In this document: piece after piece, positions 1 through 37,437 of the stretch
Position numbering within the stretch: position 1 is the first letter of the stretch
How the letters are laid out: every line of letters starts with the position of its first letter
Source of the DNA: a virus
Virus record (IMG/VR): IMGVR_UViG_3300048927_000735
Span: 1-37,437 of that record
Direction: 5' to 3' (one strand)
Length of the DNA: 37,437 nt
Notes under the pieces: model-generated
The model's input: only the letters and a program-made list of their open reading frames with translations
What the model was told of the DNA's origin: nothing
Database searches by the model: none
Made by a program: the position numbers and the translations under genes

Positions 1-1029
1 ATGCGGTACAACCCTGCACTCGATGGACTGAGAGCCTTGGCCGTGCTGCTGGTCTTGGCGTTCCACGCCCGGATTGAGGGGTTCCACGGCGGGTTCTTCG
101 GGGTCGACGTCTTCTTCGTCCTGTCGGGCTACCTGATTACGCGCCTGCTGGCCGACCAGCACAGCGCCACTGCAACCATCAACGTCCCCGCCTTCTACCT
201 GCGCCGCCTGCGCCGGCTCTATCCGGCACTGCTGCTGTTCCTGGGCGTCTACCTGATCGCCGGGCCATTGGCCTTCCCGAACCGGCAGGGTCACGCGCGC
301 GACGCGCTGGTTGCCGCCACCTACCTTTCCGATTACGGCTTCGCCTTCTGGAAGATTCCGTGGGTGGTCCAGCACACCTGGAGCCTGTCGGTGGAAGAGC
401 ACTTCTACCTGGCCTGGCCGGTTGCCCTGCTGTTGGTTCTGAGGCTGCCCCGCAGGTACTGGACCGTGGTGGTCCTGTCGCTCGCCGCGGCCGCCACCCT
501 GTGGCGTTGGCACGTCGTGTTCAACGTGGACTCGTGGCAACAGCCCTACTACCGGTTCGACACCCGCCTGTCCGGTCTGCTGCTCGGCGCTGCTGCCGGC
601 CTCTGGAAGCCGCAGGTCCCGCGGCTGGCCGCCCCTCTCGGCGGTGCGTTGCTGCTGCTGGCCATGTCGCAGGCATACACGAAGGTCGATACCGCCCTGA
701 CCGTGTGGATGGCCGTGGCTGAGGTCGGTTCGCTGCTGCTGGTGCTGGGTGCCCACCAGGTCCGCCTGCTCGCGTGGGCGCCACTGGTGTGGATCGGGAA
801 GCTGTCCTACGGCATCTACCTGTGGCACTACCCGATCATGCTCTGGCTGCGCGGGCATGACGTGACCGGATTCGAGTGCCTGGCTATCGGCGGTGGCGGC
901 GCCATCCTTGGCGCGGCCCTGTCCTACTTCACAGTAGAACGCTTCGCTCGATCAAGGCGTGCTCACGGCGTAGAAGCTGCCGGGAGCGGACAGGTTGGCG
1001 CACTCGGCCGCGATCCAGGCATCCGATAG
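1..1029 (+). CDS. Membrane O-acyltransferase (acyltransferase-3/OafA type)
   Basis: A 342-residue multi-pass membrane protein of the acyltransferase-3 family, which moves acetyl or other acyl groups onto cell-surface sugars. Visible family marks are the N-terminal PALDGLRALAVLLVLAFHA with the conserved histidine, GFFGVDVFFVLSGYLI, an Arg-rich FYLRRLRRLYP loop, WSLSVEEHFYLAWP, and a C-terminal GKLSYGIYLWHYP followed by YFTVERFAR. About ten hydrophobic helices cover residues 8 to 310. The last 25 residues or so are not family-like and are encoded antisense to the end of the neighbouring tail gene (76-base convergent overlap). Its place beside tail-fibre genes fits serotype conversion of O-antigen in the lysogen, which can block adsorption of related phages. 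The family call is firm; the substrate and the conversion role are inferred. The window begins exactly at its ATG, so its promoter is not visible. Confidence 0.9.
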   Translation: MRYNPALDGLRALAVLLVLAFHARIEGFHGGFFGVDVFFVLSGYLITRLLADQHSATATINVPAFYLRRLRRLYPALLLFLGVYLIAGPLAFPNRQGHARDALVAATYLSDYGFAFWKIPWVVQHTWSLSVEEHFYLAWPVALLLVLRLPRRYWTVVVLSLAAAATLWRWHVVFNVDSWQQPYYRFDTRLSGLLLGAAAGLWKPQVPRLAAPLGGALLLLAMSQAYTKVDTALTVWMAVAEVGSLLLVLGAHQVRLLAWAPLVWIGKLSYGIYLWHYPIMLWLRGHDVTGFECLAIGGGGAILGAALSYFTVERFARSRRAHGVEAAGSGQVGALGRDPGIR

Positions 1030-2667
1030 GGCGCTGGCTCGCAGGTAGACGAAGCCCATCCGTCCCGCGAACATCTCGGCCAGGCTCTGGTCTTCGACAC
1101 CCATATGCAGGGAGACCTTGCCGGTCGGCGCGGTCGTGATAGGCGCGGCGTGGGCTTCTCGAACGCCGTTGTAGAACAGCGATCTGGAGGTCGTGCCCAC
1201 GTACCTTGCGTGGACGCGCGTTTTCGCCCCTGCCGCCGGCGTCGTGGTCGACTCCAGCCAGGTATTGCCCGTGTCCCACAATCCTACCTTGCCCGTCGCA
1301 CCTCGATAGCCGAGCGTCACGCGGTTGGTATTCGCCGTCGTGTTTGCGGTGTAGGAGAGAATCGCCTGGTTGGCCGCGGCAAAGGCGTTGGCGATGATCG
1401 TCGCGCCCATGGTGAAGGTGGCCTGGTTGGTAAGCCCCTGGCCGAGCATGTAGCCGGTGTTGCTGCCGACGACCACCGATTCGAACCCGCCGCCAGCCTC
1501 AGTATTGAGCGGCCGAATGGTATGCAGGACCGTGCCCGTTCCATCGTCGCGCAGTACCAAAAGGTTGTCATCAGTGGACCCCAGCCCTTCGTAATTCCCA
1601 GCGCGGGACGTGGCACCATCAGGGATATCCGTCCATGCGCGCGTAGCCGTATCCAGGTTCTCACTCATACGGAATGTGAAATCTGCTGTATCCCCATTGG
1701 CAAACCACATGTCACGCCAACGGGCTAGGCCCTGAACACGCATGGGCCCCGGGTTACCGCTGCTGGAGCTCTCATATGCGAGGGTACTCAGGTTGTATCG
1801 ATTCAGCTTAAAGGTGGCGCTATCGCTATATCTAGTTGTCCACAGCGCGTTCTGCTCAGCGTTGATGGCGATGGTCGATATCTCGTCGGCCTGCGCCGAA
1901 ACGTCGACCGAGTCGATGAAGGCCAGGGTCGCCGCGTTGAACCGAGCGATGCGCTGGTTCGAGAACACCGTGACGCTGGTGTAGGACTCGACTGGCACGT
2001 AAAGCACGCCGTTGTGAACGTCGGGGTCTCCGCAGTGGTTCGTCCCGTTACCCACATCGCCAACCGGGTTGGCATTTGTCGCAACCAGGTTCCACGAAGC
2101 GTCGTATTTGTTGATGGCGTTCGTGTCAGTCAGGTAGTAGTGAGTGCCATCCCAACACACGCCCTGATGCTCAGTCAGCCCTGTTTTGTCGCTGACCAGT
2201 TCGAACAACTTGATGCGGTTTGACTGCGCCGCGGCAGAACCAACACCGGTCCAGTCTGTCTCGACCAAATTGAACAGGAATACGCGCTGGTAGTCTGCCC
2301 ATACCGCATAGGCACCGTTGGCCGCGTTGTTGGGCACCTTGGCAAGCGACGAATCTCCGTAATGAAGGTCAAATTCTGTGATGGACGAGGCACTCAGAGT
2401 CGCCCGAACAAACATGGCTCCTGCCTTCGCAGCCGGGTCCACACGGACCAGATGGAACGGGATGTCGACCCCGGCCGTAGTCTTCGCCCTGAAATCGCGA
2501 CCGTCTTTGTAGGCCATGCCGGTCCAGACCGCCGGAGGCAGTAAGGATAGGTCAATGTAAACCGGGAAACCGGACATGGCCTCCGTCTGCGCAGGGATGG
2601 TGATGCGCACGCGCTTTTTCGCAGGTGCTCCCCGGAACCGTGCTCCGGCGACCACGCCGGGGATCAC
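952..2667 (-). CDS. Distal tail/fibre protein, 571 aa, GTG start
   Basis: The start is chosen as GTG at 2667, which shares GTGA with the stop of the upstream gene and has GGAGG seven bases before it. A longer ATG reading would overlap the previous gene by 76 bases. The N-terminus (about residues 15 to 110) resembles DUF2341-type beta domains found in sugar-binding and surface proteins. The middle (about 130 to 390) reads like a beta-propeller with repeated hydrophobic strand and loop motifs (HQGVCWDGTHYYLTD, VQGLARWRDMWFANGD, YEGLGSTDDNLLVLRDDG). The C-terminal 150 residues look like a concanavalin/LamG jelly roll (NRVTLGYRG, RSLFYNGVREAH, GRMGFVYLRASALSDAWIAAE). As the last gene of the late unit it is a good candidate for a receptor-binding or fibre-tip protein. 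The domain calls are by eye. Confidence 0.75.
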   Translation of the reverse strand: MIPGVVAGARFRGAPAKKRVRITIPAQTEAMSGFPVYIDLSLLPPAVWTGMAYKDGRDFRAKTTAGVDIPFHLVRVDPAAKAGAMFVRATLSASSITEFDLHYGDSSLAKVPNNAANGAYAVWADYQRVFLFNLVETDWTGVGSAAAQSNRIKLFELVSDKTGLTEHQGVCWDGTHYYLTDTNAINKYDASWNLVATNANPVGDVGNGTNHCGDPDVHNGVLYVPVESYTSVTVFSNQRIARFNAATLAFIDSVDVSAQADEISTIAINAEQNALWTTRYSDSATFKLNRYNLSTLAYESSSSGNPGPMRVQGLARWRDMWFANGDTADFTFRMSENLDTATRAWTDIPDGATSRAGNYEGLGSTDDNLLVLRDDGTGTVLHTIRPLNTEAGGGFESVVVGSNTGYMLGQGLTNQATFTMGATIIANAFAAANQAILSYTANTTANTNRVTLGYRGATGKVGLWDTGNTWLESTTTPAAGAKTRVHARYVGTTSRSLFYNGVREAHAAPITTAPTGKVSLHMGVEDQSLAEMFAGRMGFVYLRASALSDAWIAAECANLSAPGSFYAVSTP

Positions 2668-3104
2668 GGCGCAGCCTCCAGGCTGCCGGCTAGAACCCAC
2701 TCGTCGGTGGCGCGCTTGACCAGAACCGCGGTCGCCCACTGCTTTCGCAGCTTCAGCGTCTCGTCGGTGCGGATCGTCACGCCTGCACCCGCTACCACCG
2801 TCGTCTGCCCTGCCCCGCGCTGGTTGATGTTGCGCACAGCGCCTATCGGGAACGCCACGGTCGAGTTTGGCGGCACAGTGAGGGTGTTGGCGGTTGCCAC
2901 GTCCATCTCGATCCAGTCGCCATCAGCCAGCGCCAGCGTTGCACTGGCGGTCTTCGTGGTGATCGTGACGCCGCTTCCCGTGGTCGCCAGCGCCGCGATC
3001 TGGGCCAACGTCGCTTTCTTGTCGACGCCGCCCTGGACGATCTGACACAGGTCGGCTCCAGAAACGGTAGCTGCTGCGGTGTAATCGGTGGCGTACTTGG
3101 GCAT
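2664..3104 (-). CDS. Small tail-fibre-associated protein, 146 aa
   Basis: Begins MPKYATDYTAAATVSGADLCQIVQGG, which resembles the short N-terminal motif seen in phage fibre proteins that attach fibre subunits. The rest is Thr/Val/Ala-rich with alternating hydrophobic residues typical of beta-helical or beta-sandwich fibre segments. A central motif, SATLALADGDWIEMDVATANTLTVPPNSTVAFPIG, matches the style of phage fibre domains of the form 'tvtvp.ns..fpiGt.i.v.q.gaG.vtv..gaGvt'. The stop overlaps the GTG start of the 571-residue protein, so the two are translationally coupled. AGGTAA lies before the ATG. It is probably a fibre shaft or adaptor; an exact role cannot be given. Confidence 0.72.
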   Translation of the reverse strand: MPKYATDYTAAATVSGADLCQIVQGGVDKKATLAQIAALATTGSGVTITTKTASATLALADGDWIEMDVATANTLTVPPNSTVAFPIGAVRNINQRGAGQTTVVAGAGVTIRTDETLKLRKQWATAVLVKRATDEWVLAGSLEAAP

Positions 3105-3109
3105 GATCG

Positions 3110-3853
3110 TTACCTGTCGAAGTCGTAACCCACCAGCGCGATGGACACCGAGCCTGTGAGTAGGCCCAAGATCGGGCCGATGAGGGGAAGAGAGGCGTTC
3201 AACAGAACCGTGAACTGCCGGTTGGCGTCGAGCGTGATGTCGAGGACCGGGGAGGAGCCGGGGATCGCGGCGTACTGAAAGTTCGTGGACGAAGGGGCGC
3301 CCACGTCCGACCGCGAGGTGTAAAGGGTGAAGTTCGTCGGGTTGAGCACCTGGACGATGGCCCGGTTGGCCGTCACCGGCAGTACCGCAGACAGGTCAAC
3401 AGTCTGCGGCGTGGTGGCCACCAGCCCCGAGAGCAGCATGATCGGCACACTACCGGCCGCAGTCGCCGCGTCCAGCATCACCCGGTTCCCCATCTCGGAC
3501 GGCCGGGTGTGCTTGCCAGGGCGCAGAACGGAGCTGGCGTTGGTGCGGCCGCTGATCAGGTAGCGTCGCGTCGGGTCGCCTGTCTTGCACCGCGCGGTGC
3601 CGAGATACGGAACATCAGGGCCGGTCGTGGACGCTTCCAGCCCCATCAGGCCGCTGCCCATGTCGTAGGCGTACAGGTGGTAGAACGTGTTGGCTGTCGG
3701 GCTGCTTAGCGTCACCGAGGCGCTGCCGTCGCTCAGTACCCGGCCAGTCCCCGGCACGTAGCACATGCCCGGGGACACGCTGACCGTCAGCCCGTTGAGG
3801 CCTACCGAAGCTTGCAGGCCGCGGATGATGGAGATAGAGGGATCGAGCGCCAT
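3110..3853 (-). CDS. Tail/baseplate-like structural protein, 247 aa
   Basis: A beta-rich protein starting MALDPSISIIRGLQASVGLNGLTVSVSPGMCYVPGTGRVL. This is a pattern common in phage tail proteins that begin with a coordinate-like or 'quantity' domain (SVSPGxxYVPGtGrvl..s...vtls..anTfyHlYaYd). The second half (about 120 to 247) has strand-rich Val/Ile/Thr sequence and no catalytic motif. The stop is TAA, and the start ATG at 3853 shares its A with the TGA stop of the upstream gene (TGATG), so it belongs to one co-translated tail cassette with its neighbours. The gene clearly codes. The precise structural role is not recognisable from sequence alone. Confidence 0.72.
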   Translation of the reverse strand: MALDPSISIIRGLQASVGLNGLTVSVSPGMCYVPGTGRVLSDGSASVTLSSPTANTFYHLYAYDMGSGLMGLEASTTGPDVPYLGTARCKTGDPTRRYLISGRTNASSVLRPGKHTRPSEMGNRVMLDAATAAGSVPIMLLSGLVATTPQTVDLSAVLPVTANRAIVQVLNPTNFTLYTSRSDVGAPSSTNFQYAAIPGSSPVLDITLDANRQFTVLLNASLPLIGPILGLLTGSVSIALVGYDFDR

Positions 3854-4791
3854 CAGTTCGCGATGCTCCGGTCAGAGAAGCGGCGCCATTTCGTGCCGCT
3901 TGCTACGGTCGAGTCGTACCAGCAGGGCTCGCGACCGCCTGCCAGGTCCGTGATTGCCACCATCTGGAAGTCGGCGACACCTGTCAGCGCGTTGGCTGCG
4001 GCCAGCGTCATCGGCGCCAAGGCGTTGATGGTGGCCAAGGACCAAGTCCCAGCCGTCGCTCTGAGGGGGACGCCAGCGCCTGTCAGTGCCGCGATTGCGG
4101 CCAGGTCAGAGTCCAGCGGCTGGTAGTCGGGCACGTTGTAGAGCCACGACCACGGGACGGCAGGCGTGTTCTGCCGCAGAGGTTGGCCTAGCTGGTCGGT
4201 CAGCAGGTTGCCAAGCTGGTCGGTAAGCTGCGGGAATAGCGGGTTGTCGCCACTGCCGCCCGTCGCAGAAATGATCGGCCGCCGCGGGTCGGTCTTGTCT
4301 ATCGTGACGTTGGTCCCGGCGATTACATCCTGCAGAGCCGTATCGGCCAGCCCGAGTGAGACGAGGACGGAGGGAGCCAAGGCCAATACGACGACCCCAT
4401 CCGTTCCCGTTGTCTTGGTGATCTGGTTCGTTGTCCCAGAGATCGCGCTGGAGATCGCAAACCAACCCTTCGCACCCGTCGGCCCTGTGCCGTAGTACAT
4501 CGTGTTGCCGGGAGCGTTGCTGTCGTTCTGCAGCGTGATGATCACCGCCCCGCCTGGCTGCGGGATGCCCTGGACACCGATTGAGCCCTGTCCCAGCAAC
4601 TGGAAACTCAGCGACTGGCCATCCTCCAGCTGCGCCACCCGAGCGGCCAGTTGGGCGTAAAGCTCGGCCAGATCCTGTTGTGTCTGCGCCGAGGCCAGCT
4701 TGAGGAAGAAGTCCAGCCACGCCCGGGTCACATGGCCGCCATTCCCCGCGATTGGCTCCGCAATGCGCGGTACGTCAGCCGGGGATGCCAT
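3853..4791 (-). CDS. Tail fibre-type protein with N-terminal coiled coil, 312 aa
   Basis: The start is taken at ATG 4791, overlapping the upstream TGA as TGATG; an in-frame ATG ten codons earlier would overlap more and lacks a better ribosome site. Residues 1 to 60 include HVTRAWLDFFLKLASAQTQQDLAELYAQLAARVAQLEDG, a heptad-like helical stretch typical of trimeric fibre stems. Residues 60 to 160 contain a Thr/Ile-rich region (QITKTTGTDGVVVLALAPS) of the type repeated in siphovirus and podovirus fibre proteins. The C-terminus (MVAITDLAGGREPCWYDSTVASGTKWRRFSDRSIAN) matches a frequent phage motif in which a parameter such as W..FSD.s is reported at the end of fibre proteins. It is most likely a stem or adaptor between the tailspike-like protein and the distal proteins. 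Confidence 0.72.
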   Translation of the reverse strand: MASPADVPRIAEPIAGNGGHVTRAWLDFFLKLASAQTQQDLAELYAQLAARVAQLEDGQSLSFQLLGQGSIGVQGIPQPGGAVIITLQNDSNAPGNTMYYGTGPTGAKGWFAISSAISGTTNQITKTTGTDGVVVLALAPSVLVSLGLADTALQDVIAGTNVTIDKTDPRRPIISATGGSGDNPLFPQLTDQLGNLLTDQLGQPLRQNTPAVPWSWLYNVPDYQPLDSDLAAIAALTGAGVPLRATAGTWSLATINALAPMTLAAANALTGVADFQMVAITDLAGGREPCWYDSTVASGTKWRRFSDRSIAN

Positions 4792-5576
4792 CAGGCGGCG
4801 ACCTTGCCCACCGCACGCCACATGATCGGGATCGGGCTGGTCAGGTTGTACTGCGACCGGGTGTCATCGATGCCCAGGTCCCATGCGATGGTGGCGCCGG
4901 TCGTGCTGACCGCGGACACGCCGATATCGCCGATGTAGCCCGCCGAGACGACGCCGGAGCCCTTGTTGATCGTGACCTGCAGGTTCGGGACCGTGAGGTA
5001 CGGGACGGGGAACGTGATGCTGCCGGTGGCGATCTGCGCGGCGCTCGCCGGGATCGAGGCAGTGCCCCACTGGTCCAGATTGGTCCCGACCTTGGTGAAG
5101 TTGTCCCCGAAGCTGTAGTTGGGCGTCGGGATTGGCGTCGGCGCCTGAAGGATGTAGGTGCCGCCATTCGCGACCGGGATGTACCCGTCCGAGCCGGTCG
5201 GGTCCGGCATCTGAAGGATCGAGCCCCACGACAGGATCGAGCCGTCGTTGGTCAGGAACTGGCCCGAAGGCAGCGGGGTCGGGATGGTCAGTCCACCAGC
5301 GGCCCCGTCGCTCACGTCTCGGGTCCAGATCACGGCGCCCAGCGAGTCACGCAGGACGACCGAATACGCCCCGCTCAGCCAGATGTTCACGTTGGCGCGC
5401 CCGGACGAATCCAGGGGCACCGGGTTCGTGTTCGGGATGGTCAGGCCCTGATCCGACCAGGTCATTTTGGGCGTGCTGGTGCCCTGTTCGAAGAACGCCA
5501 GGAACCCGCCCGCCACCGGCTGGTTGCTGAGCAGATCGAAATACGTGGGGTTCGGGTCGTAAAAACGTCCGCTCAT
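4791..5576 (-). CDS. Tailspike-like N-terminal head-binding protein, 261 aa
   Basis: Start at ATG 5576 with GGAGC just upstream; the longer in-frame reading to 5699 would run through a terminator hairpin. Residues 1 to 85 carry the common podovirus tail-fibre attachment pattern: FYDPNPTYFDLLSNQPVAGGFLAFFEQGTSTP, then TWSDQGLTIPNTNPVPLDSSGRANVNIWLSGAYSVVLRDSLGAVIWTRD. This domain joins spikes or fibres to the virion tail hub. The remainder (about 100 to 261) is beta-rich, with no recognisable depolymerase or pectate-lyase repeats, and is far shorter than the P22 tailspike. The protein therefore looks like an adaptor on which the following proteins are mounted, rather than a full enzyme spike. 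Confidence 0.8.
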   Translation of the reverse strand: MSGRFYDPNPTYFDLLSNQPVAGGFLAFFEQGTSTPKMTWSDQGLTIPNTNPVPLDSSGRANVNIWLSGAYSVVLRDSLGAVIWTRDVSDGAAGGLTIPTPLPSGQFLTNDGSILSWGSILQMPDPTGSDGYIPVANGGTYILQAPTPIPTPNYSFGDNFTKVGTNLDQWGTASIPASAAQIATGSITFPVPYLTVPNLQVTINKGSGVVSAGYIGDIGVSAVSTTGATIAWDLGIDDTRSQYNLTSPIPIMWRAVGKVAA

Positions 5577-5592
5577 GGGTGCTCCAGGCAAT

Positions 5593-5616
5593 AAAAAAGC
5601 CCGCTCAGGGCGGGCT
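5593..5616 (-). terminator. Intrinsic terminator (minus strand)
   Basis: On the minus strand a perfect 7-bp stem AGCCCGC/GCGGGCT with a 5-base loop is followed by six T residues. It lies between the end of the gp16-like gene and the start of the tail-fibre cassette, so fibre genes need either read-through (Q-type antitermination) or their own promoter. There is no T run on the plus-strand side. Confidence 0.85.
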
Positions 5617-5679
5617 GTGGATAACGCAGCGGTGGTCCGGCGGTGGTAGCATTCGGCGATCCATCCAAGGACGACCCCG

Positions 5680-5838
5680 ATGAACTGGCTATACGCCATT
5701 GCCCTGAAGGCTGTCTTCGTGCCGGTGTTCGCCTACCTGTACTGGCTTCTGGCCATCAAGGGCGGCAACAAGCTGGTGAAGTTCCTCGTGCCCAGCAAGA
5801 AATGGCGCGAGATCCTGACCAAGGAACGCTACTTCTAA
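5680..5838 (+). CDS. Small opposite-strand membrane protein, 52 aa (moron-like)
   Basis: ATG at 5680 with AAGGA nine bases upstream encodes a 52-residue protein, MNWLYAIALKAVFVPVFAYL onward. One hydrophobic helix spans about residues 4 to 26, followed by a basic cytoplasmic-type tail rich in Lys and Arg (KFLVPSKKWREILTKERYF). It is the only plus-strand gene inside the 26-kb minus-strand block. It ends with a 4-base convergent overlap on the stop of the gp16-like gene and begins just after a minus-strand terminator. Reversed orientation, small size and a membrane anchor are the usual signs of a phage moron expressed independently in the lysogen. No family is recognised and no clear promoter boxes are seen; superinfection exclusion is only a guess. 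Confidence 0.65.
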   Translation: MNWLYAIALKAVFVPVFAYLYWLLAIKGGNKLVKFLVPSKKWREILTKERYF

Positions 5839-7787
5839 TCGGTCGCCGGCTGGGCAGATCGGCCGGTCGTCATCGCAAGCTGTTCCAGCGCTCCGCGCAC
5901 AGCAGATGCACCAGCCGGCGGCAGTGCATTGAGCACGCGCCGAGCCTCTTCCGGGTTCGCAAGCAGGTAGGCCAGTCGCTCCTTCAACTGGTCGTTCTTG
6001 CTCTTGTCCAGGATGTCGAGCAGGTCGCCAACATAGCGGCCACCGGGCATCAGCCCCATTGCTTCACGTCCTGCACCCTTGGCGATTCGGTCTTGCACGC
6101 CAAGACGCTCGAAGGTCTGGGAGTTGCCGCCGCTGCCGGCCGTGGCTCGGAATGCCTGCCGCTCGAGATCGTCCTGAATCGACTTAATGATCGCGATATC
6201 GCCGGGGCGAAGGATATCCGCAGCCTTGGCCTTCTTGAAGCCTGTGGCCTTGGCAGCAACGTCGTCCAGAGAGCGCGACGCCTTGCTGAACTGCGCCGGC
6301 GTCAGGACCTGCACGCCCGTCACCGGGTCCATAACCGCACCGCCGGAGCCTCGCCCGGTCAGCGCTTGGCCGACCTGCATACGGTTGATCGGGCCGGACA
6401 TCTCACGGTACTTCTCCAGGTACTGCGAGAAGCTGGGGGAGGCATCTGCGAGCTTGGAGTCCAGCGCGCCTTTGATCTGCATCAGCTCCTTCGTAGCAGC
6501 CTTGGCATACGACTTGTCGCTGCCCGCCTTCCCGCTCAGGAGGTCATCGATGTACTTGCGCGTGCCGTAGAGGCTGAACACATCGTCGCCCGCCTCATCC
6601 AGAGAGCGCTGAACATCCAGAAGGGCTGACTGGACCGAGGGACGGGTCGCAGTGGATTCCAACTGACGATCCAGAACGCTGCGGACCGCGGCCACATCAA
6701 CGCCTCGGTCCTGCATGGCCTGCTCTCGCAGCGCCTTGGTGTCCTGGTTTCGCGCGCGAGTTGCGGCCGCCAGCGCGGTTTCGTCTTGAGCGAACGTCTC
6801 CAGAGCGCGGACGCGCGCAGCATTGTTGGCTCGGTCGATCGCGTCGAACTGCCCGCCGGTGCTGCGCGAGGTTCGTTCGAGGCGCGCGATCCCCGGATCA
6901 AGCGTTTCCTCGGCAAGTGTGCGCTGTACGCCGTCAACCTGAGACGGGGCAACCCTCTGCAGTGCAGCGGGGTCTGAAGCCTCGCGCATCAGGACCTGCG
7001 CGGCGCCACGATCAGCGGTCGAGAGTCCGCCGCGGCCAAGGCCAGCCAGTGCGTTGTAGGTCGCGCCCCCCAGCTTTGCCAAACCTGCACCACCGCCGCC
7101 ACCGGCCAGGCCGACGAGTGCATTCACTCCGCGCTCTTCGGTGCTGGCGGCTGGTTGGATTGAACCGATGACGGCACCCTGCAGCGCATTGCCTCGGATG
7201 GTGGTGGGAAGCAGCGCCGGGGCCGCTGCTGTCCCACGTGCGGCGAGGCCCGGCCCGAGAAGCTGAGCGATCGTGCCAAGAACGTTGCCGGACATGCCTG
7301 CACCGGTATCCAGCAGCGGTCGGTCAAGCTCTCGCCGGTCGGCAGTCTCCTGTCGCATCTGCTGGCGCGCTTGGCCCAGCTCCGACAACCCGCCAAGGGC
7401 GCTCTCGGTGAATCCCCGGCCCTGCAGCAGCCCGAGGACACCAGAGTTGATCGCCGCCCACCCGGTGGGCTGGCCCTCAACCGCTGACTGCTTCAGGCCC
7501 TGATACGTGTCGACTAGGGACTTCCCCACGCCGGCACTGAAACGATCAAGGCCGCTCATAGAATCGGTCGGATTCGCGGCGGCCTGCTGCACCGCTCGGT
7601 CACTCTCGCGAACGCCGCCAACGATATCGATCTCAAGCGGCTCCTGGCCGCCTTCATCAACGATAGGGTCCTGGTCCCAAGGTGCGCTCGATCCCTGCTC
7701 AGGGGCAGCAGGCGCGACCATCGACGGGACGGGCTGAGTCGCTGGGGCAGCGGCTACAATTTCGTCCTCATCCCAAGGATTGGCCAT
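5835..7787 (-). CDS. P22 gp16-like ejection protein, 650 aa
   Basis: Third in the conserved gp7-gp20-gp16 order and close to the usual P22 gp16 length (609 residues). It begins with an acidic low-complexity segment (MANPWDEDEIVAAAP and a second PWDQDPI copy), typical of internal virion proteins that leave the capsid with the DNA. Residues 130 to 240 hold Gly/Ala-rich, potentially membrane-active stretches (GNVLGTIAQLLGPGLAARG, GLAGGGGGAGLAKLGG). Long charged helices follow from about 250 to 640. The start shares TGATG with the stop of the gp20-like gene. By analogy it would be packed inside the head and help translocate DNA across the inner membrane. The call rests mainly on synteny, length and composition. 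Confidence 0.78.
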   Translation of the reverse strand: MANPWDEDEIVAAAPATQPVPSMVAPAAPEQGSSAPWDQDPIVDEGGQEPLEIDIVGGVRESDRAVQQAAANPTDSMSGLDRFSAGVGKSLVDTYQGLKQSAVEGQPTGWAAINSGVLGLLQGRGFTESALGGLSELGQARQQMRQETADRRELDRPLLDTGAGMSGNVLGTIAQLLGPGLAARGTAAAPALLPTTIRGNALQGAVIGSIQPAASTEERGVNALVGLAGGGGGAGLAKLGGATYNALAGLGRGGLSTADRGAAQVLMREASDPAALQRVAPSQVDGVQRTLAEETLDPGIARLERTSRSTGGQFDAIDRANNAARVRALETFAQDETALAAATRARNQDTKALREQAMQDRGVDVAAVRSVLDRQLESTATRPSVQSALLDVQRSLDEAGDDVFSLYGTRKYIDDLLSGKAGSDKSYAKAATKELMQIKGALDSKLADASPSFSQYLEKYREMSGPINRMQVGQALTGRGSGGAVMDPVTGVQVLTPAQFSKASRSLDDVAAKATGFKKAKAADILRPGDIAIIKSIQDDLERQAFRATAGSGGNSQTFERLGVQDRIAKGAGREAMGLMPGGRYVGDLLDILDKSKNDQLKERLAYLLANPEEARRVLNALPPAGASAVRGALEQLAMTTGRSAQPATD

Positions 7788-9238
7788 CAGCGCTTCCTCC
7801 GCTGGGTGCCATCAGGAGCGATGAACAGCGCACCGCTCGGGAGCGCGTTGTAGTCCTCGGCGGACTGGATTCGGCGTGCTGCGCCCCCCGGCACTGCGGT
7901 GCCACCCCCTGCTGCCTGAGCCTTGGACTGAGCACGGGCAATGGCCGACTGGGCAACTTCACGGAGATCCTGCAGCGACTGGCGGAATGCCTGCTCGCTT
8001 TGGTCTCGGTTGAGACGAGCGATTGCCTGCTCCGCCTTGGTTCCTTCCACCTCGGTGATGGCACCGCCGCCCTTCAAGCTCTGGAACGCCTGCAGGAAGG
8101 TGCCACCCTTGATCTGGTCGAGCAAAACCCGGAAATCGGTTGCGTCAGTGCCCGGCACGTAGTTACGCGGGTCGATTCGGCCAGATGCACCCACCGCCGT
8201 AGCCAGCCCTGGATGGTTGAGCGCCGAGTCGATCAGGCGGATCGCATTGGTGGACTCCTGCATCACGCGCGGCAGGTTCTGGACTGCATCAAGCCTGGCC
8301 TCTGCCTCCCCCTTCGCCTGCGCGGTGCCGCCCGCCTGCTGAATCGCTGCCTGCGTGCGCATACCCAGTTCTTGAGGAAGGAACTGCTGCTGGGCCGCCA
8401 GCTTGGCCGCCTCTACCGCTGCAGCCTGATCCTCAGCGCGCCGCCCCACCAGGGGCTGACCGGCGAACGCCATCTGTGCCGGAGGTTCCTGACCCGAGGC
8501 CAGCGACTGGCGAATCTGCTGCTGCACCTGCGGCGGGAGGTTCGGATCGATGTAGGTCTGCTGGCCGTTGATCTGCTGGTAGCCGCCCTGCGGCTGCTGC
8601 GGGGCTTGCTGGGCCGGGGCTCCAAGAGCGGCATTCGTGTACCGGCCGGTGCGGCGGTCAAAAGTAACCTGCGTCGGGGTGCCGTTGACATCGATTGTCA
8701 GAGACTGCTGGTTGGCGCCAACGTCGTTTCCGCCAAGAACTTGGGTGGAGCCGTCGCGCATGATGGCCACACGCTGCCCGTTGTTGTCCACATAGGTGGA
8801 CTGGACACCCGAACCCGCCGCCCCGCCGCTGTAAGCCTGCACCAGCGACTGCGCGGCCTGATCGATTACAGGTGCGGTCTGGGCGTTGTACTCAGTGGGG
8901 AGATCGGACAGGCCGAACTTGGACAGGGTCGGGACGAACTGCTGGTACAGCCCCGGCCGGGCCTGCTCCGGTGCTGAGGTCAGCAGCTTGGCCATGTTGA
9001 TCATGGTCGTGTTGCGACGCTCGTCATTGTTGCCGAGCTGCCGATCCAACGCAAAGGCCTGGCCTGCGTCCACCGCGGCGGCCTGACCCAGAATCTCCTG
9101 GCGCTGATCGGCCGGAGCCTGATATGCAATCGACGCAAGCTGGTTGATCTTGTTGCGGTCCTGCACACCGCGCACCTGCTGGCCGAACTGGAATCCGCCA
9201 GCCAAGCTGTTCATGAAGTTCTGCTGGAAATCAGCCAT
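7787..9238 (-). CDS. P22 gp20-like ejection protein, 483 aa
   Basis: Length 483 against 471 for P22 gp20, in the same gene position. It begins MADFQQNFMNSLAGGFQFGQQVRG and is largely helical and Gln/Ala-rich with long QQ-containing tracts (about 190 to 330, e.g. APAQQAPQQPQGGYQQINGQQ), as expected for an ejection protein that must unfold to pass the portal. The C-terminal third carries a conserved-looking helical region (GTDATDFRVLLDQIKGGTFLQAFQSLKGGGAITEVEG) also seen in related 'phage DNA ejection' proteins: the motif is a helix with two glycine pairs ahead of an acidic segment. It ends IAPDGTQRRKR. The start lies three bases after the gp7-like stop, and no enzyme motif is visible. Confidence 0.8.
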   Translation of the reverse strand: MADFQQNFMNSLAGGFQFGQQVRGVQDRNKINQLASIAYQAPADQRQEILGQAAAVDAGQAFALDRQLGNNDERRNTTMINMAKLLTSAPEQARPGLYQQFVPTLSKFGLSDLPTEYNAQTAPVIDQAAQSLVQAYSGGAAGSGVQSTYVDNNGQRVAIMRDGSTQVLGGNDVGANQQSLTIDVNGTPTQVTFDRRTGRYTNAALGAPAQQAPQQPQGGYQQINGQQTYIDPNLPPQVQQQIRQSLASGQEPPAQMAFAGQPLVGRRAEDQAAAVEAAKLAAQQQFLPQELGMRTQAAIQQAGGTAQAKGEAEARLDAVQNLPRVMQESTNAIRLIDSALNHPGLATAVGASGRIDPRNYVPGTDATDFRVLLDQIKGGTFLQAFQSLKGGGAITEVEGTKAEQAIARLNRDQSEQAFRQSLQDLREVAQSAIARAQSKAQAAGGGTAVPGGAARRIQSAEDYNALPSGALFIAPDGTQRRKR

Positions 9239-9241
9239 GGC

Positions 9242-9961
9242 TTAGACCCACCCCTTGAAGTCGAAACTGGATCGGCGGCCAGCGCCGGCTTGGCCCATCA
9301 GGCCGTCCATGTTGTTGCCGAATCCCTGCAGACTGCCGAGAGCGTTCCCGCCACCCCCACCGCCGCCTGCCCCCAGGTATGCACCAGCACCGGATGCCAG
9401 CGCGTTGCCATAGCCCGCCTGCGCTGCTGCGCCAGCGCTCGCCACCATGCCGTTCGCCTGCCCCTTGATGCCCATAGCGTTGGCGAACTGGTTGCCGTAG
9501 TTCTGGCCCAACTGCCCGAGGTACTGCTGGGTGTTCGAGCCGAGCTGCGTCAGGCCCATCAGGCGGTTGGTGTACTGGCCGAGGTTCTGGCTTGCCAAGC
9601 CCGAGGCGAAGGCCATCCGGTCGGCGTCAGCGCCGCCCGAGTACAAGCCGCCCCGAGCTGCTGCGCCACGGTCAAGGCCCTGGATGCCCTGATCTCGCGC
9701 GAACAGGTAATCAGGGGCGTTCTCGAAACCTGAGTAGTCGCCGCGATTGACCGCCTCCAGCTGGCCGAGCGCGTTGGTGCCAGCCTGCGCGTAGGGCTGC
9801 GCGCCCTCCACGGCGTTGTTGTACAGCGCCTGTTGCTGGTCAAGCGTCTGCTGAGCTGCACTGGCCTGCGCCCGGCCAGCCTTCTTCTGGGCCGCGCCCT
9901 GGCGGTTGGCGGCGTATGCGCTGCCTGCGGCAACGACTGCTGCTGCGGTGATTGCGGCCAT
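9242..9961 (-). CDS. P22 gp7-like DNA transfer/ejection protein, 239 aa
   Basis: Start at ATG 9961, two bases after the GNAT stop; the longer in-frame reading is a shadow of the GNAT gene. P22 gp7 is 229 residues. The N-terminus MAAITAAAVVAAGSAYAANR is a short hydrophobic Ala/Val helix, followed by a Gln/Ala helical region and the family-like block NAVEGAQPYAQAGTNALGQLEAVN, then a Gly/Ala/Asn-rich C-terminus with a run of eight glycines. The protein is expected to be packaged in the capsid and ejected to form part of the trans-envelope channel. Its first 20 residues are closely repeated, in protein and DNA, at the start of the zinc-ribbon gene at 22601..22825. Confidence 0.85.
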   Translation of the reverse strand: MAAITAAAVVAAGSAYAANRQGAAQKKAGRAQASAAQQTLDQQQALYNNAVEGAQPYAQAGTNALGQLEAVNRGDYSGFENAPDYLFARDQGIQGLDRGAAARGGLYSGGADADRMAFASGLASQNLGQYTNRLMGLTQLGSNTQQYLGQLGQNYGNQFANAMGIKGQANGMVASAGAAAQAGYGNALASGAGAYLGAGGGGGGGNALGSLQGFGNNMDGLMGQAGAGRRSSFDFKGWV

Positions 9962-9963
9962 GG

Positions 9964-10413
9964 TCAGATGTCCTTGGTATAGCTGATTTCGGATCGGGAG
10001 TAGCCCAACTTTTCGTAGAGGGCTGCGGCCTGCGGAGGGCTGTTGGGCATGTGGACCATCTGGATTCGGTCGGCACCTGCATCGCGGCAAGCGCCCTCAA
10101 CTGCCTGAAGCAGCGAGACGGCAACGCGAGAGCCGCGGGCCTCGGGGTCAACCCACCACACGACCTCGCCAGCGGACGTGGCGTGCCGGTTGAACATGAA
10201 GGGGATGATGAAGAGGCCGACCATGCCGACCAGTCGTCCGCCGTCCTCAGCCACGTAGAAGATGTGGCTCTCGATCAGGCCGGAGGCCAGATCAGCCACC
10301 GTCTCCTCGTCCATGTCGCACCACTGGGCGTAATGCGTGGTCGGGTAGAAAGCTGCGGACATGCGGACGATCTCCGGCACGTCGGCCAGAGTTCCTTTGC
10401 GGATGATGGTCAT
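9964..10413 (-). CDS. GNAT-family N-acetyltransferase, 149 aa
   Basis: Classic GNAT layout: beta-1 with TIIRKGTLADVPEIVRM, a central beta-4 (GEVVWWVDPEARGSRVAVSLLQAVEGACRDAGADRIQM) whose RGSRVA corresponds to the acetyl-CoA pyrophosphate loop, and an end motif AALYEKLGYSRSEISYTKDI. Such enzymes transfer acetyl from acetyl-CoA to amines of proteins or small molecules; the substrate is unknown. The start shares TGATG with the oxygenase stop, so the two are co-translated. Both sit within the virion operon between gp10 and gp7, where P22 encodes its tail needle and gp14. Modification of a virion protein or a host target are both possible. Confidence 0.88.
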   Translation of the reverse strand: MTIIRKGTLADVPEIVRMSAAFYPTTHYAQWCDMDEETVADLASGLIESHIFYVAEDGGRLVGMVGLFIIPFMFNRHATSAGEVVWWVDPEARGSRVAVSLLQAVEGACRDAGADRIQMVHMPNSPPQAAALYEKLGYSRSEISYTKDI

Positions 10414-10958
10414 CAGCCCCTCGGGGTAAAGAAGGCGACCGCGACAAGGCGGCCAGAGTCGTAATCGGTGCCGAAGGCCTCGAACGGCCAGCGGCTGTGG
10501 AACAGTGCGGATTCGTAGATCAGCAGGCGACCGAGCTTCATTTCAGCCAGGCCGACCTGGTCCCACTTGCTGGCGTCGTCCCAGTCGTGGCGGACCTGTT
10601 CAAACAGGGCCATGTCGCCGGGATCGATGCGGGCTGCGCGGGTAGCCTTGTGCCGCCAGAAGGCCGTGCCACCCTCCCCTTCGCTCAGATACAGCACCGC
10701 GGCGTGCGTGCCCCAGCCCATGTCCGAGTGGATCGCCGCATTGGGCAGCTCGCGGTTGAAGTTGAGCCGGTAGCCCATGCCCAGCATCTCGACCGGACCC
10801 ATCTGGGCCTCGATTGCATCCTGCAGGCCCGGGATCTCGGTCAGACACACGCGCTTGTAGACCTCTCCGTCATAGCCGGGCCAATCCACATACGGCGCGC
10901 ACAGGCCCGCTGCCCGGAGCGCCTGCGCGTCCAGGTTTGCACCGTCAATGATGAGCAT
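10413..10958 (-). CDS. Fe(II)/2-oxoglutarate oxygenase-like protein, 181 aa
   Basis: Start at ATG 10958, overlapping the upstream TGA as TGATG; an in-frame ATG 28 codons earlier lies inside that gene. The double-stranded beta-helix oxygenase signature is visible: H77-S-D79 in NAAIHSDMGWG for iron, VLYLSEGEGGTAFW, a distal H154 in LFHSRWP, and R170 (GRLVAVAFF) 16 residues later for 2-oxoglutarate. It looks closest to DUF6445/prolyl-hydroxylase-like proteins. It should hydroxylate or otherwise oxidise a target using O2 and 2-oxoglutarate. Coupling with a GNAT gene inside the structural operon suggests modification of a virion protein, a nucleotide or a host protein. The motif call is strong; the substrate is unknown. 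Confidence 0.8.
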   Translation of the reverse strand: MLIIDGANLDAQALRAAGLCAPYVDWPGYDGEVYKRVCLTEIPGLQDAIEAQMGPVEMLGMGYRLNFNRELPNAAIHSDMGWGTHAAVLYLSEGEGGTAFWRHKATRAARIDPGDMALFEQVRHDWDDASKWDQVGLAEMKLGRLLIYESALFHSRWPFEAFGTDYDSGRLVAVAFFTPRG

Positions 10959-11185
10959 CAGTCGTCCGTTCCCTCGACAGACACGACGGCGCCAAGGAGA
11001 TCGCGCTTTCGTGCGGAGGACACTGTGATCCGGAACACCCACTGCCGAGCTCGGCCCAGACGCAGAAGCCTGATCCTCTGATCGTACTGCCCAATTTTGC
11101 CTATCGAATACCGCCTGCGGTTGCTCCAGTTGCGGCCACCGTCCTTGCTGTAGGACACGTCAACAAAATGATCGGTATCAGCCAT
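10958..11185 (-). CDS. Detached C-terminal segment of gp10, 75 aa
   Basis: The sequence runs VDVSYSKDGGRNWSNRRRYS, GKIGQYDQRIRLLRLGRARQ and WVFRITVSSARKRDLLGAVV. In P22-like gp10 proteins the equivalent 'v.vs.S.DGG.TWs....~lGk.GqY..rvr..rLG.ar..vFRv.vsdp..r.li.a.v' forms the last 70 residues of the polypeptide. Here it is a separate cistron whose ATG lies inside the last codons of the 798-residue gp10-like gene (8-base overlap, different frame). Probably it was cut off when a domain module was inserted, and it may complete the gp10 fold as a separate chain or after a frameshift. Homology is judged by eye from the family pattern. Confidence 0.75.
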   Translation of the reverse strand: MADTDHFVDVSYSKDGGRNWSNRRRYSIGKIGQYDQRIRLLRLGRARQWVFRITVSSARKRDLLGAVVSVEGTDD

Positions 11186-13574
11186 TGGGAAGTCCTGCGA
11201 GCGAAGTAATTCCGCCAGTACTGGGATTGCTCTCAGTCACCCAGGTAACTCCATTGTCGGCACTGACCCGAACTGGCATCGATCCGCTACTGGAGGACAG
11301 AAGTAGGCGGGCGCCATCAAAGGCCAGGCCGGATATAGCCCCGCCGGATGCAAGAGGGATGCGAATTGCCGTCACTGCGTTGTCATCCGAGGCCCACAAC
11401 TCGCCCGTAGAGGTCCCCATCAGCAAGCGCTGACCTGAACCCATCGGGTAACGCAGAATTGCGCTCACCGTGCCGTTGGTTGCCGCTGCAAGGGTCAGTG
11501 TTCGAAGCAAGGTTGAGCCGCCCTGCATCACTGCCACTCGGGGCTTACCCCCAGCGGCAACGTTGCCGCCGATGTACTGGTACTCGCCAGACGAATGAGT
11601 GGACCCACCGGAGGAACGCGTCACGCCATGTGCAGGGACAGAACCGAAGGTCACCCCTTGGTCGTCGCTGTAGGAATTTGCGGAGGTGGGCAGCGAATTG
11701 ACCAGAAGAATTCTTCCCGTGTTCGGCCCCGCCTTCACGATGAGCGGGTTGCCCAAGAAGGTAGTGGTAGCCGTACGGGTGGCGTAGGTCGTGCCGCTGT
11801 TCGTGCTTACATAGAACGCTCCGAGACCACCACCGAGTACCACTACAGCCCCAAGCGAATCTCCGTTCCTAGACCCACCGGAAGAGTCGATTGTGCTGGC
11901 CGATTGCGTCCAATTTGATCCGCTGTCGTCGCTGTAGAAGGCCGCTCCGGCGATCCATGCAATGAATCTGCCACTGGCGAGACCTTCGAGATTCGTAGAG
12001 CCTGCGGCCGTACCGGCGTTCACGTTCGACCAGGTGCCGCTCAGATTGCGACGCGTGACAATCTTTGTATTTCCTGCCGTAGCGCCAAGCGCCAGGACCT
12101 GCGTTGACACGCCAATCGAATCTGCCAGTTCGGTCCACAGCCCCTTTGCATCAGTCACGCGCAAGGTGTACTTGAACATGCCCGAGGCAGTAGCCGTCCC
12201 AGAAATCACGCCAGAGCTGCTGATAGACAGGCCAGGAGGGAGGCTCCCACTGGATACGACCACCGTATAGGGAGATTCCCCGCCAGCGATGGTGTAGGTG
12301 AAGTCGGTGTAGACGATCCCGCGCAACGTATCCGGAGCATCACCGCTCAGAGTCGGCGAAGACGGCTGCGGCGGGAACTCGGTGGGGATCGTCTCCGGGC
12401 CTTGGCCAGTGTCGAAAATCAGCTCTGCGCTCGGAATCAGCAACATGCTCTGGTTGTCGCTCAGGACCGGCGAAACCCGCTCGCTGACCATTGGGTCACT
12501 CCCCTCAAGGAAGTAGTCCCAGTCCAGCTCCCAGTTCCGGCCGTCCTGGTAGTCGCCGCCATACCACTTGGCACCCCACCTGACGATGTGGCTCAGACGC
12601 CAACGGTTCAGGCCGAACGACTCACGGCGGGTCCAGAGACCGGACACCACGTCGTAGCCGAAGGTCATGCCGTCCGGGAAGGTCAGGTAGTAGACCTTGA
12701 AGCCACGATCTTCCCAGACCTGGGCGAACGCCTCGCTCCAGTTCTTGCCAGCGAATGCGCGGTGCATCGGGCCGGTGGAGATCGGACGGGCTGAGTAGCC
12801 TTCTAGGCGATACACAATCCCGTCGTCGCCCAGCCAGAACAAGGTGTTGTCCAGCTTTGCGATGGTGTGGCGTGATGCGCACCCGCGGGTGATCGACTGT
12901 CGGCGGTTCTGGAACGTGCCAGTCGCCCCGCCAGCGTTGTAGAAGAATTCAATGGTGCGCTGGTTGAACACCACCACTTCGAGCTGGCTCACGGCCAGGC
13001 CGACGATCTTGTCCGGGGATGCCTCGGATTCGTACCGGTCCAGGGTGTTGTAGTCGGTGGCGTCGGCCAGATTGCTGTGGAACCAGTACCGGCCCTGCGG
13101 CTCCACGCCAAGTAGGTAGGAATCGAGATAGTCGGACGAGATAGAGCCCGGATAGCCCTCGTCCGTGATGCGGGAAAACGCCTTGGTGTTGGAGTCGTAG
13201 ATGTACCCGCCACCGCCCTGCCCGTTCTCCACGAGCAGCTGATAGCCGGTTTTGAACTGGTTGTGGGTCATGCTCACCCGGCCAACGCCAGGGATCACGC
13301 CAATCGGAATAGCCACCCCGCTGTTCCCGATCTGGTACAGATACCGACCGGAAACAACGAACTGGGCGCCCTCAAGATCGTGCATACCGCGGATCGGGCC
13401 AGTGCCCACGCGCTGGTAGGGCTTCAGGCCCGGCGGCGTCGCCAGCTTGCTCGGCGTGCGCGTCCCGCCAACCTCCGCCATCACCGGCAGCCAGTTCACG
13501 GTGTCCTGGCACGACCACGGCAGCGTGTCGTCGGCGTAGAAGCCGCCGATCAGGTCCACAGGACTGGCGCGCAT
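11178..13574 (-). CDS. P22 gp10-like tail-plug protein with inserted Ig and Asp-box module, 798 aa
   Basis: Start at ATG 13574, overlapping the gp4 stop as TAATG. Residues 1 to about 390 match packaged-DNA stabilisation protein gp10 (about 470 residues in P22): LIGGFYADDTLPWSCQDTVNWLPV, TPPGLKPYQRVGTGPIRGMH, FLWLGDDG-like and VYYLTFPDGMTFGYDV motifs. At the end of this core (RVSPVLSDNQSMLLIPSAELIFDTG) family members continue into an S-DGG-TW segment. Here the chain changes to a putative Ig domain at about 405 to 490 (SPYTVVVSSGSLPPGLSISS) and then a propeller with five Asp-box-like repeats to the end (YSDDSGSNWT, VSTNSGTTYA, YSDDQGVTFG, WASDDNAVTA, SADNGVTWVT). gp10 closes the portal channel after packaging. 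The extra module may bind a surface sugar. Confidence 0.88.
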   Translation of the reverse strand: MRASPVDLIGGFYADDTLPWSCQDTVNWLPVMAEVGGTRTPSKLATPPGLKPYQRVGTGPIRGMHDLEGAQFVVSGRYLYQIGNSGVAIPIGVIPGVGRVSMTHNQFKTGYQLLVENGQGGGGYIYDSNTKAFSRITDEGYPGSISSDYLDSYLLGVEPQGRYWFHSNLADATDYNTLDRYESEASPDKIVGLAVSQLEVVVFNQRTIEFFYNAGGATGTFQNRRQSITRGCASRHTIAKLDNTLFWLGDDGIVYRLEGYSARPISTGPMHRAFAGKNWSEAFAQVWEDRGFKVYYLTFPDGMTFGYDVVSGLWTRRESFGLNRWRLSHIVRWGAKWYGGDYQDGRNWELDWDYFLEGSDPMVSERVSPVLSDNQSMLLIPSAELIFDTGQGPETIPTEFPPQPSSPTLSGDAPDTLRGIVYTDFTYTIAGGESPYTVVVSSGSLPPGLSISSSGVISGTATASGMFKYTLRVTDAKGLWTELADSIGVSTQVLALGATAGNTKIVTRRNLSGTWSNVNAGTAAGSTNLEGLASGRFIAWIAGAAFYSDDSGSNWTQSASTIDSSGGSRNGDSLGAVVVLGGGLGAFYVSTNSGTTYATRTATTTFLGNPLIVKAGPNTGRILLVNSLPTSANSYSDDQGVTFGSVPAHGVTRSSGGSTHSSGEYQYIGGNVAAGGKPRVAVMQGGSTLLRTLTLAAATNGTVSAILRYPMGSGQRLLMGTSTGELWASDDNAVTAIRIPLASGGAISGLAFDGARLLLSSSSGSMPVRVSADNGVTWVTESNPSTGGITSLAGLPNG

Positions 13575-13981
13575 TAGCGGTCGTACCCGTCGCTGCGAAT
13601 GTTGTAACGGCAACGGAACCCGGGCAGACCCGGCTCCATGCTCATCGGGCTGGACGAGAACACGTCAGCCAGCACGTCGGACTTCAACCGCCGTGCTTCA
13701 TTGAATACGTCTGGATCGAGCGTCACGCCGTAGAAAGGGCGCAGACGAACAGCCAGGTTGTACATGATCGCCTCGTCGGTCTCGACCGGCGTCGGCATGT
13801 CATCGTCAGGGTTGTCCACAGGCGACCAGCCGACCGAGTAACCGTTGGCCTCCCAGCGCGCCATCATGCGGTTGAGGGAATCAATCGCCGTCTTCGCGTC
13901 TTCGGCCTCCGGAGCCTCGGTGGCACTGACAACGCGTAGCAGCCCAAGGGCGCCGACTACGATTTCTGCGACCTTTGTCAT
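13574..13981 (-). CDS. P22 gp4-like tail accessory/head completion protein, 135 aa
   Basis: Matches the P22 gp4 tail accessory factor type: TKVAEIVVGALGLLRVV, then EDAKTAIDSLNRMMARWEANGYSVG, then EAIMYNLAVRLRPFYGVTLDPDVFNEARRLKSDVLADV. gp4 binds under the portal once the head is filled and provides the platform for gp10. P22 gp4 is 166 residues; this one lacks a clear C-terminal muramidase-type extension. It is directly upstream of gp10 with a TAATG overlap, which is the conserved order. A terminator hairpin sits just ahead of it, so expression probably depends on read-through from the head genes. Confidence 0.85.
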   Translation of the reverse strand: MTKVAEIVVGALGLLRVVSATEAPEAEDAKTAIDSLNRMMARWEANGYSVGWSPVDNPDDDMPTPVETDEAIMYNLAVRLRPFYGVTLDPDVFNEARRLKSDVLADVFSSSPMSMEPGLPGFRCRYNIRSDGYDR

Positions 13982-13992
13982 GCCCTTCCCTC

Positions 13993-14023
13993 AAAAAGAA
14001 GGGGCGACCCGAAGGCCGCCCCT
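13993..14023 (-). terminator. Intrinsic terminator between head and tail-plug genes
   Basis: On the minus strand a long GC stem (AGGGGCGGCC paired with GGTCGCCCCT, one G-T pair) has a TTCG tetraloop and is followed by TCTTTTT. It separates the 91-residue gene from the gp4-like gene. In a single late operon it would act as an attenuator between head and tail proteins unless antiterminated. Confidence 0.85.
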
Positions 14024-14045
14024 GATCACTGACGAGCTGTTGCTG

Positions 14046-14321
14046 TTACTTCTTCGGCTTCTCGGCCTTGGCCTGCTCGGCCTTGGCTTCCTTGGCGTCC
14101 AGCTTCTCCTGGCGAGCGCGGTTGGCCTTCAGGACTTCGGCCGCCGCATCAGCGGCAGAGACCTCATCCTCCGGAACCTCCGGGTTCCACTCTTCGCCGT
14201 TGGAGCGCGGGAATTTCGGATACTCCCAGCCGGAGGCCAGCGCATCCTCGACCTCGTCGCCCGGGAACAACTTCACCTCGCCGTCCTTGTGCAGGTACTT
14301 GGCGTGCTTGTAATCGGCCAT
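14046..14321 (-). CDS. Small head-operon protein with charged helical C-terminus, 91 aa
   Basis: N-terminal half MADYKHAKYLHKDGEVKLF, ending near GWEYPKFPRSN, reads like a short compact domain also found beside podovirus coat genes. The C-terminal half from about residue 55 is a Lys/Glu/Ala helix (RARQEKLDAKEAKAEQAKAEKPKK), highly charged and probably flexible or coiled. It lies two genes after the coat gene with a good upstream GAGG site. It may be a head-associated or decoration-type protein or a capsid assembly factor. No definite family can be assigned. Confidence 0.72.
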   Translation of the reverse strand: MADYKHAKYLHKDGEVKLFPGDEVEDALASGWEYPKFPRSNGEEWNPEVPEDEVSAADAAAEVLKANRARQEKLDAKEAKAEQAKAEKPKK

Positions 14322-14331
14322 GTCAGCCTCC

Positions 14332-14535
14332 TCAGGCGGTGGTCTTGATCAGGCCAACGGCGGCCAGAGCGGTTGCGAGCTGGGCGGCGGTGACCGTCGC
14401 CAGACTCAGTGCGGCAGGCTGGGCAGTCGGCGTAGCGCCGTAGAAGCCCACCTTGGAGTCGGCATTGCGGCCGACCAAGGTGCCATCCGGGGTTTCGGTA
14501 GCCGCCGCAGCGACGGTATCGGACGGAAGTGCCAT
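14332..14535 (-). CDS. Small coat-linked protein, 67 aa
   Basis: Begins MALPSDTVAAAATETPDGTL, followed by GRNADSKVGFYGATPTAQPAALS, a compact motif (DSKVGFYG.tP..Qp) shared by many small phage proteins encoded next to capsid or tail-fibre genes, then an Ala/Thr-rich helix. It lies 12 bases after the coat gene with an AAGGAGAA ribosome site. It may decorate the capsid or serve as a trimeric cap-like element; the function is not established. The short length and clear ribosome site support a real gene. Confidence 0.72.
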   Translation of the reverse strand: MALPSDTVAAAATETPDGTLVGRNADSKVGFYGATPTAQPAALSLATVTAAQLATALAAVGLIKTTA

Positions 14536-14547
14536 GAATCGTTCTCC

Positions 14548-15738
14548 TTAGAAGTTGGTGGGATCGTTCGGGATGACCACGCCGAACTCGGGGCGCAGGA
14601 CCGCCGAACCCCACAGGATGTCCACGCGGTTCAGGAACTGATCGTTGACGGTGTCGTAGTCGCGGATCATGCGCAGGGACAGCCCATCGAACTGCATCCG
14701 GCTGGCTTCCTTGTTCTCCGGCAACGGCAGATCGACCGTGGCGAAGGTGAGGAAGTCGCGCGCGAAGCCCAGGTTGACGCCCGTCTGGCCGGTGGCACCC
14801 AGGACCACGATCACCGCGTTGTCGGCCGGCGAAGTGGTGACGTTCTGCTCCGGACCGCTGGTGACGATGGCCGGGGCGACCTGGATATTGCCGTTGCCGC
14901 CTGCGTAGTTGGCAGTGACAACGAAGGTCTGCAGGACGCCCGTGGACACCTTGGTAGCCGGGTTGACCGCGAAGACACCTGCGAAGGTGACGTGCTGGCC
15001 TGCCACCAGGGTGCCCGTGCCGCCATCCACAGCGATGGAGCTGCCGGTCTGGTTGGCACCGTTGATCAGGTACGCACCCGGGATCGCGGAGGTGCCGTAG
15101 GACTGAGCGGGCATGTTGGTGGTTTCGAACCAGTCGAAGCCAGCCGCGCGGGCCATCAGGCCATCTTCGTACTGCTCGGCCAGTCGATCCTGGGCGTTGA
15201 AGAAGCCCTTCAGCTGATCGACCACCTGCACCGTACCGCTGGTGTTGGTGACCATGAAACGGCGCGTCGGGGCCAGGTTGTCGGTCAGGACCTTGTTGGC
15301 GCGCAGGGCTTCAACGAAGTCCAGCTTGCCGTCAGCGTTGGGCACGAAGTTGGCCGCGTACGGAAGAGCACGCTGCAGGACCATCTGCTCGATGCGCGAG
15401 GCCAGATCAGCGATGGGCTGGTCGAGGTATCGGGCGCTGAAGTCATCGATCTTCAGGGCCATGTCCGACGAGTTCCACACCAGATCGACGCCGGTCTGGT
15501 CCGAGATGGTCAGCGGCACGGTCTTATCGACCATGTTCGACGCATCCATGATGCGGCCGGTGCGGATTTTGGCGTGGGTGGGAACGCGGATGTTGACGGT
15601 GTCACCGATCTTGGCACCGGTGACGGCGAACTCGCTCTTGTACTCCATGTTGATCTTGCGCAGGAAGGTGAGCTTCTGGCGCAGGACCGACAGGATCTCG
15701 CGAGTGATCTTCTGGGTATTGAGGAACTGATTTGCCAC
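14548..15738 (-). CDS. Major capsid protein, P22 coat-like, 396 aa
   Basis: Matches the P22 coat (gene 5) layout: N-arm helix MANQFLNTQKITREILSVLRQKLTFL, then an HK97-type core with IGDTVNIRVPTHAKI, LTISDQTGVDLVWNSSDMALKIDDFSARYLDQP and RFMVTNTSGTVQVVDQLKG. About residues 225 to 300 form the extra insertion (I) domain seen in P22 (LVAGQHVTFAGVFAVNPATK, TFVVTANYAGG), and the C-terminal core is LSLRMIRDYDTVNDQFLNRVDILWGSAVLRPEFGVVI. P22 coat is 430 residues. It follows the scaffold gene at 12 bases with a GGAGAC ribosome site. It assembles on scaffold into the procapsid and matures on DNA packaging. Confidence 0.92.
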   Translation of the reverse strand: MANQFLNTQKITREILSVLRQKLTFLRKINMEYKSEFAVTGAKIGDTVNIRVPTHAKIRTGRIMDASNMVDKTVPLTISDQTGVDLVWNSSDMALKIDDFSARYLDQPIADLASRIEQMVLQRALPYAANFVPNADGKLDFVEALRANKVLTDNLAPTRRFMVTNTSGTVQVVDQLKGFFNAQDRLAEQYEDGLMARAAGFDWFETTNMPAQSYGTSAIPGAYLINGANQTGSSIAVDGGTGTLVAGQHVTFAGVFAVNPATKVSTGVLQTFVVTANYAGGNGNIQVAPAIVTSGPEQNVTTSPADNAVIVVLGATGQTGVNLGFARDFLTFATVDLPLPENKEASRMQFDGLSLRMIRDYDTVNDQFLNRVDILWGSAVLRPEFGVVIPNDPTNF

Positions 15739-15750
15739 GGGAGGGTCTCC

Positions 15751-16635
15751 TTATCGAAGCCCCTGGGACCGACGTTCTTTGCGTCGCGCTGCGTCGTACT
15801 CTTCCATCGACATGTCATCGTAGGATTTGACGGCCGCGGGCGACCCGGACACGGTTGTCACCGGGGGCGGGGCTTTGGTCACGGTTTTGGGGGTGATCTG
15901 ACGCGGCGGTTCCGCCGTCAGCGTGGCCTCGATACGCCCGATGGCCCGACCGATACCGGCCGGGGACATCCCTGCGATCTTCTCGGCTTCCTGCGGGTTC
16001 TTGCCCAGGTAATAGGCAACTTCAGCCGGGTTGTCCGACTCGCTGATCACCTCGACCATCTGGTCGGTCATGGGCAGGCTGGGATTGGTGACGACCTCGT
16101 GGAAGTCCGGCGTTGCCTCAGCAAAGGCGGCGGCGCTTTCCTGGAACTTGCGCTGACGCTCACGCTGAGCCTCGACCTTCTTGCTCTCTTCCTGAGCCTT
16201 CGTTTCCTGGCCTTTCTGCCAGGCGTACCAAGCCCGGTTGTACTCAGGGATGTCGTAGCCGAAATCTTCCAACTTCGGCTCATCACTGGGTGCAGCCTGC
16301 TTCTGGGCTTCCTTAGGCGGCTCAGGCAGATTCCGCTGCGCCTGTTCCCGCCAGTAGTCCCGCTCACGCTGCGCGTCGTACTTCTCACGCGTCAGTTCAT
16401 CGATGCGCTTTCCCACGCCCTTGTTCTTGGGCTTTTGGGCGGCCGCATCTTCCGCTTCCGAAGCTGCCGAACCTTCGGTTTCGTTCTGCTCCTCGTCTTC
16501 GACTTCATCGGCAACACTGGTGGTGGTCTCCTTCTCCACCGGCTTGTCCGATTCAGCCTTGACGTTTCGCGCGGCAATGCCCGCATCCAGGTGGCTGTTG
16601 TCCACCGGCTGCGGCTTGGTCACTTCATCGTTCAT
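15751..16635 (-). CDS. Capsid scaffolding protein, 294 aa
   Basis: Sits between portal and coat as P22 gene 8 does, with a near-identical length (303 in P22). It is strongly charged and low in hydrophobic residues: an acidic N-terminal third (EVEDEEQNETEGSAASEAED), then long charged helices (KRIDELTREKYDAQRERDYWREQAQRNL, EESKKVEAQRERQRKFQESAAAF). A short basic helical tail (MSMEEYDAARRKERRSQGLR) resembles the coat-binding helix-turn-helix end of scaffolds. It guides coat assembly and leaves the procapsid before or during packaging. The start is ATG 16635 with GGGGCGC just ahead. Confidence 0.88.
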   Translation of the reverse strand: MNDEVTKPQPVDNSHLDAGIAARNVKAESDKPVEKETTTSVADEVEDEEQNETEGSAASEAEDAAAQKPKNKGVGKRIDELTREKYDAQRERDYWREQAQRNLPEPPKEAQKQAAPSDEPKLEDFGYDIPEYNRAWYAWQKGQETKAQEESKKVEAQRERQRKFQESAAAFAEATPDFHEVVTNPSLPMTDQMVEVISESDNPAEVAYYLGKNPQEAEKIAGMSPAGIGRAIGRIEATLTAEPPRQITPKTVTKAPPPVTTVSGSPAAVKSYDDMSMEEYDAARRKERRSQGLR

Positions 16636-16684
16636 GTGCGCCCCTAGGCGGTATTGGCCCGGTGAACCTCACCGGTAAGGTGAA

Positions 16685-18715
16685 TCACTGAAAAGAAAAG
16701 GGCCCCAGTGGGGCCCCTTGTCTGCCGATGTTCTCGGTCAGGAATGTTTCGGTCATCTGCTGTATTCGGAGCTGCTGCTCCTTGGTCAGGTTGTCCAGCT
16801 GTATCGAGTCGGCCTGGGCCGAATCCTTCTGAGCGGATGCCATGTAGCTGACCGACTGAGCCTTTGCCTTTTCAGCATCCGCAGAGTTCTTCTCCGCCTG
16901 CGCGATCTGCGCCGGGTCCGGCTGCTGCTGCGGAGGCTGTTCGCCCTCTTCCGGCTCCAGCAGGCCGCCCTGTACAAGAATCTTGCGAGCTGCCTTGCGG
17001 ACCTCTTCCAGGCCGGGCGCGTCCAGAGACTTGATGAAGCCGTACTTGGCCACCATGCCGATGGGAGATGGATCGTTGGCCAGCTGCATCATTGCCTCGG
17101 CCGCCTCCATCCGCTGCGTGGTGTAGCTCGGCCCCACTGTCACAGCGATATCGAAGCGGCCGCGGGAGAGATCGTTCAGCGTGACCTCTTGGCCCGTCTG
17201 CTGATCGAGGATGACCTGGTTGACTCGGATGACCTTCTCGGCTCCATCCTCGCCAATGATGCGAATCTGACGCTCGGTGTCGTAAATCTTCGAGATCAGG
17301 TCGTTGGTGACCTCAAAGTCGTACTTCATCGCGTACGACAGGTTGTCGATGTAATCGAAGTTGGCTACATCGCCCTCTCGCTGGCGAGCCAGGATGGCCC
17401 GGCCGCTGGTTTCGTTGGACCGCTGGCCAAGGCTGGCGTCATAGATGCCGGTTGCGGCCTTGATGTCGTCGCTGGAGATCGCAGCTGCCTGAGCAAGCGC
17501 CGCGGGGAACTGCGCGGTTGGCTCGCGGGAGGGCTTACCTGAGTTCGGCAGCGAAGGATCGGCCTTGTACAGCAGGACAGGCGGTCGATTGGTCTTGAGG
17601 CCATTCCACTGCGCCTCGTACCCGGCGATAGATTCTGCTGGGGCCATGAACGGGCTGTAGGGCTGGTCGGCCAGCACCTCGATGAAGGTTGACCGCTCGT
17701 AGTTGTACATCCGCTGGGCGTCCTTGCCGAAGCGGACCGCGCCGAAGAACATCTCTTTACCCTTCAAGTCCAGGATTTCGCCCCAGACCGGGATGAGCGG
17801 GATGAAACGACCCGCCCACTCGTTCGGACCATCGAGGATTTCAGCCCCCGACACGACGCACTGCCATACCTTCTCGCGCTCTGCCCTGCGGCGGCGCTGG
17901 ATCGTGACACCGGCAGCAGCCATTTCGTCAATGACGTCGGCGATCTCGGCCTCGTCATAAGAGGCGCCATCCGACATCAGCACGAGGGTGTAGGTCTCTT
18001 TGGTCTTGTACCAATACTCGGAGACGGTGATCTCCTCTTCTTGGAACCAGCCCCGCATCGACTCATCACAATCGCTGACCGATACCAACTTGGCTTCCGG
18101 CCACTGGGCGCGGAACGCTGATCGCGCCCAGCTGCTGTCCACGAAGGCATAGCGCGCATCGCGGCGGTCCTTGGCCTTGGCTGCAGGATCGAATACGACC
18201 GAGTACGGATTGGCGATCTCCTCCTTCTTGATCACCATGTCGAACCCGCCGTCGTCCTCGTAGCCGTAGTTCACGCGCCACACGCCGAAGCCCCCACCGA
18301 CTGCGAACTGGAACGCGGTATCGCGCGCTCGGTCGGCTTCGCTGGTCTGGTCAATGTTGCGGATCAGGCCTTGACGAATCTCAGCCAGGTCTGCATCGCT
18401 GTCCTCGACCGCGCGAACCTTGGCCTGAGGCCGGTTCTGCCGCTGATCGTTGGTAATCTGCTTCATGGCCTGGCGCAGCTTGTTGACCGTGTACATCGGC
18501 CGACCCTTACGGGTGGTGGCCATCCAGTCATCCCACTGCGACTCGGGGAGGAAGGCGAACTCCATGTCGCACTCGGCCTTCTGGTACTCGACCCGCCAGT
18601 AATCGCGCGCCGTCTGGTGGCGAGCCAGCATCTCCTGGTGGAGCTTTTCCTTGTCCACGCCCGAACGCTCAGTCGCGTAGTTCGGATCGTCTGGCGTGTT
18701 CTTGTACTCAGCCAT
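16685..18715 (-). CDS. Portal protein, P22-like, 676 aa
   Basis: Length 676 against 725 for P22 gp1. Recognisable portal features: helical N-terminus (ARHQTARDYWRVEYQKAECDMEFAFLPESQWD), the block RPMYTVNKLRQAMKQITNDQRQNRP, stem/wing region (DTAFQFAVGGGFGVWRVNYGYED, IANPYSVVFDPAAKAKDRRDARYAFVD), clip/crown region (NYERSTFIEVLADQPYSPFMAPAESIAGYE) and SNETSGRAILARQREGD. The C-terminus is a Gln-rich coiled helix (QQPDPAQIAQAEKNSADAEKAKAQ), reminiscent of a P22 barrel helix. It forms the dodecameric vertex used for packaging and tail attachment. The start shares TAATG with the terminase stop. Its last 11 codons coincide with a terminator hairpin. Confidence 0.92.
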   Translation of the reverse strand: MAEYKNTPDDPNYATERSGVDKEKLHQEMLARHQTARDYWRVEYQKAECDMEFAFLPESQWDDWMATTRKGRPMYTVNKLRQAMKQITNDQRQNRPQAKVRAVEDSDADLAEIRQGLIRNIDQTSEADRARDTAFQFAVGGGFGVWRVNYGYEDDGGFDMVIKKEEIANPYSVVFDPAAKAKDRRDARYAFVDSSWARSAFRAQWPEAKLVSVSDCDESMRGWFQEEEITVSEYWYKTKETYTLVLMSDGASYDEAEIADVIDEMAAAGVTIQRRRRAEREKVWQCVVSGAEILDGPNEWAGRFIPLIPVWGEILDLKGKEMFFGAVRFGKDAQRMYNYERSTFIEVLADQPYSPFMAPAESIAGYEAQWNGLKTNRPPVLLYKADPSLPNSGKPSREPTAQFPAALAQAAAISSDDIKAATGIYDASLGQRSNETSGRAILARQREGDVANFDYIDNLSYAMKYDFEVTNDLISKIYDTERQIRIIGEDGAEKVIRVNQVILDQQTGQEVTLNDLSRGRFDIAVTVGPSYTTQRMEAAEAMMQLANDPSPIGMVAKYGFIKSLDAPGLEEVRKAARKILVQGGLLEPEEGEQPPQQQPDPAQIAQAEKNSADAEKAKAQSVSYMASAQKDSAQADSIQLDNLTKEQQLRIQQMTETFLTENIGRQGAPLGPFSFQ
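16691..16719 (-). terminator. Intrinsic terminator inside the 3' end of the portal gene
   Basis: On the minus strand GGGGCCCC-ACTGGGGCCC forms a GC-only stem followed by TTTTCTTTT. The hairpin and T tract are part of the portal coding sequence (final residues GAPLGPFSF), so the signal is embedded in the gene instead of placed behind it. It would reduce transcription into the scaffold and coat genes unless polymerase is antiterminated. Confidence 0.75.
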
Positions 18716-20013
18716 TAGGCGAATTCCGATGCGAAGTTGAGGCGGACCGGCTTACCCGGCGTGTGCTTGTCTGAAACGTGGTCCACCGCCATCAGCCCGA
18801 AGGCGTCCGCGGCATGGCTGGCCCAGTCGTGGTTCGGGCCGAAGCCAATGTTCCGTTGGTCGTCGCGCTTCTCGTGATACCAGCCCAGCGCATCGCGCCC
18901 AGGCTCGGTGGGCTTCTCGTTGAACCAGATGGCCGGGAACAACCGACGGGCGGCCTCGATGCGGTTCATCGCAGCGCCTGCGCCCATATTCGGGATCACC
19001 CGCACGTCGAACCCAGCAGCCTTCAGGGCCGACTCGTAGCTGACCTTGAACACCTTGTCGTGGTTGGCGCCGTCATGCGGTAGAACGCACTGGGCACGCT
19101 CGTATCCCGAGGACCTCAGCCAGTTCACGTGAACGGCCAGCTCTTGGCCGATTGCCTCGTAGTAGTCCAACACCCGCACTACCTGGCCGACGAACTGCAC
19201 GATCCAGATAGCGCAGGCGTCAGCCTTGGCGCCGGTCCCGCCGATATCCCAATAGGCCCGCACAGTCATCAGCGGGTCGATGCTCAGATCACCGATGCGT
19301 CCTGCCCGCTTGGCGTCTGCCAAGGCCTTGGCGTAGTACGCACCGCTGATCGCCGTCTTGAAACCGCCTTCCCAGATGTGCTCATAGCTGTCCGGGCGCT
19401 TCTCCTCGTCCTCCAGCCGCTTGCGGTTGAGGGAGTCAGGGAAGAACGGGTTGTCACGCCAGTTGAGCTCAACGATCTTGCTGCCTGCCGGAGCCGACTC
19501 GCGGAATCGCTTGTGGGTGGCGCTGGCCTTCCGCTCGGGATTCCACGTCACCCAAATCTCAGAGCCTTCCTCACGCACCGTGGGGATGGCCTTCTCCCAG
19601 GCTGTCTCGCTGACGTTCTCGGCCTCATCGACCCAGAGCAGCAGGATGCGGGCCTTGGACTTGATGCTGTCCAGGTTCCGGCGCAGGCCGATGAAGGCGA
19701 ACTCAACCCTTCGGTCCACAGTGCGGATGTATTCCTCGCCGATATCGAAGTGAGGCGCCAGCCAAGGCTGCGAAAGGATCGCCCCTTTGATCTCGGCCAT
19801 GGATGAGTCAGCCAGCGAGTTCATGAACTCTCGGCCGCCTACCACCACGCCAGACCGGCCCTCTTGGGCCCACATGTGCGCTCGAACAGCCACCATCAAT
19901 GCGAAGCTTCGGGTCTTTGCTGAACCACGACCACCATAAGCTCCGCGGTAATCAGCCTCTCCCGTGAAAACCGGGATCAGCTTCGGCGGTAGCTCAATCT
20001 GGACGGTCGTCAT
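18715..20013 (-). CDS. Terminase large subunit, 432 aa
   Basis: ATPase-nuclease motor of DNA packaging. From ATG 20013: Walker A at residues 27 to 34 (GGRGSAKT), Walker B at about 124 to 130 (LLLWVDE, D129/E130), coupling motif VTWNPER, and a C-terminal RNase-H-like nuclease (RAYWDIGGTGAKADACAIWIV, LPHDGANHDK, and a late DAFGLMAVD). It belongs to the PBSX/P22-like terminase_6 group; headful packaging is likely given the P22-like head set but is not shown. It overlaps the small-subunit gene by 20 bases. An alternative ATG three codons upstream (20022) cannot be excluded, because neither start has a strong ribosome site. Confidence 0.93.
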   Translation of the reverse strand: MTTVQIELPPKLIPVFTGEADYRGAYGGRGSAKTRSFALMVAVRAHMWAQEGRSGVVVGGREFMNSLADSSMAEIKGAILSQPWLAPHFDIGEEYIRTVDRRVEFAFIGLRRNLDSIKSKARILLLWVDEAENVSETAWEKAIPTVREEGSEIWVTWNPERKASATHKRFRESAPAGSKIVELNWRDNPFFPDSLNRKRLEDEEKRPDSYEHIWEGGFKTAISGAYYAKALADAKRAGRIGDLSIDPLMTVRAYWDIGGTGAKADACAIWIVQFVGQVVRVLDYYEAIGQELAVHVNWLRSSGYERAQCVLPHDGANHDKVFKVSYESALKAAGFDVRVIPNMGAGAAMNRIEAARRLFPAIWFNEKPTEPGRDALGWYHEKRDDQRNIGFGPNHDWASHAADAFGLMAVDHVSDKHTPGKPVRLNFASEFA

Positions 20014-20392
20014 CCGACACATGCCCAGTGGCCGCCACCAACTCAATGCGGGTGGTCGTCTTGATGTCCGCGCCGCCCGGCCCACTCAACTCGACGCCCT
20101 TTCGCTCCTGATAGTCGTCAGGGAAGCGGGCGGCCATCGACCGGGACCAAAGCTGCGCGTTGAACTTGTCGGCGGTCAGCCCGCATTGGGCCTGAGTCTC
20201 CCACCAGTCCTGGCTCAGCTGCTTGGCTCGCGTAAAGGCATCCAGAAACTCAGGGTGGACCTTGCACCAGTCATGCATCGTTTGGCGCACAACGTCGATG
20301 GCACAGGCCATCTGGATGACTGACTTTCCCTGCTTGCCCAGCTCAATCACCAGCTCGCAGTATTCAGGCTTGTAGTCGGTCGGACGTGCCAT
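19994..20392 (-). CDS. Terminase small subunit, 132 aa
   Basis: N-terminal DNA-binding helix-turn-helix: YKPEYCELVIELGKQGKSVIQMACAIDVVRQTMHDWCKVHPEFLDAFTRAKQLSQDWWETQ, the typical pattern of phage small terminase subunits that recognise the pac or cos site. The C-terminal part (PDDYQERKGVELSGPGGADI) matches the usual acidic/Gly tail that meets the large subunit. It lies directly before the large subunit with overlapping ends. The packaging start site is usually within or near this gene; no specific pac sequence can be picked out by eye. Confidence 0.9.
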   Translation of the reverse strand: MARPTDYKPEYCELVIELGKQGKSVIQMACAIDVVRQTMHDWCKVHPEFLDAFTRAKQLSQDWWETQAQCGLTADKFNAQLWSRSMAARFPDDYQERKGVELSGPGGADIKTTTRIELVAATGHVSDDDRPD

Positions 20393-20393
20393 A

Positions 20394-20780
20394 TCAGGGA
20401 ACCGCGGTCAGTTGTTGTGGGCCATTGGTGAAGTTGTCGTTCACCACGTAACGGGCTGGCTGGATACGGATGACGTGCCACACGCAGTAGCGCTCGCCAT
20501 TGCTCAGTTCCACATCGAGGCGGATGCAGCAGTACCCGTCGTATTGGGCGGCCAGCATGATCGAGGCCTTGCGACCATCCACGACTGGCGTGGACATGCG
20601 GGCGTTGTAGTTGTCCTGGGTGTTCCACGTGGCGCGGGTGATCGTCACCCCGACCGGCAGAGCGCCGTTGAAGTCAGTCAGCAGCTGGCGAGTCTCAGGC
20701 GCGTAGATGGCCCCGTAATGCACGCGGTCGCGGCTGTAGGCCGATACGATGCACTTGGTCACCCGCCCCATGTCACTCAC
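20394..20780 (-). CDS. Hypothetical protein between Rz and terminase, 128 aa
   Basis: A beta-rich soluble protein (VTKCIVSAYSRDRVHYGAIYAPETRQLL, then VGVTITRATWNTQDNYNARMSTP, then YCCIRLDVELSNGERYCVWHVIRIQPARY). The middle resembles Ig-like or fibre-accessory domains found in phage proteins of unknown role. The start may be ATG 20780, which overlaps Rz by 8 bases, or ATG 20771 just inside it. The stop is one base from the small terminase start. No enzyme motif or membrane segment is seen. The position between lysis and packaging modules suggests a late-expressed virion or assembly protein. Confidence 0.65.
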   Translation of the reverse strand: MSDMGRVTKCIVSAYSRDRVHYGAIYAPETRQLLTDFNGALPVGVTITRATWNTQDNYNARMSTPVVDGRKASIMLAAQYDGYCCIRLDVELSNGERYCVWHVIRIQPARYVVNDNFTNGPQQLTAVP

Positions 20781-21240
20781 GATCAGCCCTCACTTGAGCC
20801 TGGAGGCCGCGGACTTGGGCGTCGCACTGGGCGGCGGCGCGAACAATTCGGCCCGCACTTTCGCTTCGGTCGTCGGCTCCACCATCAGGCTGGGCGATAC
20901 CGGCGCCAAGATCGGACACTCGGGCGGCCTCGCAACCTTGCCAACGCTGCTGCAGCTGGAGATTGCCATTGCGCAGCCCAGCGGCCACAGCAGACCCTTT
21001 GCGCTCCGCATCTTGACTCTCCTGTTCGAATTGGGTGGCGACCTGTTCGGCCCGTGCCACCCTCTGGCGCTCAATGGCCGTGATGGCCTTGGCGTTGTCT
21101 CGTTCGATCTCGGCCGTCTGCTGAAGCACCACCGCGTTGTCCCGCTCCCTCTTGGCGTTGGCCACCGAGCCACGCTGCCAGATGGCGAGCAGGCTCAGGG
21201 CCAGAACGACCGCGATGAGGGCGCGGGACAGAATGCTCAT
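20773..21240 (-). CDS. i-spanin (Rz-like), 155 aa
   Basis: From ATG 21240: an N-terminal transmembrane helix (MSILSRALIAVVLALSLLAI), then a long charged periplasmic coiled coil (NAKRERDNAVVLQQTAEIERDNAKAITAIERQRVARAEQVATQF) and a C-terminal region with two cysteines. This is the usual type II inner-membrane spanin. It would join the outer-membrane partner encoded inside it (20790..21011) to fuse the two membranes in the last lysis step. It overlaps the holin stop closely, and an in-frame ATG much further upstream is a shadow reading through the holin gene. Confidence 0.87.
   Translation of the reverse strand: MSILSRALIAVVLALSLLAIWQRGSVANAKRERDNAVVLQQTAEIERDNAKAITAIERQRVARAEQVATQFEQESQDAERKGSAVAAGLRNGNLQLQQRWQGCEAARVSDLGAGIAQPDGGADDRSESAGRIVRAAAQCDAQVRGLQAQVRADRE
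20790..21011 (-). CDS. o-spanin (Rz1-like lipoprotein), 73 aa, nested in Rz
   Basis: Entirely inside the Rz gene in another frame. ATG 21011 has AGGAGAG six bases upstream, a strong site deciding the start. The signal peptide MRSAKGLLWPLGCAMAISS leads to a lipobox ISSC with Cys20 as the lipidated residue; the mature part is Pro-rich (ARPPECPILAPVSPS, APPPSATP), as in Rz1 proteins. The lipoprotein would sit in the inner leaflet of the outer membrane and pair with the i-spanin C-terminus. It is an embedded architecture as in lambda. Confidence 0.87.
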   Translation of the reverse strand: MRSAKGLLWPLGCAMAISSCSSVGKVARPPECPILAPVSPSLMVEPTTEAKVRAELFAPPPSATPKSAASRLK

Positions 21241-21241
21241 T

Positions 21242-21520
21242 TCAGGCGTTCGGCTTCTTCTGGCTGATGAACTTGGCGACCAGTCCCACACCCGCGAACA
21301 CACGGATGAAGGTCGTGATTGCGCCAGGCATGGCCTCGTCGGCGAGCATCCCCAGCGCGGCAGCTCCGGCATACAGGCCGTCCGGGCTGGCGAGCAGCAC
21401 GCCCCACAGCCAGGTGGTCCAGTGCTTCAGGGTCGCGCCGACGGGGGCAAGGCCCTGCGGCAGCAGGCTGACGCGCTTCGGGCGGGTCGGCGGGGTAATG
21501 ATCGGGGTCGGGCTGCTCAT
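21242..21520 (-). CDS. Probable holin, 92 aa
   Basis: Two hydrophobic segments, TWLWGVLLASPDGLYAGAAALGM and ITTFIRVFAGVGLVAKFI, follow a polar N-terminal tail containing Pro and Arg (TPPTRPKRVSLLPQG), and the C-terminus is QKKPNA. Size, two-helix topology and location between Rz and the endolysin agree with a class II-type holin, which sets lysis time by opening the inner membrane for the endolysin. The endolysin has no signal peptide, so such a channel is required. The neighbouring 107- and 82-residue membrane proteins could alternatively be the holin or antiholin. The start shares ATGA with the next gene's end. Confidence 0.75.
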   Translation of the reverse strand: MSSPTPIITPPTRPKRVSLLPQGLAPVGATLKHWTTWLWGVLLASPDGLYAGAAALGMLADEAMPGAITTFIRVFAGVGLVAKFISQKKPNA

Positions 21521-21840
21521 TTGGGTTCGCGCTCCTTCTGGCGCTCAAGCTCTTTGTCGATTTCTTCGGCGAAGCGCGGCGCCAGCATGTAGACCGCCTT
21601 GTGGTAGGCCTCGGCCTGCCGTGCGGAGACATCCACGCTGGTAGCGACGTGGGCGATCCAGACCGCGCCAGCGATGACACCAGCCATGGACACGCCAATG
21701 GCGATCCCGTTCCAGATGGAACCGGCGCCTTCAATTCGGAGGGTGTTCGAGTTGCTGCTACCGGCGGGCCGGAGCATGACGGCGAGGTCGCTGATGCTGG
21801 CCTCCAGACGGTCAAGCGGGTCCGTAAGACGATCAGTCAC
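21517..21840 (-). CDS. Lysis-cassette membrane protein, 107 aa
   Basis: A single membrane helix at about residues 42 to 66 (GSIWNGIAIGVSMAGVIAGAVWIA) divides a polar N-terminal part starting TDRLTDPLDRLEASISDLAVMLRP from a charged helical tail (RFAEEIDKELERQKEREPK). It is located between two other membrane proteins of the lysis group with 4-base overlaps at both ends. It may be an antiholin or accessory holin. There is no known enzymatic feature. The short charged ends and bitopic helix argue against a spanin because no lipobox or Pro-rich tail is present. Confidence 0.68.
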   Translation of the reverse strand: MTDRLTDPLDRLEASISDLAVMLRPAGSSNSNTLRIEGAGSIWNGIAIGVSMAGVIAGAVWIAHVATSVDVSARQAEAYHKAVYMLAPRFAEEIDKELERQKEREPK

Positions 21841-22085
21841 CGCCCAGACCCTCGGATCTCGCCCTTGATCTCGGCCACTGCCTTCAGCAGCTCTGTGCAG
21901 GTAGCGCTGATCGTCGCCATGGTCTGCTCGATCCGCGTGATCTCGGGTTTCTTGACGAACTCGTCCGAGACCAAGACCCGAAGGTCCGTGATCCGCTTGG
22001 ACAGGCTCACGATGTAGCCCAGGGCGAAGATCACCAGCGGCATCAGGACGCCTACGGCCACGTTGATGGCTACCTGCCAGTTCAT
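21837..22085 (-). CDS. Lysis-cassette membrane protein with coiled coil, 82 aa
   Basis: From ATG 22085, whose ATGA overlaps the endolysin stop: the N-terminal helix NWQVAINVAVGVLMPLVIFALGYIVSL spans the membrane, then a helical, probably coiled region follows (KRITDLRVLVSDEFVKKPEITRIEQTMATI, ending KAVAEIKGEIRGSGR). It resembles small phage proteins encoded beside endolysins whose role in lysis timing is unsettled. It could act as holin partner or antiholin. In-frame reading further upstream runs into the endolysin gene, so the internal ATG is the likely start. Confidence 0.68.
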   Translation of the reverse strand: MNWQVAINVAVGVLMPLVIFALGYIVSLSKRITDLRVLVSDEFVKKPEITRIEQTMATISATCTELLKAVAEIKGEIRGSGR

Positions 22086-22519
22086 GATTGGAATACCTGC
22101 CGTTCGTCGGCCCGGCGGTTGCTCAGGCCACGCATGACCTTGCCGCCAGCCCGGTTCCATCGAGCGAACTCAGCCGCGGCGCCAGCCTTATCGCCAGCGT
22201 TGAATTTCCGCAGCAGTGTGGAATTCGTGAAGGCCTTGACGCCGATGTTGTAGGCCAAGCTGGTCATGGCGCCGAGCTGCGGGTCCGTCGCGGGCCTCTT
22301 GAGCACCGAGCGAACGCCCTTCAGGAATCGGTCCACATCCAGCGCCAAACGGTCATCCGCCTGCGCCTGCGTCCATGTGACGCCCTTGTTGATCCCCGGC
22401 CCGGTCGCGCCATAGCCGATTGTCCAGGGGTCGCCCCCGGTGCTAGGGTCGGGATAGGCCGCCAACTTGCAGCCTTCCCACTTCTTGATGAGTGAGACGG
22501 CGTAGGCAAGGGCTGACAC
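22082..22519 (-). CDS. Endolysin, GH24 lysozyme (muramidase), 145 aa
   Basis: Start assigned to GTG 22519 because GGAG lies six bases upstream and no ATG precedes the catalytic domain. The T4-type catalytic triad is visible: E15 (KKWEGCKLAAYPD), D24, and T33 (PWTIGYGATG), with the family pattern WEG..L.AY.D......TIGYG. The C-terminal half has the family motif QLGAMTSLAYNIGVKAFTNSTLLRKFNAGD, ending WNRAGGKVMRGLSNRRADERQVF. It cleaves the glycan strand of peptidoglycan between MurNAc and GlcNAc. There is no signal peptide or SAR helix, so release depends on a holin. Confidence 0.92.
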   Translation of the reverse strand: MSALAYAVSLIKKWEGCKLAAYPDPSTGGDPWTIGYGATGPGINKGVTWTQAQADDRLALDVDRFLKGVRSVLKRPATDPQLGAMTSLAYNIGVKAFTNSTLLRKFNAGDKAGAAAEFARWNRAGGKVMRGLSNRRADERQVFQS

Positions 22520-22600
22520 GGGATTCTCCAATAGGCGCCCGCCCCGCTGCCAGCTAGGCGCGAGAGTTGATCTGGTCGGGGAAGCGGGCAAAGAAAAGGG

Positions 22601-22825
22601 TTACTTCGGGATGCGGCAGTAGGAGCAGACGCGACCAACCAAGGTGGATCGGTACTCGTGAGAACCGCAGCCGGGGCATTTGGCGCTGGAACGTATGTTC
22701 ATCGCGCCGGTCTGCAGTCTGGTTTCAGCCCGGGCTGTTTGCTTCTCGGAAATCCCGCGTTGCTGACCGTTCGCAGCATATGCGGCACCGGCAGCCACAA
22801 CAGATGCAGCGGCGATTGCGGCCAT
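22601..22825 (-). CDS. Zinc-ribbon protein with gp7-like N-terminus, 74 aa
   Basis: From ATG 22825, with GGAGCGCC upstream. The first 20 residues (MAAIAAASVVAAGAAYAANG) closely copy the start of the gp7-like ejection protein at 9961 (MAAITAAAVVAAGSAYAANR). A linker follows (RAETRLQTGAMNIRSSA), then a zinc ribbon with CPGCGSHEYRSTLVGRVCSYC: two CxxC pairs about 16 residues apart. It is the first gene after the candidate late promoter and terminator and the first of the late unit. The N-terminal helix may target virion or membrane. The function is unknown; an alternative is a regulatory zinc protein with a hydrophobic tail. Confidence 0.75.
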   Translation of the reverse strand: MAAIAAASVVAAGAAYAANGQQRGISEKQTARAETRLQTGAMNIRSSAKCPGCGSHEYRSTLVGRVCSYCRIPK

Positions 22826-22837
22826 GAGGCGCTCCAA

Positions 22838-22866
22838 AAGAAAAGCCCCCGGATGTCCGGAGGCTT
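22838..22866 (-). terminator. Candidate tR'-type terminator ahead of late genes
   Basis: On the minus strand AAGCCTCCGG-ACAT-CCGGGGGCTT is a 10-bp stem with one mismatch followed by TTCTTTT. It is just downstream of the candidate late promoter and upstream of the first late gene. In a lambda-type design it would stop a short leader transcript unless Q acts. Confidence 0.82.
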
Positions 22867-22885
22867 CTATGTCACAGTGCCTGAA

Positions 22886-22915
22886 AATGTACGCTAGAGG
22901 TGCGCACCTCAGCAA
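22886..22915 (-). promoter_or_regulatory. Candidate late promoter (PR'-like)
   Basis: Minus strand TTGCTG (22910..22915) and TACATT (22886..22891) separated by 18 bases; transcription would start near 22879, about 13 bases before the terminator stem. A perfect 14-bp palindrome, GAGGTGCGCACCTC (22897..22910), lies in the spacer and could bind a regulator or be the Q-recognition element. The box match is modest; context (after the Q-like gene, before late genes) gives most of the weight. Confidence 0.5.
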
Positions 22916-22941
22916 TCCATCCTCGATAAAAACACTTCAAT

Positions 22942-23370
22942 TCATGCCGCCATGGCAAGCCCGCGCATCGAGCCTTTGACCTCGGCGAACGCGATGTCAT
23001 GCAGAGTCAGGTAGTGCCGCTGGCTGACGGGCTTCTCACCCACATGCACCAGCAGCAGGTTGGCCGTCTCCCAACGCTCCACCTTCCGGCGGCCCATCCC
23101 GCAGTAGTAGGCCCGGAGGATGCAGGCCAGCCCGACCTGATCCCGGCCGATGCTGCTCACGATGTCCTCGACCCGCTGCGCCCGAAGGTCCGTCTCGAGC
23201 GGCTTGAAGCCCTGGACCCGCCCGGGCATCTCGCCTTGGTGCTCGATCAGGACCGCCAGCAGGTTCTTGGACTGGTGGCCGAGGTAGTCGCAGTCTCGGT
23301 GCAGGGCGAACTCCCGCCCCCAGTGCTCGAGCTCGGCGCGTGCGTAGGCGCCAAAGGTGTCAGCCTGCAT
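22942..23370 (-). CDS. Probable antitermination protein Q-like, 142 aa
   Basis: From ATG 23370. It contains the pattern DCDYLGHQSKNLLAVLIEHQGE near residue 26 and the block DQVGLACILRAYYCGMGRRKVERWETANLLL at about 85 to 115, which reads like the 'l..yY..g.s...ia.....' centre of phage antitermination Q proteins. It lies last in the early leftward unit, after RusA, and just before the candidate late promoter/terminator, exactly where Q sits in lambda and P22. It would load on RNA polymerase at the late promoter and allow passage through the terminators of the late operon. The assignment depends on position as much as on sequence. Confidence 0.65.
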   Translation of the reverse strand: MQADTFGAYARAELEHWGREFALHRDCDYLGHQSKNLLAVLIEHQGEMPGRVQGFKPLETDLRAQRVEDIVSSIGRDQVGLACILRAYYCGMGRRKVERWETANLLLVHVGEKPVSQRHYLTLHDIAFAEVKGSMRGLAMAA

Positions 23371-23605
23371 GAGAAACCCCCTGTTGGTTTGTCTTATACC
23401 GCCGGGCGTCCCTGCCGAATGAGTAGCGCTTGGTGCCGTGCTTGCCGACCACCAGCAGCTGATGCCGCCGGGCCATCTGGTCGACATCGCGGGTGATGGC
23501 GTTGCGGAGCTGGCCGGTGGCGCCAAGACCAGCGCACACGTCGCCCATGAAGTGCCAGCCCGGGTTTTCTGCCAGCCACTGCCTGATCTGTGCGGCGCGG
23601 GTCAT
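23360..23605 (-). CDS. Small winged-helix-like protein, 81 aa
   Basis: MTRAAQIRQWLAENPGWHFM begins a compact domain that continues as DVCAGLGATGQLRNAITRDV and then QMARRHQLLVVGKHGTKRYSFG. Helix, helix, recognition helix and a two-strand wing (LLVVGKHGTKRYSFG) are the classic winged-helix layout used to bind DNA. It overlaps RusA by 4 bases upstream and the Q-like gene by 11 bases downstream. It may regulate early-late transfer or help Q. No specific family name is claimed. The C-terminus is basic. Confidence 0.72.
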   Translation of the reverse strand: MTRAAQIRQWLAENPGWHFMGDVCAGLGATGQLRNAITRDVDQMARRHQLLVVGKHGTKRYSFGRDARRYKTNQQGVSHAG

Positions 23606-23946
23606 GCGGCCTCCAGCGTTATTTCCAGGCGCGGATTGGCCCGGTCCAACCCAGCGCGGCGGATGCTCAGCTCCACGATCTGGCTGTCGTCCTCGTAGAC
23701 GCCTGCGTGGGCCAGCGCGTCAAGGGGGGCCTTCAGCAGGTTGTCCACGTCCCGGCGGCGGTTGTCCGGCACCCACGCCTCGATGCGGACGGCCACCTGA
23801 GCGTGGCCGAACCGCTCGGCAGCAACCGCCGCGGCGACGGCCCGCACCCGGTAGTCGCGGCCATGGGCAGAGATCAGCATCCGCCCCCGGAAGGTTCGCC
23901 AGTAGGTGTTGACCGAGGGCGGCCAAGGGAGGATGAGCAGGCTCAT
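23602..23946 (-). CDS. rusA: RusA-like Holliday junction resolvase, 114 aa
   Basis: N-terminal LPWPPSVNTYWR is the RusA start. The active-site block PDNRRRDVDNLLKAPLDAL (D66, D68, K72) is followed by GVYEDDSQI (D86/D87), matching the essential aspartates and lysine of E. coli RusA. The 114-residue length is standard (RusA 120). It cuts four-way DNA junctions symmetrically as a dimer, resolving recombination intermediates or branched concatemers before packaging. It is placed in the nin-like region next to NinB and a DUF1364-type protein, a usual lambdoid arrangement. Confidence 0.93.
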   Translation of the reverse strand: MSLLILPWPPSVNTYWRTFRGRMLISAHGRDYRVRAVAAAVAAERFGHAQVAVRIEAWVPDNRRRDVDNLLKAPLDALAHAGVYEDDSQIVELSIRRAGLDRANPRLEITLEAA

Positions 23947-24251
23947 GCCGCCACCCTGATCAGCCCCAGCTGCCAGAGCTGCAGCATCGTGCGCTCGTGG
24001 GCGCGCTGCCAGATGTCGGCCTTTTCTTCGCGGGTGAAGCGGCGGCCTTGGTCGAGCTCACGGTGGCAACTGCGGCACCCTGATGCGAAGAAGCAGTCAT
24101 GGGCCTTGAGCGCCCCGCCTTTCCCGTGGCGGCTCTGGTTGCTGTGCGCGGGCTCGCCCGGGCCACCCTCGCAGATTCCATCGATCTGGAGGGTGCAGTC
24201 GAGCTGGTACGCGAGGTCCAGCAGGCTGCGGTCGCGGTAGTTGTTGTGCAT
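23943..24251 (-). CDS. DUF1364-type putative nuclease/zinc protein, 102 aa
   Basis: Start ATG 24251 (TGATG with the NinB stop); longer in-frame readings are NinB antiframe shadows. The pattern LDLAYQLDCTLQIDGICEGG, AHSNQSRHGKGGALK, then AHDCFFASGCRSCHRELDQG, ending HERTMLQLWQLGLI is that of DUF1364 (a lambdoid nin-region HNH-like family): Cys and His residues in GxxxC and CxxCH contexts likely bind zinc. HNH-type DNA cleavage is plausible but not shown. RusA next door overlaps its stop by 4 bases. Function in recombination or degradation is inferred from the nin position. Confidence 0.82.
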   Translation of the reverse strand: MHNNYRDRSLLDLAYQLDCTLQIDGICEGGPGEPAHSNQSRHGKGGALKAHDCFFASGCRSCHRELDQGRRFTREEKADIWQRAHERTMLQLWQLGLIRVAA

Positions 24252-24727
24252 CACGCAGCCCTCCGCACCGGCCCGAAGTCGGCCATCTCGTCCTGCGCAC
24301 GGGCGGACCACTTCACGCCCTTCTCGGCGCCGAAGGCGTGCACGAACTCCAGCAGCTCGCCCATCTTCCGGCGGCTGTACTGGCTGGTCCGGGCGCCGAG
24401 CATTACCGTGCCGCCGCCGATGCCCTGGGCCTGCTTCGTCTCCTGCTCGAACGCCGCGGTCAGAACTGCCTTCCAGCTGTCGCTGTCCATCAGGCCGATC
24501 TTCCACTCGCCGCCCTTGGTGTGCGGCCACTCGACCTGCCGGGCAATGTCGGCGAGGGTCGCCCACATGCAGGCGTTCGAGTCGAGCGTGCGCTTCGGCT
24601 CCCGGACCTCGACATCGAAGTCCTCACCGTCCAGCACGCGGCGGCGAATCTCGGCCACTGCTCCGTCGATCACCAGCGGCAAGCGGGGGTTGCCGAGGCG
24701 GGCGGCGAATAGGCGCTTGTCGGTCAT
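24251..24727 (-). CDS. ninB: NinB-like recombination protein, 158 aa
   Basis: Contains the NinB pattern: DGEDFDVEVREPKRTLDSNACMWATLADIARQVEW, TKGGEWKIGLMDSDSWKAVLTAAFEQE, GGTVMLGARTSQYSRRKMGELLEFVHAFGAEKGVKWSAR. NinB (Orf) of lambda is a 146-residue dimer that assists RecA or Red-type recombination by binding single-stranded DNA and SSB, replacing RecFOR functions. It begins with MTDKRLF after a ribosome site. Its stop overlaps the following DUF1364 gene start; its start overlaps the previous 104-residue gene end by 4 bases. Together with RusA it forms a recombination block. Confidence 0.9.
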   Translation of the reverse strand: MTDKRLFAARLGNPRLPLVIDGAVAEIRRRVLDGEDFDVEVREPKRTLDSNACMWATLADIARQVEWPHTKGGEWKIGLMDSDSWKAVLTAAFEQETKQAQGIGGGTVMLGARTSQYSRRKMGELLEFVHAFGAEKGVKWSARAQDEMADFGPVRRAA

Positions 24728-25038
24728 TGGTCGGCCCTCACGTAGCGGACTAGGGTTGCGCCTTCCGCTTCAGCCAGCTTCCCAAACCCAGCCTGATCAC
24801 CCGAAAAAGCCACAAGCACACCGTTGCTCGCCGCAATCGCAAAGACTTCGTCCGGCCCAACTGGCTCGGCGATGATGGCGTAGCTCGCCCCTGACCAGTC
24901 CCATGAAGGCATACCCCTCACTGGACGGAACTCGTCATAGTTCCTGTCGTAGTAAGCCACCGCCCGCCCCTCAGCCGCCAGCCGCATGACCTCAGCCTTC
25001 CCCGCCGTCGTACTGGTGTCGATCTGTTCGAGTTTCAT
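24724..25038 (-). CDS. Hypothetical protein, 104 aa
   Basis: ATG 25038 is preceded by AGAGGGAGAGGG, a strong ribosome site. MKLEQIDTSTTAGKAEVMRL is followed by a short alpha/beta domain with VAYYDRNYDEFRPVRGMPSW, then IIAEPVGPDEVFAIAASNGVLVAFSGDQAGFGKL. Small acidic phage proteins with the opening 'k.eqidtsT.agkaeVm..a.eG..Va' occur in early regions, without a known activity. It sits between an HTH gene and NinB in overlapping order, so its expression accompanies the nin block. Confidence 0.7.
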   Translation of the reverse strand: MKLEQIDTSTTAGKAEVMRLAAEGRAVAYYDRNYDEFRPVRGMPSWDWSGASYAIIAEPVGPDEVFAIAASNGVLVAFSGDQAGFGKLAEAEGATLVRYVRADQ

Positions 25039-25193
25039 GCCCTCTCCCTCTTGATCTCGCTGTCTCGTTCGTCCCCGATCCACGTTCGGATGAACCACGC
25101 AACGTTGCGCCGGGCCATGTGCACTGCTGCGGCGATCTCGTCCACGCTGCAGCGCTCGGCGTGCAATAGCCGGATTGCGGATGCCTTGGTCAT
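25035..25193 (-). CDS. Small helix-turn-helix protein, 52 aa
   Basis: ATG 25193 (ATGA with the DnaC-like stop). MTKASAIRLLHAERCSVDEI and AAAVHMARRNVAWFIRTWIG form a single HTH, typical of a regulator or adapter that binds DNA: the second helix pair VDEIAAAVHMARRNVAWFIR fits recognition-helix spacing. A longer in-frame ATG lies in the upstream gene. The tail RDSEIKRERA is charged. Regulatory target unknown. It may act on the nearby nin genes or the replication genes. Confidence 0.68.
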   Translation of the reverse strand: MTKASAIRLLHAERCSVDEIAAAVHMARRNVAWFIRTWIGDERDSEIKRERA

Positions 25194-26005
25194 TTCGCAC
25201 CCCGGTGGCTCTGCCAGTCGAAGGCGAGGACGGAGCCGCACTCGCGGTAGCGATCCATGACGCGCTGGCCCAAGAACTGCTCCAGGTCCTCTACGGTCAG
25301 GTTCGAGATCAGGATCGTGGGCTGCATCTGCTGGTAGCGCTCGTTGAGCACTTCGAACATCAGCAGCTTCTCGTGGTCGCTGCCGACCTGGACGCCCACC
25401 TCATCAAGGATCAGAAGGTCGGGAGCGGCGAAGGCGTCAATGGCGGACTGCTCGGAACGCTCACTGCCCTTGCGGTAGGTCTCTTTGATGGACCGCAGCA
25501 TGGCCGAGACGGTCATGAACAGGCAGGACGACAGCGAGGACGCCATGACGGCCGATCCGATGGCGCAGGCCAGATGGGTTTTGCCGGTTCCAGGCGCGCC
25601 CGTCATGACCAGCGAGGCGCCCCCTGGCAGCTTCTCCGGCCACTTCTCGGCGTAGGTCCGGCAGACCGCCAGCGCGATCTTCTGGCCCTGCTGGGTGGCG
25701 CGGTATCCGTCGAAGGTACGGTCGGAAAAGCGCGCCGGGATACCGGAACGGTTGAACAGCCCCGCAACCCGGCTCTGCCGCTCGCGTGCCGCTGCCTCAG
25801 CCTTGCGGGCTTCCTCCTTGGCTCTCGTCTCGGCCGAACAGGTCGGGCAGCTCATCACCAGCGGCCGGCCGCCGAACTGCGTCATGTCCACCACCTTGGC
25901 CTTGTACGGCCCGTGCTCACCGCAGACCGCGTCAACCGTCGGCAGCGGCTGCTCGGGCTGCGTCTCGGAGGTCGGGCGGGAGGTCATCGATTGCTGTGCC
26001 TGCAT
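25190..26005 (-). CDS. DnaC-like helicase loader ATPase, 271 aa
   Basis: From ATG 26005 (AGGA eight bases upstream; a second ATG at 25987 is possible). Residues 28 to 56 hold a likely zinc site (C28, H31, then C53 and C56). The AAA+ core has Walker A GAPGTGKT at 136 to 143 and Walker B LLILDE at 197 to 202, a sensor I region ILISNL and an arginine motif QRVMDRYRE. It resembles DnaC/IstB and lambda-like replication P substitutes: it would load the host replicative helicase onto the origin opened by the initiator encoded just upstream. The zinc-bearing N-terminus probably contacts the helicase. It overlaps the initiator gene by 74 bases. Confidence 0.88.
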   Translation of the reverse strand: MQAQQSMTSRPTSETQPEQPLPTVDAVCGEHGPYKAKVVDMTQFGGRPLVMSCPTCSAETRAKEEARKAEAAARERQSRVAGLFNRSGIPARFSDRTFDGYRATQQGQKIALAVCRTYAEKWPEKLPGGASLVMTGAPGTGKTHLACAIGSAVMASSLSSCLFMTVSAMLRSIKETYRKGSERSEQSAIDAFAAPDLLILDEVGVQVGSDHEKLLMFEVLNERYQQMQPTILISNLTVEDLEQFLGQRVMDRYRECGSVLAFDWQSHRGAK

Positions 26006-26717
26006 AGGTCTTTCCTCGGAAGTCGGCGGATGCGGATGGGCGGATCGGGATCACGGACGCGGTTCTCGGCGGCCCTCCCGGTGGCGCGTACAGCCCTCGC
26101 CAGCCACGGAGGATTGCGTTCTCGATCACGTCCTTCGGGTCGAAGCCCTGGCCGCGCAGCTTGTCCAGCTCGCGTATCGACAGCTCGACGGCCTTCTCGG
26201 TCATCGGGGTCTTGCCCTTGCGGCGGTAATCGGACCAATCGGCCCAGGCCGCCGGTTCCAACCAATCGGGGAGCGCCGACGCAGTCGCGCGCTTATTGGT
26301 GGTTGCTCTTATGGTTCTTGATGGTTCTTGATGGTTAGAGTCCGCCTCGCGGACGGGCCCGGTTCGGGAGGCGGACGGGTCCGGTTCGCCTGCCGGACGG
26401 GTATGGATCGGCATGCGGACCGGTTCGCCAGACGGACGGGTTTGCGAGGCGGACGGGTTTTGGAACGATTGGGGGGTGACCGTGTAGGTCGTGTGGCGCC
26501 CGTTGTCACGGTTAGCAGTGACCGCCTTGGAGTCTTCAAGCCACTTGATCGCCGCGATGACAGCCGTCTTCCCGAAGCAGGTGTACTCGCTGATCTTGGG
26601 GATCGACGGGAAGCACTCGCCATGGTCGTTGGCATACCCAGCCATGCACATGAGCACCGCCTTAGCAGTCGGCGGCATCTTGAGCGGGGCACAGGCGTTG
26701 GCGACGAGGTTGGACAT
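25932..26717 (-). CDS. Replication initiator, lambda O-like, with winged-helix domain, 261 aa
   Basis: The N-terminal 85 residues (APLKMPPTAKAVLMCMAGYANDHGECFPSIPKISEYTCFGKTAVIAAIKWLEDSKAV) are the winged-helix DNA-binding domain used by phage O-type initiators and replication regulators. A low-complexity linker (about 90 to 135) is encoded over the iterons at 26351..26457. The C-terminal part (ALPDWLEPAAWADWSDYRRKGKTPMTEKAVELSIRELDKLRGQGFDPKDVIENAILRGWRGLY) resembles the O/DnaT-like segment that interacts with helicase or loader. It should bind the iterons inside its own gene and recruit the DnaC-like ATPase encoded next. It overlaps that gene by 74 bases. Confidence 0.85.
   Translation of the reverse strand: MSNLVANACAPLKMPPTAKAVLMCMAGYANDHGECFPSIPKISEYTCFGKTAVIAAIKWLEDSKAVTANRDNGRHTTYTVTPQSFQNPSASQTRPSGEPVRMPIHTRPAGEPDPSASRTGPVREADSNHQEPSRTIRATTNKRATASALPDWLEPAAWADWSDYRRKGKTPMTEKAVELSIRELDKLRGQGFDPKDVIENAILRGWRGLYAPPGGPPRTASVIPIRPSASADFRGKTYAGTAIDDLPPDLRDAARAAAADG
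26311..26457. repeat. Iteron ladder and tandem repeat: probable replication origin inside the initiator gene
   Basis: Six copies of the core GGACGGG (fourth copy GGACCGG) begin at 26351, 26373, 26395, 26417, 26434 and 26451; the spacings are 22, 22, 22, 17 and 17 bases. Neither spacing is a multiple of three, so the repeats are kept at DNA level and not as protein repeats. Immediately downstream in the direction of the gene is a 10-base tandem, ATGGTTCTTG twice plus a partial third copy (26311..26336), leading into an AT-richer stretch to about 26290. Iterons within O followed by an AT-rich segment is the lambda origin layout. Confidence 0.75.
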
Positions 26718-26724
26718 GGGTGTC

Positions 26725-26847
26725 TCAGCCCTTGATCGGGCGTGCGTGAAGCGGGATCACGCGATCTGCCCGAGCCTTCTCAGCACCACGCTTCAGGCTG
26801 CCAGGGTTAAACGCGCGCCACGGATGGCTCTTCTTGGGGGCGCTCAC
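26725..26847 (-). CDS. Small basic protein, 40 aa, GTG start
   Basis: GTG 26847 shares GTGA with the stop of the CII-like gene. The product is SAPKKSHPWRAFNPGSLKRG and then AEKARADRVIPLHARPIKG, strongly basic with the composition of a small nucleic-acid-binding protein. No upstream ATG alternative exists in frame. It ends 7 bases before the initiator start. Coupled overlap at one end and tight spacing at the other support a real gene; the ribosome site is weak. No family recognised. Confidence 0.55.
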   Translation of the reverse strand: MSAPKKSHPWRAFNPGSLKRGAEKARADRVIPLHARPIKG

Positions 26848-27209
26848 GGCCATTTGACCCCTGCCCGCTCCAGCAGCGCGGGCAACGTGCCGAGCAGCTT
26901 GGTAATCTCCGCAATGGCCTCACCGTGGGCCGCTTCGGGGGAGGTCAGGAACTTCTCGATCAGGTAGTGGATGGGGCTCACGTCACCCTGAGTGGTGATG
27001 TAGGTCTCCAGCTCATCAATCGTCATGCCGCGGGGTTTGCCGCCGCTGTCCTGGCCTGCCAGCTTCTCCGAAAGCTTCGACGGAGACAGGTCCATCTGAC
27101 CCGCCACCGCGACCACGCCGCGCTGGTGGACCTGCACCAACACATGCTCCCGAAGGCTGCGGGAACGCTGGGAAAGGCCGCCTTGATAGGTGATGCTGAG
27201 GTGTCGCAT
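26844..27209 (-). CDS. CII-family regulatory protein (Phage_CP76-like), 121 aa
   Basis: From ATG 27209. Helical segment SLREHVLVQVHQRGVVAVAG leads into QMDLSPSKLSEKLAGQDSGG, an HTH of the CII/CP76 type, then GMTIDELETYITTQGDVSPIHYLIEKFL, which matches the conserved '.mtldEle..i..tgd..pl.yLi.kfl' of the Phage_CP76 family. CII-type proteins activate cI and integrase promoters after infection. The position immediately downstream of cro, ahead of the initiator, is the cII position of lambda-type phages. A start further upstream is possible but would include unrelated sequence. Confidence 0.82.
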   Translation of the reverse strand: MRHLSITYQGGLSQRSRSLREHVLVQVHQRGVVAVAGQMDLSPSKLSEKLAGQDSGGKPRGMTIDELETYITTQGDVSPIHYLIEKFLTSPEAAHGEAIAEITKLLGTLPALLERAGVKWP

Positions 27210-27228
27210 AGGGACTCTCTTGGGTTCT

Positions 27229-27266
27229 GGGGAATGCCGGGGAGTACGTGTTCCCCACGATTCCCC
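27229..27266. promoter_or_regulatory. Nested inverted repeat between cro and the CII-like gene
   Basis: An outer pair GGGGAAT (27229..27235) and ATTCCCC (27260..27266) encloses an inner pair GGGGA (27239..27243) and TCCCC (27252..27256) with an 8-base loop. The site lies in the 136-base cro-cII gap of the leftward transcript, where lambda carries nutR and tR1. No T tract follows on either strand, so it is not a simple intrinsic terminator. It may be a nut-like or cII-leader structure. Confidence 0.45.
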
Positions 27267-27345
27267 TGGATGGGCCGGAAAATGGCCGCTCACCGAAACG
27301 GAAAGCAGCCAGTTGGAAATTCAGATCAGGGACGTGGCGGCCATG

Positions 27346-27534
27346 TCAGGCGGCCTTCTTGCGGCGGAAGAGTTCAGGACGGCGTGCTTTGAGCTCCCAT
27401 TGCCGGGAGTCAGGAATCGGCTCGTCGTCGGGCCAGTGGAAGACGGCCCCGCGGCTAACGCCGAAGAACCGTGCAAGTTCGGCATCGGAATCGAAGCCGA
27501 GCAGCCTTTTGACGCTGGTCTTTGACATGTCCAT
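27346..27534 (-). CDS. cro: Cro-like repressor, 62 aa
   Basis: From ATG 27534 (alternative ATG 27528). KTSVKRLLGFDSDAELARFF, GVSRGAVFHWPDDEPIPDSR and QWELKARRPELF form a small HTH matching the P22-Cro type ('.L...g...a.Ak.lgvs..aVs.W....iP..r..el..r.P.l'). It is divergent to cI across a three-operator region. It represses cI and, at higher level, its own promoter, favouring lytic growth. Neither start codon has a Shine-Dalgarno match, and the promoter -10 box ends only 9 bases before the first ATG, so the mRNA may be leaderless. Confidence 0.85.
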   Translation of the reverse strand: MDMSKTSVKRLLGFDSDAELARFFGVSRGAVFHWPDDEPIPDSRQWELKARRPELFRRKKAA

Positions 27535-27542
27535 AGAAGTGC

Positions 27543-27570
27543 AGTCTAGCGCTCTAGACTTCGAAGTCAA
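27543..27570 (-). promoter_or_regulatory. Leftward early promoter (cro promoter, PR-like)
   Basis: Minus strand -35 TTGACT (27565..27570) and -10 TAGACT (27543..27548), spacer 16. The strongest operator (27544..27559) covers the -10 region. Start of transcription is expected near 27536, almost at the cro start codon. It has the same -35, -10 and spacer length as the rightward promoter at 28977..29004. Confidence 0.8.
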
Positions 27571-27605
27571 GCGCTCTAGCGCCCATTCAGTCTACTTTTC
27601 TAGCC
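27544..27605. promoter_or_regulatory. Right operator cluster (three sites)
   Basis: Site 1 is GTCTAGCGCTCTAGAC at 27544..27559 with perfect 6-base arms. Site 2 is GTCAAGCGCTCTAGCG at 27566..27581 and site 3 is GTCTACTTTTCTAGCC at 27590..27605, each with three arm mismatches. Spacings are 22 and 24 bases, about two helix turns, as in lambda OR. Site 3 ends two bases before the cI start codon. Confidence 0.82.
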
Positions 27606-27607
27606 AT

Positions 27608-28288
27608 ATGGAAACGATGGCTGAACGCGTTAAGAAGGCGATGGCCCTGCGCGGGATGACGGCCCCTGATCTGATTGCCAGAAAGGTTCTCAGCAAGGCG
27701 GGCATCTATTTCATCCTCGACGGGACCACCAAGGCGGAGAAAATCCGAGCATCGACCGTGGCCAAACTATCGGCCGCCCTTCAAGTCAGTCCCGATTGGC
27801 TCCAGTACGGACGAGGCCCAATGGAAGGAACGAGCATTTCGCAGGAAGGCGAATGGGATGATGTGAAGGGCTACGCTCAGGCGATGGGTCTGGGCGGGGG
27901 TCCCGAGGCTGCAGAGTACGCAGAGACTCACAAGCTGAAGTTCAAGGCTTCGTCACTGGCAAGGAAGCGACTTCGCGCCCCTGCCCTAGCGGTCATGTAC
28001 GGCCGCGGCGATTCAATGGAACCTCGGGTTCTCAGTGGGGACGCGATCCTGTTTGACACATCCGACACTAGACCCAAGGACGGAGCGCTGTTCGTGATCC
28101 TTGTCCCTGGAGCACATAACAATGAGTACCAGGTAAAGCGCTGCGAAATTCTTGACGACCTTGTGTACTTCAAGGCGGATAACCCCAATGGCGACCATAA
28201 TTGGAAAAAGGCGCGCCGCATGGACGATAAGCGCTTTCCGATACAGATCATTGGTCGTGTGCGATGGATAGGAAGCTGGGAGGATTGA
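27608..28288 (+). CDS. cI: CI-type repressor with S24/LexA-like domain, 226 aa
   Basis: From ATG 27608 (ATG 27617 is also in frame). N-terminal HTH at about residues 5 to 66 (VKKAMALRGMTAPDLIARKV, SKAGIYFILDGTTKAEKIRA, TVAKLSAALQVSPDWLQYGR). The C-terminal peptidase/dimer domain has catalytic Ser136 in YGRGDSMEPR and Lys177 in NEYQVKRCE, 41 apart as usual. The cleavage region near residues 88 to 100 (KGYAQAMGLGGGPE) lacks a clear Ala-Gly or Cys-Gly. It should hold the prophage silent by binding both operator clusters. It shares TGATG with the next gene, and its DNA is visibly lower in GC than the flanking operons. Confidence 0.92.
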   Translation: METMAERVKKAMALRGMTAPDLIARKVLSKAGIYFILDGTTKAEKIRASTVAKLSAALQVSPDWLQYGRGPMEGTSISQEGEWDDVKGYAQAMGLGGGPEAAEYAETHKLKFKASSLARKRLRAPALAVMYGRGDSMEPRVLSGDAILFDTSDTRPKDGALFVILVPGAHNNEYQVKRCEILDDLVYFKADNPNGDHNWKKARRMDDKRFPIQIIGRVRWIGSWED

Positions 28289-28920
28289 TGGCTCTCTTCA
28301 ACATCAAAATCGACAAGGTTTCTGCAGAGTCGGCATCTGCTGACGGCCTGAGCGACTGCACCATTGTCTTACAGGGAAAGCTGCACTGGCGCTCCAGCAT
28401 TCAGGACAAATCAGGGAAAGACCTCAGCAAGGCCGCTTGGTCTATTCAGATCGTGCGCATGGACAGGATTGCAAAGGTCGCCAAAGAGGCATCTGTAGCA
28501 GGCATGTGCGGCTTTTCTGCCAGAATTGACGCCGATGACGACAGTGACGAGTATTTCTTCGGCCACGTAGGAATGGCACAGACGGAGCTTGATGCCCTCT
28601 ATATGGCCTGGATGTCGGGGAAGCGCTTCGACTACATCACGCTGGATGTGCAGGACGTTGAGTACAACTGGGAGCCGGATGGGAGCGGAAAGGTTTGGGA
28701 TACATCGACAGCCTCTCGCAAAGTGGCATCTGCTCGGATTGGAATTGTTGATGAGCCTGCTGCCGAGGTCATCGGCGACCCATTCGAAGATAGTTCGCTC
28801 TTGCCGCCCACGCGCAATGACATCGCTACACTTAGCAAGACCCTAGCCTCAATTTCGACCGTCGCCCACTATCTACTTGGCGCGGTAGTTTTTGGCGTGG
28901 CTGTCCTAATCTTTCGATAA
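28288..28920 (+). CDS. cI-coupled tail-anchored protein of unknown function, 210 aa
   Basis: ATG 28288 overlaps the cI stop as TGATG, so it is expected to be expressed in the lysogen with the repressor. Residues 1 to about 155 form a soluble beta-rich domain (MALFNIKIDKVSAESASADG, LSDCTIVLQGKLHWRS, FDYITLDVQDVEYNWEPDGS), and a linker follows. A single C-terminal helix (VAHYLLGAVVFGVAVLIF, about 190 to 209) anchors it to the inner membrane with almost no tail. No named family is recognised. Genes in this place (for example rexAB in lambda) often serve superinfection exclusion or defence, which is the favoured inference. DNA composition is AT-richer than the phage average, pointing to a recent acquisition. 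Confidence 0.82.
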   Translation: MALFNIKIDKVSAESASADGLSDCTIVLQGKLHWRSSIQDKSGKDLSKAAWSIQIVRMDRIAKVAKEASVAGMCGFSARIDADDDSDEYFFGHVGMAQTELDALYMAWMSGKRFDYITLDVQDVEYNWEPDGSGKVWDTSTASRKVASARIGIVDEPAAEVIGDPFEDSSLLPPTRNDIATLSKTLASISTVAHYLLGAVVFGVAVLIFR

Positions 28921-28945
28921 CTGAACGAAACCGCATAACGTTCAG
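28921..28945 (+). terminator. Weak hairpin after the cI operon
   Basis: Directly after the TAA stop, CTGAACG (28921..28927) pairs with CGTTCAG (28939..28945) across an 11-base loop, followed by AAAATTATTT. The stem is short and the T tract broken, so this is a possible but weak terminator of the cI transcript before the second operator region. Confidence 0.4.
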
Positions 28946-28956
28946 AAAATTATTTG

Positions 28957-29003
28957 GTCTAGAGCGTCTAGTTCTCTTGACTGCATGGTCTAGTTCGCTA
29001 GAC
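28957..29003. promoter_or_regulatory. Left operator cluster (two sites)
   Basis: Site 1, GTCTAGTTCGCTAGAC at 28988..29003, has the same perfect arms as right site 1 with a different 4-base centre. A degenerate second site, GTCTAGAGCGTCTAG, begins at 28957; its second half-site is shifted by one base. Their presence on both sides of cI is the lambda OL/OR logic: one repressor silences both early promoters. Confidence 0.8.
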
Positions 29004-29004
29004 T
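28977..29004 (+). promoter_or_regulatory. Rightward early promoter (PL-like)
   Basis: Plus strand -35 TTGACT (28977..28982) and -10 TAGACT (28999..29004), spacer 16, with operator site 1 lying between and over the -10. Expected start near 29011, giving a leader of about 46 bases before the first gene. Its boxes and spacer length equal those of the cro promoter, so the two were probably duplicated or co-selected. Confidence 0.82.
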
Positions 29005-29056
29005 AGGCCACGTCGCCCCAAGACACCCTCACAACGAGGCGGGGCTGGAGAACGAG

Positions 29057-29221
29057 ATGAACGTCCAGGCACTCACCGCTACCCCGGAACAGCTGGCAGT
29101 CCTGATCAACTACTGCCGCGACCAGATTCAGCAGTACGCCTATGGCCTGCCTGCCGAGCTTCAGGGCGTTGTCGAGGCGATCTCCGGCCCCTGCTTCGAC
29201 GCAGACGGCGAGGAGGGCTGA
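29057..29221 (+). CDS. First gene of rightward early operon, 54 aa
   Basis: GGAG six bases before ATG 29057. Product: MNVQALTATPEQLAVLINYC, RDQIQQYAYGLPAELQGVVE, AISGPCFDADGEEG. An acidic helical protein without known family. In lambda the first gene after PL encodes the Arg-rich antiterminator N; this protein is acidic, not Arg-rich, so it is not an N analogue in composition. It is followed after 3 bases by a membrane protein gene. Confidence 0.7.
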   Translation: MNVQALTATPEQLAVLINYCRDQIQQYAYGLPAELQGVVEAISGPCFDADGEEG

Positions 29222-29224
29222 GCC

Positions 29225-29419
29225 ATGGATTACCTGCTCGCAGTCATCGTAGTCACCGGTTCCAGCGTGGCCGTAGTCGGCGGCCTGGCCATCTTCTTCA
29301 GCCGCGCCAAGAGTGTGAAAGACCTCTGCGCGGGCCAGTCCGAACGCGAGACCGCCTTCCTTGCCACCGAAATGGCAGCCAGCTACGACGCTGCCCGCCA
29401 CGTGCGTGAGGAGGCCTGA
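29225..29419 (+). CDS. Small membrane protein, 64 aa
   Basis: One N-terminal transmembrane helix (MDYLLAVIVVTGSSVAVVGG, LAIFF) followed by a 38-residue charged helical tail (SRAKSVKDLCAGQSERETAF, LATEMAASYDAARHVREEA). It is in a tight operon: 3 bases after the previous stop and 3 bases before the next start, with GGAGG in the overlap. It may act at the membrane soon after infection; the function is unknown. Confidence 0.72.
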   Translation: MDYLLAVIVVTGSSVAVVGGLAIFFSRAKSVKDLCAGQSERETAFLATEMAASYDAARHVREEA

Positions 29420-29422
29420 CCC

Positions 29423-29791
29423 ATGGTCGCCGACTACCTTATCGCCCGCAACGACGAAGCAGCTGACCTGGCCGACGAAGAGCGCGCCGAGTGGATCGCC
29501 GAGCGGGCTGCTGAGCTTGAGGTTGAGTACGCGGCCGACGTGAAGAAGGTTGAGGAGGCTATGGCCGACTTCTTCCTTGCTGATGAGGGGTCGCTGGTTA
29601 CGAATCTGACCACCTTCTTCGTGCGCACATCGGATCACTCGGTTGGCGCCGCCTACTGGCTGCACGACCAGATCAAGCAGCAGATCGCCCCGATCCTGCG
29701 CGAATACGCCGAGGACGCCGCGACCGAAGAGCGGAACCGGATGGAGATCGCCGCCGACGTGGAGAAGTTCGAGCAGAGGAGCGCGGCATGA
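29423..29791 (+). CDS. Acidic helical early protein, 122 aa
   Basis: MVADYLIARNDEAADLADEE and a long Glu/Ala-rich helix (EWIAERAAELEVEYAADVKK), then SDHSVGAAYWLHDQIKQQIA and a final charged helix ERNRMEIAADVEKFEQRSAA. Strong net negative charge and helical content are features of DNA-mimic or adaptor proteins used by phages against host nucleases, but no family is recognisable. The GGAGG ribosome site is inside the preceding gene's last codons. The stop overlaps the next start (ATGA). Confidence 0.7.
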   Translation: MVADYLIARNDEAADLADEERAEWIAERAAELEVEYAADVKKVEEAMADFFLADEGSLVTNLTTFFVRTSDHSVGAAYWLHDQIKQQIAPILREYAEDAATEERNRMEIAADVEKFEQRSAA

Positions 29792-30075
29792 GCGCCCCCT
29801 ACATCTCCCCGACGCGCGTGGACTCTCCGGTAGTTGGTTCGCTGCTCGCAGCCCGCGAGGGAAAGAAGAAGGCGCACCAGCAGCTTGCCGCGCTTCGCCG
29901 ACAGCTGCGCGAGGCCCCGATCGGTTCGAAATCGGCTCTGCGTCTGCAGGTGCTGAAGGCCCAGGACTCGCACGTTGCCTGGAAGGCGATGGAACGGTCG
30001 GCACTCGAGGCCATCGAACTGCGCGCGCAGGAGCTGGGCCGGACCACGGTACGCGTCAAAGGCGGTGCCGCATGA
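29788..30075 (+). CDS. Basic helical early protein, 95 aa
   Basis: Starts in an ATGA overlap with the previous stop. After a short Pro-containing start (SAPYISPTRVDSPVVGSLLA) the chain is a basic coiled helix (REGKKKAHQQLAALRRQLRE) ending with EAIELRAQELGRTTVRVKGG. It may bind RNA or DNA and could pair with the acidic neighbour. No known family. Coupling by overlap suggests stoichiometric expression with the acidic 122-residue protein. Confidence 0.7.
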   Translation: MSAPYISPTRVDSPVVGSLLAAREGKKKAHQQLAALRRQLREAPIGSKSALRLQVLKAQDSHVAWKAMERSALEAIELRAQELGRTTVRVKGGAA

Positions 30076-30260
30076 GCGCTGACACCCGAGAAATCCGCTT
30101 GTGGGACACCCAGTGGATGAATGTGGTCAACGCCGACTACAGCGAGATGAGCAAGTACGACGCCATTATTGCCGCCGTCAAGGCGACCGAGGAACGGATG
30201 GCCCGCAACTTTGCAGCCAACAACTGGCCCCAGAGCCGCAAATGGAACGCCCAGCCATGA
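30072..30260 (+). CDS. Small early protein, 62 aa
   Basis: ATG 30072 overlaps the previous stop as ATGA; a longer in-frame reading to 29643 is a shadow. MSADTREIRLWDTQWMNVVN, ADYSEMSKYDAIIAAVKATE, ERMARNFAANNWPQSRKWNA: a compact, soluble protein with several Trp residues. No recognised family. The next gene again overlaps by 4 bases. Confidence 0.68.
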   Translation: MSADTREIRLWDTQWMNVVNADYSEMSKYDAIIAAVKATEERMARNFAANNWPQSRKWNAQP

Positions 30261-30451
30261 ACGCAGTGATCTACGACATCCGCGAGTTCCAGACGGTCCG
30301 CGACAACGTGCGGGCTACTGGCCTGAATCCGGCACCGCTGTTCCGGCAGTTGATCGCCGCACAGCGCCAGGGTGATCGCGGTCTGGCCGTTGTGGCTGCG
30401 GCACAGAAGCTGCGTCGGCAGTTCCGTGACGAACCGCTGGGGGCTGCATGA
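30257..30451 (+). CDS. Small early protein, 64 aa
   Basis: ATG 30257 in an ATGA overlap. MNAVIYDIREFQTVRDNVRA, TGLNPAPLFRQLIAAQRQGD, RGLAVVAAAQKLRRQFRDEP: a mostly helical basic protein. The second half (RQLIAAQRQGDRGLAVVAAA) recurs in style in other Xanthomonadaceae prophage early genes. No function can be assigned. Its last codons also carry the ribosome site (CTGGGGG) for the next gene. Confidence 0.66.
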   Translation: MNAVIYDIREFQTVRDNVRATGLNPAPLFRQLIAAQRQGDRGLAVVAAAQKLRRQFRDEPLGAA

Positions 30452-30561
30452 ACCCCCGCCGCGAAGCCCTGATCGACCTGTCTCTGTTCTGCGCGTTCGG
30501 CCTGACCTTCATGGCGCTCGGCGCAGTGGCTTCCCTCTTGGTGCAAGGAGTTGTGTTGTGA
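30448..30561 (+). CDS. Very small membrane protein, 37 aa
   Basis: ATG 30448 in an ATGA overlap with the previous stop; product MNPRREALIDLSLFCAFGLT then FMALGAVASLLVQGVVL. Essentially a single transmembrane helix with a short charged N-terminus. It is too short for many gene callers, but overlaps at both ends (GTGA with the next gene) support translation. It could modify a membrane complex, as small phage membrane proteins often do; no target is known. Confidence 0.62.
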   Translation: MNPRREALIDLSLFCAFGLTFMALGAVASLLVQGVVL

Positions 30562-30905
30562 GCGCGCAGAAAGACTACTGGCAGGAGTGCATCGCAATTG
30601 GCGCGGAAGAGTGCGATCTGACACTCACTACCGAGCAACTTGAATACTTGGCTGGAAGCGCAGAATCCGGCCATGAGCACTACGGCATGGCCTTCTATTC
30701 GCCACCGGCATCGGACCGCTTTGCGCAAATTGAGCGCGAGTGGGAAGCCAAATACAAGGCGCTGGTGAAAGAGTTCGATAAGTATCGCGAAAACGCCGAA
30801 ACCGCCGTAAAGGTTGCGCTTCGCCAGCATCGCGATTCCCACGTCTCCATTGGCGAAAACGGCGAGGTCCGCCGCTACGACGGGAGGAGCGACCGAATCC
30901 AATGA
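30558..30905 (+). CDS. Early protein, 115 aa, GTG start
   Basis: GTG 30558 (GTGA overlap; AAGGAG ten bases upstream) is chosen over an upstream in-frame ATG that belongs to another frame's gene region. Content: SAQKDYWQECIAIGAEECDL, TTEQLEYLAGSAESGHEHYG, then REWEAKYKALVKEFDKYREN, AETAVKVALRQHRDSHVSIG. A conserved-looking N-terminal domain with two cysteines is followed by a coiled helix. This type ('yW...i..a.eE....lt.eQ...lA..v.g.hE.ygma') is widespread in Gram-negative prophages with unknown function. Confidence 0.72.
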   Translation: MSAQKDYWQECIAIGAEECDLTLTTEQLEYLAGSAESGHEHYGMAFYSPPASDRFAQIEREWEAKYKALVKEFDKYRENAETAVKVALRQHRDSHVSIGENGEVRRYDGRSDRIQ

Positions 30906-31348
30906 ACATTGAATCCGAACTGGCCCGCCTCTTCGCCGACATCCCGAGGCCCGATGCATTGGAGATTGCAGAAATGAAGGACGCAACAGGCGCAACTCAA
31001 AAATGGCTGGATGATGCGCGAACCGGAAGGGCAATCCCGGTTCGTAGAAAAGCCCAATGCTCTGACGGCTTTGCGGTGAGCATTCAGGCGAGCCAAGCCC
31101 ACTACTGCCAGCCCAGGGACGATGAAGGCCCGTACTGGGAGGTTGAGCTTGGCTACCCGACGCAGCGCCCCACCGACGAAATCATGACTTTCGCCGAGGA
31201 CTCGGAAAATCCAACCAAAACGGTCTACGGGTATGTGCCGATTGAACTGGTGGATGCGCTGATTGCTGCTCATGGCGGCATCGACCCGGTAGACGCCGAC
31301 GAAGCAGTGAACGGGGTCTGCGCACAAGGAGATAGCGATGAGCAGTAA
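30902..31348 (+). CDS. Early hypothetical protein, 148 aa
   Basis: ATG 30902 in ATGA overlap. MNIESELARLFADIPRPDAL, AEMKDATGATQKWLDDARTG, VSIQASQAHYCQPRDDEGPY, WEVELGYPTQRPTDEIMTFA. The central part ('yC.Pr.d.gpy..vElGyPs...~~i..yaEd.~~p..TVYgyVP...v..~i..HGGi') is common in Pseudomonas and Xanthomonas phages. There is no known function. The last codons overlap the next gene by 11 bases, and base composition here is a little lower in GC than the flanking genes. Confidence 0.75.
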   Translation: MNIESELARLFADIPRPDALEIAEMKDATGATQKWLDDARTGRAIPVRRKAQCSDGFAVSIQASQAHYCQPRDDEGPYWEVELGYPTQRPTDEIMTFAEDSENPTKTVYGYVPIELVDALIAAHGGIDPVDADEAVNGVCAQGDSDEQ

Positions 31349-31700
31349 GCAGAGGTGGTTGTCGGACGACCAGGTGCAGGTGCTCAACGAGCGCCACGGT
31401 TGGTTCAAGCACGGCGATGCGCAGAGTGGCGTGAGCCGCGCCTTCGCGAACGACGCCGTTGAGGCCCATGAGCGTCTGCGTGCGGCCGCGCCGGAGCTTC
31501 TGGCCGAGCTGCAGCGTGCGCAGGAGTTCATCGACAGCGTCCGCCAGGAACTGCACCATCGCCGGGTTGCCGACTGGTATCCCGAAGGTGCCCACAACGA
31601 AGCCGATCAGATGAGCGAGGACATGCGCCTGATCGGCAACGCCTGCGCTGACTTCGATACCAGCGCCGTCATCGCCAAAGCCACGGGAGAAGATCAGTGA
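31338..31700 (+). CDS. Early hypothetical helical protein, 120 aa
   Basis: ATG 31338 with AAGGAG nine bases upstream. MSSKQRWLSDDQVQVLNERH opens a polar start, then AHERLRAAAPELLAELQRAQ, EFIDSVRQELHHRRVADWYP, and DFDTSAVIAKATGEDQ. The block 'aapeLl.aL..a...i......a....~a~~.idtr.aiakA.g..q' is a very common prophage motif of unknown role: here DFDTSAVIAKATGE. It ends the first chain of overlapping small genes. Confidence 0.75.
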   Translation: MSSKQRWLSDDQVQVLNERHGWFKHGDAQSGVSRAFANDAVEAHERLRAAAPELLAELQRAQEFIDSVRQELHHRRVADWYPEGAHNEADQMSEDMRLIGNACADFDTSAVIAKATGEDQ

Positions 31701-31803
31701 ACAAGGACAACGCAAAGGACGCGACGAGATCACCCACGCCCTGCGCCAGTACCGCTCGCGCAAGGCAATGAAACAACCGCCCTTTACCACTGAGAAGGGC
31801 TGA
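31697..31803 (+). pseudogene. Possible frameshifted small gene
   Basis: GTG 31697 (GTGA overlap) opens VNKDNAKDATRSPTPCASTA and stops at 31771. Reading in the +2 frame from 31717 gives the more protein-like GRDEITHALRQYRSRKAMKQ then PPFTTEKG to TGA 31803, which has no start codon of its own. A one- or two-base change near 31710 would join the GTG start to that frame. It may be a decayed early gene or simply non-coding. Confidence 0.35.
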
Positions 31804-31879
31804 TCTACGGAGGGAATGCGGAGTGGTGATCCGCTAAGTCAGTGAGTAACGGGGTTCCTAGGCCCGGTAAATCACTGAT

Positions 31880-31950
31880 GAGGTTGTAGCTCAGTAGGTA
31901 GAGCGGGGCCACCCATGCCCGCGTCGATGGTTCGACTCCATCCGCCAAAG
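31880..31950 (+). other. tRNA-like element (degenerate)
   Basis: The D arm GCTCAGTAGGTAGAGC (31889..31904) and T arm GATGGTTCGACTCCATC (31926..31942) are perfect, with a canonical TTCGACT loop. The anticodon arm is weak: a 4-bp stem GGGC/GCCC and a loop CACCCAT lacking U33. The acceptor GAGGTTG does not pair with CGCCAAA, and no CCA follows. It is likely a tRNA remnant or a tRNA-like decoy rather than a working tRNA. The surrounding 31804..32023 gap holds no other feature I can support. Confidence 0.6.
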
Positions 31951-32023
31951 CCGGGCCCACACCACCGGCCCCTCCACCCCATTCAACACGCCGGGATGAT
32001 CCCCGGCAGGAGATTCCGCAGTC

Positions 32024-32548
32024 ATGACTGACATGACCCACTACCGCAAAGTCTTTGACTCGCCCTACCTGAGTGCGGCCGACATTGTGGACCCCGTGGT
32101 CCTGACCATTGCCCGCGTCACGCAGGAGACGGACAAGACCAAGAAGACCAAGGACGTGTTCAACACGGCCTATTTCCAAGAGCGTGAGATTCGGCCCGGC
32201 GAGAAGCTGAAGCCGATGATCCTCAACGCGACCAATTCCAAGATGATGGATCGCCTGACCGGCACTCCGTTCATTGAGGATTGGGCCGGGAAGCGAGTGA
32301 CGGTCTACGTAGACGCGAATGTCAAGTTCGGCCGGGACACGGTGGAGGGTCTGCGCCTGCGTGCAGCAGCAGAACGCCGCCCCCTTACGCCGGAAAACGC
32401 ATCCACGTGGGCCAACGCCAAGAGCGCTTACCAGCGTGACGGCAACCTCGACAAAGTGCTGGCCCGGTTCGACATGACCGACGAACACATTGCTCAGCTT
32501 AAGGCCGAATGCGCGCCGAAGCAGGAGGCCACGAATGAAGTGGATTGA
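32024..32548 (+). CDS. Recombination-module protein of unknown function, 174 aa
   Basis: ATG 32024, preceded by CAGGAGATT about 13 bases upstream. MTDMTHYRKVFDSPYLSAAD, IVDPVVLTIARVTQETDKTK, then REIRPGEKLKPMILNATNSK and TGTPFIEDWAGKRVTVYVDA. This N-terminal 'HYR.vFdS.yL.saDi..p..ltI..v' type with a beta-barrel-like centre is common immediately before YqaJ or lambda-type exonuclease genes. It may be a single-strand binding or annealing factor, but it has no recognisable RecT/Red-beta signature. It overlaps the exonuclease by 14 bases. Confidence 0.78.
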   Translation: MTDMTHYRKVFDSPYLSAADIVDPVVLTIARVTQETDKTKKTKDVFNTAYFQEREIRPGEKLKPMILNATNSKMMDRLTGTPFIEDWAGKRVTVYVDANVKFGRDTVEGLRLRAAAERRPLTPENASTWANAKSAYQRDGNLDKVLARFDMTDEHIAQLKAECAPKQEATNEVD

Positions 32549-33164
32549 CGTCCAGCAGAACAGCCCGGAGTGGGAAGAGCTGCGGATCGGCAAGGCGACC
32601 GCCTCCAGCTTCAGCAAGTTCATGGCGAACTACGGCAAGGCGTTCGGCGAACCGGCGCAACGGTACGCGCTGCAGATCGCTCTGGAGATCGTGACCGGCC
32701 GGAAAGCTGAGTACAGCTTCAAGAACGACGACATGGAGCGCGGCCACGAACAGGAGCCGATGGCGCGGATGCTTTATGAGGAACAGCGGTTTGTAGACAT
32801 CGCCAACGGCGGGTTTTTCGACTGCGGCGACTACGGCGACTCACCGGATGGGCTGGTCGAGGATGACGGCGTGATCGAGGTCAAATCAGTCATCGCCAGT
32901 ACCCATGAGGCCACGATCAAGCGCGGCTCAGCCGATCCGGCCTACAAGTGGCAGATCGTCGGCCACCTGGATTGCTCAGGGCGGGACTGGGTCGATTTCG
33001 TCAGCTATTGCTCGGACTACCCCGAGTGGAGCCAGTTGGTCGTCTACCGGACCTACCGCGACGACGTGCAGGAAGAGCTGTCGCAACTCGCCGAACGTCG
33101 CAGCCAATTCCTTGAGCTGGTGCAGGCCAAGGTCAATCAAATTCATGAACGGAGTGCAACGTAA
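32535..33164 (+). CDS. YqaJ/lambda-type exonuclease, 209 aa
   Basis: Start at ATG 32535 after GCAGGAGGCC; the in-frame ATG at 32490 lies within the previous gene. Motifs of the PD-(D/E)xK YqaJ family: [20 protein letters not shown], then [18 protein letters not shown], then [20 protein letters not shown] (D and E-x-K of the active site) and [20 protein letters not shown]. It digests 5' ends of double-stranded DNA to leave 3' overhangs for strand annealing. It should act with the flanking proteins as a Red-like recombination set, though the annealing protein is not identified. Confidence 0.92.
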
Positions 33165-33448
33165 TGAGCCAGAACTACGACAACACCAACCGTGGCGTGC
33201 TGTTCAAGAACGACCGCAAAGAGAAGGACAAGCATCCGGACTACAACGGGTCGATCAACGTGGACGGCAAAGAGTTCTGGCTTTCGGCCTGGATCAAGGA
33301 AGGTAACAAGGGAAAGTTCTTCAGCATGTCGGTCAAGCCCAAGGACGCGCAGTCCAATGACGCCACGCGAGGCACCGGACGCGCCCCGCAAGAGCAGACC
33401 CAGCAGGCTCCGGCCAGCGAGTTCAACGACGATGATATCCCCTTCTGA
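33164..33448 (+). CDS. Small protein with SSB-like C-terminal tip, 94 aa
   Basis: ATG 33164 (TAATG overlap). Residues 1 to 58 form a small beta domain ([52 protein letters not shown]), reminiscent of a reduced OB-type fold. A Gln-rich linker follows ([15 protein letters not shown]), and the chain ends FNDDDIPF. The final DDDIPF is identical to the peptide by which bacterial SSB recruits its partner proteins. In an exonuclease operon this suggests a single-strand binding protein or an SSB mimic. DNA binding is not shown. Confidence 0.83.
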
Positions 33449-33457
33449 GGACCGGCC

Positions 33458-34543
33458 ATGACTACTGATACCAAGGCTGTGGCGCGGTGGACATTCGGAG
33501 GATCTGAAATCGATCTTGAATCGTCGGAGAGTGGCGACTACGTCCTCTTCACCGACCACGAGCGGGCGGTGGGGGAGTTGCAAGCCGCACTCGCCGCGAG
33601 TCGCGCCGAGTTTGAGGGGTTGCAAGCGGCCTGTTCTGGCAGTTTGTACACACTATTTCTTGATGCCTACTACAAGGCGTGCGAGACCTCTAAGTCCTCT
33701 GATTGGCACGACGCCGCAATGCTTGCAAAGCATTGGGAACAGAAAATCGACGCCGCAATGGAGAAGGGAATGTCTGACATCAAGATCATTGAGGCTGCAC
33801 CGAACTGGTGCCGCACATGCGGTCGTCGCCCCAACGACCCCATGTCTGCACTATGCCTCGATACGCACCACCGCACCATGGAACGAATCCATCCGCAGCC
33901 CGCAGAGCTGGCCGAGCAGCAGGGGGTGGAACTGCCGCCGCTGCCGGAAGCGTGGTACAGGCCGTACAGTCCGAATGCGCCGATTGGTCAAATTCTCTTC
34001 TCGGTAGAGCAGATGCAGGACTACGCACGCGCCGCCCTCGCTGCAACTGGCAGGAAGCAGGTTGGCGATATCGACCCGCGCGCGGCGCTGGGGTGGGAGA
34101 AAGCGTGCGCTGTAACTGGCCTTCGGCAGGTTGGCGAGGTGCAGGGGGATGCGCTGTCCCTGGCTGACCACATCACCGATCACCTGTGCCATCACGAGTA
34201 CGACATTGGCGGGCGTAGCGAGCTGCTTGCTTGCGTAATCGAAGCCCTCGCCGCCCGCCAGCCGGGGGCGCAGGAGCCGGTGGCCGAGTGCTTGACCGGC
34301 GCTAACATCATGCGTCTTCCGGCTGGTCGCGGACTGCCGCCGGGGACCAAGCTCTACGCCGCCCCGCCCGCGCAGGGCATCGACCTGGGGCAGTTGTGGG
34401 AGCCGATCAAGGAAGCGGTGCACGTCGCCCTGAGTGTCCACGTCGCGGCCATGAGCCAGAAGAAGCGGGAGCAGGTCGCCGTGTACGTTGCTCGCCAGCT
34501 GCGCGCCGGCCACCGCGATGCAGCGCCGGGGGTGGGCCAATGA
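33458..34543 (+). CDS. Ea22-like mosaic accessory protein, 361 aa
   Basis: Composite protein: residues 1 to 60 include DYVLFTDHERAVGELQAALA, common in phage accessory proteins. A Cys-rich segment at about 117 to 135 (WCRTCGRRPNDPMSALCLD) may bind zinc. Then come QGVELPPLPEAWYRPYSPNA, YARAALAATGRKQVGDID and a second copy AVTGLRQVGEVQG, and an Eaa-type module, EPVAECLTGANIMRLPAGRG and GTKLYAAPPAQ. Proteins like this are shuffled by recombination between phages and have no settled role. The internal ATG region around 33776 could also start a shorter form (MSDIKIIEAAPNWC). Confidence 0.78.
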   Translation: MTTDTKAVARWTFGGSEIDLESSESGDYVLFTDHERAVGELQAALAASRAEFEGLQAACSGSLYTLFLDAYYKACETSKSSDWHDAAMLAKHWEQKIDAAMEKGMSDIKIIEAAPNWCRTCGRRPNDPMSALCLDTHHRTMERIHPQPAELAEQQGVELPPLPEAWYRPYSPNAPIGQILFSVEQMQDYARAALAATGRKQVGDIDPRAALGWEKACAVTGLRQVGEVQGDALSLADHITDHLCHHEYDIGGRSELLACVIEALAARQPGAQEPVAECLTGANIMRLPAGRGLPPGTKLYAAPPAQGIDLGQLWEPIKEAVHVALSVHVAAMSQKKREQVAVYVARQLRAGHRDAAPGVGQ

Positions 34544-34755
34544 GCTGCGTGACCTGGGCTGTGTGCAGAAACCAGCGCTCCGTCACGGTGTTCTGTCTGG
34601 ACTGCCGGGAGGTGCTCAACCAGCACGCACCGATGGTTGAAGCTCTGGAACTGAAGATGGCAGCGGAAGCCAGCCACGACTGCGCGGACATTCTGGCACC
34701 GCCGCTGCCAGCTACTGACCTGTTCGGTTTCCCGATGGAGAAGGCCAATGGCTGA
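34540..34755 (+). CDS. Small Cys-containing protein, 71 aa
   Basis: ATG 34540 in an ATGA overlap with the previous stop. MSCVTWAVCRNQRSVTVFCL, DCREVLNQHAPMVEALELKM, AAEASHDCADILAPPLPATD: four cysteines in the first 22 residues (C3, C9, C19, C22) could form a zinc finger, followed by a helix and a Pro-rich end. Ends FGFPMEKANG. Unknown family. It belongs to the second chain of overlapping small genes; the next start is 8 bases inside it. Confidence 0.68.
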   Translation: MSCVTWAVCRNQRSVTVFCLDCREVLNQHAPMVEALELKMAAEASHDCADILAPPLPATDLFGFPMEKANG

Positions 34756-34951
34756 CCGTATCCGAGTGATCTACCGAACCATGCGCTGCTCTATCCCGGA
34801 AGGTGGAGAGGTCGTGCTGCACGTTCCGGAACACATCGGCGTGGAATCTCTTGAGATGGCCGCTGAATGCATCGCACTGCAAATGCGCATATTCAAGCGG
34901 CATGCCGAGATGGCAAACCTCGAAGTCCCCAAGGAGCCGACCAATGGCTGA
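34748..34951 (+). CDS. Small early protein, 67 aa
   Basis: ATG 34748 overlaps the previous gene by 8 bases. MADRIRVIYRTMRCSIPEGG, EVVLHVPEHIGVESLEMAAE, CIALQMRIFKRHAEMANLEV: a short beta-alpha protein. No family identified. It overlaps the next gene by 8 bases with the same GACCAATGGCTGA-type junction as at its own start, indicating that the two junctions were copied. Confidence 0.68.
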   Translation: MADRIRVIYRTMRCSIPEGGEVVLHVPEHIGVESLEMAAECIALQMRIFKRHAEMANLEVPKEPTNG

Positions 34952-35177
34952 TATCGAACAGCAGGCCCGCGAGCTGCTGGCGCTCTGCCTCGGCGAGAGG
35001 GGCTTCCCCTGCGAGGCCGAGAACGTGCGTGCCGGGGAGGACCTGAAGGGCTACGAAGGCGAGCTGCAGGCGATTGCCCAGCTTCTGCGGCTCGGCCTCT
35101 GCGCTGCCATCCCCACCACCCTCTCCACCGTCAAGCCGCCGCGTGACCTGCGCACCAAGCTGCGGGAGGACGTATGA
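34944..35177 (+). CDS. Small helical protein, 77 aa
   Basis: From ATG 34944 after AAGGAG. MADIEQQARELLALCLGERG, FPCEAENVRAGEDLKGYEGE, LQAIAQLLRLGLCAAIPTTL. The opening, (A/S)DIE..ARELLA, is repeated at the start of the Lar-like protein at 35571, so N-terminal pieces are being shuffled. Mostly helical, unknown function. Stop and next start overlap as ATGA. Confidence 0.7.
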   Translation: MADIEQQARELLALCLGERGFPCEAENVRAGEDLKGYEGELQAIAQLLRLGLCAAIPTTLSTVKPPRDLRTKLREDV

Positions 35178-35428
35178 CCAGCCACGCCGAGTGGATGCCG
35201 ATTGATAGCGCGCCGAGGGATGGGACTTGGATTCTTGCATCAGTTAAGGGATGGATTCCTGCAGTAGCACGGTGGACGACTGATTGGCGGGAAGGAGGCT
35301 CCTTCGAGTACGTGGAGGCGGAGACATTCGCGGAGGAATCGCATTGGCGCGCATTTATTGAAACAACCGAACCGTGGCAGCCAACCCACTGGCTCCCCCT
35401 ACCCCCGCCGCCGAAGGAGAGTGAGTGA
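35174..35428 (+). CDS. DUF551-like protein, 84 aa
   Basis: SHAEWMPIDSAPRDGTWILA, SVKGWIPAVARWTTDWREGG, then TTEPWQPTHWLPLPPPPKES. The pattern W.pidsAPrDGt.iL....., ending with (q)PThW.PLP.pP, is that of the DUF551 family found in many phage accessory regions. Role unknown. It starts with ATGA overlap and ends in TGATG with the next gene. The DNA of this gene is less GC-rich than its neighbours, suggesting independent origin. Confidence 0.82.
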   Translation: MTSHAEWMPIDSAPRDGTWILASVKGWIPAVARWTTDWREGGSFEYVEAETFAEESHWRAFIETTEPWQPTHWLPLPPPPKESE

Positions 35429-35574
35429 TGAAGCGTCGCTATCGATTCTTCCGCCGCATGGGTTGCGGTCCCTTCACCGCAGGATTCATCGCCCTACTCA
35501 ATGAAATGTCCGGCCTTCCGCCCCACAAGGCCGGATTCATGCACCTTCTTTGGGATATGGGGGCAGACCAGTGA
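35428..35574 (+). CDS. Very small basic protein, 48 aa
   Basis: ATG 35428 (TGATG) with AAGGAGAG upstream. MKRRYRFFRRMGCGPFTAGF, IALLNEMSGLPPHKAGFMHL, LWDMGADQ. A basic start followed by an amphipathic or weakly hydrophobic region. Probably a membrane- or RNA-associated microprotein; no family. Overlaps at both ends by 1 and 4 bases support translation. Confidence 0.6.
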   Translation: MKRRYRFFRRMGCGPFTAGFIALLNEMSGLPPHKAGFMHLLWDMGADQ

Positions 35575-35939
35575 GCGACATCGAGAAGAGGGCGCGGGAG
35601 TTGTTGGCATGCCCGTTCTGTGGTGGTGATGCAGCCATCAGGAGTTGGCAGGATGAGGATCTGTGGAGCCACGCCATCGTTGAATGGCAGAAGGTGCACT
35701 GCACCGAATGCGAGTGCGAGGGGATATCCAGTTGCCCGGGGTATGAGCCGGACACCGTGCAGGCATGGAACACCCGCGCCGCCCTCACTCCGCCCGAGGG
35801 CTACGTGCTGGTGCCGGTGGTGCCGACTGAGGAAATGAAAGAGGCGGGCATTCGGGAGCGGGTGAAATCGCCTGCCAACATCAACCCATGCGTCGAATGG
35901 CCCGCCATGCTCGCTGCTCGCCCGGAGGTGACGCCGTGA
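35571..35939 (+). CDS. Lar-like zinc-ribbon protein with Ea22-type tail, 122 aa, GTG start
   Basis: GTG 35571 in a GTGA overlap; an in-frame ATG seven codons upstream is less suited. Residues 1 to 14 are DIEKRARELLA, then a zinc ribbon LACPFCGGDAAIRSW, VHCTECECEG, TVQAWNTRA: the CPxCG ... CxxC ... AWN pattern of Lar-type restriction-alleviation proteins, which help phage DNA escape host type I restriction. The rest (EGYVLVPVVPTEEMKEAG and CVEWPAMLAARPEV) is an Ea22-type module. A fusion of two accessory modules. Restriction alleviation is an inference from the family. Confidence 0.78.
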   Translation: MSDIEKRARELLACPFCGGDAAIRSWQDEDLWSHAIVEWQKVHCTECECEGISSCPGYEPDTVQAWNTRAALTPPEGYVLVPVVPTEEMKEAGIRERVKSPANINPCVEWPAMLAARPEVTP

Positions 35940-36115
35940 ACCAGGCTGATGCGATGTTTACATGCTTCATGGTGGCTCTGTTCGGCGGTCTGGGGCTTGT
36001 CTCTTGGGCCATCTCCGCGAACAGCAAGCGACTGACGTGGGCGGCTGCGGTATGGGTAGGTTTCTGGATGTCTCCGCCGCTCATCGGACTTTGGGTGAAG
36101 GCGGTGATTCTGTGA
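35936..36115 (+). CDS. Small membrane protein, 59 aa, GTG start
   Basis: GTG 35936 in a GTGA overlap. NQADAMFTCFMVALFGGLGL, VSWAISANSKRLTWAAAVWV, GFWMSPPLIGLWVKAVIL: two transmembrane helices with a short polar turn (SANSKR). It lies between the Lar-like gene and a coiled-coil gene in the overlap chain. Membrane role in superinfection exclusion or injection control is possible but unproven. Confidence 0.65.
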   Translation: MNQADAMFTCFMVALFGGLGLVSWAISANSKRLTWAAAVWVGFWMSPPLIGLWVKAVIL

Positions 36116-36333
36116 ATAGCAACGAGCTGATCCGCAGGTACAAGCACCAGCGCCGCCGAAACGCGAGGACGATCCGGGAGCGGAACGAGACGATCCGGAG
36201 GCTTGAATGGAAGGTCAAGGTTTACAGGGAGGTTGCAGAGGACCAGCGTTTCATCATTGAGGTCCTGCACGAGCTGGCTGGCTCTTTGTTGTCGGAGCGC
36301 GAACGAGAGGAGGCCCCCGATGTCGGCGGCTGA
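36112..36333 (+). CDS. Basic coiled-coil protein, 73 aa, GTG start
   Basis: GTG 36112 in a GTGA overlap. NSNELIRRYKHQRRRNARTI, RERNETIRRLEWKVKVYREV, AEDQRFIIEVLHELAGSLLS: a strongly basic helix of heptad type followed by a more hydrophobic helix. It could bind nucleic acid or act as an adaptor. It overlaps the excisionase-like gene by 14 bases. No family recognised. Confidence 0.65.
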   Translation: MNSNELIRRYKHQRRRNARTIRERNETIRRLEWKVKVYREVAEDQRFIIEVLHELAGSLLSEREREEAPDVGG

Positions 36334-36682
36334 GCAGCTAATGACCCTGGCGCAGGCGGCTGAAAGGTGCGCCTGTTCCACCAAGACCCTCCGCCGGGCC
36401 ATTGATGCGGGTAGCCTTGCTGCCTGCCGCCTTGGTCAGGGCGCGAAGTCAGATCGAATCCACCCCGCAGACCTGTCCGTCTGGTGGGCCAAATGCAGGT
36501 TGCAGGCATGCCAATCACCAAGCGCCCCAACGGAAGCTATCAAGTTACAGTTGGACACGGCGGAAGAACGTATCGAAAGACGTCTCGCAGCTGGTCATAC
36601 GCTGAGGCCAAAGCCTTCGAAAAGAAGTGGCTCGCGTCGTTCAACGCAGCTTCGGCTGGTCGTCAACCCGAGCGATCAATAG
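36320..36682 (+). CDS. Excisionase-like MerR-type HTH protein, 120 aa
   Basis: ATG 36320 preceded by GAGAGGAGG. Residues 1 to about 58 form a MerR/Xis-type winged helix (AAEQLMTLAQAAERCACSTK, TLRRAIDAGSLAACRLGQGA, SDRIHPADLSVWWAKC). Residues 60 to 120 are read in a frame that overlaps the integrase gene for 175 bases and look basic and unstructured. A directionality factor encoded just upstream of int is the usual arrangement. The overlap may be a true extension or a shadow tail that happens to remain open. Confidence 0.75.
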   Translation: MSAAEQLMTLAQAAERCACSTKTLRRAIDAGSLAACRLGQGAKSDRIHPADLSVWWAKCRLQACQSPSAPTEAIKLQLDTAEERIERRLAAGHTLRPKPSKRSGSRRSTQLRLVVNPSDQ

Positions 36683-37437
36683 CGGATGCCATCGACAAGT
36701 TCCAGGTGGAGCATCTGCCCCGGCTGCGGTCGGAGGCAAAGACCAATTCGCACGTGAAGGCGCTGATGCCTTATATCCGCGGCAGGAAGCTGACGGACAC
36801 GGCGAAGGTGTGGGCCGAGATCAAGGCTGCGGAGATCGGCAAGGCACCGGCCACGGTGAACCACAAGGGCCGGATTCTGAGGCAGATCACGCGGATGGCG
36901 TGGCGGGAATGGGGTTGGTTGGAAAGGCCAGCGGCGATTGCGCTGTTGCCTGAGAAGCCGCGCGAGACGTTCCTGACGACCGAGCAGGTCGAGGCACTGG
37001 CGAGGGCTTGCCCGAATCCATTGGCGGGCGACTACGTGCGTTTGGCAGCCTATACGGGCATTCGCCGTGGGCACCTGCTGCGCCTGACCCATCACGAGGT
37101 CAAGGAGGGCTTCATCCGGCTGGACCGGACGAGCAAGACGAGTTCCCTGCAGCTTGTCCCGCTGCACCCGAAGGTGCTGGGGATCGCTCAGCGGCTGCCC
37201 CTGCCGATCTCAGAGGATCAGGTCAGGTCGTCATGGGCGGCGGCGCGCGAGGCGTGCGGGCTGCAGGACGTGCGGTGGCATGATCTGCGCCACACCTGCG
37301 CGTCCTGGCTGGTGCAGGCCGGGGTATCGCTGCACACGGTTTCGGAGGTGCTTGGGCACAGTTCGCTGGCGATGACGAGGCGGTATGCTCACCTCGCGCC
37401 GGGCCATTTGGCCGATGCGATCAAGAAGCTGGCCTGA
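36508..37437 (+). CDS. int: Tyrosine-recombinase integrase, 309 aa
   Basis: Start taken at ATG 36508 (MPITKRPNGSYQVTVGHGGR, the normal beginning of this family); upstream in-frame codons at 36484 and 36493 are less likely. Core-binding domain at about 58 to 140. Catalytic residues are visible: R186 (TGIRRGHLL), K210 (RTSKTSSLQLVPL), H258 and R261 (HDLRHTCASW), H284 (LGHSSLAMT) and nucleophile Y293 (RRYAHLAP). It inserts and excises the prophage at att sites. The gene ends exactly at the last base of the window, so the attachment site lies outside or is not visible. Its target, often a tRNA gene, cannot be named. Confidence 0.95.
   Translation: MPITKRPNGSYQVTVGHGGRTYRKTSRSWSYAEAKAFEKKWLASFNAASAGRQPERSIADAIDKFQVEHLPRLRSEAKTNSHVKALMPYIRGRKLTDTAKVWAEIKAAEIGKAPATVNHKGRILRQITRMAWREWGWLERPAAIALLPEKPRETFLTTEQVEALARACPNPLAGDYVRLAAYTGIRRGHLLRLTHHEVKEGFIRLDRTSKTSSLQLVPLHPKVLGIAQRLPLPISEDQVRSSWAAAREACGLQDVRWHDLRHTCASWLVQAGVSLHTVSEVLGHSSLAMTRRYAHLAPGHLADAIKKLA

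Follow-up and report, generated by a model that had tools for sequence, protein, structure and literature searches.

The window analysed here, a stretch of 37,437 bases that constitutes a complete IMG/VR virus record, carries a minus-strand P22-like structural module with genes for terminase subunits, portal, scaffold, coat, a gp4-like adaptor, gp10 and a gp7-like ejection protein. Judged from the sequence, the virus looks temperate. A tyrosine integrase is encoded at positions 36484-37437 and a CI-like S24 repressor at positions 27248-28288, and the closest named relatives are prophages in Stenotrophomonas, Xanthomonas, Pseudoxanthomonas and Lysobacter. The gp4-like adaptor gene (13574..13981, minus strand; Pfam P22_Tail-4, E = 3.8e-8; PHROG 637) is located immediately upstream of gp10, and its product is the expected docking partner of the gp10 platform. 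A cluster of fibre-like genes, which may encode the main receptor-binding protein, is located at the left end of the phage (952-5699), separate from the gp10 locus.

The gp10 of the window is encoded by two overlapping ORFs. The first (P0001; 13574-11178, minus strand) encodes 798 amino acids, and the second (P0002; 10958..11185, minus strand) encodes 75 amino acids and is a separate gene for the gp10 C-terminus, referred to below as the C-terminal gene. The stop codon of P0001 and the start codon of the C-terminal gene lie in an 8-nt overlap, ATGGCTGA (11178..11185, minus strand), which is supported by the sequence itself and by the spacing in relatives; the C-terminal gene is in the +1 frame relative to P0001. 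An AGGA motif, a possible ribosome-binding site of the C-terminal gene, precedes its ATG by 7 nt (11193..11196, minus strand).

The gp10 core was assigned to residues 1-392 of P0001 (12399..13574, minus strand) by PHROG 578, by Foldseek matches to hub proteins and by identity in relatives; its end at about residue 392 is in agreement with the earlier note, which placed it near residue 390 of 798. Residues 1-421 matched positions 1-417 of PHROG 578 (E = 2e-104), a head closure Hc3 profile of 486 positions, and residues 10-72 of P0002 matched positions 409-471 (E = 2e-12), so that the profile is covered almost whole by the two products together. The Pfam family PF11134 (Phage_stabilise) gave only 22.3 bits against P0001, under its cut-off of 25. 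The core also matched residues 40-310 of the Pam1 hub chain (7eeq) and 46-327 of the Pan3 hub chain (9vyg), and a profile built from 19 C-terminal fragments matched residues 367-425 of the former (E = 2.5e-7) and 372-428 of the latter (E = 4e-5). The best PDB matches found by Foldseek for both AF2 models, one of the window and one of the relative L092, were the hub proteins of Pan3, P22, Sf6 and Pam1. The Asp-box of the C-terminal gene product, SKDGGRNW, is the canonical gp10 one, and the product keeps the sequence pattern of intact gp10 C-termini. These results show that the two ORFs together make up one P22-gp10/Hc3 protein. With two overlapping ORFs the window does not meet the criterion of a single continuous chain for this family; its gp10 is a divided member of the gp10/Hc3 family and not a member of another one. 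In virions, typical members form a hexamer on the gp4 ring that is needed for retention of the packaged DNA. The earlier proposal that the 75-residue ORF is the gp10 C-terminus would have been refuted by the lack of a profile match to gp10 C-termini; such matches are present, both to PHROG 578 and to the Pam1 and Pan3 hubs.

The remainder of P0001 consists of a linker with a He_PIG Ig-like domain (12090..12398, minus strand) and an exchangeable payload (residues 496-798; 11181..12089, minus strand). Pfam He_PIG was matched at residues 420-479 (12138-12317) with an E value of 2.8e-9, above the gathering score, and this region had a pLDDT of around 90 in the AF2 model. The payload contains four Asp-box motifs, at residues 548, 590, 636 and 771, a number reached in none of 20,000 shuffles, and the presence of an Ig domain and an Asp-box module within gp10 is as the earlier note had read it. 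The single BNR repeats scored under the Pfam cut-off in the window as well as in the inserts of relatives. The AF2 model of the payload is all-beta with moderate confidence (about 70), and its fold matches are tandem propellers with a low TM-score. The description of the payload as propeller-like is thus a prediction resting on the Asp-boxes, the all-beta model and these low-scoring fold matches, with no family match above a curated cut-off. Among 48 inserts, the payload family of the window was found in L006, L058 and L090 only; neither a relative of known function nor a match in the phage collection was found for the window's payload. An intein- or intron-like nature of the insert was also considered and rejected, as no Hint or homing-endonuclease family was among the matches listed for the window and the 48 inserts (25 of 33 families).

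To judge from relatives, the split is not peculiar to the window. Both the core and the C-terminal part were found in about 45 distinct relatives, some of them viral contigs and others prophages of Stenotrophomonas and allied bacteria, with identities to the window of 43-92% for the core and 32-82% for the C-terminal part, and most of them are split at the same point. The split was seen in isolate genomes as well as in metagenomes, and further cases were found in bacterial genomes (L105, L110, L112-L114 and L116); in a scan of Lysobacteraceae/Xanthomonadaceae, the core was present in 17 of 397 genomes. An intact, insert-free gp10 is encoded in viral contigs L020-L027, L029, L031 and L038 and in bacterial genomes L093, L094 and L106-L109, which are the more distant relatives. 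In L115, L117 and L118, gp10 is also intact, with 42-114 nt separating the core and C-terminal parts. Two phages in which the C-terminal match overlapped a 'hypothetical protein' were rejected as split cases, having an intact gp10 and an overlapping next gene. Mapped on the core tree, the architectures require seven changes, compared with a mean of 16 after shuffling. The split is therefore conserved across the lineage. The intact form is probably ancestral, because the hubs of P22, Sf6, Pam1 and Pan3 are also single chains. Of the insertion near the end of gp10 inferred in the earlier note, with the original C-terminus kept as its own gene, the two-gene layout stands; it is not an individual insertion, however, but a conserved architecture of the whole lineage. 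Relatives with an intact gp10 merely lack the module and do not carry an unrelated fibre gene in its place, an arrangement that would have contradicted the earlier note.

In 43 split cases, one of which is the window, the C-terminal gene begins -8 to +3 nt from the stop codon of the first ORF, and all three frame relations occur; two more split relatives (L055 and L089) fell outside this range under automatic start choice. An 8-nt overlap in different frames is what a one-base indel would give, and the split could in principle be no more than gene decay or a mistake of sequencing or assembly in a single contig. This can practically be dismissed. The split is kept in all 43 cases in isolates and metagenomes, and sequencing error is excluded because the tight spacing is conserved in all three frame relations, including in independent isolate genomes. 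The median dN/dS of the C-terminal gene is 0.26, and the gene is under purifying selection. Programmed ribosomal frameshifting, which would fuse the two ORFs into one chain, is in line with their overlap and with the existence of a continuous fusion in L092. It is nevertheless extremely unlikely, because the frame relation at the split junctions may be 0, +1 or +2; in some relatives a stop codon and a short spacer precede the start of the C-terminal gene, and no shared slippery site was seen at the junctions of relatives. Translation of the C-terminal gene as a gene of its own, by coupled re-initiation, is inferred to be likely. A recognisable ribosome-binding motif precedes the C-terminal gene in some relatives only, and AGGA is not kept as a motif in all of them.

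The part between the core and the C-terminal gene differs greatly between relatives. After removal of the Ig part, the 48 inserts fell into 24 payload clusters (blastp, E < 1e-6), although some of the propeller clusters are likely to be distantly homologous. The He_PIG Ig domain was detected in 30 of the 48 inserts. The payload types include Asp-box propellers, WD40-like propellers, lectin-like LamG, DUF7483 and one GTA_TIM; the DUF7483 payload has matches among fibre and lectin-like genes of phages, and a WD40-type payload had no match in the phage collection. Unrelated payloads were found on cores of 96-97% identity (L044/L046/L048 and L002/L056). When the two members of a pair carry unrelated payloads, their nucleotide similarity is lost 0-62 nt past the core and returns -18 to 0 nt from the start codon of the C-terminal gene, with the first seed located 12 nt inside that gene in the pair L035/L037; in pairs with related payloads, the alignment extends further into the insert. 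Between L041 and the window, the coat is 100%, the portal 99%, the core 86% and the C-terminal part 70% identical, and the payload has no match. The payload is thus an outlier among its neighbouring genes, and the C-terminal gene is conserved irrespective of the payload. These results show that payloads are swapped at fixed boundaries.

A few relatives have other layouts. In L092, a prophage of Xanthomonas sp. NCPPB 1128, the core, the insert and the C-terminal part form a single ORF of 985 amino acids. The insert of 527 residues matches positions 206-769 of NF048004 (the GTA 'megatron') with an E value of 1e-217, below the full-length cut-off, and corresponds to the peripheral domain of the RcGTA megatron, which spans 230-744 (PMC7296036). 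The GTA_TIM domain (PF13547) of this insert has weak GH113 similarity. In L017-L019 and L069/L070, the core ORF stops earlier and the C-terminal part is the C-terminus of another ORF, and in L091 it is a separate ORF of 74 amino acids beyond intervening ORFs.

T7 gp12 and SU10 gp17 have been described as hubs with a seven-bladed propeller and a platform, formed by strands from both termini, that docks on the adaptor (PMC6702177, PMC9509320). The domain borders of the gp10 core were inferred from these papers together with the AF2 models and give N-terminal platform strands at about residues 1-45, a propeller of the seven-bladed type at about 46-351 and the last platform strands at about 358-390. 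By this inference, the propeller of P0001 appears complete, and the C-terminal gene product most likely supplies the remainder of the platform. In the model of the window, computed without that product, core residues 371-390 had a pLDDT of 50-54 and their strands were lost. In the model of the L092 fusion, the same segment reached a pLDDT of 80-88 with strands at 358-365 and 376-387, and the C-terminal part was mostly at 77-91. The two models represent different proteins with different alignments and are not a co-fold. The L092 payload was unresolved (pLDDT about 30) with too few sequences, and Foldseek gave no alignment of the C-terminal part across the 527-residue insert of L092. The first expectation, that the C-terminal product closes the propeller by a velcro strand, was rejected; the two AF2 models and the comparison with T7 gp12 and SU10 gp17 favour the platform.

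The C-terminal gene is small and immediately follows a variable tail gene, a place where fibre chaperones are typically encoded. It is still very unlikely that its product lies outside the hub, for example as a folding chaperone of the payload; it retains the C-terminal pattern of intact gp10, it is conserved whatever the payload, and the model that lacks it shows little order in the last core strands.

The evidence is best explained by a hub made of two chains with an exchangeable host-contact module, to which a probability of roughly 0.7 may be given; re-association of the chains, coupling of their translation, the outward position of the payload and its receptor function are inferred, and there are no virion data. 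In this arrangement, the first gene would provide the propeller core and, inserted in a platform hairpin, an Ig-stemmed exchangeable payload. The strands of the C-terminal product would re-associate with the core, and this pairing would enable the hub to dock on the gp4 adaptor. The payloads would leave at the outer side of the tail, presumably six per tail. Since the C-terminal gene has a start codon of its own, the hub would stay intact when payload genes of any length or frame, each ending in its own stop codon, are exchanged in the space from the end of the core to the C-terminal gene. Such free-frame exchange is a plausible, inferred reason for the split. Whether the division into two coupled genes amounts to a frame-independent cassette site for the exchange of host-contact domains, including a GTA-baseplate domain, is evenly balanced.

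The payload families and the pattern of exchange suggest that the payloads contact the host surface, probably by binding glycans and in some cases perhaps by cleaving them, which has not been shown. From sequence families alone, carbohydrate binding by the payload is plausible; it is inferred in the absence of binding data. As the phage has a separate fibre-like cluster at its left end, the gp10 payload need not be the sole receptor-binding part. The same cluster leaves room for a payload that merely serves as the attachment point of tail fibres with genes of their own, varying with them and not touching the host, and the hubs T7 gp12 and SU10 gp17 bear fibre docks on their outer surface (PMC6702177, PMC9509320). 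This is unlikely. The first gene of the fibre cluster (4791-5699) is shared with L007, L087 and L088, which bear other payload types, and this weakens the dock explanation; moreover, the payloads belong to lectin-like, propeller or enzyme-like families and not to dock-like ones. Sialidases are among the Asp-box propellers, and the one GTA_TIM payload has the GH113 similarity mentioned above, so a mainly enzymatic payload that cleaves glycans in the manner of a tailspike depolymerase has also to be weighed. It is rather improbable, as most payloads are not recognisable enzymes and Asp-boxes are structural motifs that occur in non-enzymes too; in the payload of the window no catalytic residues were identified, and no sialidase alignment was good enough to place them.

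In P22-like phages, the determinants of host range are usually sought in the tailspikes and fibres. In the present locus, a module that ranks among the most variable of the virion sits at a fixed position of a structural hub, and this position is precisely where the gene is split. The locus looks like a built-in socket for swapping host-touching parts. The arrangement provides a marker for unrecognised host-contact modules behind the annotations 'stabilization protein' and 'hypothetical protein', and offers a directly testable case of a structural protein in two chains that permits domain exchange.

No description of a split gp10 was found in the literature, as far as open-licence papers are concerned, and the known systems resemble the locus in part only. 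The peripheral domain of the GTA megatron (NF048004, PF13547) corresponds to the gp10 insert in one relative alone, L092; the megatron is part of a siphovirus-type baseplate in gene transfer agents, whereas the payload of the window is Asp-box propeller-like. The hubs SU10 gp17 and T7 gp12 share with the window a propeller with a platform of N- and C-terminal strands and inserted domains, namely Ig-like nozzle domains and a fibre dock (PMC9509320, PMC6702177). Their insertions lie between blades or between propeller and platform within one continuous gene, and the accessible sections of these papers describe no hypervariable exchange. In the evolved Dit of lactococcal siphophages, a carbohydrate-binding module is inserted in the tail-hub protein (PMC6669499, PMC10688798), so that, as in the window, a conserved hub carries an inserted module; in the portions of these papers that are accessible, the module is internal to a continuous protein of an unrelated hub and phage type, whereas the window has a split gene and its lineage many unrelated payload folds. 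The hub of the window is not a siphophage Dit, being gp10-like by both PHROG and Foldseek. The hubs P22 gp10, Sf6 gp8 and those of Pam1 and Pan3 are like that of the window in sequence, fold and position after gp4, but they are uninterrupted single chains of about 440-472 amino acids without a payload, whereas the gp10 of the window is split around an Ig domain and a payload.

The gp10 C-terminus remained a separate gene in locus L066, even though the insert there (7186-7458, + strand) is only 91 residues long and lacks the Ig domain. A divided gp10 can thus be retained even where the payload is small. The Asp-box motif has been lost from the C-terminus in the related loci L069 (9229-9432) and L075 (8160-8363, + strand), but the remainder of the segment is retained in both.

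In the related locus L017, the ORF for the gp10 core and a 217-residue ORF that has the gp10 C-terminus at its end are separated by a 209-residue ORF (4937-5566, + strand). By eye, the 209-residue ORF looks like a glycosyltransferase. In L065 (6001-6819), the gp10 core ORF terminates at residue 267 and the remainder follows downstream in a different frame, probably due to a frameshift in this contig. The Xanthomonas sp. NCPPB 1128 prophage locus L092 and locus L097 are identical 17-kb stretches located 37.3 kb apart on the same contig (NZ_LFME01000002.1). This points to either two prophages in tandem or a duplication introduced during assembly.

Directly after the gp10 C-terminus, the window carries DUF6445/2OG-oxygenase-like and GNAT acetyltransferase genes (9964-10958, - strand), as do many relatives. 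In L004 and L043, the two are set apart by around 490 nt of extra DNA.

The fibre-like gene cluster of the window (952-5699, - strand) consists of five ORFs of 302, 322, 247, 146 and up to 595 residues. The 146-residue ORF matched tail-fibre C-termini, and the last ORF had a weak DUF2341 match. Adjoining this cluster is an acyltransferase-3 family gene (1-1029, + strand; family match E 8.6e-31), possibly an O-antigen-modifying lysogenic conversion gene.

The Ig domain of L035 (5231-5998, + strand) shares 41 to 44% identity with tail proteins of the Stenotrophomonas siphophages DLP5, DLP3 and Summit, indicating, as judged from sequence, that the Ig stem is common to different phage types.

Follow-up and report, generated by a model that had tools for sequence, protein, structure and literature searches.

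Origins of replication that lie inside phage initiator genes are already known, and unwinding elements are usually treated as replicon-specific AT-rich tracts. In lambda ori, the origin is inside the initiator gene, tandem dyad iterons occupy the linker segment, and an A-rich, easily melted stretch lies on the 3' side. Binding to A/T-rich single strands has been reported for the O proteins of lambda and Stx phages (PMC7466680). In the iteron plasmids RK2 and F, with initiators TrfA and RepE, iterons are found beside the repeats of the unwinding element (DUE), one strand of which is bound sequence-specifically by the initiator (PMC4081077, PMC10797057). DUE repeats differ between plasmids, the RK2 13-mer consensus being TAAACnTTnTTTT (PMC4081077); in one paper the RK2 repeats are given as GGTT (PMC10316083), the complement of AACC. 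Vibrio cholerae ori2 also has iterons beside its DUE, which contains six regularly spaced 5'-ATCA repeats that are bound single-stranded by RctB (PMC11711613, PMC10316083). In bacterial oriC, the repeats of the short DnaA-trio motif lie near the final initiator box ahead of the DUE (PMC10797057). A chromosomal origin of phage descent is the run-off replication origin of Bartonella, where gene 4 has been described as O-type and similar to that of lambda, with palindromic repeats and a dip in GC, and where amplification of the region peaks in vivo (PMC3610622). No locus among those examined here was identified as Bartonella.

The window, the whole stretch of DNA that was analysed, is an entire virus record of 37,437 bases. 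A segment within it is very likely (probability about 0.82) a phage origin of replication inside the gene of its own initiator, with private iterons and a shared unwinding ladder that the initiator would open. Confidence in the origin and in the shared ladder rests mainly on the conservation of the ladder; binding, melting, strand capture and loading are inferred, and there are no replication data. The features, in window coordinates, are as follows.

25932..26717, minus strand: O-like replication initiator gene, 261 aa
26463..26717, minus strand: segment coding residues 1-85, the helix-turn-helix domain, whose N-terminal similarity co-varies with the iterons in 65 loci
26440..26454, minus strand: iteron 1 (distal), GTTTGCGAGGCGGAC on the plus strand
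26423..26437, minus strand: iteron 2, GTTCGCCAGACGGAC on the plus strand, 17 bp from iteron 1
26406..26420, minus strand: iteron 3, with the GGACCGG core variant, GATCGGCATGCGGAC on the plus strand, 17 bp from iteron 2
26384..26398, minus strand: iteron 4, GTTCGCCTGCCGGAC on the plus strand, 22 bp from iteron 3
26362..26376, minus strand: iteron 5, GTTCGGGAGGCGGAC on the plus strand, 22 bp from iteron 4
26340..26354, minus strand: iteron 6 (proximal), GTCCGCCTCGCGGAC on the plus strand, centre 26347
26329..26336, minus strand: ladder unit 1, AACCATCA
26319..26326, minus strand: ladder unit 2, AACCATCA, 10 bp on from unit 1
26309..26316, minus strand: ladder unit 3, AACCATAA, 10 bp on from unit 2
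26297..26304, minus strand: ladder unit 4, AACCACCA, 12 bp on from unit 3
26292..26332, no strand: least stable 40-bp stretch of the gene in a nearest-neighbour profile, overlapping the ladder; inferred DNA unwinding element
25190..26005, minus strand: DnaC-like helicase loader, 271 aa (phrog_50, E 9e-76; IstB_IS21, E 1.4e-21)

The initiator matches phrog_678 (replication initiation O-like, E 2.3e-27) and HTH_36, the latter being its sole Pfam match at E <= 0.01. Its N-terminus is a winged helix (HTH_36, residues 14-62) and its C-terminal helices are residues 155-204, a domain for which no Pfam family match was obtained. The linker, encoded by the iterons and the ladder, is Pro/Ser/Arg-rich and of low confidence in the AlphaFold2 model of the 261-residue protein, which has a mean pLDDT of 80. 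Comparison of this model with PDB folds returned generic winged helices as the best matches, none at E <= 0.001. Searches of PDB sequences gave one match with the single protein (E 0.95) and seven at E <= 1 with an alignment profile, the best being 2vn2 (0.027, a chromosome replication initiation protein, which we take to be DnaD); all of these fall on the winged helix or are without clear meaning. The gene for the DnaC-like loader overlaps the 3' end of the initiator gene.

An initiator/loader phage replication module can be recognized by an initiator gene followed by a helicase loader gene, by tandem iterons within the initiator gene, and by an easily melted region beside the iterons on the 3' side of the gene; each is present in the window, and a fourth mark, iteron binding by the initiator with replication starting there, is inferred. 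The lambda O family has other marks, the PF04492 Phage_rep_O domain and a P-type loader downstream, and neither is met. Because both are missing, the origin is filed as an HTH_36 initiator/DnaC-loader module with the origin in the initiator gene, lambda-like in layout only. Lambda differs in that its O protein carries PF04492 in place of HTH_36, a P protein stands where the window has a DnaC-like loader, and its four annotated iterons start 20, 24 and 23 bp apart; the AACCRTCA ladder is absent from it. The original prediction had placed its repeat cores in the linker of an O-like initiator gene and likened the locus to lambda ori with distinct iterons. The first of these claims held (HTH_36, phrog_678, a DnaC-like loader next to it), and the second held for the layout, with iterons in the linker and the melting stretch on the 3' side of the gene.

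The core GGACGGG occurs at 26351, 26373, 26395, 26434 and 26451, and the variant GGACCGG at 26417. Six GGACGGG cores had been claimed, which is correct for five; the claimed spacing of 22, 22, 22, 17 and 17 bp is exact. The cores overlap the right arms, CGGAC in each case, of six imperfect dyads of 15 bp, whose left arms are GTCCG, GTTCG, GATCG or GTTTG. In gene order the iterons are spaced 17, 17, 22, 22 and 22 bp. Chance was assessed by shuffling synonymous codons with the protein kept. Counting of 7-mers is merely suggestive, since 58 of 2000 shuffles reach five copies. The largest family of 15-mers alike at 11 or more of 15 positions has eight members, a size reached in none of 300 shuffles (maximum 7); at 12 or more positions it has five members, also reached in none of 300 (maximum 4), and at 10 or more it is not unusual (25 of 300). 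The decisive evidence for the iterons of the window is their conservation in relatives, over any shuffle statistics.

A single viral relative, L003, was found with the whole protein (58% identity), L008 being the same contig. Its iterons are spaced 17, 17, 22, 22 and 22 bp in gene order, as in the window. In a gene on a contig of [Pseudomonas] boreopolis (L004, 45% identity) the iteron is another one, GTGCA...CGCAC, and yet the spacings are 17, 17, 21, 22 and 22 bp. Among the spacings of 30 bp or less in 78 scored loci, 83 are 16-18 bp and 154 are 20-24 bp; rarer values are 19 bp (one), 14 bp (four), 25-27 bp (nine) and 30 bp (three). Both the 16-18 and the 20-24 bp classes occur in 36 of these loci, and the short spacings are all distal, on the 5' side of the gene, in 35 of them, the exception being L020. 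This count is automatic and keeps near-duplicates. In 40 cluster representatives the short spacings are distal in 17 of the 18 that have both pitches, and in a hand-compiled list without cluster mates 24 of 25 have the same order. The change of pitch, which had been noted for the window, is a recurrent design in this origin class, with 17-bp steps giving way to 22-bp steps, and its presence beside the ladder provides a second testable feature.

The ladder itself contains an exact tandem of ATGGTTCTTG at 26311-26330. This tandem had been reported beside the iterons, and it held; that it belongs to the most widely shared part of the locus had been missed. The coding strand of the ladder reads AACCATCAAG AACCATCAAG AACCATAAGAGC AACCACCA. 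The class proposed here comprises HTH_36 initiator origins in which two or more AACCRTCA-like units follow one another at 10-13 bp on the coding strand, beside iterons, and the window meets it with four units between 26336 and 26297 next to its iterons. As in RK2 and F, iterons lie beside repeats of the unwinding region; unlike the iteron plasmids, one ladder is common to initiators with different iterons. The arrangement resembles the DnaA-trio in that short repeats are close to the last initiator site, but the trio consists of three-base repeats read by the AAA+ protein DnaA, whereas here units of 10-12 bases lie beside a winged-helix initiator. The ladder unit AACC(A/G)TCA ends in (A/G)TCA, and its likeness to the ATCA repeats read by RctB may be chance. 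After the ladder comes GCGCGC, at 26287-26292; GCGCG-rich runs were seen by eye, uncounted, after the ladder in a number of relatives.

An 18-mer of the ladder, AACCATCAAGAACCATCA, matches 62 stretches of the viral collection. It lies in ORFs with an HTH_36-type profile in 55 of them; four (L026, L032, L033 and L044) are fragments without the N-terminus, and three (L010, L022 and L041) are something else and not initiators. The 62 loci form 37 clusters at 50% identity, three being non-initiators. In a family scan of 63 proteins (the window, L004 and 61 of the 62 loci), 58 match phrog_270 and 55 match HTH_36. The iteron arrays upstream of the 18-mer have quite different sequences between loci. 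The 18-mer is read in frames 0, 1 and 2 in 33, 22 and 4 of 59 loci, respectively. The 79 loci that bear a ladder have two to five AACCRTCA-like units each, spaced by 10 (106 cases), 11 (31), 12 (16), 9 (3) or 13 (3) bp; the ladder finder itself fixes what counts as a unit and the permitted range of 9-13 bp. More than one frame is used in 78 of these 79 ladders. All three frames are used for the same DNA in relatives, and therefore the ladder is conserved as DNA and not as peptide. The original prediction had inferred repetition of DNA rather than protein from spacings not divisible by three; the conclusion holds beyond that argument.

Outside the query 18-mer, 115 units were compared, and in these AACC and the final A are almost always kept. 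These units were picked by similarity, so that their conservation is partly by construction, and the counts for register, spacing, co-variation of iterons and domains, frame and stability likewise come from ladder-selected sets. The ladder persists while the initiators diverge to about 20% identity.

A sample collected by protein comprised 55 loci, or 40 after removal of near-duplicates, and took in 17 of 68 phage records from the similarity search. Its queries (the window protein, the N-termini of L025 and L056, and profile A2) are themselves ladder-bearing. On the coding strand, a pair of units at two or fewer mismatches is present in 22 of the 40 loci, compared with none of 40 on the opposite strand, none of 40 read backwards and 1 of 800 codon-shuffled controls. 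Two of the sampled loci (a Microcystis phage and PHB09) came via the ladder DNA search; without them the count is 20 of 38. At one or fewer mismatches the corresponding numbers in the same 40 loci are 19, 0, 0 and 0, and at three or fewer they are 28, 1, 3 and 18 of 800. No unit pair at two or fewer mismatches was found in 18 of the 40, some of which are HTH_36 initiators, namely those of Aggregatibacter S1249 and Pam5, and L104 and L108 have no ladder on either strand.

A relaxed pattern (AACCRTCA, two bases, AACCRTCA) matches at least 119 stretches, and 101 of these are new. Of the new loci, 69 are in HTH_36-type ORFs in the coding orientation and none in the opposite one; 9 have too little upstream sequence and 23 are in other places. 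The reversed pattern, used as a control, matches 78 stretches, none of them in an HTH_36-type ORF. It is very likely, on strong support, that the ladder is a conserved DNA element of this origin class. When plasmids were searched for the ladder DNA, two matches came up, both weak (E 1 and 5), and the exact 18-mer occurs in none of 398 genomes of the phylum of G001. No description of an AACCRTCA ladder was found in the open-access literature searched, most subscription papers being outside that search; one literature match to the ladder word is a PCR primer.

Several variants were seen along the way. L212, one of the 23 loci in other places, has iteron-like repeats alongside. Several loci in the range L088-L101 have a degenerate form of the ladder after their iterons, e.g., AACCAGTCA and then AACCT about 13 bp on; several of L088-L101 we take to be enteric prophages, probably. 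In the Pseudanabaena phage Pam5 (L141, 701-1303), AACC units 12-13 bp apart with another suffix (AACCGGGAAAAG) are at the ladder position. In L074 (3001-3313) the initiator frame ends at 104 codons while iterons and ladder run on, possibly an assembly frameshift.

The ladder has a preferred distance from the iterons. In the window, the centre of iteron 6 (26347) is 11 bp from the first ladder base (26336). When dyad symmetry was aligned on the first unit in the 40 representatives, the peak was at 11.0 bp (0.55); the null from single-base shuffling has a mean of 0.244, giving z 10.9, and the highest of its 200 maxima is 0.375. Secondary peaks, at 33.0 bp (0.367) and 21.5-22 bp (0.36), fit 22-bp steps and are below the highest null maximum. 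The best or tied dyad centre is at 11.0 bp in 20 of the 40; the others scatter over 12.5, 14-14.5, 16-17.5 (for example L009, L019, L039 and L040) and 23.5 bp (for example L055). The 11-bp register is present in the window and in half of the representatives, and it is typical of the class rather than defining.

An AT-richer stretch had been predicted next to the iterons; the 40 bp of lowest stability in the gene, at 26292, take in the tandem. At -51.1, they rank second when the separated minima of 40 bp in the window are compared (rank fraction 0.0007). With 60-bp windows the stretch is less extreme (rank fraction 0.0066) and outside the ten listed minima, and other stretches of the window melt as easily. 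In 59 of 71 loci, the ladder overlaps the 40 bp of lowest stability in the gene. On the coding strand, A makes up 40% and C 29% of the 50 nt that run from the first unit. GC skew had been proposed as a check; its cumulative minimum is at 25937, at the 3' end of the initiator gene and about 0.4 kb from the origin segment, which fits an origin but may reflect transcription or gene direction. The prediction of a phage origin is thus supported from sequence, with origin function and protein binding still inferred.

In 65 loci, iteron similarity follows similarity of the N-terminal part (Spearman 0.41, a value that none of 500 permutations reached), whereas it does not follow that of the C-terminal part (Spearman 0.04, p 0.19). 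Because of this, the iterons are most likely the targets of the helix-turn-helix domain, although there are no binding data. The N- and C-terminal similarities are hardly correlated with each other (0.09, p 0.06). The window shares its iteron type with L003/L008, with 72% identity in the N-terminal part and 46% in the C-terminal part. L004 combines an L008-like C-terminal part (75% identity) with another iteron type, and L024 has the iteron type of L004 with a C-terminal part nearer that of the window (52%). C-terminal parts have been exchanged around the ladder, and the ladder persists through the exchange. L003 3001-3792 and window 25932-26717 have in common the N-terminal domain, the iterons, the ladder and a tail of about 35 residues; they differ in what lies between the ladder and this tail, which looks like the exchange of one internal domain.

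A tie between ladder and loader type was considered and rejected. From downstream of the 18-mer loci, 103 ORFs were chosen mechanically; they include eight DnaC-like loaders (phrog_50), four P-like loaders (phrog_109), DnaB-like helicases (five of phrog_19 and two of phrog_243) and five primase/helicases (phrog_239), and no single loader explains the ladder.

A tie to the C-terminal domain was also rejected. Rac YdaU (residues 132-219) and the protein of Klebsiella 6 LV-2017 (112-243) align with the window protein only in the C-terminal part, and the 673R7 protein aligns over residues 30-219; these three have no HTH_36 match and no clear ladder. The best unit pair in Klebsiella 6 LV-2017 has three mismatches (shuffle p 0.045). 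PF04492 is found in lambda O and in the Klebsiella 6 LV-2017 protein, and no Pfam match in Rac YdaU or the 673R7 protein. The HTH_36 proteins of Aggregatibacter S1249 and Pam5 also have no clear ladder. In this small comparison the ladder is found only with HTH_36-type initiators, though not with all of them, and for this reason a conserved surface of the HTH_36 domain is inferred as the first candidate for its reader. The reader is unidentified. A host replication protein is less likely, and a host factor as reader, for example in DciA hosts, is only an idea.

Opening of the origin might proceed in four steps, all inferred. First, the 261-residue protein, probably as dimers, would bind the six 15-bp dyads, with the N-terminal winged helix making the contact. 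Of the steps between them, the three proximal ones of 22 bp, each about two turns, would put sites on nearly one face beside the opening site, and the distal 17-bp steps would add a second, differently phased cluster. Second, this complex would strain the DNA from one turn off the last dyad centre, and the AACCRTCA ladder would melt there. Third, one strand of the ladder would be bound in a sequence-dependent manner by a factor common to these phages, most likely the conserved HTH_36 surface and less likely a host replication protein. Fourth, the DnaC-like loader would put host DnaB at the opened ladder.

A bolder reading is that AACCRTCA is a shared, sequence-specific docking code for single strands in phage origins. 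Many HTH_36 families would keep private double-strand iterons and yet would all open and pass on the same ladder of 10-12-base units, since one conserved partner would read it, either a fixed HTH_36 surface or a conserved protein of the host replisome. This is an inference, and the balance tips slightly against it. If it were true, who may fire the origin (the iterons) would be separate from how it is opened (the ladder), and initiator modules could be swapped between phages without loss of the opening site. The ladder hardly changes across loci in which iterons, initiator domains and adjacent loaders vary, which makes it a sequence marker for phage origins. With it one can also test directly if unwinding elements are recognized, as single-strand sequence, by initiators or host proteins, a point on which the opening of origins is still unresolved.

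The rival explanation that survives best is an ordinary lambda-type origin where the ladder is an easily melted tract that no protein reads, its similarity being due to descent and low stability. This remains possible. In its favour, the ladder overlaps the region where the gene is least stable in 59 of 71 loci, and replacement of the AT-rich tract in lambda and Stx phages leaves binding of O to the iterons unaffected (PMC7466680). Against it, AACC and the final A are kept in the 115 units (partly by construction), the ladder is strand-specific and persists at about 20% protein identity, and a need for low stability would not by itself keep the CC in AACC.

The ladder could instead be a recombination joint, a conserved linker for swapping the N-terminal domain and iterons against the C-terminal domain. 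The reassortment of modules around it in the window, L003/L008, L004 and L024 and the poor correlation of the two protein parts (0.09, p 0.06) speak for this. It is unlikely as the explanation, however, since a joint needs no tandem units of 10-12 bp, no preferred distance from a dyad and no lowest stability. The joint and origin roles may coexist.

A third possibility, an RNA-level element of the initiator mRNA (a site for translation, antitermination or a small RNA) with no part in replication, is very unlikely. Confinement of the ladder to the coding strand in HTH_36-type ORFs (69 against 0) favours it, but an asymmetric origin equally predicts strand specificity, and the ladder has a register relative to the iteron dyads and coincides with the melting minimum.

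Low-complexity repeats of a protein linker without DNA function, suggested by the Pro/Ser/Arg-rich, low-confidence linker and the weak significance of 7-mer counts (58 of 2000), are all but excluded and were rejected on the frame evidence, since every step of 17, 22 or 10 shifts the frame, two or more frames are used within 78 of 79 ladders, and all three frames occur between loci.

Beyond the origin and its two genes, a few other features of the window were noted. An HNH endonuclease (phrog_131, E 4e-27) is encoded at 23943-24566, downstream of the replication genes. A small transcriptional regulator (phrog_409, E 2e-7), with a weak P22_Cro match under Pfam's cut-off, lies upstream of them at 27346-27570. 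A stretch of the terminase large subunit, at 19436-19838, is 75-79% identical in DNA to the Pseudomonas phages PP9W, vB_Pae_BR153a and phi297.
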